Positions 1 to 22,812 of a DNA stretch of 22,812 bases are shown here, in pieces. The first letter of the stretch is position 1; each line of letters opens with the position of its first letter. The notes under the pieces are model-generated. The model was not told where the DNA came from. It was given only the letters and a program-made list of their open reading frames with translations, and did not search any database. Source of the DNA: Candidatus Aerophobetes bacterium Ae_b3b (GTDB lineage: Bacteria > Aerophobota > Aerophobia > Aerophobales > AE-B3A); assembly GCA_005223085.1 (NCBI GenBank), contig NJBP01000036.1, positions 1 through 22,812 of the forward strand, written 5' to 3'. The position numbers and the translations under genes were made by a program.

Positions 1-748
1 CAAATTTTGCCCAGTCTTGATAAGACATCAAAGGTCCATTTTGAGCTCCTAGGTCATCAAACATTACTGCTGTATCTATATAGTTCCCAACGGCTTCATA
101 AAATTTAGCATCCATAGCTAAACCGTACTCCAACAGTCTGTCACAAATCGCAAAGTAGAGCTTAGGCCTTATCTTCATGTCTATGAGCCATTTATCCATA
201 CCACCAATCTGGGCGTAGACGTTGAAGGGCATAGAGGAGAAAAAACTCTCCCCTACTATTGCATAGTCAGTATTCTCATGCAGTTTTCTGGCCTCTTCTC
301 GTTTGCCATTCGCAATATCAAAATCATCTGGATCGGGCCATGGATACCCTTCTACATCTTTAACACTCTCATAATTCCTGAGTGGAAAATCATAAGGTTC
401 ATCGTAAGTGCCGATATTTTTTATCCTCATTCCGCACATTACTTCCCACGTTTTCGTTCCGTCGGGCTCTATTCTCGCTGGAGGTATAGCAGGAGTTATA
501 GCTCGAAAGTCTGATCTGAATCTCTCCATTAAGCGTTCATCCACATTCGTAACAACATTGAAAAGCTCGGATAACTCAGGCTTAGCATAATCCTCTATTC
601 CTAGATATCTTAATAAATCAGTGTACCCTCGATCTCCTAGCTGAACTATGCCACTACAAAAGGTACCTGCGAAACTAATAGGTACTCTATCCGGTTCTCT
701 ATGATCCAGAGCTCTCAGTACCCTTTCTCTTGGTGACAGTTCTCTCAT
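1..748 (-). CDS. Uroporphyrinogen decarboxylase (URO-D) family protein, 3' end outside the window
   Basis: The minus-strand frame is open from ATG at 748 to the window edge, giving 249 codons with the C-terminus missing. The ATG follows a purine-rich GGGAGG site. The N-terminus (ELSPRERVLRALDHREPDRVP) is the hallmark opening of URO-D/MtaA-like proteins, and later residues such as YPWPDPDDFD and VMFDDLGAQNGP also fit this family. Members range from true haem-pathway uroporphyrinogen decarboxylase to corrinoid methyltransferases and many uncharacterised paralogues. This one lies downstream of a sugar-type ABC transporter in the same direction and not among haem genes, so I infer a paralogue tied to catabolism or methyl transfer. 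Family assignment is firm; the substrate is unknown. Confidence 0.85.
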   Translation of the reverse strand, partial: MRELSPRERVLRALDHREPDRVPISFAGTFCSGIVQLGDRGYTDLLRYLGIEDYAKPELSELFNVVTNVDERLMERFRSDFRAITPAIPPARIEPDGTKTWEVMCGMRIKNIGTYDEPYDFPLRNYESVKDVEGYPWPDPDDFDIANGKREEARKLHENTDYAIVGESFFSSMPFNVYAQIGGMDKWLIDMKIRPKLYFAICDRLLEYGLAMDAKFYEAVGNYIDTAVMFDDLGAQNGPLMSYQDWAKF

Positions 749-873
749 CTTCCCCCTTCTCCCTCCCTATTTGGGTAATGTCAAATTAAATAGTCTATTT
801 TGTAGAGGTCCGGCTGATGCTTGCTACCATCGCATTATCAATTTCTCAGACAATTCTTGATGATTTTGAGGTA

Positions 874-1854
874 TTAGACATAAAAGTAGCGCTCTCTGAA
901 TATACTCAGAGTCACCGCCAGAATGATAATGAGCCCGGTGACTACCTGTTGCCAGAAAAAGCTGACACCAGCCAGGATCAATCCATTGGCGATGACCGCC
1001 AGGATGACAGCACCTATCACTGAGCCACCGATGCTTCCCCTCCCTCCAAAAAGACTGGTGCCGCCGATGATGACGGCAGCAATAGTATGGATTTCCATAT
1101 TGGTTCCAATGATGGCCTGGGCGGAATCGATGCGTCCCATGAGAACAATTCCAGCAAAGGCGGTGAGGAAACCCATTAACGCGTAGTTCAGAGTCTCGAA
1201 TCTGTAGATGTTAACACCGGCGAGCCTGGTAGCCTCCTTGTTACCACCGATAGCCATGCAGTACCGGCCAAATTCTGTCCAGGCAAAGAGGATATATCCA
1301 ATGAAAACTACGGCAAAGGCAATAGCTATCGGTGCAGGAAGCACCCCAAATATCATCCCACGACCCAGAGTAAGCAGTGAAGTAGGAAAAGCATGGTAAA
1401 TCCTCCCGGAAGAATGAACCAGAGCTACCCCGCGCAGAGCCACCATCATTCCTAGAGTAGCGATGAAGGGAGGAAGAAACAACCTGGTAATGATAAGGCC
1501 ATTGATCAGACCTATCCCTGTCCCCAGCCCCAGAGTAAGAAAGATAACCGGAACAAGAGGCCAGCCGTAATCCTTAAGCAGAGCACCGGCCACGCAGGTG
1601 CACACCGCCAGCATGGAACCGATGGAAAGGTCAATGCCGGCTCCAGTAATAACAAAAGTCATCCCCACAGCTAATATAATGTAGATAGCGGCCTGGCGGA
1701 TTACATTAACGAGATTCATGGGAAGTATAAACCTGGGATTGACTAAGGTAAATATCACTGCCAGCACCACAAGCGCTGTAAAAGGTCCCACCTTCTCCAT
1801 AAACCTGCCAATTTGTGTCCGTCTCTCCCGGGACATTGAGCTCAGTCTTTTCAT
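874..1854 (-). CDS. Sugar-type ABC transporter permease (RbsC family)
   Basis: This 326-residue integral membrane protein is of the RbsC/BPD_transp_2 type, which forms the inner-membrane channel of ribose, xylose, galactose or autoinducer-2 importers. A cytoplasmic basic N-terminus of about 20 residues precedes a series of hydrophobic segments. The family signature AGIDLSIGSMLAV lies near residues 68-80, and a GGTSLFGGRGSIGG loop lies near 264-277. The ATG at 1854 follows a GCGAGGA ribosome site with good spacing. It lies 67 nt after the ATPase gene and is clearly in the same operon. The transported sugar cannot be read from the sequence. Length is normal for the family. Confidence 0.93.
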   Translation of the reverse strand: MKRLSSMSRERRTQIGRFMEKVGPFTALVVLAVIFTLVNPRFILPMNLVNVIRQAAIYIILAVGMTFVITGAGIDLSIGSMLAVCTCVAGALLKDYGWPLVPVIFLTLGLGTGIGLINGLIITRLFLPPFIATLGMMVALRGVALVHSSGRIYHAFPTSLLTLGRGMIFGVLPAPIAIAFAVVFIGYILFAWTEFGRYCMAIGGNKEATRLAGVNIYRFETLNYALMGFLTAFAGIVLMGRIDSAQAIIGTNMEIHTIAAVIIGGTSLFGGRGSIGGSVIGAVILAVIANGLILAGVSFFWQQVVTGLIIILAVTLSIFRERYFYV

Positions 1855-1921
1855 TCTAGTCCTCGCTTACCTTTGCTTCTTTTCTCGTCGTTAATCTTGC
1901 CTCAAAATAGGACATAATCAG

Positions 1922-2683
1922 CTATTTCACATCCTCTCCACCCACAATGAGGTGAACGATTTCCTTTCGGTCACTCTCACTGGTAATTCTATCTCCTACA
2001 CGCCGTCCATTTCTCAGAATAATAATGCGCTCAGACACTGCAAAGATGTGCACCAGGTTGTGGCTTATGATGATGATGGAAACTCCCTCTGCCTTCAGCT
2101 GATTTATTAACCTGAAAAGCTCCTCTCTTCCCTCGGCCCCCAGTGCTGATGTTGGCTCATCCATAATGAGTATCTTAGCCCTGGCATGAAGAGCTCTGGC
2201 AATGGCTATGGCCTGCTGTTGCCCTCCGGAGAGAACATGCACGGGCCGCGAGAGATCGCTAATCTCCATATGCAGCCTCTGCCTAAGTACTTCCCTTGTT
2301 TCCTGCAGCATCCTCGTACGATCCAGCAGCCTGATTACCCTCCCCAGGATTAGCTTTTTCAGCTCTCTACCCAGGAACATATTGGCCGGGGCATCCAGAG
2401 TGGGAACAAGGGCCAGGTCTTGATAGATGGCAGCTATTCCTAATTTCTCCGCATCTCTGGGTTCACGAAAATGAACTCCCTTTCCCTCAATGAAAATCTC
2501 CCCCTCATCAGGCAGATAAGCACCGGTAAGAATCTTTATCAGAGTTGACTTGCCGGCTCCGTTGTCACCCACCAGACCCAGTACCTCTCCCCGATAGACC
2601 TCAAAATTCACACCGTCCAAGGCCTTCAGTCCGCCGAAACTCTTACTTATGTTGACCATTTTAACTAAAGGTTCCTCTCTCAT
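1922..2683 (-). CDS. Sugar-type ABC transporter ATPase (single-domain, RbsA/XylG-like)
   Basis: This is the ATP-hydrolysing subunit of the importer. With the ATG at 2683 it has 253 residues: Walker A GDNGAGKST at 39-47, a Q-loop in AAIYQD, the signature LSGGQQQ at about 151-157, Walker B ILIMDEP at about 171-177 and a switch His in IISHN. It has one nucleotide-binding domain, whereas RbsA has two, so it should act as a homodimer. The frame extends upstream to a TTG at 2710, but no ribosome site supports that start. The chosen ATG also has only a weak site, so the start is uncertain. It follows the binding-protein gene after a strong hairpin and precedes the permease. Confidence 0.92.
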   Translation of the reverse strand: MREEPLVKMVNISKSFGGLKALDGVNFEVYRGEVLGLVGDNGAGKSTLIKILTGAYLPDEGEIFIEGKGVHFREPRDAEKLGIAAIYQDLALVPTLDAPANMFLGRELKKLILGRVIRLLDRTRMLQETREVLRQRLHMEISDLSRPVHVLSGGQQQAIAIARALHARAKILIMDEPTSALGAEGREELFRLINQLKAEGVSIIIISHNLVHIFAVSERIIILRNGRRVGDRITSESDRKEIVHLIVGGEDVK

Positions 2684-2720
2684 CTGGGTTGACGCCTCTC
2701 TTTTTGGCAAATATGTTAAA

Positions 2721-2751
2721 GAAGGAACGGGAAAAAACTTCCCGTTCCTTC
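2721..2751 (-). terminator. 13-bp perfect hairpin between the binding-protein and ATPase genes
   Basis: Positions 2721-2733 and 2739-2751 are perfect 13-bp complements around a 5-nt loop. On the transcribed minus strand the stem is followed only by TTTAAC, so it is a weak intrinsic terminator or an mRNA-stabilising stem. Such hairpins after the first gene of sugar ABC operons usually keep binding-protein transcript above ATPase and permease transcript. That role is inferred here from position. Confidence 0.75.
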
Positions 2752-2812
2752 CAAATGCTACTTAGTCTCCCAACGGGATGCTAGGCACCTAAGCACCCTA
2801 GCTTTCGCATCT

Positions 2813-3814
2813 CTAACGGCCCATAATAGGTTTGGAGACCCGGGTGGCCCGCTCGTACCACCCCTTTCCTTCCTCGTAGTTATCCACCATAACGAAGGGA
2901 CCAGACCAGATTTGGGGGATCTTTTTCCCCTGCATGTGAGCGTAGAAGGCATCGGCAACACCTATGCCACTGTCGTCAATCAGACGAAGAGGAGAGGCAG
3001 CCATGGTGCCCTTTTGGATAGCCTCAAGTTCTTCACCAGTACAGCCAAAACCAATAACCGCGATTTGGTCCGATTTTCCCACCTCAGCCACAGCAGAGGC
3101 TGCTCCCAGGGCCATAGCGGTTGAGCAGCAGTAGATGACATTAATATCAGGATGGGCCATAAGTAGGTCATTGGTTGCCTCGTAGGCTTTGACACGGTTG
3201 AAGTCGGCATAGTATTCAAATACGACCTCAATATCCGGAAATAGATTCAGTACTTTTATGGCCTCTCCACCTCTTCCATCACTGATAGGTCCCGGAGCAC
3301 CATAGATTACAGCTATCTCACCTTTGCCACTAAGGTGACTGGCGATCCATGCCCCCACCAGTCTTCCTCCGAATCCATGATCAAATCCGATGTACTGGAT
3401 CACCGCCGCCCTCGCTTCTGGATCCTCATGTGCCTGGGTATAGTTATAGACGACCACGGGAACTCCTGCCTCACCCAGAGCCTTCAGGGCCGGTACACAG
3501 GCATCAAAGGCGGTGGGGCCAAGCATCACATAATCAATACCTCGCATGATAACTGATTCCACCTGGTTAAGCTGCTCCTCATGAGCAACGTGACTACTAG
3601 TAGCCAGAGTTATCAGCTCATAGTCCACGCCCAGCTCGTCCAGTCGGTACTGCATAGCTATCCATATTCTTTCCCAGGCATCAGAGATGTCGAAGCTGGG
3701 TGATAGATAAGCGATCCGGTATTTCTTGGCTAAGGCAGCCTGAGTACCCACAATCCCACAGACCAGTACTATAGCTGCCAGCAAAATAACTACCAGCCGA
3801 ATCCTTTTCTTCAT
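2813..3814 (-). CDS. Periplasmic sugar-binding protein of the ABC transporter
   Basis: This 333-residue secreted protein has the periplasmic-binding-protein type I fold (ribose/galactose-binding-like, Peripla_BP_4). It starts with a signal peptide: KKRIR, a hydrophobic stretch of about 20 residues, and a likely signal peptidase I site at the AALA|KK junction. The mature protein begins KKYRIAYLSPSFDISDAW, the usual first strand and ligand-contact loop of this fold. The ATG at 3814 is chosen over an upstream in-frame ATG at 3853 because a clean AGGAGGT site sits before it. It is first in the operon ahead of ATPase and permease. The ligand is unknown. The presence of a periplasm agrees with the LptE-like gene next door. 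Confidence 0.9.
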   Translation of the reverse strand: MKKRIRLVVILLAAIVLVCGIVGTQAALAKKYRIAYLSPSFDISDAWERIWIAMQYRLDELGVDYELITLATSSHVAHEEQLNQVESVIMRGIDYVMLGPTAFDACVPALKALGEAGVPVVVYNYTQAHEDPEARAAVIQYIGFDHGFGGRLVGAWIASHLSGKGEIAVIYGAPGPISDGRGGEAIKVLNLFPDIEVVFEYYADFNRVKAYEATNDLLMAHPDINVIYCCSTAMALGAASAVAEVGKSDQIAVIGFGCTGEELEAIQKGTMAASPLRLIDDSGIGVADAFYAHMQGKKIPQIWSGPFVMVDNYEEGKGWYERATRVSKPIMGR

Positions 3815-3868
3815 TATTACTACCTCCTTCTTTCTGTTATGTAATTTAGACATTGTTCATTTTCTCTT

Positions 3869-3925
3869 GAAAGCTTCTAAAAAGAAATTTAATTATTTAA
3901 CGCTTTTCTTTCTTCAGAAGCTTTC
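3869..3925 (-). promoter_or_regulatory. Inverted repeat in the leader of the ABC operon
   Basis: Arms at 3869-3878 and 3916-3925 are perfect 10-bp complements (GAAAGCTTCT / AGAAGCTTTC), with further partial pairing inside. It lies 55 nt upstream of the binding-protein start, in the 296-nt gene-free stretch 3815-4110. I see no convincing -35/-10 pair there. It could be an mRNA stem or a repressor operator; the sequence does not decide. Confidence 0.4.
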
Positions 3926-4110
3926 TCTTATCCCAGCTAACGGCCTATTTACTTTCTCACCCCCTCTCTTCCCTATTTCTGGGTTTTCCTTCACGGAAAA
4001 GATCTAAGTTCATTGTTAGCACATCTTATTTTTTTGCCAGGGTGCTTTCAGAACAGGAGAAGTCATCGAAGAAACACTAATCACTCTAAAATCTAATCTT
4101 TTGGGAAGCC

Positions 4111-4635
4111 TTAAATTGTGGCAAAACCTAGATCCCAGGTAACTGCATCAATCAGTTTCTCCGCTATTTCTTGACATGCCTCCTCTGCAGCCTCATCTTC
4201 GGTTTGAATTCCTCCCACTTCAGAAGAGTCATAAGCAAAAACTTCCTCTATTTTCCTTTCCTTTAAGGTTTTTTCCTCTTTCTTTGAGACCAAAGAGACC
4301 AGCACCTCTATCCTTATCCTATTTTCTTCTAAGGTAGTAGTCACCTTTGATGGAGTCTCTTTTAGATACTGGACAATTTCGCCGCGTAGTATCACATCAG
4401 CTTCCTTTTCTCCTACCACTTGAAACCGCCCATCTGAAATAAATTCGTTGATTACTGAATTGGTAAGCGTCTCCTCAAGTCCGTATTTGAAGGTCTGGTT
4501 AGAGAAGATAGGTATAGCAATCTTTGAGCTGACGGAGGAAACGGGAATCAATTTGTAGGAACACCCTGATAAAAAAATAATAGATAAAAAAAACAGGGGT
4601 AATAGCAATATCTTTCTAAAAAATTTTACTGGCAA
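4111..4635 (-). CDS. lptE: LptE-like outer-membrane lipoprotein
   Basis: This 174-residue predicted lipoprotein has a basic start (KFFRK), a hydrophobic core, and a lipobox LSGC with the lipidated Cys at residue 25. The following region (SSKIAIPIFSNQTFKYGLEE, then EFISDGRFQVV and ADVILRGEI) matches LptE-related proteins, which plug LptD in LPS export to the outer membrane. The TTG at 4635 is accepted as start because an AGGAGGAGAAA ribosome site sits right before it, and the signal peptide begins there. It is monocistronic in this window, with its own promoter at 4743-4771. This gene is the best evidence for a diderm envelope. LptE sequences diverge strongly, so the name rests on architecture plus weak motif similarity. 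Confidence 0.75.
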   Translation of the reverse strand: MPVKFFRKILLLPLFFLSIIFLSGCSYKLIPVSSVSSKIAIPIFSNQTFKYGLEETLTNSVINEFISDGRFQVVGEKEADVILRGEIVQYLKETPSKVTTTLEENRIRIEVLVSLVSKKEEKTLKERKIEEVFAYDSSEVGGIQTEDEAAEEACQEIAEKLIDAVTWDLGFATI

Positions 4636-4742
4636 ATTTCTCCTCCTAGACCTCCTTCTTGCTTACCAGATAATCAACTAATCACTAAATCCTTGGCTTC
4701 GCTGCCAAAGTAAGTTTTTCCCCAAGAAATCTCAGTGCTTCA

Positions 4743-4771
4743 AACATACATAAAAAGTGGCCTGATGTCAA
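4743..4771 (-). promoter_or_regulatory. Sigma70-type promoter for the lptE-like gene
   Basis: On the minus strand TTGACA (4766-4771) and TATGTT (4743-4748) are separated by exactly 17 bp. The start point would be near 4736, leaving a leader of about 100 nt before the TTG at 4635. The leader contains a small stem (TTGGC at 4693-4697 with GCCAA at 4704-4708). No terminator is evident for the isomerase gene that ends just upstream at 4869. Confidence 0.7.
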
Positions 4772-4868
4772 CTTGGCGCGTTAAGTCATATATAAGACAT
4801 TCCTGAAAAAATATGAGTGACATGAGTAAATCCGTCGCTGTACCTTAGCTCTGGATTGTTTAACACTC

Positions 4869-5762
4869 TCAAATCTTGAATTTCCTGGCTATATCCCCCA
4901 AAAACTTGACTGACTCTGTTATCTCCTCGTCCAAGTTTTCCACTCTTCCTACATCTACAGCTACGTACCCATCAAATTTACACTTTTTCAAAGCGGTAAA
5001 GACCCCGTCCCAATCAATTGTTCCTCGACCTAATGCTCTGTGCTCGTTCACTAATCCATTATTATCCGATACGTGCAAGTAAAAAATACGCTTCCCCAAT
5101 TTTTCTACACTTAAAGGTAGGAGTTCTTTTTGAGCATGAAGATGTCCGGTGTCTAAAACAGCGCCAAAATTCCCATCCTTAATTCGGTCAAAAAGTCTAA
5201 GGAGAGAATCAGTATTGGCAACATTTTCCCCTACTCGAGGTTCAAGGCACATCTTAAGATCAGCCTGTTTTGCCTTTTCATTACACCTTGATGAACTCTC
5301 TACTATGGCATTCCATTGATGCTCCCAGGAAAACTGAGGCTCGATTACAACTTGAAATTGCTTGCCATAGCTGATCATCTCCTTGTAAGGCACTTCCCCC
5401 TTAAATTTCAGGGATGGAATATAACTATCTATCTGAATGGTCTCGCAGTAAAAGTAGTTAGCAATCTCCACAGCACGGTCAAATAATTCGAGAGCCTTTT
5501 TTCTTTTCGCCTTATCTAGACTTACTAAATCAGCAAGAACGGGGCAAAAGTTTATAACTTTCAATCCTAAGTCATCACAGTATTTCTTCAGCCCCTTTCT
5601 TTCCTGATAGACCTCATTTAGATTTTTTTCCCTCACTCCTTCCAGCTCAATGTATTCGAATCCTAGCTTTTTCATCTCTTTTACCACCCGATAAGTGTTT
5701 TCAATACTGGGCGGATATCCATATTTACTGATGGCGTATAACCAACAACAACTTATCTTCAC
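4869..5762 (-). CDS. Sugar phosphate isomerase/epimerase family TIM-barrel protein
   Basis: This 297-residue protein is of the xylose-isomerase-like/AP_endonuc_2 superfamily (IolE, IolI and hydroxypyruvate isomerase relatives). Candidate metal ligands sit at the expected barrel-strand ends: Glu in CLEPR (172-176), Asp and His in LDTGHLHA (203-210), His and Asp in HVSDNN (230-235), followed by LGRGTIDW (244-251). The GTG at 5762 follows a clear AAGGAGG site. The gene starts 19 nt after the Gfo/Idh/MocA gene, so the two form an operon, a common pairing in which the oxidoreductase makes a keto-sugar that the isomerase then converts. The substrate is not readable from the sequence. Confidence 0.88.
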   Translation of the reverse strand: MKISCCWLYAISKYGYPPSIENTYRVVKEMKKLGFEYIELEGVREKNLNEVYQERKGLKKYCDDLGLKVINFCPVLADLVSLDKAKRKKALELFDRAVEIANYFYCETIQIDSYIPSLKFKGEVPYKEMISYGKQFQVVIEPQFSWEHQWNAIVESSSRCNEKAKQADLKMCLEPRVGENVANTDSLLRLFDRIKDGNFGAVLDTGHLHAQKELLPLSVEKLGKRIFYLHVSDNNGLVNEHRALGRGTIDWDGVFTALKKCKFDGYVAVDVGRVENLDEEITESVKFLGDIARKFKI

Positions 5763-5781
5763 CTTCTCTCCTCCTTATCCT

Positions 5782-6834
5782 TCAGTCAGATACAGGAAAC
5801 TTTATTGGCTTACTGGCTTTGCCAGATTTGTATATTGCCCTCACTATCTCCAATGATTTTCTTCCCTCTATTCCATTAACGAGTGGCTCTTTATCTTTCT
5901 TTATCGCCTCGATAAAATCCTTTATCTGAAGTTTATGATTCTCAGAAGAAAAATGGGTCGGATCAGAAGAAGCGTCCCCTAATTTTTTATGACTGTGGTC
6001 CTCAGCGCCGATTCTTTTTTCCCTTTTTGAATCAACAAAATTCCATAGCTTTATATCATCACCTTCCAAAATCACCGATCCTCTTTCTCCGTGCAAATCC
6101 AGTCTCCTCGGGAGTCCCGGATATAGAGCGGTACTTCCCTCAATAACTCCCATGGCTCCATTTTTAAATTTTAACACTGCCACTGCAATATCCTCAACTT
6201 CAATCTGATGAGCTACCGTATCTATGCATGCATACAAACTGTCCACTTCACCCATGAACCATTGCAATAAATCTATAGTATGAATCGCCTGGTTTATAAG
6301 GGCGCCTCCACCTTCTTTATCCCATGTTCCTCTCCAGGCACCGCTGTCATAGTATTCCTGACTGCGAAACCACTTTACATAGGCGTCGCCTAGAATTAGT
6401 CGACCAAACTCATAATTATCGATAAATTCTTTTATCCGCTGTATATTTTTGGGGAACCGACATTGAAAGATTACCCCTAATTTAACTTTCTCTTTCTTAC
6501 ATGCCGCTATCATTCGGTCTGCCTGTTTTAAATTGATCGCTATCGGCTTTTCCACCAATACATGTTTTCCCGCCTTTGCAGCAGCAACTGTCATCTCCTC
6601 ATGAAGAAAGGGAGGAGTGCAGATATTCACCACATCTATATCTTGCCTTTGCAAAAGCTGGTGATAATCTATATACCACGCCCTGGCACCAAACTTTTCT
6701 GCAAAAGGTTTGGCTGTTTGTTCTCTGGTAGTTGCCACTCCTATAAGTTCGGCATCATCCAAACCGCATATTGCCTCAGCATGAAATGGGCCGATCATAC
6801 CAGCTCCAATTATCCCAAATCTTATCTTCTCCAC
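5782..6834 (-). CDS. Gfo/Idh/MocA family NAD(P)-dependent oxidoreductase
   Basis: This 350-residue protein has an N-terminal Rossmann domain (FGIIGAGMIG, residues 6-15), the family Glu-Lys-Pro motif in LVEKPIAIN (EKP at 95-97), and the C-terminal catalytic domain with GGGALINQAIHTIDLLQW, where His185 is the expected catalytic residue. Relatives oxidise hydroxyls of sugars, inositols or glycosides. The GTG at 6834 follows a GAGGTGA site. It is co-transcribed with the sugar isomerase 19 nt downstream. The TIGR04076 gene and recG lie upstream on the same strand. A short perfect inverted repeat (CTGGTTTT / AAAACCAG, 6873-6889) lies in the 112-nt gap before it. Confidence 0.92.
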   Translation of the reverse strand: MEKIRFGIIGAGMIGPFHAEAICGLDDAELIGVATTREQTAKPFAEKFGARAWYIDYHQLLQRQDIDVVNICTPPFLHEEMTVAAAKAGKHVLVEKPIAINLKQADRMIAACKKEKVKLGVIFQCRFPKNIQRIKEFIDNYEFGRLILGDAYVKWFRSQEYYDSGAWRGTWDKEGGGALINQAIHTIDLLQWFMGEVDSLYACIDTVAHQIEVEDIAVAVLKFKNGAMGVIEGSTALYPGLPRRLDLHGERGSVILEGDDIKLWNFVDSKREKRIGAEDHSHKKLGDASSDPTHFSSENHKLQIKDFIEAIKKDKEPLVNGIEGRKSLEIVRAIYKSGKASKPIKFPVSD

Positions 6835-6946
6835 TTAAATCACCTCTAAGCTATCAAACTTTTATTTTCAGCCTGGTTTTTAAAACCAGTCAGAGTTATT
6901 CGCCTGGTAAATTTCCTGCGAAGAATCAGAAAAACCAATTGGACCT

Positions 6947-7234
6947 TCACATCTGTTTAATTATCTCAAAGATTGCTGTGCCGCCTCCTGTATAGGCTTC
7001 GGGATCCAAGCACTGCACATAAGCTCTGGCTGTGTCCTGTTTTCCCGCCAATCCCCAATCAGTGGGTCTTGAAACCCGGAGGGCATTATAATATGGCATC
7101 AAGGCAGCCAGAGAATGCATACATACCGGCATTTCTGAAACAAGCCGGTATCCATCTTCGAGTTTGAAAGTGTCCCCCACCTTATATACCGGACAGGTTC
7201 CCTTTATCTCGACAACTCTCACTATTAGGTCCAT
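6947..7234 (-). CDS. TIGR04076 family small protein
   Basis: This 95-residue protein of unknown function reads MDLIVRVVEIKGTCPVYKVG at its start. It then has CMHSLAALMPYYNALR and a late segment with VQCLDPEAYTGGGTAIFEI, the conserved shape of TIGR04076 proteins found mostly in anaerobes. The CPVYKVGD and C..C-bearing segments suggest metal or thiol chemistry, but no activity is established. The ATG at 7234 is preferred over a GTG at 7246 because a GGAGGTGGAGG ribosome site lies directly upstream. It begins 24 nt after recG ends and is probably translated from the same transcript. No functional link to recG is apparent. Confidence 0.8.
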   Translation of the reverse strand: MDLIVRVVEIKGTCPVYKVGDTFKLEDGYRLVSEMPVCMHSLAALMPYYNALRVSRPTDWGLAGKQDTARAYVQCLDPEAYTGGGTAIFEIIKQM

Positions 7235-7258
7235 ACCTCCCTCCACCTCCTATATTTT

Positions 7259-9334
7259 CTATCCCACCTTGGCCAATGCTAATCGATGGGAAAACCTTTT
7301 TTCTATTCCTTCTCGTAGGTGGGAATATTTTTCTAAACCTGGATCTTTCTCTACCAGGCGGAAGGCTTCCTCACGAGCTAGAGATAGAATCTGGTGATCC
7401 CTTACTAAATCAGCGATCTTAAAGTTAAGCATTCCCCATTGGCGGGTGCCAAAAAATTCTCCTGGTCCGCGAAGCTTGAGATCCTCCTCGGCTATTCTGA
7501 AGCCATCGGTTGTCCTGCACATTACCTTCATTCGTTGGACCCCTTCACGAGAGATTTTCCTCCCGGTAAGGAGAAAACAATAAGATTGCTCAGATCCTCT
7601 ACCTACCCTTCCTCTCAACTGATGAAGTTGAGCTAAACCAAACCTTTCGGCATTCTCTATCACCATGAGATTTGCGCTGGGAACATCGATCCCCACCTCT
7701 ATCACCGTTGTAGAAACAAGGATATCTATTTTTCCCCCTCGGAAAAGGTGCATTACTCGGTCTTTCTCATCTTTCCTCATTCTTCCATGGATTAACTGAA
7801 CTCTATAATCTGGGAAGATTTCTCTTTGTAGTTGCTCGGCCCCATCCTGAGCTGACTTCAAATCTAAATCTTCCGACTCTTCTATCAAGGGATAGACAAT
7901 ATAAACCTGTCTTCCCTCTTTTAATCTTTCTCCAATGAATTGATAAAGCTGTTCTCTTTTATTTTCACTTATCCACCGAGTAACAATCGATTTTCGCCCG
8001 GGTGGAAGCTCGCTAATCACCGAAAAATCAAGATCCCCGTGGAAGGTCAGAGCTAGGGTCCGAGGAATGGGGGTAGCCGTCATTACTAATACATCCGGAT
8101 ATTCCCCTTTGCTGCGTAAACTTAGTCTCTGCATAACGCCAAATCTATGTTGCTCATCGATAACCACCATTCCTAGTCGATAAAAATCGACTTCTTCCTG
8201 GATTAGGGCATGCGTTCCGACCACCAGTTTTACCTTGCCTTCTTTTATCTGGTGGAGAATTTTTTTTCTTTCCCGGGAAGGAAGATCACTTACCAATAGG
8301 GCTGGCTTGATATTAAGAGACTGTAGAAGATGGGTCAAATTTATCCAGTGCTGCTGCACCAGAATCTCAGTGGGCGACATTAACGCCCCCTGGTATCCAT
8401 TGACTATGGCTGTGAGCAGAGCAACTGTGGCCACTATTGTCTTGCCCGAGCCAACATCTCCCTGCAAAAGGCGATTCATGGGTCGAGAGGAGCGCATATC
8501 CTCCAGAATCTCATCTATTACCTTTCTTTGAGAAGCAGTGAGTGAAAAGGAAAGAGAACGAATGAAGGATTCAACTAAGCTGCCCTTCATTTTAAAAGAA
8601 ATTCCCTTTTCTTCCTTATACCTTTTTTTTCTCAAAGCCAGAGCAGATTGAAAAAGGAAAAATTCCTCAAAAGTAAGCCTTCGCTGAGCCTCTCTTTGTC
8701 GAGCAAAATTTTCTGGAAAATGAATATTGTTTAAGGCTTCTTTCAAGGATATAAATGAATAGCGTTTTCTTATCTCTGCCGGCAGGAGATCCACCAGATA
8801 AGAAGACTTTTCTTCTAAATTAACTTTGATAATTCGACGCAAGATTCTGTGAGAGAGCCCCTCCGTTAAGGAATAAAAGGGAACAATTCTCTTTAAATGA
8901 AGGTTATCTTCCTCATCTCCACTTAGTAGCTCAAAATCCTCTACATTAATCTGTAACTCTCCAAAATCCCACCCCACTCTTCCACTAACCACAATATCTT
9001 TACCCTTCTTAAGAAGCTGAACTAGATAATTCTGGTTATACCAGATGGCATAGATAACCCCGGTCTCGTCTCTTATAGCTACCTTGAGGAGAGAAAGATT
9101 CTTTCGAATTCTGCGCTGCCCCAGCGCTAAGATCTTACCTTCAACAACTACTTTTTTTCCAGGTGAAGCTTGCCTGATAGGGATAATCTGGGAGCGGTCT
9201 TCATAGCCGGTGGGAAAATGCCAGAAAAGATCAGAGATTGTCTTTATACCTAATCTCTTGAAAAACTCGGCTTTCTTTTCTCCAACTCCTTTAGCATAAC
9301 GAACTTGCGAGTCAAAATCGGGTATTCTTGCCAT
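7259..9334 (-). CDS. recG: ATP-dependent DNA helicase RecG
   Basis: RecG reverses stalled replication forks and moves Holliday junctions. The 691-residue length is normal. The N-terminal wedge/OB region (about 1-240) begins with VRYAKGVGEKKAEFFKRLGI. Helicase motifs follow: Walker A GDVGSGKT (292-299), motif Ia SPTEILVQQH, the DEQH box in VVIDEQHRFG (about 391-400), motif III TATPIPRTLAL, then HGRMRKDEKDRVM, VSTTVIEVGIDVP and QLHQLRGRVGRG in the second helicase domain. The start ATG at 9334 has no clear Shine-Dalgarno site, so it may be near-leaderless. Transcription runs away from rpmB, whose promoter overlaps the recG start codon. The downstream TIGR04076 gene is probably on the same transcript. 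Confidence 0.97.
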   Translation of the reverse strand: MARIPDFDSQVRYAKGVGEKKAEFFKRLGIKTISDLFWHFPTGYEDRSQIIPIRQASPGKKVVVEGKILALGQRRIRKNLSLLKVAIRDETGVIYAIWYNQNYLVQLLKKGKDIVVSGRVGWDFGELQINVEDFELLSGDEEDNLHLKRIVPFYSLTEGLSHRILRRIIKVNLEEKSSYLVDLLPAEIRKRYSFISLKEALNNIHFPENFARQREAQRRLTFEEFFLFQSALALRKKRYKEEKGISFKMKGSLVESFIRSLSFSLTASQRKVIDEILEDMRSSRPMNRLLQGDVGSGKTIVATVALLTAIVNGYQGALMSPTEILVQQHWINLTHLLQSLNIKPALLVSDLPSRERKKILHQIKEGKVKLVVGTHALIQEEVDFYRLGMVVIDEQHRFGVMQRLSLRSKGEYPDVLVMTATPIPRTLALTFHGDLDFSVISELPPGRKSIVTRWISENKREQLYQFIGERLKEGRQVYIVYPLIEESEDLDLKSAQDGAEQLQREIFPDYRVQLIHGRMRKDEKDRVMHLFRGGKIDILVSTTVIEVGIDVPSANLMVIENAERFGLAQLHQLRGRVGRGSEQSYCFLLTGRKISREGVQRMKVMCRTTDGFRIAEEDLKLRGPGEFFGTRQWGMLNFKIADLVRDHQILSLAREEAFRLVEKDPGLEKYSHLREGIEKRFSHRLALAKVG

Positions 9335-9356
9335 TTTTTGAAAAATGTGTTATCCT
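9328..9356 (+). promoter_or_regulatory. Promoter for rpmB, overlapping the recG start
   Basis: On the plus strand TTGCCA (9328-9333) and TATCCT (9351-9356) are 17 bp apart. The -35 box covers the first codons of the divergent recG, so the two genes could interfere with each other. Confidence 0.55.
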
Positions 9357-9402
9357 AGTTCTCAACAAAATTAGCAGAAAGTTTAAAAACAAAGGGTAAA
9401 TG

Positions 9403-9594
9403 ATGGCCAAGAAATGTGCGATATGCGGCAAGGGGCCAAACACAGGAAACAGGGTAAGTAAATCCGGGCGAAGAACCAAACGAAGATGGCTTCCCAACCT
9501 TCAACATATTAGAATGAAGACCAATGGGAGAACAAAAAGAGCTTATGTATGTACCCGATGCATTAGGAGCCACCGAGTAGAAAAGATAGCCTAA
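9403..9594 (+). CDS. rpmB: Large ribosomal subunit protein bL28 (zinc-binding form)
   Basis: This is a 63-residue basic ribosomal protein. It has the L28 pattern MAKKCAICGKGPNTGNRVS, the RRWLPNLQ segment and YVCTRCIRS at the end. Cysteines 5, 8, 50 and 53 form two CxxC pairs, the zinc-ribbon (C+) version of bL28. Of two adjacent ATGs (9400 and 9403), the second gives the usual MAKK start and better spacing from AAAGGG. It is a single-gene unit transcribed divergently from recG and convergently with the guaB3-like gene, which ends 11 nt beyond it. Confidence 0.95.
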   Translation: MAKKCAICGKGPNTGNRVSKSGRRTKRRWLPNLQHIRMKTNGRTKRAYVCTRCIRSHRVEKIA

Positions 9595-9609
9595 AAGGGC
9601 CTTTTCTAT
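9586..9609 (+). terminator. Possible weak terminator between rpmB and guaB3
   Basis: AAAAG and CTTTT separated by a 3-nt loop, with ATAG/CTAT outside and a 3-nt bulge, are followed by a T-rich stretch. It overlaps the rpmB stop codon and lies between convergent genes, so it could serve both. The stem is short and AT-rich. Confidence 0.35.
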
Positions 9610-10769
9610 TTCTTTATCCCTCTCCACTGGGTTCTCTGAAAAAATTTACCTTCGCTTTTTATGGCCGGAGCGATTACCATCTCCACCTCATGTATTTCTT
9701 TTATATTAGCCGCTCCACAATAACCCATACAGGTTCTTATTGCCCAGACAAGATTTTGAGAACCATCGTCTAACCGAGCCGGACCATAAACAATCTCCTT
9801 TAAGGTTCCCGTTGTTCCTACCCGAACTCTCGCTCCCCGGGGTAGATTTTCATCCGAAGTAGCCATTCCCCAGTGATATCCTTTACCAGGAGCTTCTGTT
9901 GCTCGGGCGAAGGCAGACCCAATCATTACTGCATCTGCTCCTGAGGCCAAAGCCTTACAGATATCGCCGCCTATCCTCATTCCTCCATCGGTGATGATGG
10001 GAACATAGCGACCAGTCTTCTTAAAATACTCGTCCCTAGCAGCAGCAGCGTCTATAGTAGCAGTAACTTGAGGAACTCCAACTCCCAGCACCTCCCTAGT
10101 AGTACAGGCCGCTCCCGGGCCCACTCCAATGAGAAGGGCATCTATACCTGTTTGCATAAGTTCATAAGCAGTCTCATAGGTAACACAGTTACCCACTATC
10201 ACAGGGATGGAAAGCTTGCTACAAAGCTTGCCGAAATCAAGGGATTCCCGCTTGGAAGAATAATACTTGGCTGTAGCTACCGTAGCCTGAACCACAAAAA
10301 CATCTGCTCCTGCCTCCTCAGCGGTGGGTCCAAAACGAGCCGCCTGCTGAGGAATAGCAGAGACAGCTACCAGGATCTTGGCTTTCTTCATCTCCTTAAT
10401 TCTCTTCTCAATTAGTTCCTCTTTAATCGGAGCCTGATAGACTCTTTGAATTATCTCTACAGTTTCCTCCGAAGAGGAATTGACAATTTCTTCTATCGCT
10501 TTGGCCGGACTATCGTAGCGAGTTTGAACGCCCCCTAGGTTAAGAACGGCTAATCCACCTAGTCTGCCCATTTGGATAGCAAAATTTGTGTCCACTACTC
10601 CGTCCATAGCAGAAACTAAGATAGGTATGGCAAAAGTTAGGTCACCCAGTTTCCAGCTAACATCTACATCATTAGGGTCAAGAGTTACTTCGCCTGGAAC
10701 CAAAGCCACTTCATCAAACCCATAGGCTTTTCTTGCTTTTCTTTCTCTGCCAATGTAAAATCCCCCCAT
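9606..10769 (-). CDS. guaB3: GuaB3-type IMP dehydrogenase family protein (no CBS domains)
   Basis: This 387-residue TIM-barrel protein belongs to the IMPDH/GMP reductase superfamily. It opens with [20 protein letters not shown] and [11 protein letters not shown], as GuaB3 proteins do. The catalytic loop [21 protein letters not shown] is intact, with nucleophile Cys222. [27 protein letters not shown] (259-285) forms the phosphate-binding region. The roughly 120-residue Bateman (tandem CBS) insert of canonical GuaB is absent; only a helical stretch (about 95-130) occupies that place. The role is probably oxidation of IMP to XMP in guanine nucleotide synthesis, but GuaB3 enzymology is less settled than GuaB. 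The ATG at 10769 follows GGGGAGG. It lies 55 nt after prfB on the same strand and is probably co-transcribed. Confidence 0.88.
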
Positions 10770-10824
10770 CCTATCCTCCCCATACTAATGCCTGCTTATG
10801 TAAGAAGCCTTTAACAATCTTAAC

Positions 10825-11926
10825 TTACTTTCCAGGCATGGCTGATTTTCTCAATGAAGCAATTATGAAACCATCGATCTCACCCTTAAGCACCCTTTCC
10901 ACGTCGGTTGCCTGGACGCCGGTTCGATGATCTTTCACCAGGGAATAAGGATGCAGAATATAAGAGCGAACCTGGTTGCCCCACTCTATCCTAGCTTTTT
11001 CCTCATGTCTTTTCTTTGACTCTTTCTCCTTCTCTAGCTCGTAAAAATTATGCAGGCGGGCCTTAAGAATCCTCAGGGCCGTAACTTTATTTTTATGTTG
11101 AGATCTCTCATCCTGGCACTGCACGGTTATTCCAGTAGGTAGATGAGTAATCCTGATGGCTGAATCGGTAACATTTACGTGTTGCCCTCCCGGTCCACCG
11201 GCCCGAAAAGTATCGATTTTTAAATCATTATCCTTAACTTCCACCTCGAAATCTTCAGTTTCCGGAATTACGTCCACTGCAGCAAAGGAAGTGTGCCGGC
11301 GATTGGCAGCATCGAAGGGAGACAGGCGAACCAATCGGTGGATCCCCACCTCCTCTTTAAGATAACCATAGGCAAATGTTCCTTCTACTACCACCGTGCC
11401 TGTTTTAATTCCTGCTTCCTCTCCGGCTATCCAGTCTACCACCCTGCTATGATATCTTTTCTTATCTATCCAACCCAAGTACATGCGAAGCAAGATCTCT
11501 GCCCAATCACAGGAATCGGTTCCTCCCGCTCCAGGGTGGATGGACAAAATAGCATTTAGAGAATCACTTTCTCCACTTAAAAGGGACTCTATTTCAAGTC
11601 CTCCTAATTTTCTTTCTAAGAGAGTAAGCTTTGTCTGCATCTCCTCTTCAAGCTCCTTATCTTCTTCCTCTTCTAGAAGATGCGCCAAAGTTTGAACTTC
11701 CCCTAAAAGATCTCCTGCTTTTCTCCATTCCTCTATTTTTCTCCGCAAATGGTTTAACTTTTGCAACACCTCTGCTCGATCTTCTCTTTGCCAAAAATCA
11801 GAGTTTGAGGCCTCCTGTTCTAACTTCTTAATTTGTATTTCTTTTTTCTCTATTTCAAAGATGCCCCCTTAACTCACTGATTTTTTTCTCCAGCTCACTT
11901 ACTCGACCAGTATACATTCCGGACAT
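10825..11926 (-). CDS. prfB: Peptide chain release factor 2, programmed +1 frameshift
   Basis: RF2 releases the nascent peptide at UGA and UAA codons. Translation starts at ATG 11926 (AAGGAG site, 6-nt spacing) and runs 23 codons to CTT (11860-11858), then meets an in-frame TGA (11857-11855). Skipping one base resumes at GAA (11856) and continues to TAA at 10825, giving 366 residues, the normal RF2 length. The stop-recognition tripeptide SPF (in RLVRLSPFDAANRR) and the catalytic GGQ (in RAGGPGGQHVNVTDSAIRI) are intact. Reading only the second frame would give a protein lacking its N-terminal coiled coil. The gene has its own consensus promoter and precedes guaB3. Confidence 0.96.
11855..11869 (-). 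promoter_or_regulatory. prfB autoregulatory frameshift site
   Basis: On the minus strand the order is an internal Shine-Dalgarno AGGGGG (11869-11864), a 3-nt CAT spacer, the slippery codon CTT (11860-11858) and TGA (11857-11855). This matches the Escherichia coli site AGGGGG-UAU-CUU-UGA except for the spacer. Known mechanism: when RF2 is scarce, UGA termination is slow and the ribosome slips +1, making RF2. Confidence 0.95.
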
Positions 11927-11946
11927 TACACTCTCCTTCCTCGATG

Positions 11947-11975
11947 AATATAACAAAAAAGGCCGTTTTGGTCAA
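11947..11975 (-). promoter_or_regulatory. Sigma70-type promoter for prfB
   Basis: TTGACC (11970-11975) and TATATT (11947-11952) are separated by 17 bp on the minus strand. This would start transcription near 11940, leaving a 5' leader of about 15 nt that holds the ribosome site. A perfect 12-bp palindrome (GGACATATGTCC, 12041-12052) lies 65 bp upstream, just past the end of the Mth938-domain gene; its role is unknown. Confidence 0.75.
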
Positions 11976-12058
11976 GAATAATCTCGGGAAAGTCCCTCGA
12001 TAGGCGTATAAATCTTCTAAATACTAATACTTTCTGTTTAGGACATATGTCCGAATGG

Positions 12059-12397
12059 TTAGCAAGTTAAGTGAAGAGCAGCAATTGTTTTCTTCGTTTT
12101 ACAGAGCTGGTTATAGACTTGGCAGGCTGATTGGGTAGGTTTTACTCTTATTTCTACCCCACGTGACTGAACCCATTGTTGGGTAGTAGATGGAACTTTC
12201 ATCAATCCAGGATCTCCTGTGCCGATAACGAGAACTTCTGGATTCCGCTTTACCACCTCCTTTAAATCTTGAGGTAGAAGCAGATGTCCCTCTTTTCTCC
12301 ACCAATGGGGATCTATTTTATCTGGATAGATGATTACATCAGAAGTATGTCGCTTTCCATCTATGACAATGTGTCCAAACTGGTAAGAATCAATCAT
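12059..12397 (-). CDS. Mth938-like domain protein
   Basis: This is a 112-residue single-domain protein. It starts IDSYQFGHIVIDGKRHTSDVII and contains VLVIGTGDPGLMKVP and GVEIRVKPTQSACQVYNQL, the conserved segments of the Mth938/NDUFAF3 fold. The human member assists respiratory complex I assembly; bacterial stand-alone members have no agreed function. The ATG at 12397 has only a weak AGAAAG site, and no promoter is evident between it and the hup terminator hairpin, so it may depend on readthrough from hup. Confidence 0.82.
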   Translation of the reverse strand: MIDSYQFGHIVIDGKRHTSDVIIYPDKIDPHWWRKEGHLLLPQDLKEVVKRNPEVLVIGTGDPGLMKVPSTTQQWVQSRGVEIRVKPTQSACQVYNQLCKTKKTIAALHLTC

Positions 12398-12423
12398 TTT
12401 TGACTTTCTAAGATTCTCTTGAA

Positions 12424-12460
12424 AGGAGCTAAGGGAGTGAAATAATCTCCCTTAGCTCCT
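12424..12460 (-). terminator. 14-bp hairpin terminator after hup
   Basis: Perfect 14-bp arms (12424-12437 and 12447-12460) enclose a 9-nt loop. The hairpin lies 13 nt beyond the hup stop codon. The minus strand continues TTCAAG, so the U-tract is poor and some readthrough into the Mth938-domain gene is likely. Confidence 0.75.
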
Positions 12461-12472
12461 CAGCAATTTTTG

Positions 12473-12745
12473 CTATGCTACCGCTTCTCTCAAACTTCTT
12501 CCCGGTTTAAACTTAGGTACATCTTTGGCCGGAATACTTATCCTAGTTCTAGTCTGAGGATTCACACCCTGACGGGCTTTTCTCCTCTGCACCAGAAATG
12601 TACCAAAACCAACCAAAGTAACCCTTTCTCCCCTAGCCAGAGAGTTAGTAATTGCTGAAGTCATGGCATCGACAACGTTATTTATATCTTTCTTAGTTAG
12701 CCCTACCTCAGCAGCCACCGTCTCTACGAGTTCGGCTTTATTCAT
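12473..12745 (-). CDS. hup: HU family DNA-binding protein
   Basis: This 90-residue nucleoid protein has the standard HU length. It begins MNKAELVETVAAEVGLTKKD, has VTLVGFGTFLVQRRKARQG and the DNA-bending arm region NPQTRTRISIPAKDVPKFKPG, whose Pro sits at the usual intercalation position. It bends and compacts DNA as a homodimer. The ATG at 12745 follows an AAAGGAGGTGAGA site. Transcription starts from a good promoter at 12852-12880, back to back with the nusB promoter, and ends at the hairpin 12424-12460. Confidence 0.96.
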   Translation of the reverse strand: MNKAELVETVAAEVGLTKKDINNVVDAMTSAITNSLARGERVTLVGFGTFLVQRRKARQGVNPQTRTRISIPAKDVPKFKPGRSLREAVA

Positions 12746-12831
12746 CCTATCTCACCTCCTTTGCACATTTTCAATTTTGACAAAGACTTCAATCAACCCA
12801 AGAAAATTGCTTCTAATAAAGGATTATAGAA

Positions 12832-12880
12832 GTGCTATTTTTCAGTTTGTGAATATAGCACAAGGAGAGAAATTCGTCAA
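12832..12880 (-). promoter_or_regulatory. hup promoter with overlapping inverted repeat
   Basis: TTGACG (12875-12880) and TATATT (12852-12857) are 17 bp apart on the minus strand. An inverted repeat with 7-bp arms (GTGCTAT / ATAGCAC, 12832-12838 and 12855-12861) covers the -10 box and the likely start point near 12845. It could be an operator, including HU autoregulation, or a stem at the mRNA 5' end. A second TATAAT (12823-12828) lies further downstream without a good -35. Confidence 0.65.
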
Positions 12881-12913
12881 GTCCCCCGGTTGAATCAGTG
12901 CTAACATTGGAAG

Positions 12914-12942
12914 TTGACAAAATCAAGAATATACAGTATTTT
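12914..12942 (+). promoter_or_regulatory. Promoter for the nusB-cca fusion gene
   Basis: A perfect TTGACA (12914-12919), a 17-bp spacer and TATTTT (12937-12942) lie on the plus strand 42 bp before the start codon. Only 33 bp separate it from the divergent hup -35 box. A second TTGACA occurs at about 12950 without a matching -10. Confidence 0.65.
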
Positions 12943-12983
12943 CAAACTGTTGACAATAAATAACCGGGCAGGGATTTTCAGGG

Positions 12984-14732
12984 ATGAAAAATCGCCGAAA
13001 GGCTAGAGAACTTACTCTCCAAATCCTCTATCAGATGGATATAAAAAAAACTCCGGTAGAGGAGGCACTAAACATTACCTTTTCCCGATACCGATTTAGG
13101 CCTGAAGTAAAGGAATTTGCCGAAAGACTCATTCGGGGAACCTCCCAACTTCTCCTTCCTATCGATTTTCTTATAAAAAAATACGCCAAGAACTGGACTC
13201 TGGAACGCATGGCTACTGTGGATAGAAATATCCTTAGATTTACCATTTACGAACTTCTTTTTTTAGAAAATGTTCCTCCTATAGTCAGTATAAATGAGGC
13301 TGTGGAAATAGCTAAACGCTATGGAACCCCCGATTCGGGAAAATTTGTTAATGGCATCCTAGATAAAATTCGTCTGGAAAGAGGTCCGGGAAGCTCCCTG
13401 AATTGGACTTATCTTAAAAACAGCCTCCAGAAGGATACCTATCTCAAGGAACTCACCAGAATAAAAGGAAAAGAAAAACTCTGGTTGGTAGGAGGATGCC
13501 TTCGTAATCTTCTGCTAGGTAGAGAAAAAAAGGATCTAGACGTAGTGTTGGACGATCCGGAATTTAGAATTGTCCATCTTTTTGTGAGTCAGGTGAAGGC
13601 AAGTCTGGTTGTCTTAAATTCGACCTTGAGAAGAGTTGTCTTTCCTGGAAAAGCCACCATGGACTTCATTCTTAAAAAATCTGGGAGTCTGAATGCTGAT
13701 CTTCTTCAGCGCGATTTTACCATCAATGCCCTTGCCCTGGATCTGGATTTTCTTGATAAGGCTGGCTTATCCTTGATAGATCCTGAAACAGGACTGGAGG
13801 ATCTGATAAATAAAAAAATTAGACTATTGAGAGAAAAATCCCTGGAAGAAGATCCTCTTCGTATGCTGCGTGCTTTACGCTTAGCCTCCCAACTTGATTT
13901 TGAGGTAGAGGAAAAGATTGCGCATCTTACTTCCAGTAAATCTTCTCTTATTAAAAAAGTAGCCGGGGAGAGAATAAGAGATGAACTATGTCTTTTTCTG
14001 AAAAATCCTTTTTCTCACGGATGTCTGGTAAATTCTTCAGCGGGAGTCTTACTAGAAAAAATATTCGGACAAACTCCAAATTTAGAAAACCTGAAAAGAT
14101 TAGAAATTTTGTTGTCGAACGAGAAAGTGCTGCCCAAGGATCTTAAAGAAAAGATTGATCTTCATTTGGAGAAAGATGAAAAAGCGATGACTTCACGCAG
14201 GGATCTATTGAAAATTATGGCCCTGATTTTCTTCCCCCCAGGGGAAGAACTCACTCTATCTTCTGCCGGGAAGCGATTAAAACTTAGCCGGAGCCATATA
14301 AAAATCATGGGAAGAGTTGAACAGCTCTATCCTAAATTGAAAAAGATTGTAGCCAGCCCGAAAAATACCCAACTTATAGCTGAGTTCCTAATAGAAGCGA
14401 AGAAAGAGCTGGTCGAAATTTCTTTGCTCCTTCTGGCGGCAAATCTTAACAAATTAGCCTCTTCGAGACTTATGATTCAACTGCTGAAAGAACATTTTAA
14501 AAAATCTTCTCTTATTCTTCATCCACCCAAGTTAGTTAGGGGAGAGGAACTGATAAAGTTATTGAGAATCCCCAGCGGACCTTATATATCTTATCTATTA
14601 AGTCGGATCCACCAGGCCCAAGTAATGGAGAAGGTTAAAACAAAAGAAGAGGCCATCGAATACGCGGAGAAAATGGCTGGTGAAATCGATAAAGAAAAAG
14701 ACCAGAATCATAGCAGACGAAAGCATCTTTAA
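12984..14732 (+). CDS. NusB fused to a CCA-adding/poly(A) polymerase-type nucleotidyltransferase
   Basis: This 582-residue open frame joins two families. Residues 1-132 are a complete NusB antiterminator: RRKARELTLQILYQMD, ATVDRNILRFTIYELLF (77-93), PPIVSINEAVEIAKRYG (98-114) and KFVNGILDKI (120-129). Residues about 150-560 are a class II tRNA nucleotidyltransferase: GGCLRNLLLG (170-179), catalytic DLD (184-186), QRDFTINALALD (242-253), DPETGLEDL (266-274) and the base-recognition motif EDPLRMLRALR (289-299). The motif GGxxRD has Asn175 instead of Asp. NusB acts in rRNA antitermination and the other half adds or repairs tRNA CCA ends. No stop, internal ribosome site or frame change separates them. 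The start ATG has only a modest ribosome site (GCAGGG). CCA versus poly(A) activity cannot be told from motifs alone. Confidence 0.88.
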   Translation: MKNRRKARELTLQILYQMDIKKTPVEEALNITFSRYRFRPEVKEFAERLIRGTSQLLLPIDFLIKKYAKNWTLERMATVDRNILRFTIYELLFLENVPPIVSINEAVEIAKRYGTPDSGKFVNGILDKIRLERGPGSSLNWTYLKNSLQKDTYLKELTRIKGKEKLWLVGGCLRNLLLGREKKDLDVVLDDPEFRIVHLFVSQVKASLVVLNSTLRRVVFPGKATMDFILKKSGSLNADLLQRDFTINALALDLDFLDKAGLSLIDPETGLEDLINKKIRLLREKSLEEDPLRMLRALRLASQLDFEVEEKIAHLTSSKSSLIKKVAGERIRDELCLFLKNPFSHGCLVNSSAGVLLEKIFGQTPNLENLKRLEILLSNEKVLPKDLKEKIDLHLEKDEKAMTSRRDLLKIMALIFFPPGEELTLSSAGKRLKLSRSHIKIMGRVEQLYPKLKKIVASPKNTQLIAEFLIEAKKELVEISLLLLAANLNKLASSRLMIQLLKEHFKKSSLILHPPKLVRGEELIKLLRIPSGPYISYLLSRIHQAQVMEKVKTKEEAIEYAEKMAGEIDKEKDQNHSRRKHL

Positions 14733-14799
14733 AAACTTTGAGTTGCATTAAGTAGAGAGACGAAAAATTGAATTGTACCAAAGGAGGAATTTTCATTTG

Positions 14800-15918
14800 A
14801 TGGCTGACATTGACATAACGATAATTGGCGCGGGCATCGTAGGTTTGGCAATTGTTAAGGAGCTTTCCGAAAAATACGAAAGTATTGTCGTGGTAGAAAG
14901 GCACAGCAGTTTTGGACAGGAAGCCAGTAGCAGAAACAGCGAAGTCATTCACTCTGGTATACATTACCCACCAGGTTCTTTGAAAGCTAATTTGTGTGTT
15001 GAAGGCAATAGAATGCTCTATGATATTTGTGAAAAGAATGGGATTGGTTATGAAAAATTGGGCAAATTCACTGTAGCTACAGACGAGGAAGAAATCGGTA
15101 TATTAGAGGACCTAAAACAAAGAGGCGAAGAAAACGGTGTGGATGGCCTGGTACTTTATGAACCAACTGAAATTAAGAAAATAGAGCCTTGTGTACGCGC
15201 TAAATTAGCAATATATTCTCCCAGTTCAGGAATCATAGACTCTCATGGCTTGATGAAACATTTTGCCGATGCGACAAAATCTAAGGGTGCTCTTGTCGTA
15301 TATAATTCAGAGGTCACTGATATAAAAAAAGGGAACTTTGGATTCAAGTTTAAAGTAAAGAATTCAGACGGAACGACAGAGGATTTTACTACCAAAATTT
15401 TGATAAATTCAGGGGGTCTTGACTCAGACAAAATAGCAGAAATGGCCGGCATAGATATGGATGAGGCTGGCTACAGACTACATCCTTGTAAAGGAGACTA
15501 CTTTTCCTGGAATAAAAAATCTTTAAATCATTTGATATATCCAGTGCCTGAAAAATTCTCTATTGGTATACATGCTGGTCTGGATTTAAATCACGACATT
15601 AAATTCGGGCCAAATGCTTATTTTGTAAATAAAATTGATTATGGCGTAGAGTCAGAAAAGGAAGAATTTTATAACTCTATCAGGAAATATCTCCCCACCA
15701 TAGATATTAATGACCTCTCACCGGCTATGTCTGGCATTAGACCAAAATTACAAACACAGGATGAAGACTTCAGAGACTTTGTGATTTGTCACGAGTCTGA
15801 AAGAGGTTTAGCTGGTTTAATAAACCTTGTCGGGATAGAATCCCCGGGTCTCACAGCCGCTCCTGCTATAGCAAAATATCTTTCAGAGACGGTAGATACT
15901 GTTTACAATAATTTATAA
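14800..15918 (+). CDS. LhgO/L-2-hydroxyglutarate dehydrogenase-like FAD-dependent oxidoreductase
   Basis: This 372-residue flavoprotein is of the DAO family. It has the dinucleotide fold ITIIGAGIVGLAI (GAGIVG at 10-15), an acidic end in VVVER, and SRNSEVIHSGIHYPPGSLKA, the region typical of L-2-hydroxyglutarate oxidases. The C-terminus carries GIESPGLTAAPAIAKYL, the second FAD-contact segment. Relatives also include glycerol-3-phosphate dehydrogenase-like enzymes, so the substrate is inferred only. The ATG at 14800 follows AAGGAGGAA at 12-nt spacing; an adjacent TTG at 14797 is possible. It lies 67 nt after the nusB-cca gene and is the last chromosomal gene before the tRNA-derived repeats. 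Confidence 0.85.
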   Translation: MADIDITIIGAGIVGLAIVKELSEKYESIVVVERHSSFGQEASSRNSEVIHSGIHYPPGSLKANLCVEGNRMLYDICEKNGIGYEKLGKFTVATDEEEIGILEDLKQRGEENGVDGLVLYEPTEIKKIEPCVRAKLAIYSPSSGIIDSHGLMKHFADATKSKGALVVYNSEVTDIKKGNFGFKFKVKNSDGTTEDFTTKILINSGGLDSDKIAEMAGIDMDEAGYRLHPCKGDYFSWNKKSLNHLIYPVPEKFSIGIHAGLDLNHDIKFGPNAYFVNKIDYGVESEKEEFYNSIRKYLPTIDINDLSPAMSGIRPKLQTQDEDFRDFVICHESERGLAGLINLVGIESPGLTAAPAIAKYLSETVDTVYNNL

Positions 15919-15959
15919 AATGTTTAAGAACTTGAAACCCTTTACCATAAAGATATTCC

Positions 15960-16005
15960 TGGTGCGCCTGACAGGACTCGAACCCGCGACAAGCGGTTTA
16001 GAAAA
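15960..16005 (-). pseudogene. 3' half of a tRNA-Arg (anticodon loop TCT to CCA): attachment-site remnant
   Basis: Read on the minus strand, 46 nt reproduce the 3' half of a tRNA: anticodon loop with TCT, 3' anticodon arm, GCGGGTTCGAGTCCTGT T arm, acceptor strand and CCA. It matches the intact tRNA-Arg(CCT) at 21092-21137 in 40 of 46 positions. Identity with a tRNA stops at the anticodon loop and unrelated sequence replaces the 5' half. Tyrosine integrases commonly cross over in the anticodon loop, so this is a likely att site. The next ~27 nt downstream of the tRNA end (15933-15959) also resemble the flank of the other two copies. The rest of the gene-free stretch 15919-16363 holds the short repeat at 16127 and the promoter at 16214. 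Confidence 0.8.
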
Positions 16006-16126
16006 TCAAATTCCCCTGATTATGGTGGTCGCACCAAATGAACAAATTCTAAATCTAGACTAACTTCTAGCTTTTTTTGTGTTCCCACCAATTTAGCTGA
16101 ATTTGCCTCAATTTGTACCAGTTATA

Positions 16127-16146
16127 GTCACAAATTGGTCACAAAA
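16127..16146 (+). repeat. Tandem GTCACAAA repeat, identical to the start of the 101-bp repeat
   Basis: Two GTCACAAA units spaced 11 bp apart form a 20-bp block identical to 17408-17427, and it recurs with one change at 21009. It occurs near both ends of the HEPN/MNT unit in the same orientation. Tandem direct repeats at both element ends are the arrangement of integrase arm-binding sites; that role is inferred. Confidence 0.55.
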
Positions 16147-16213
16147 TTTTTTGTTAGAAGATTTACTTTTCCTATCTATAAGATCCCTTTCATTAAATAC
16201 CGGCATAGCAAAT

Positions 16214-16305
16214 TTAACAAATTCTTGACTTCTGCTATAATAAGCAGGAAAAGACTTTAAAAAATAAACGTCAGCTACCTTTATATGTTTTCGTTACCAT
16301 AACGA
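16214..16305 (+). promoter_or_regulatory. Promoter and possible operators for the HEPN/MNT pair
   Basis: TTAACA (16214-16219), a 16-bp spacer and TATAAT (16236-16241) precede the HEPN-like gene. CTGCT/AGCAG arms (16232-16236 and 16243-16247) flank the -10. A perfect-arm palindrome TCGTTA-CCA-TAACGA lies at 16291-16305 and a related TCGTAACGA at 16336-16344. Dyads in this position are usual for self-regulated toxin-antitoxin operons; binding is not shown. Confidence 0.5.
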
Positions 16306-16363
16306 CAAACGGGTGAAATGGTCCAAATTTCCTTATCGTAACGAACTTCGGAGGGTGAGTATA

Positions 16364-16729
16364 ATGGGTAGTTTTGAAAAACATTTATCCTTGGCTAGAG
16401 AGAAATTGTCTACTCTAAAAGAAGCTTATCAAAAAAGAAGATATACAATTGTAGGTGATTTAGGTACAAAAGTAGTAGAGCAATTGGTAGAAGCAGATGC
16501 TGCCAAAAACAATAGGCATTTTGGTACTCATTCTGATAGACATGAATATTCTAATAAGAATTTCCCAGTGGATATCAGTAGGGCAATGCGAAGAATCTGG
16601 TTTGCTTATGGAGATTTAGGATATGATGGAACCAATGGGGAAAGAGCAAAGTCTGTTATGCAGAATTTAAGAGTCATTTTAGACTTTTTTGAGAAAAGAT
16701 TCGGGGAGCAAGTTGAAAAGAATACTTAA
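16364..16729 (+). CDS. HEPN-like small protein, partner of the downstream MNT protein
   Basis: This 121-residue, mostly helical protein starts GSFEKHLSLAREKLSTLKEA. R51-HFGT-H56 fits the R-x4-6-H motif of HEPN nucleases, but it sits mid-protein rather than in the usual late helix, so catalytic use is uncertain. Later segments (ISRAMRRIWFAYGDLGYDG and KSVMQNLRVILDFFEKRFG) look like two more helices of a four-helix bundle. The ATG at 16364 is chosen for its GGAGG site; the frame extends further upstream without one. The MNT gene overlaps its end by 17 nt, indicating translational coupling. HEPN-MNT pairs are known toxin-antitoxin modules in which MNT modifies the HEPN toxin. I infer that role from pairing and context. 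Confidence 0.6.
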   Translation: MGSFEKHLSLAREKLSTLKEAYQKRRYTIVGDLGTKVVEQLVEADAAKNNRHFGTHSDRHEYSNKNFPVDISRAMRRIWFAYGDLGYDGTNGERAKSVMQNLRVILDFFEKRFGEQVEKNT

Positions 16730-17291
16730 GAGAATAGTAAAAGAGCTTTCAGTTATTAGTGAGATAAGATTGATCATTTTATATGGAAGCTTTGCCAGAG
16801 GGGATTATGGTCCAAAATCAGATATAGATTTATTTATCCTTACCACTAAACAAAGAACTCTAAATGAGATACAAAACAAAATAATTGATATAGAGGAAGA
16901 AATTGGAAAGAGTATCCAACCAACAATAAGAACAGAAAAGGAATTGAAAAAAACAGATATAGGATTGCTTCAAAACCTTCTGCAGGAAGGTAAGATACTA
17001 TATTTGAAAGAACCATTTGAAATATCTGCATCAGAGATTACCAAACAGAAACCTTATGTAATTTATACGTTTCAACTAAATTCTTTAAACCAGAAAACTA
17101 AGGCAAAATTCAACAGAGAATTATATACCCGAACTAAAGAGAAACATGTTTATCAAGGACTTTTAGAAGAAATTGGTGGACAAAGATTTTCTCCAGGATG
17201 TATAATCATACCCTTTAATAAGAGAAACATTGTAGAAAAATTCTTTAGAAGATACAAAATAAAATACGCAGCAGAAAATGTTTGGAAGTAG
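16713..17291 (+). CDS. Minimal nucleotidyltransferase (MNT) domain protein
   Basis: This 192-residue protein has an N-terminal polymerase-beta-type nucleotidyltransferase domain: ILYGSFARGDYGPKSDIDLFIL carries the GS motif (25-26) and the metal-binding DxD (Asp37, Asp39). The start is taken as TTG 16713, inside the end of the HEPN-like gene, because GGGGAG lies just upstream; an earlier in-frame TTG at 16689 lacks a site. A C-terminal domain of about 90 residues (YVIYTFQLNSL, then GLLEEIGGQRFSPGCIIIP and ENVWK) goes beyond the compact MntA form. From memory it resembles stand-alone MNT proteins of archaea. In HepT/MntA systems the MNT protein neutralises the toxin by nucleotide transfer; this is a plausible but unproven role here. 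Confidence 0.75.
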   Translation: MKRILKRIVKELSVISEIRLIILYGSFARGDYGPKSDIDLFILTTKQRTLNEIQNKIIDIEEEIGKSIQPTIRTEKELKKTDIGLLQNLLQEGKILYLKEPFEISASEITKQKPYVIYTFQLNSLNQKTKAKFNRELYTRTKEKHVYQGLLEEIGGQRFSPGCIIIPFNKRNIVEKFFRRYKIKYAAENVWK

Positions 17292-17407
17292 CAGGAACCT
17301 ATCCTCTTTACTCAAAAACAGAAATTCCAAAAAATTCTTTGCAATGGGAGAAAAAGATTTGTAGGGAGGAACTATTAAGAGCTCTGGATATTTTGTGTAA
17401 AAGACTA

Positions 17408-17508
17408 GTCACAAATTGGTCACAAAAGGGGGAATTAAGAAAGTGACCGAAAAGGATAGGCGGTGAAACCATTTATAGTAAAGGGATTGCTGGTGCGCCT
17501 GGCAGGAC
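17408..17508. repeat. 101-bp direct repeat, copy 1 (tRNA-Arg 3' end plus flank)
   Basis: This block is 97/101 identical to 21009-21109. Its last 18 nt (17491-17508) are the 3' terminus of a tRNA-Arg including CCA, read on the minus strand; tRNA similarity then stops abruptly. Mismatches to copy 2 are at 17421, 17430, 17484 and 17494. In one plus-strand frame the block ends an open stretch (17249-17446) with KRLVTNWSQKGELRK and a stop, which might be the tail of a lost gene. Copies 1 and 2 bound the rsgA-methyltransferase-cupin unit; this copy also closes the HEPN/MNT unit. Confidence 0.85.
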
Positions 17509-17581
17509 GTTGTTAGAACTTTTTTCGAAGAAGATATAGAGATCCCAATCTACGATATTCCGCTACAACAACGGGTGAGAC

Positions 17582-17618
17582 CACCCTAACCCAAATCTCA
17601 GTATTTGTCAATCTGGTG
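17582..17618. repeat. Island motif, copy R1
   Basis: This 37-bp block matches R2 (20921-20957) in 33 of 37 positions. Its core CCAAATCTCAG...CAATCTGGT matches R3 (18244-18270) in 23 of 27. All three copies have the same orientation. R1 lies beyond the 3' end of the cupin gene, 74 bp from the 101-bp repeat. Read on the minus strand it contains TTGACA, 17 bp, TAGGGT, so it could also be a promoter remnant. The rest of the gene-free stretch 17292-17673 is the 101-bp repeat and unassigned sequence. Confidence 0.6.
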
Positions 17619-17673
17619 TGTGGAGGAAAAGAAAGGAAAACGTCTTAATGCGCCTTTCACAGTAAGCACTATA

Positions 17674-18219
17674 CTATTTCTCTTGCAAATATCGTCGCCG
17701 CAAGGTCAGTCCAGCATCGGTTGGATCGGGACGCTCTTCGATGAGTTCCTCCGCAGGTACAGTGTGAAATGAGACAACCACCCAGTTGTTCTTGGGAACA
17801 ACAGCTCGATGCCAGATACCAGGCGGAATGAATATCCATCTTCTGTCTATTGGGGATTCGGAGGCGCTAGTGAGACGATGAGAGCACCATTCTGGCCCAA
17901 TCCTTAGCTGAAGGTCACCTTCGCCTCGATACGACATCATCCGCTGGTGGCTGTTGGGGTGCCTCTCAGATCCTGTGTTGGCTTGGGCACGAAGAACGAA
18001 CACCCAACTTGAACAGATCGCCTTTGGCAATCTGTTCCTATAGATGGGTAACGGTACTGGCTCCCAAGCTAACGAAGCTTCAAAGTCGTGACTCAGCTTG
18101 CGTTCAACTCGCAAGACTATCGAATCAATCCTTGCCTTAGCGGATTTATGTGTGACGACTGCATCAAGAATCTGGAGAATCTTCTCCTCACCTTTACCTA
18201 TCTTTGAACCCATTTTCAT
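17674..18219 (-). CDS. Cupin-fold protein of unknown function
   Basis: This 181-residue protein has one cupin barrel in its C-terminal two thirds. ERHPNSHQRMMSYRGEGDLQL (85-105) resembles cupin motif 1, with His87 and His91 as candidate ligands. FIPPGIWHRAVV (130-141) is motif 2, with His137. The first 70 residues are charged and not recognised. Many small cupins bind a metal and act as sugar isomerases, dioxygenases or sensors; no function can be chosen. The ATG at 18219 follows GGAG at 8-nt spacing. Motif R3 lies just 25 nt upstream. The base composition looks GC-richer than the surrounding chromosome, in line with transfer as part of the tRNA-linked island. Confidence 0.7.
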   Translation of the reverse strand: MKMGSKIGKGEEKILQILDAVVTHKSAKARIDSIVLRVERKLSHDFEASLAWEPVPLPIYRNRLPKAICSSWVFVLRAQANTGSERHPNSHQRMMSYRGEGDLQLRIGPEWCSHRLTSASESPIDRRWIFIPPGIWHRAVVPKNNWVVVSFHTVPAEELIEERPDPTDAGLTLRRRYLQEK

Positions 18220-18243
18220 TGGTGAGCTCCAAGAACAGACTAG

Positions 18244-18270
18244 CCAAATCTCAGTACTCGCGAATCTGGT
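18244..18270. repeat. Island motif, copy R3
   Basis: This 27-bp core is related to R1 and R2 and sits immediately upstream of the cupin gene. R1 and R3 therefore bracket the cupin as a block of about 660 bp, and R3 and R2 bracket the methyltransferase-rsgA block. R3 lacks both the TTGACA and the TAGGGT hexamers seen in the other copies. Confidence 0.55.
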
Positions 18271-18336
18271 TCTGGGGACTCGTGGTGCTGATTCAAATAC
18301 TGCCTTGCCTGCCTATCAATGAAACCATTGGTACCA

Positions 18337-18388
18337 CGCCCCCTATCGGTCCAGTCATAATATTAGGCTAAAGACCGAAAAGGGGGCG
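18337..18388 (-). terminator. GC-rich hairpin downstream of the methyltransferase gene
   Basis: CGCCCCCT plus CGGTC (18337-18351) pair with GACCG plus AGGGGGCG (18373-18388), with small internal loops. It lies in the 325-nt gene-free stretch 18220-18544 between the methyltransferase and cupin genes. No U-tract follows on either strand, so it may only be a transcript end or a stabilising stem. Nothing else but motif R3 is visible in this stretch. Confidence 0.4.
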
Positions 18389-18544
18389 GGTCGGGAAAAT
18401 CTTTATACTCAGACTGCTGTTTCAATCACTTCTTCTGTTTCCCGTAGAAGATCTCTTCCATTATGGTGTCCTGACCCCCATTTACCTATTTCGCTTGACG
18501 ATAATCACACCTTCTTGATTCTATTCCCCCAGGTAAATGTATCA

Positions 18545-19282
18545 TCAGTACTTGGCTGGATTTAGAACATATATTGCCCATCCCATGTATTCACGGCCAT
18601 ATCTAAGATACTCATCCTGAGCTTTGTGAAGATGGTCAATGACCTCCTGACGTTCTGGATGTTCTGGATTCTCCTCTAACCATCGAATGAGTCCATACCA
18701 GTTATCCGCTTCATATCTATCCCAGTCGTCATGGCTGGCTCGTACCACATATTCAAAGTCAAAATCCTCCTCACGTGCGATTTGCCAGAGCTCGTGCTCC
18801 GTGTGGACCTGCTGTGTTTCTGCGTATTCTGGAGGAATCTGTTGCTGGAGCCAGTATGGCTCCCCTATGACGAGTTTTCCTTTTGGGTGAATCACTTCCT
18901 TCATGGCACGAATGGTTGGTCTATACCCACCCCAGATGAAGGATGCTCCTACGCATGCGGCAATATCAAAGACCTGCTTCTCAAATGAATGCTCGGACGC
19001 ATTTGCACAAATAATCTCAATACGATTAGTCAATCCGAGTTTAGACATCTTTTTTTTGGCCCGGTTGCAGGCATGCTCACGAATATCGACTCCTGTTCCG
19101 CAAACACCAAATTGCTTTGCCCAGAGCGCCAACACCTCGCCATAACCACAGCCAAACTCGATGACGCGGCTGCCTTCCTTAAGTCCCAAGACTCTGCCAA
19201 TAGTGAGTACTTTCTCTGGTGTGGAGGGATTGACTAATTCCATGTAGCGCTCTGAAATATTGACCAAATCAAAGAAATTCAT
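18545..19282 (-). CDS. Class I SAM-dependent methyltransferase
   Basis: This 245-residue protein has a Rossmann-type SAM-binding fold. Motif I is RVIEFGCGYGEVLAL (GCG at 44-46), an acidic end of strand 2 lies in GTGVDIREHA, and a motif II-like segment lies in VFDIAACVGASFIWGG. Then comes KEVIHPKGKLVIGEPYW, the usual post-motif III region of UbiE/SmtA-like enzymes. The acidic, Trp- and Tyr-rich C-terminal third probably forms the substrate cap. The acceptor is unknown; it resembles uncharacterised YjhP-like proteins. The ATG at 19282 overlaps the stop of the preceding truncated gene (ATGA), so translation is probably coupled. It is the last gene of the rsgA operon, and the composition differs from the flanking chromosome. 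Confidence 0.85.
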   Translation of the reverse strand: MNFFDLVNISERYMELVNPSTPEKVLTIGRVLGLKEGSRVIEFGCGYGEVLALWAKQFGVCGTGVDIREHACNRAKKKMSKLGLTNRIEIICANASEHSFEKQVFDIAACVGASFIWGGYRPTIRAMKEVIHPKGKLVIGEPYWLQQQIPPEYAETQQVHTEHELWQIAREEDFDFEYVVRASHDDWDRYEADNWYGLIRWLEENPEHPERQEVIDHLHKAQDEYLRYGREYMGWAIYVLNPAKY

Positions 19283-19518
19283 CTCCTACATTCTCCTTTC
19301 ATTGTCTTGGGAAATGTATATTGAATCCGCATTCCCGACTTAGGCTCTAAATCCTCGAAGAGCCTTTCTATCTGCCACATTGTATTGGACGCCGTCTGGT
19401 TTTCAAAAACCCACTCACTTCTGTATTCTGAAGAAAGAGGATATTTCTCATTCCACAAAGGATATTTTTTCTTAGTATGTTTGTTGTTAGATGCATTTAA
19501 GGTATAGTTTTTCTGCAT
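19279..19518 (-). pseudogene. Truncated N-terminus of a second SAM-dependent methyltransferase
   Basis: This 79-residue frame starts at ATG 19518 behind AAGGAA. The segment YPLSSEYRSEWVFENQTASN followed by MWQIERLFEDLEPKSGMRI matches, from family knowledge, the N-terminal signature of methyltransferases of the form YPRSSKYDPEWVLENQMGPN...L.PGMRVLDLGCG. Just where motif I (LDLGCG) should begin, the frame runs into QYTFPKTMKGECRR and stops. The SAM-binding domain is therefore missing. It lies 14 nt after rsgA and overlaps the intact methyltransferase by 4 nt. It is probably a deletion remnant that now serves only to couple translation. Confidence 0.65.
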
Positions 19519-19532
19519 TTTCTTTTCCTTTT

Positions 19533-20597
19533 TTATTGGTATTTCTTCATTTTCCTTGACCACTGACTGATCTTCTTCCATTTCTCCTCTTCAGCCCGGC
19601 GCGCTTTTTGGTCCTTGCGGGTTGCCAGATATCGAAGTTCCTTTTTCAGTTTGAGGTAGCTTTGAAATCGCTTGCTTTCGAGGGTGCCCTTTCTGAGAGC
19701 CTCTTGAACAGCACAGCCTGGTTCACTTTGATGGCTGCAGTCTCGAAAACGGCATCTCAAAGTAAGCTCCTCAATATCCTTAAAGGTTGTTTGAAAGCCG
19801 CTACGTTCACCCCACACCTGAATCTCGCGCATACCGGGATTGTCGACAATCATTCCCCCGCTCGATAGAATAATGAGTTCCCGATTGGAGGTGGTATGTC
19901 TTCCCCGATTTTCTATCTTCCGGACCGAAGAGACTCGTTGACGTTCTCGCCCCAGAAGACTATTGATGATGGTTGACTTGCCGACCCCTGAGGATCCCAA
20001 GAGAGAGGCTGTCTTTCCTCTGCCCAAGTATCTCCACAGTATATTAAGTCCCTCTCCCTTCTTGGCACTCATTGGATGAATTGAAACACCGAGAGCCACT
20101 GATTCGATTTCTTCCACGTGCTTCTCAACCTGAGGACAAAGGTCAGTTTTGTTCAGGACAACCACGGGATTCACACCCCTATCCCAGGCAAGGGTGAGAT
20201 ACCTCTCAATCCGTCGGAGACTGAAATCTGCATCCAGCCCGCTTACGATAAAAGCAGTGTCGATGTTAGCAGCAACAACTTGCTCCTCAGTGGTCTCACC
20301 TGCCACTTTGCGGGAAAAACCGTTCCTCCTGGGAAGGAGTGCATGAATCGTTGCCCTGCCCTCATGTGGCCTTAGGGATGCTGCTACCCAGTCTCCCACT
20401 TTCGGAAACGCACTTTTCGATGAGGAGCTATGGCGAAACTTTCCCGAAACCACAGCTCTAAATTCTCCATACTCTGAGTAGACTAGGTAGAGCAGTTTCT
20501 GTTCATTAGCAACTCTGACAGGAGATAGACCTTCCTCACTGTATGTTCGAAAATAATCCTGAAAAAACGAATTCCATCCTAAATCTTTTAGATTCAT
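19533..20597 (-). CDS. rsgA: Ribosome small-subunit-dependent GTPase A (RsgA/YjeQ family)
   Basis: This 354-residue circularly permuted GTPase acts in late 30S subunit maturation. An N-terminal OB-like region (about 1-100, VGDWVAA at 67-73) is followed by G4 NKTD (149-152), G5 SAK (177-179), G1 GSSGVGKS (201-208), a switch region RGRHTTSNRELI and G3 DNPG (252-255). Then comes the zinc knuckle C282-x4-C287-S-H289-x5-C295 and a basic C-terminal helix. The start LKDLGWNSFFQDYF is typical of the longer accessory RsgA paralogues rather than the core copy. The ATG at 20597 follows AAGGAGG. It is first in an operon with a complex leader, inside the tRNA-linked island, so it is probably an acquired extra copy; the host's core copy is not visible here. 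Confidence 0.93.
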   Translation of the reverse strand: MNLKDLGWNSFFQDYFRTYSEEGLSPVRVANEQKLLYLVYSEYGEFRAVVSGKFRHSSSSKSAFPKVGDWVAASLRPHEGRATIHALLPRRNGFSRKVAGETTEEQVVAANIDTAFIVSGLDADFSLRRIERYLTLAWDRGVNPVVVLNKTDLCPQVEKHVEEIESVALGVSIHPMSAKKGEGLNILWRYLGRGKTASLLGSSGVGKSTIINSLLGRERQRVSSVRKIENRGRHTTSNRELIILSSGGMIVDNPGMREIQVWGERSGFQTTFKDIEELTLRCRFRDCSHQSEPGCAVQEALRKGTLESKRFQSYLKLKKELRYLATRKDQKARRAEEEKWKKISQWSRKMKKYQ

Positions 20598-20845
20598 TGT
20601 TAGATTCCTCCTTATAAGGTCCTTGGGTGAGGACTCACAGAGGAATCCAAAAGGTATGCAATGAAAACGGCGTAATACCTTGGATTGGTAACAGAGGTGG
20701 GCTCCGCACGAATCACGAAGCTAGGACAAAAGCTACCTTAGCAAGAACGCAACTACCTCTGTGAGCCTCAGAGAAGAACAACCTGGACAATAATGCTCGC
20801 AGTGACACTCATAAAAACCTCCCGTGATCATAGTATATCAGAATT
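20598..20845 (-). ncRNA. Structured leader of the rsgA operon with alternative stems
   Basis: From the predicted start near 20845 the leader runs about 250 nt. Segment A (20755-20765) can pair with segment B (20691-20698, 8 bp, ACAGAGGT/ACCTCTGT) or with segment C (20634-20643, 10 bp, CTCACAGAGG/CCTCTGTGAG), but not both. Between B and C lies a strong hairpin (20675-20686 with 20644-20657, 12 bp and a 2-nt bulge). Segment A begins within 3 nt of the leader-peptide stop codon. The rsgA ribosome site (20607-20613) overlaps the palindrome CCTTATAAGG (20610-20619). No U-tract is present, so control of translation seems likelier than termination. I recognise no known riboswitch class. Confidence 0.55.
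20768..20812 (-). CDS. Predicted 14-residue leader peptide MSVTASIIVQVVLL
   Basis: ATG 20812 is preceded by GGGAGG at 5-nt spacing, one of the best ribosome sites in the region, and ends at TGA 20768-20770. The peptide is rich in Ile, Val and Leu. It lies between the promoter (20852-20880) and segment A of the leader RNA, so a ribosome paused here would cover segment A. Two precedents fit: branched-chain amino-acid attenuators, and macrolide-sensing Erm leaders whose pause motifs are IFVI or IAVV. SIIV at residues 6-9 is reminiscent of the latter. The reading is an inference from position and composition. Confidence 0.55.
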   Translation of the reverse strand: MSVTASIIVQVVLL

Positions 20846-20851
20846 GTTGGT

Positions 20852-20880
20852 AGCATATCATACGCGGGCGATGATGTCAA
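20852..20880 (-). promoter_or_regulatory. Consensus promoter of the rsgA operon
   Basis: A perfect TTGACA (20875-20880), a 17-bp spacer and TATGCT (20852-20857) lie on the minus strand, upstream of the leader peptide. Motif R2 begins 40 bp further upstream. Confidence 0.75.
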
Positions 20881-20920
20881 CCTTGAATCCGAGAATTCGA
20901 CGGAAGCATAATTCTGAGCG

Positions 20921-20957
20921 CACCCTAACCCAAATCTCAGCACCTGTCAATCTTGTG
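20921..20957. repeat. Island motif, copy R2
   Basis: This copy is 33/37 identical to R1 in the same orientation, and sits 51 bp inside the 101-bp repeat copy 2, upstream of the rsgA promoter. On the minus strand it too reads TTGACA, 17 bp, TAGGGT. Confidence 0.6.
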
Positions 20958-21008
20958 CTCGATGTGATGTGTCCGCTTCTTTATTTGCAACCCGGAATGA
21001 CAAGGGTG

Positions 21009-21109
21009 GTCACAAATTGGTGACAAAAGGAGGAATTAAGAAAGTGACCGAAAAGGATAGGCGGTGAAACCATTTATAGTAAAGAGATTGCTGGCGCGCC
21101 TGGCAGGAC
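21009..21109. repeat. 101-bp direct repeat, copy 2 (overlaps the intact tRNA-Arg)
   Basis: This copy is 97/101 identical to 17408-17508. It comprises 83 bp downstream of the tRNA plus the last 18 nt of the functional tRNA-Arg. Because identity continues well past the tRNA into flanking DNA, the two copies look like equivalent ends of related elements inserted one after the other. Simple short-core integration would repeat only the core. Confidence 0.85.
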
Positions 21110-21168
21110 TTGAACCCGCGACCCGCGGTTTAGGAAACCGCTGCTCTATCCTCCTGAGCTACAGGCGC
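21092..21168 (-). tRNA. tRNA-Arg (anticodon CCT), CCA encoded
   Basis: The folded minus strand gives an acceptor stem GCGCCTG/CAGGCGC, D stem GCTC/GAGC, anticodon stem GCGGT/ACCGC with loop TTCCTAA (anticodon CCT, reading AGG), variable loop GGGTC, and T stem GCGGG/CCTGC with loop TTCAAGT. Discriminator G and CCA follow directly in the DNA. All four arms pair, with one G-T in the T stem, so the gene is intact: 74 nt plus the 3-nt CCA tail. A promoter lies at 21219-21247. Its 3' end is the anchor of the accessory region. Confidence 0.96.
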
Positions 21169-21218
21169 ATTAGAGGAATGATCATCTTAAACACTTAATG
21201 GCCCCAGAACACCTTTCT

Positions 21219-21247
21219 AATTTAGCATAATGTGCAGCAGATGTAAA
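21219..21247 (-). promoter_or_regulatory. Possible promoter of the tRNA-Arg gene
   Basis: TTTACA (21242-21247) and TAAATT (21219-21224) lie 17 bp apart on the minus strand, placing the start about 40 nt before the tRNA. A TATGCT overlapping the spacer is an alternative -10 without a good -35. Nothing else is seen in the gap 21169-21316. Confidence 0.45.
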
Positions 21248-21316
21248 GTTTCTAGACATTGGGGACCTTGCTTTCATCTGATAGGCGGGAAAATAAGCGA
21301 GAATGGTGAAGGTCGG

Positions 21317-22117
21317 CTAAGAAGGTCGATTATGTCCCGAAATCTCCCTTACTCTCCAGGGATTCTGGACAATGAACATGCCTCCATCTATAGGAATTGT
21401 TACACCAGTGATATAATCGGATTTTTTAGAGGCAAGAAAAGCTACCAGATCTGCAACTTCCTCAGGTTTTCCAAATCTTCTGAGAACAATCTGGCCTAAT
21501 TGTTTACCTCCTCGCTCTCGTATCATATCTCTGACCATATCGGTCTCGATAATGCCGGGAGCATACGCGTTAACCGTTATGTTATAAGGAGCCAGTTCTG
21601 CTGCGAGAACCCTGGTAAAGTTATTTATCCCTGCTTTTGCGGCTGCATAAGCACTTATTCCGACATCAGGAAGATTAGCCGAGATCGTAGAACAGTTGAT
21701 GATCTTGCCTCTCCTTTGCCTTTTCAAGTGCGGAATAACAGCTCTGCAGCAATTGAAAGTGCCTACCAAATTTATATCAATAGCTTTTTTCCACTCCTCA
21801 GGAGTAGTTTCTTCCACAAATGCATGAGGAAATACTCCAGCATTATTGACCAATATGTCGATCCTACCATATTTCTCCACAGTTTCTTGCACCATGTGCT
21901 CTACTTGTGAGAAGTCAGAAACATCACCGCCAAAACTAAATGCGTCTCCCCGTTTCTCCCTTATCTTGTTAACTATAGTCTCAGCAGCTTTCGCGTTTTT
22001 TACATAGTTTACCACTATTTGTGCGCCTTCCTCAGCTAATTTCTCACAAATAGCTGCTCCAATTCCTCTTGAACCTCCGGTTACGATAGCTACCTTGCCT
22101 TCGAATCTCTTGGTCAT
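21317..22117 (-). CDS. SDR family NAD(P)-dependent oxidoreductase (FabG-like)
   Basis: This 266-residue classical short-chain dehydrogenase has the cofactor motif TGGSRGIG (13-20), structural NNAG (91-94) and the catalytic set Ser143, Tyr157 and Lys161 in YAAAK. A C-terminal ITGVTIPIDGGM also fits. Sequence type is close to 3-oxoacyl-ACP reductase and to sugar or polyol dehydrogenases. Because it follows a sugar ABC ATPase gene on the same strand and no fatty-acid genes are near, a carbohydrate substrate is the better guess. The ATG at 22117 follows AGGAG at 9-nt spacing. The last 15 residues (NPWRVREISGHNRPS) extend past the usual family end. Confidence 0.93.
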   Translation of the reverse strand: MTKRFEGKVAIVTGGSRGIGAAICEKLAEEGAQIVVNYVKNAKAAETIVNKIREKRGDAFSFGGDVSDFSQVEHMVQETVEKYGRIDILVNNAGVFPHAFVEETTPEEWKKAIDINLVGTFNCCRAVIPHLKRQRRGKIINCSTISANLPDVGISAYAAAKAGINNFTRVLAAELAPYNITVNAYAPGIIETDMVRDMIRERGGKQLGQIVLRRFGKPEEVADLVAFLASKKSDYITGVTIPIDGGMFIVQNPWRVREISGHNRPS

Positions 22118-22264
22118 TTCATATTTCTCCTTCTTCTATCTCTCCGGTCCACCGGGGCTAGAAATAGACTCTTTCTTCTTGAGTGTCCGAATTTTGGTTA
22201 CGACTGACGTTCATTGAGAAAGAGGTAAAACAACAATAAGCAGGCCTTGAGATGTAGCTGCCTA

Positions 22265-22812
22265 TTAACTTATCTCTCCAGTCCTTGCCACCAGGTATAA
22301 TTTATTAACAAGCTCTTCCAATGATACATCTTTCTTTTCAAATTCTCCCACAGTCCTTCCTCTATCTAAAACGACAAATCTATCTGCAGCCGGGTATACG
22401 TGATATATATTATGAGTTATGAAAATACAGGATCTTCCCTGCTCTTTTATCCCTTTTACAAAATTCAGTACTTTTTTGGTCTCCGAAAGCGATAAAGCCA
22501 TGGTAGGTTCGTCCAAGATAATCAACTCTGCCTCAAAATGCAAAGCCCTGGCTATTGCCACGCCTTGTTTTTCTCCCCCGGATAATCTTCCCACAATTGA
22601 ATCAGGTGTAAGTCCTGCTGCGGTAAACCCTATCACCTCTTTTAATATCTTCTCGGTCTCTTTTTTCGCCTTTTTTACCTGGAGAAAACCTAAGCCAGTG
22701 GTCATTTCTCTACCCATGAAAATATTTCTCCATAATGCTTGCTGCTCTCCTAAGGCTCTTTCCTGGTAAACAGTTTCAATACCTAATTCACGAGCTCTTT
22801 CCACGGAATGGT
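22265..22812 (-). CDS. Sugar-type ABC transporter ATPase, 5' end outside the window
   Basis: The C-terminal 181 residues and stop of an RbsA-like single-domain ATPase are present, and the frame remains open through the window edge. Visible motifs are a Q-loop in ETVYQE, signature LSGGEKQGVAIARAL, Walker B ELIILDEP and a switch His in FITHNIYHV. Walker A lies outside. After the ATPase core it ends in ELVNKLYLVARTGEIS. It is a different gene from the ATPase at 1922-2683, so the region encodes at least two sugar importers. The SDR gene follows after 147 nt, in which only a short CCGGT/ACCGG stem (22144-22155) is seen. Confidence 0.92.
   Translation of the reverse strand, partial: HSVERARELGIETVYQERALGEQQALWRNIFMGREMTTGLGFLQVKKAKKETEKILKEVIGFTAAGLTPDSIVGRLSGGEKQGVAIARALHFEAELIILDEPTMALSLSETKKVLNFVKGIKEQGRSCIFITHNIYHVYPAADRFVVLDRGRTVGEFEKKDVSLEELVNKLYLVARTGEIS

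Follow-up and report, generated by a model that had tools for sequence, protein, structure and literature searches.

The stretch of DNA analysed in this study (the window, 22,812 nt of an Aerophobetes genome) raises the question of how a segment flanked by pieces of one tRNA gene acquired its genes, and by what kind of recombination. Our best overall explanation, which we hold to be probable, is that 15933-21091 is a decayed tRNA-Arg(CCT) island lying next to the tRNA gene; within it, what we see is most likely a set of integron-like cassettes, predicted to bear promoters, lodged in a tRNA-island hotspot. The source genome is a draft MAG (86 contigs, 88.6% complete, 2.04 Mb), and all compared genomes are fragmented MAGs.

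A tyrosine-integrase element relic at tRNA-Arg

The outer unit (15933-17508) has the anatomy of a tyrosine-integrase element, with the tRNA 3' half and arm A at the far end, arm B at the tRNA end, and an MNT-like gene with a possible HEPN partner between them (Table 1). The distal fragment matches 21092-21137 of the tRNA, from the crossover to the 3' end, as in elements that use tRNA genes. The arm next to the tRNA is directly repeated further left (17408-17508 and 21009-21109, 97/101 identical, BLAST E about 1e-41), and the repeat, when extended to 108 nt, consists of 90 nt of non-tRNA arm and only 18 nt of tRNA tail. Three tandem GTCACAAA blocks lie in the region, and both arms carry tandem 11-nt repeats (sites starting at 16125, 17406 and 21007). 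The GTCACAAAT-TGGTCACAAA block, at 16127, 17408 and 21009, has only one other site with three or fewer mismatches in the 2.04-Mb genome, the reversed-pattern control giving 2. The arm, tRNA-half and tandem-block repeats are not attributable to chance. The initial annotation had described the intact tRNA-Arg, the 97/101 repeat, the 46-nt 3' half and the tandem blocks, all of which we recovered by recomputation; it missed a 26-nt repeat (17591, 18244, 20930) and the C-terminal remnant of an integrase.

Table 1. Features of the tRNA-Arg(CCT) island, in order of position
Feature	Position	Strand	Evidence or remarks
tRNA-Arg 3' half, displaced, running from anticodon loop to CCA end (15960-16005), with a 27-nt trailer; chromosomal boundary on the outer side of the island	15933..16005	+	84% of 73 nt to 21065-21137; like arrangement in L139
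Arm A, distal element end; tandem 11-nt site TAGTCACAAAT-TGGTCACAAAA at 16125-16146	16006..16160	+	81-83% over 112-121 nt in L138, L139
121-aa protein, candidate HEPN partner	16364..16729	+	R-x4-H only
MNT-like nucleotidyltransferase	16689..17291	+	Polbeta 1e-14; MntA antitoxin model 8e-11, below its cut-off
Tyrosine integrase C-terminal remnant, overlapping arm B	17369..17440	+	Last codons readable
Arm B (tRNA-proximal; tandem site 17406-17427) plus 18-nt tRNA-Arg tail	17401..17508	+	94% of 108 nt to 21002-21109; homologues in L134, L137, L138
Segment X, dispersed sequence ending at the 26-nt motif	17509..17590	+	Joint with 18-nt tRNA tail also in L085
26-nt cassette motif, copy 1 (CCAGATTGACAAATACTGAGATTTGG)	17591..17616	-	
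Cassette 1 gene, 181 aa	17674..18219	-	No family match
26-nt motif, copy 2, degenerate -35, upstream of 181-aa gene	18244..18269	-	
Cassette 2: RsgA-like GTPase (19533-20597), 100-aa ORF (19279-19581), SAM methyltransferase (18545-19282)	18545..20597	-	Pfam RsgA_GTPase 6.6e-50, Methyltransf_25 2.9e-14
26-nt motif, copy 3, upstream of cassette 2	20930..20955	-	
Integrase-tail-like reading frame (..MTRVVTNW*QKEELRK*) plus arm B (tandem site 21007-21028), abutting tRNA 3' end	20956..21091	+	74-76% over 180-190 nt to L085 7595-7763, L095 3295-3473
Intact tRNA-Arg(CCT), integration hotspot	21092..21168	-	ARAGORN; Rfam tRNA 63.7 bits; 3' end faces left

The earlier statement that no integrase remains has to be amended, as the end of an integrase gene runs into arm B, and its still readable tail is comparable to that of the integrase remnant at L090. 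Those last codons are all that is left, and no integrase with GTCACAAA arms was found in the MAG. As for the HEPN/MNT pair proposed between the arms, its nucleotidyltransferase half stands (Polbeta and NTP_transf_2, above the Pfam cut-offs); the HEPN half had no match in Pfam, NCBIfam, PHROG or PDB, and its candidate status comes from the R-x4-H motif and the position beside the MntA-like gene.

In other genera, too, related arms are found at the 3' ends or halves of tRNA-Arg, with differing cargo, and those of the outer unit recur at tRNA-Arg(CCT) in four other family genomes. At L134, in another genus, arm B lies directly 3' of an intact tRNA-Arg(CCT), while L137, L138 and L139 hold displaced 3' halves with arm A or B (in L139, arm A) and different cargo; the cargo at this tRNA differs among the four loci. 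L090 contains arm A, an integrase remnant, an MNT-HEPN pair and arm B; the arm-type repeats at the two ends of the window's element are shared with related elements (L090, L134, L138 and L139). In one relative (G011; L138) the tandem junction arm B - 3' half - arm A records genuine stacking. L134 and L137 to L139 bear out the initial proposal of integration at the tRNA-Arg 3' end by elements with common arms. Neither conservation of the whole segment across relatives nor plain tRNA duplication, named there as contrary outcomes, was encountered. Among the relatives we saw no tRNA-Arg site that was exactly empty; in G001, the sole congener, a contig ends at the tRNA 3' end, and in G010 a contig starts there. 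The host family also has an integrase type that displaces the 5' half and has TGGACAC arms; a TGGACAC-type arm related to arm A is present in L009/L010.

Two motif-bounded cassettes in the inner unit

Two cassettes make up the inner unit (17509-21001), an array that belongs to a family-wide, head-to-tail system bounded by a 26-nt motif. This motif, an imperfect 26-mer with a weak dyad, reads TTGACA-N17-TAnnnT and points into the cassette gene. It was found in 4/9 family genomes (14, 55, 16 and 3 copies; reversed control 0) and in 0/8 genomes from elsewhere in the phylum; a strict pattern with both ends fixed retrieved only two copies, the relaxed one 14. Exact TTGACA is present in 59 of 79 copies and TAnnnT at the right spacing in 40 (control mean 1.5, maximum 8), and conservation of the motif, including its spacer, far exceeds that of its flanks. 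The three motifs of the window have weak -10 boxes, for which reason a generic promoter scan omits them, and copy 2 has lost its -35; both points count against our reading.

The orientation and boundary counts come from sampled, motif-selected loci of the four motif-bearing genomes. There, each of the 54 pairs of neighbouring motifs is oriented alike, with no opposite pair, and 45/50 ORFs lying between motifs are directed away from the one upstream. Homology between genomes starts and stops at the motif: of 47 homology ends, 12 coincide with a motif in each of the two copies, as against 0.015 expected for random positions. Near-identical cassettes also stand between flanks that are unrelated on both sides, motif to motif at 90% in L091/L097, and at 93% for one cassette within one genome in L083/L084. 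Several kinds of upstream partner end at the motif (an IS3 end, a 470-bp block, genes); for some copies, the motif and an adjoining IS3 3'-end fragment form a 138-bp unit that is repeated. The same-orientation, small-gene cassettes have unrelated functions.

In the window itself, the two cassettes were found in no other context among the compared genomes, and cassette 2 carries three ORFs rather than one; both facts count against the cassette reading. The names first given to the inner genes hold for RsgA and the methyltransferase, which Pfam supports; the supposed cupin (17674-18219) matched nothing in Pfam, NCBIfam or PHROG. G+C is 0.33 in the outer element, 0.46-0.49 in the cassettes and 0.39-0.42 in the flanks. 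Defence-like genes occur in island cargo (ApeA-HEPN, SIR2-like, MNT). A literature search found no paper on such arrays in Aerophobetes.

The inner left joint reads arm - 18 nt - GTTGTTAGAAC. It was not made by decay here, because the joint with segment X is contiguous in another genus (L085). The presence of the same joint there also led us to drop the idea that the 18-nt tail at 17491-17508 marks a fresh integrase joint of this genome. Segment X was considered as a protein C-terminus (..GQDVVRTFFENVKEEIEIPIYDIPVQR) and rejected, the genome holding only remnants with an open frame of 21-65 aa and no full gene.

Possible routes of cassette entry

Each cassette would travel from motif to motif as one unit, the recombination probably taking place inside the motif, and would carry its own promoter along. 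The array would have entered by a crossover in the shared arm-plus-18-nt segment, and the duplication of arm B in direct orientation (17401-17508 and 21002-21109) would result from it. A circular donor of this kind would contain the motif-tail-arm-18nt-X joint that is uninterrupted in L085. We tentatively propose that this may reflect an integron-independent system of one Aerophobota family: circular cassettes would be integrated by a dedicated recombinase at a site of 26-45 bp that doubles as a sigma-70 promoter, and tRNA islands would be their landing places. Among the genomes examined, no recombinase was tied to the motif, and the tyrosine recombinases found in these incomplete genomes were Xer-like or tRNA-linked. 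We also considered large serine recombinases for the role of cassette enzyme and set them aside: they occur in three motif-bearing genomes and are absent from motif-free G001, but lie near an array once, which is compatible with chance, and the one on the contig of L083 was not repeated near motifs on other contigs.

The cassettes could also be real and owe their exchange to RecA, acting in the ordinary way on dispersed promoter repeats of 26-45 bp, with no dedicated recombinase. The integration of a circle by homology also yields head-to-tail order, and this account would fit a short motif repeated up to 55 times per genome and the lack of a linked recombinase. However, 26 nt comes close to the shortest length that RecA can exchange, and the conservation of motif and spacer, so far above that of the flanks, suggests recognition by a protein; we regard this route as somewhat unlikely. 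It is unlikely to a greater degree that the island holds two successive tRNA-Arg integrase elements of one kind, the inner of which lost its left arm and integrase by deletion. The direct repetition of arm B at both ends of the inner unit and the true tandem stacking in L138 agree with this. The initial annotation had likewise taken the inner unit for a second element like the outer one, a description that does not fit a left end with only 18 nt of tRNA, lacking arm A and the 46-nt core, and a cargo bounded by motifs.

The motif could also be a mere promoter or operator of a regulon, or an outward promoter at a transposon or MITE end, the genes then not being cassettes. Its TTGACA-N17-TAnnnT form and the copies beside the IS3 fragment in the 138-bp unit are in line with this, but neither the 54:0 same-strand neighbours nor cassettes that run exactly from motif to motif between two unrelated flanks would be expected; nor does one fixed body travel with the promoter, as upstream partners vary and downstream genes travel too. 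We judge this reading improbable. A classical integron or CALIN array with divergent attC sites would share the same-orientation, small-gene cassettes of unrelated function, and is very improbable in view of the promoters in the sites, no excess folding at the site (mean z -0.66 to +0.06, five windows), no conserved R''/R' AAC...GTT boxes in 79 copies, and three C6 tyrosine recombinases that score far below the TIGR02249 integron-integrase cut-off. tRNA gene duplication or an artefact of MAG assembly might be invoked from the draft state of the genome; with homologous arms, halves and motif arrays in independent MAGs, it is hardly credible.

Comparison with known systems

The island resembles those of tRNA-targeting tyrosine integrases in that a 3' half has been displaced and the tRNA reconstituted, arm-type direct repeats are present, the end of the integrase gene abuts the attachment site and the cargo varies, with tandem accretion in L138; it differs in that the integrase is reduced to its last codons and the cargo consists partly of cassettes. 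Its nucleotidyltransferase beside a small R-x4-H protein recalls MNT-HEPN (MntA/HepT) pairs, as does the similar arm-bounded pair in L090, whereas the partner in the window is unrecognised by HEPN models and the MntA model scores below its cut-off. Tycheposons and phage satellites such as PICMIs, in the excerpted accounts of PMC10872708 and PMC10803314, are likewise small, often machinery-poor and move cargo. Here, in contrast, no satellite or packaging genes were seen, and exact scans of IMG/VR with arm and motif gave no matches.

By inspection, we take the 26-nt motif to be unlike dif, the 11-6-11 XerC/XerD site. Acinetobacter pdif modules, which according to excerpts of PMC12907356 and PMC9947245 are mobilised by XerC/XerD, are comparable in that genes are flanked by short sites and movement is deduced from unrelated flanks. 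In our arrays, unlike pdif modules, all copies share one orientation and the promoter is inside the site.

Integrons are the best-known natural system that gathers single genes into ordered arrays, and they depend on a folded attC. Their cassettes, in class 1 integrons and the Vibrio superintegron, are generally promoterless and carry a 59-be/attC, in the excerpted text of PMC1382264. The arrays described here share with integrons and CALIN the head-to-tail, same-orientation order of mostly single genes whose functions are unrelated, and the precise boundaries at a common site. They differ in that this site, of 26-45 bp, has neither attC fold nor R boxes and bears a sigma-70-like promoter, and no intI or attI was found with the arrays in these incomplete genomes. 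Should RecA prove to be the agent, the arrays still show the way in which variable islands are built up at tRNA genes in an uncultured phylum. If the proposed system is true, every captured gene would arrive expressed; a short, non-folding site that doubles as a promoter would then solve the capture and expression of genes in a way different from that of integrons, and the recombinase behind it would merit a search.

A tRNA-Arg island in a family-wide hotspot

The window lies on contig C21 of a MAG (G000; 2.04 Mb, 86 contigs), and every genome compared is a draft MAG; G002 is the same as G005, and G003 as G006, as contig numbers and coordinates agree. The intact tRNA-Arg, the repeat between 17408-17508 and 21009-21109 (97/101 identical) and its third copy at 15933-16005 (84%; a 46-nt tRNA 3' half plus a 27-nt trailer) are as the initial annotation described them, and there are GTCACAAAT-TGGTCACAAA blocks at 16127, 17408 and 21009. 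The outer element (15933-17508) opens with the displaced 3' half and arm A and closes with arm B and the tRNA tail; between the arms lie a 121-aa gene, tentatively labelled HEPN, and after it a gene for an MNT-like nucleotidyltransferase. Arm-type integrase binding sites usually take the form of tandem repeats, and both arms carry two tandem 11-nt repeats that are putative sites of this kind. It is not quite right that no integrase remains, since arm B overlaps the end of an integrase-like reading frame and a comparable remnant lies in locus L090 (G005 contig C121). There, an element bounded by the same arms as the outer element holds an integrase remnant, an MNT-HEPN pair and a second integrase-like tail at arm B. 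The shared 90-nt arm thus combines the 3' end of an integrase gene that has been lost with that gene's attachment arm.

Our hotspot search covered nine family genomes, with follow-up of matches. Across relatives (L134, L137, L138 and L139; see table), target and arms are conserved while cargo differs, which excludes both a segment conserved as a whole across relatives and a tRNA duplication without variable cargo, the two alternatives raised in the initial annotation. No exact empty tRNA-Arg site was seen in this search; the congener's contig stops at the tRNA 3' end. The island is real and of an ordinary kind, partly decayed, and sits within a family-wide hotspot.

Features of the window and of related tRNA-Arg loci
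Feature	Position or genome	Strand	Description
tRNA-Arg(CCT), intact	21092-21168	minus	3' end faces left
Arm A	16006-16160		distal arm
Arm B	17401-17508; 21002-21109		tRNA-proximal arm plus 18-nt tRNA tail
Cassette 1	17591-18269		181-aa gene; 'cupin' a tentative label
Cassette 2	18244-20955		methyltransferase, 100-aa ORF, RsgA-like GTPase
L134	G005		arm B directly 3' of intact tRNA-Arg(CCT), 79% of 89 nt; other cargo
L138	G011		arm B, then 3' half, then arm A, as the junction of two tandem elements should read
L139	G006		arm A plus displaced 3' half
L137	G007		46-nt 3' half, arm B, tail and motif in succession

Other tRNA-linked loci were seen in the family. With a second integrase type it is the 5' half of the tRNA that is displaced (Leu-CAA, Arg-CCG and, in G011, Arg-CCT); its ATGGACACTATATGGACACCAAA arms are part of the coding sequence for the integrase C-terminus (RRMDTIWTPK) and lie immediately upstream of an intact tRNA (L010 4590-4631 with L039 4540-5143; L009 about 4854-4897; L143 about 937-982). 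Also in L039, the stretch 1202-3401 encodes a pair of XerA/XerD-like tyrosine recombinases, each of a single domain (175 and 182 aa), on either side of a TIR-type defence candidate and next to the tRNA-Leu integrase. An integrase gene also lies directly upstream of tRNA-Lys(TTT), itself part of a cluster of Lys, Glu and Val tRNAs (L041 1782-2325; L119; L120); the gene is truncated in G000 and complete in G001 and G006. In L071 (G000 C80:2264), a GTCACAATTTGGTCACAAT arm adjoins an apparent displaced tRNA 3' half (..GTGGGTTCGAATCCCACCCTCTCC), and from its sequence this locus looks like another island of that arm family. An island at tRNA-Arg(CCG) (L009 6308-10371) has defence-like cargo, namely a SIR2-like protein and, inside a motif-bounded cassette, an ApeA-HEPN protein. 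In the window itself, 12984-14732 is a single 582-aa ORF, NusB fused to a CCA-adding-enzyme-like domain.

The inner unit and its cassettes

The inner unit (17509-21001), first taken for a second element, has at its left end no more than 18 nt of tRNA, which lead into GTTGTTAGAAC (segment X) and then a copy of a 26-nt motif. The joint of arm, 18 nt, X and motif also occurs uninterrupted on contig C69 of G002/G005 (L085, 7470-7790 and 9380-9640), and is therefore old and copied. The right end consists of the motif at 20930, an integrase-like tail, the arm and 18 nt (matching L085 7595-7763 at 74% and L095 3295-3473 at 76%). We infer that the donor may have been a circle with motif-tail-arm-18 nt-X-motif, as seen in L085; a crossover of such a circle within the arm-18 nt at the tRNA would duplicate arm B and produce precisely the order found in the window. 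Segment X is dispersed (window 17509-17575; L085, L086, L088, L095, L105, L134, L137, L011, L012, L052), mostly ends at the motif and has protein-like conservation (GQDVVRTFFENVKEEIEIPIYDIPVQR); a full-length gene for it was looked for and none was found.

The unusual part of the locus is the content of the tRNA island, most likely promoter-bearing, integron-like cassettes. Their G+C in the window is 0.46-0.49, against 0.33 for the outer element and 0.39-0.42 for the flanks. In 25 loci selected for carrying motifs, a count that describes arrays and not whole genomes, all 54 neighbouring motif pairs (at most 3.5 kb apart) share one orientation and none is opposed; the longest ORF points away from the upstream motif in 45 of the 50 intervals holding an ORF of at least 80 aa. 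On G002 contig C70, seven copies in 6 kb have single genes between nearly all of them (glutamine amidotransferase, ferredoxin, unknown, amidohydrolase, acyltransferase). Where loci share 150 bp or more at 80% or better, the homologies have 47 internal ends, 12 of which coincide with motifs in both copies; randomly placed motifs give 0.015 (maximum one in 2000 trials). An AlkZ-related cassette is common to G002 and G003 from motif to motif (90%), and the sequences on either side of it are unrelated; a DUF924 cassette present twice in G002 (93%) begins at the motif and likewise has unrelated flanks; and L092 and L096 share their left part, then diverge at a motif.

The motif and its comparison with integrons

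Read toward the gene, the motif is CCAGATTGACAAGTGCTGAGATTTGG. At up to three mismatches it has 14 copies in G000, 55 in G002, 16 in G003, three in G004 (on one contig) and none in G001, and the reversed motif has none in any genome scanned; at up to two mismatches it occurs in 4/9 family genomes and 0/8 others of the phylum. Exact matches in named collections fall in Candidatus Aerophobetes records and one contig binned as Heimdallarchaeota (L099, NJBF01000073, B3_Heim; three motifs), by either misbinning or transfer. The TGGACAC arms of L099 are 96% identical to G000 C10.

TTGACA is exact in 59 of 79 distinct copies, and TAnnnT stands 17 nt further on in 40 of the 79 (control offsets: mean 1.5, maximum 8); the motif therefore contains a sigma-70-like promoter. 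The spacer is also conserved, which exceeds what a promoter alone would need. The window's copies have weak -10 boxes, copy 2 (18244) has a mutated -35, and a generic promoter scan of the window listed none of the three. Two larger repeats include or adjoin the motif: a 138-bp unit that joins the motif to some 105 bp from the 3' end of an IS3-family element, recurring in several places (L084 5682-5819, L036 2223-2356, L098, L099, L088, L091), and a 370-470 bp block, 86-87% identical, that starts exactly at the motif on its upstream side, with a strong promoter-like sequence facing away (L009 10511-10880; L010 5249-5714; L012 4907-5374).

As to how arrays form, each tyrosine recombinase found is either XerC/D-like or linked to a tRNA, and the three on contig C6 score well under the integron-integrase cut-off. 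Large serine recombinases are present in three of the genomes that bear the motif and absent from G001, which lacks it; one lies near a cassette array in one case only. Alternatively, arrays may arise through RecA exchange between motif repeats, which would also result in a head-to-tail order.

The attC sites of integrons fold and keep AAC/GTT triplets, whereas folding around the motif is not in excess (five windows, mean z from -0.66 to +0.06), and its copies share no conserved AAC/GTT boxes of the attC type. Integron cassettes are generally promoterless (PMC1382264); in contrast, the motif-bounded cassettes described here carry a sigma-70-like promoter within the site itself.

Follow-up and report, generated by a model that had tools for sequence, protein, structure and literature searches.

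A putative leader-peptide-controlled translational attenuator upstream of a second-type RsgA GTPase gene

The window analyzed here, a 22,812-nt stretch of the Candidatus Aerophobetes bacterium Ae_b3b genome, carries an rsgA gene on its minus strand (19533..20597). The 354-aa product matches TIGR00157 (165.9 bits; cut-off 100) and PF03193 (6.6e-50), has a C-terminal Cys/His zinc-type motif, and shows in translation the circularly permuted motif order that identifies an RsgA GTPase (G4 NKTD, then the P-loop GSSGVGKST, then DNPG). In a phylogenetic tree, it falls among long, second-type RsgA proteins (hereafter RsgA2; group support 0.947), apart from an RsgA1 clade (support 1.0). RsgA2 proteins resemble housekeeping RsgA (YjeQ/CpgA) in being circularly permuted 30S-subunit GTPases that belong to TIGR00157 and PF03193, but they are ~50 aa longer, form a separate group in the tree, and frequently have leaders. 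RsgA2 frequently co-occurs with RsgA1. No match to RsgA1 was found in the window genome (assembly 88.6% complete), where the copy described here is the sole RsgA found, nor was there a strong match to the window protein in 16 genomes of the same genus, family, and order; for these two reasons, the gene looks acquired. The host lineage, i.e., the window genome and its 16 nearest relatives, seemingly lacks any housekeeping RsgA. RsgA2 matches are present in 211 of 246 genomes of one Bacilli order and in 176 of 398 genomes of the class, and plasmid-borne copies occur, for example, in Brevibacillus marinus and Lysinibacillus fusiformis. On the L. fusiformis plasmid pMGMM7, rsgA2 immediately precedes the fosfomycin resistance gene fosM.

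From its sequence, the rsgA region resembles an island that has entered the genome at a tRNA gene. A tRNA-Arg gene (anticodon CCT; 21095..21168, minus strand; Rfam tRNA, 63.7 bits) adjoins it, and a putative attachment-type direct repeat of 108 nt that includes the tRNA gene 3' end (21002..21109) recurs with 94% identity on the far side (17401..17508). Between the two copies lie rsgA, a methyltransferase fragment, a class I SAM-dependent methyltransferase (18545..19282, minus strand; PF13649, 2.9e-14), and a 181-aa protein without a family match. The fragment (19279..19581, minus strand) is a truncated remnant of 100 aa that matches no family and is apparently the N-terminal part of a SAM-dependent methyltransferase. 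Methyltransferases had been proposed as part of the regulated system, a suggestion that we rejected, because, at the homologous loci examined, rsgA is not followed by them. No integrase was recognised in the window. A third repeat copy (15933-16005; 84% over 73 nt) is present beside these two, and the repeats with the tRNA-Arg(CCT) 3' end look like the marks of tandem islands at one tRNA gene. On the plus strand between repeats (16313-17291), a 138-aa open reading frame (ORF) overlaps a minimal nucleotidyltransferase related to the MntA antitoxin (NF047752; 41.7 bits, below the cut-off of 60), possibly a HEPN/MNT-like toxin-antitoxin pair. A short repeat of the CTGAGATTTGGGTTAGGGTG type also occurs around the rsgA region (17576-17618, 18244-18270, and 20915-20957); a search with E up to 1e-5 found none elsewhere in the genome.

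The region upstream of rsgA has the anatomy of a leader-peptide system, all on the minus strand. A sigma-70-type promoter (20852..20880; TTGACA from 20880, TATGCT to 20852) matches the consensus at 10 of 12 positions, with a 17-nt spacer and an extended -10 TG; four promoter-like sites lie in the region, compared with 1.0 +/- 1.0 in shuffles. A Shine-Dalgarno (SD) sequence, GGGAGG (20818..20823), is followed 5 nt further on by the ATG of a 14-codon leader ORF encoding MSVTASIIVQVVLL (20768..20812; ATG at 20812, stop to 20768), so that a short ORF with its own SD stands between the promoter and rsgA. Segment A, GGCTCACAGAGG (20756..20767), a putative anti-sequestor, adjoins the leader stop codon on its 3' side. 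Further along come segment B, ACCTCTGT (20691..20698), a hairpin, AATCCAAGGTAT / ATACCTTTTGGATT (~20644..20686), seen in the minimum-free-energy structure and by direct reading, and segment C, TTGGATTCCTCTGTGAGTC (20632..20650), whose SD-pairing part is overlapped by the 3' arm of that hairpin. The SD region of rsgA, GGAGGAATCTAA (20600..20611), contains AAGGAGG upstream of the ATG at 20597. Each of these parts is present at or near where the original prediction had placed it. An Rfam family search of the window returned the tRNA alone, plus one sub-threshold chance match on the opposite strand, and a known riboswitch or leader was thus rejected. Transcription attenuation was likewise rejected for the window, since no intrinsic terminator was found in its leader ahead of rsgA.

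Two pairings compete for segment C. Its 3' part, CCTCTGTGAG(TC) (20643-20632), forms 10 perfect pairs with A, as originally proposed, and 12 when one G-U is counted. The 5' part can instead bind the rsgA SD region: TTGGATTCCTCT (20650-20639) and GGAGGAATCTAA (20611-20600) form 12 contiguous pairs, two of them G-U. CCTCT is common to both halves of C, and, judging from these complementarities, C should pair either with A, leaving the SD open, or with the SD, closing it, and never with both at once. We held A and the SD fixed and dinucleotide-shuffled the spacer between them 400 times; none of the 400 shuffles reached the combined A:C and C:SD score (p = 0.002). Folding energy of the whole leader is mildly unusual at most (z = -1.8), and so the evidence for a switch lies in its specific geometry and in its conservation. 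The original prediction had recognised the alternative partners of A but had overlooked the C:SD pairing, which would place the control point at translation, because it is the rsgA SD that C sequesters. The 8-bp A:B pairing that it had also described is present in the window, but B is absent from the homologous leaders that we read; we therefore rejected B as an essential segment, and its role is doubtful.

Leader ORFs and stems were looked for upstream of homologous genes, and both were found. For the ORFs, we counted those with an ATG start, a strict SD, and a length of 5-40 codons in the 350 nt upstream of each gene. Such ORFs precede 47/70, 21/90, 15/33, and 12/27 RsgA2 genes in four samples (95 of 220 in total), compared with 21/350, 16/450, 0/165, and 1/135 shuffled upstream regions (38 of 1,100). 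Housekeeping rsgA genes of the same order have none (0 of 30); with a looser SD definition, the counts are 51 of 70 RsgA2 loci and 2 of 30 housekeeping genes. These counts are not independent, the species being related by descent, and we therefore took distinct peptides for the switch test. Among 49 distinct leader ORFs, 13 had an A/C/SD switch at p <= 0.05 (2.5 expected) and 7 at p <= 0.01 (0.5 expected). No leader ORF was recognisable at more than half of the RsgA2 loci sampled, and many loci that do have one fail the strict A/C/SD test.

The three segments vary in sequence while both pairings are kept in, for example, the window, L230 (A GATCATAGAGG, C AAAGATTCCTCTATGATC, SD GGAGGAATCTTT), L247 (A GTCACGGAG, C GGATTCTTCCGTGAC, SD GGGGGAATCC), L094 (A TCAGTTACGGAG, C ATCTTCCGTAACTGA, SD GCGGAGGAT), L036 (A TTTACAGG, C CCTGTAAA, SD TTTTACAGGAG), L203, and L147; the C motif GGATTCCTCYGTGATC is also present in homologs. 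From these concerted changes, A appears often to be a partial copy of the SD region, sited where the leader ORF ends. A strict C-SD pattern search of 398 Bacilli genomes gave three sites, all three before RsgA2, and a reversed control gave none. Switches with compensatory changes were found in Bacilli and in other lineages, and the design occurs in several bacterial phyla. Other leaders look different. In L006, L105, and related Bacilli, leaders of ~300 nt contain a leader ORF and, by reading, two apparent intrinsic terminators, possibly a transcription-attenuation version of the same control on this branch of RsgA2. Five actinobacterial RsgA2 leaders (L025, L068, L069, L071, and L072) encode related peptides, M[IT]A..LRA ... 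PAPA, and have no A/C/SD switch; they may represent another attenuator design. A homolog from an ANME-2 metagenome-assembled genome (51% identity) has no convincing leader.

To relate ribosome position to switching, we folded each leader in a thermodynamic model with the mRNA blocked as by a ribosome at successive codons. In most members, a ribosome up to about codon 8-12 gave A:C, and later positions gave C:SD. For the window, one folding run gave near-complete A:C at codons 1-7 and C:SD from codon 10-11, with both pairings mixed at 8-9 in between; a second run, with other ends to the folded stretch, gave weaker A:C (0.4-0.6 for codons 1-7, declining by 8-9), and the balance between the two pairings in the window is sensitive to the 3' end chosen for folding. 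Leaders L147 and L233 showed no clear switching in the simulation. With no ribosome, the window folds into the OFF state, in which C:SD forms and the early leader codons mask A, but several homologs fold ON. The model thus predicts that a ribosome early in the leader favours A:C (ON) and that one near the peptide end favours C:SD (OFF). The earlier proposal that a stalled ribosome blocks A fits the second of these positions; an early stall is predicted to leave A free and rsgA on. Since A and C are transcribed ahead of the SD, folding during transcription should lean towards A:C as long as A is free. From the modelled positions and the folds without a ribosome, the signal would thus be early stalling or failure to complete the leader.

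What might cause such stalling? The window peptide has Ile, Val, or Leu at seven of its last eight codons, and the modelled geometry would accept any early stall. A shortage of charged Ile, Val, or Leu tRNA could accordingly stall the leader ribosome and switch rsgA on, and branched-chain amino-acid limitation had indeed been suggested as a signal. Homologous leaders, however, share no common amino acid (e.g., MHLLTNGKDGRRCPRLEDLS, MIAGRKNS, MRKTEIVLIHPPFKW, and MKISGILGSEWHFGLN), where amino-acid attenuation would conserve its codons, and rsgA is not a biosynthetic gene. For lack of a shared amino acid, we rejected this explanation as distinctly improbable. The Ile/Val share of codons 2-10 is nevertheless 23%, versus 13% in the rest of the peptides. 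The window peptide has SIIV at codons 6-9, and IAVIV and TSIVEI occur among the leaders; to our eye, these resemble the Erm-type stalling motifs IFVI and IAVV, known from the ErmC and ErmA leaders. Motif likeness and Ile/Val richness point, by analogy, to tunnel- or peptidyl-transferase-binding antibiotics as candidate inducers. Ribosome-targeting antibiotics or translation stress would fit these leaders better than amino-acid shortage, and a response to such drugs or stress, already put forward in the original prediction, is the most plausible reading.

A drug-independent sensor of translation capacity would use the same parts. Few active 30S subunits would mean little initiation on the leader, A would stay free, and RsgA would rise in a homeostatic feedback. 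RsgA is a 30S maturation factor that acts on the 30S subunit, leader SDs are strong, the peptides are weakly conserved (synonymous fraction 31%, 23% expected), and in the model many members form A:C when the ribosome is early on the leader or absent. Yet the window without a ribosome folds into C:SD, which is OFF, and the Ile/Val-rich early codons suggest stalling that depends on the peptide; we consider such a sensor unlikely, if less so than amino-acid attenuation. Any single leader could also be accidental, with a short ORF and complementary stretches arising by luck in a long 5' region and regulating nothing, and the mild overall folding z-score would agree with that. Against chance stand the shuffle test in the window, the family-wide enrichment and compensatory pairing, and the empty housekeeping rsgA control, which together leave it very improbable.

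We therefore favour, as the probable explanation, a leader-peptide-controlled translational attenuator of an RsgA2 GTPase, the likely signal being a ribosome-targeting antibiotic or comparable translation stress; as such, the attenuator originally predicted upstream of rsgA on an apparent island is borne out in kind. Transcription would start ~30 nt upstream of the leader ORF. When the leader is translated to its end, the ribosome would cover A, leaving C to pair with the rsgA SD and keeping rsgA off. With a ribosome stalled at an early codon, or with translation impaired in general, A would remain free and capture C once it is transcribed; with A:C formed, the rsgA SD would emerge unpaired and rsgA would be translated. 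RsgA2, a 30S-subunit GTPase, might then help to restore ribosomes under the drug or stress. We infer the direction of the switch from the folding model, and its inducer and benefit are proposed in the same spirit.

Known attenuators offer close parallels. Those of ermC, ermB, and ermA likewise have a short leader ORF preceded by its own SD, depend on a stalled ribosome, and form alternative hairpins by which the SD of a gene related to the ribosome is either hidden or exposed. Stalling in the ermB leader disrupts a helix there and releases the following segment (PMC8274638), whereas for the rsgA2 homologs three segments (A, C, and SD) are enough and an early stall would keep A free; their target is an rRNA-maturation GTPase and not a methylase. 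The logic of 2:3 versus 3:4 pairing in the trp leader is the same, with an end-of-leader ribosome giving OFF and an early stall giving ON, but the rsgA2 switch would act on an SD in place of a terminator, and its leaders share no amino acid. In Actinobacteria, the upstream ORF of whiB7/wblC also senses translation inhibitors; that system uses a transcription terminator and a transcription factor, whereas the rsgA2 switch would act directly on rsgA. The WblC regulon of Streptomyces coelicolor includes an RsgA/EngC paralog (PMC7157823, PMC10727445); this paralog, SCO6149, is WblC- and tetracycline-dependent and SCO5211 is not (PMC7157823), which does not imply that SCO6149 belongs to the RsgA2 clade.

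In the literature searched, mostly papers outside subscription journals, we found no published attenuator or leader control for any rsgA, and novelty is claimed provisionally; the S. coelicolor paralog was the single link that emerged. On a wider view, to which we give about even chances, RsgA2 proteins would be widespread, unrecognised ribosome factors inducible by translation inhibitors, encoded by chromosomes, plasmids, and islands in different phyla and switched on by a dedicated family of leader-peptide attenuators, each with a leader ORF whose end mimics the SD region and vies with it for one anti-SD segment. Work on RsgA has treated it as a housekeeping factor in 30S assembly; the genes for erm methylases, ABC-F proteins, and HflX are induced when drugs hit the ribosome. 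A conserved ribosome-sensing switch, if true, would put RsgA2 beside them. It would also represent a trp-style geometry that distant bacteria use to control translation initiation, and would make RsgA2 a family of candidate intrinsic tolerance factors open to testing, with the leader as a ready reporter system.
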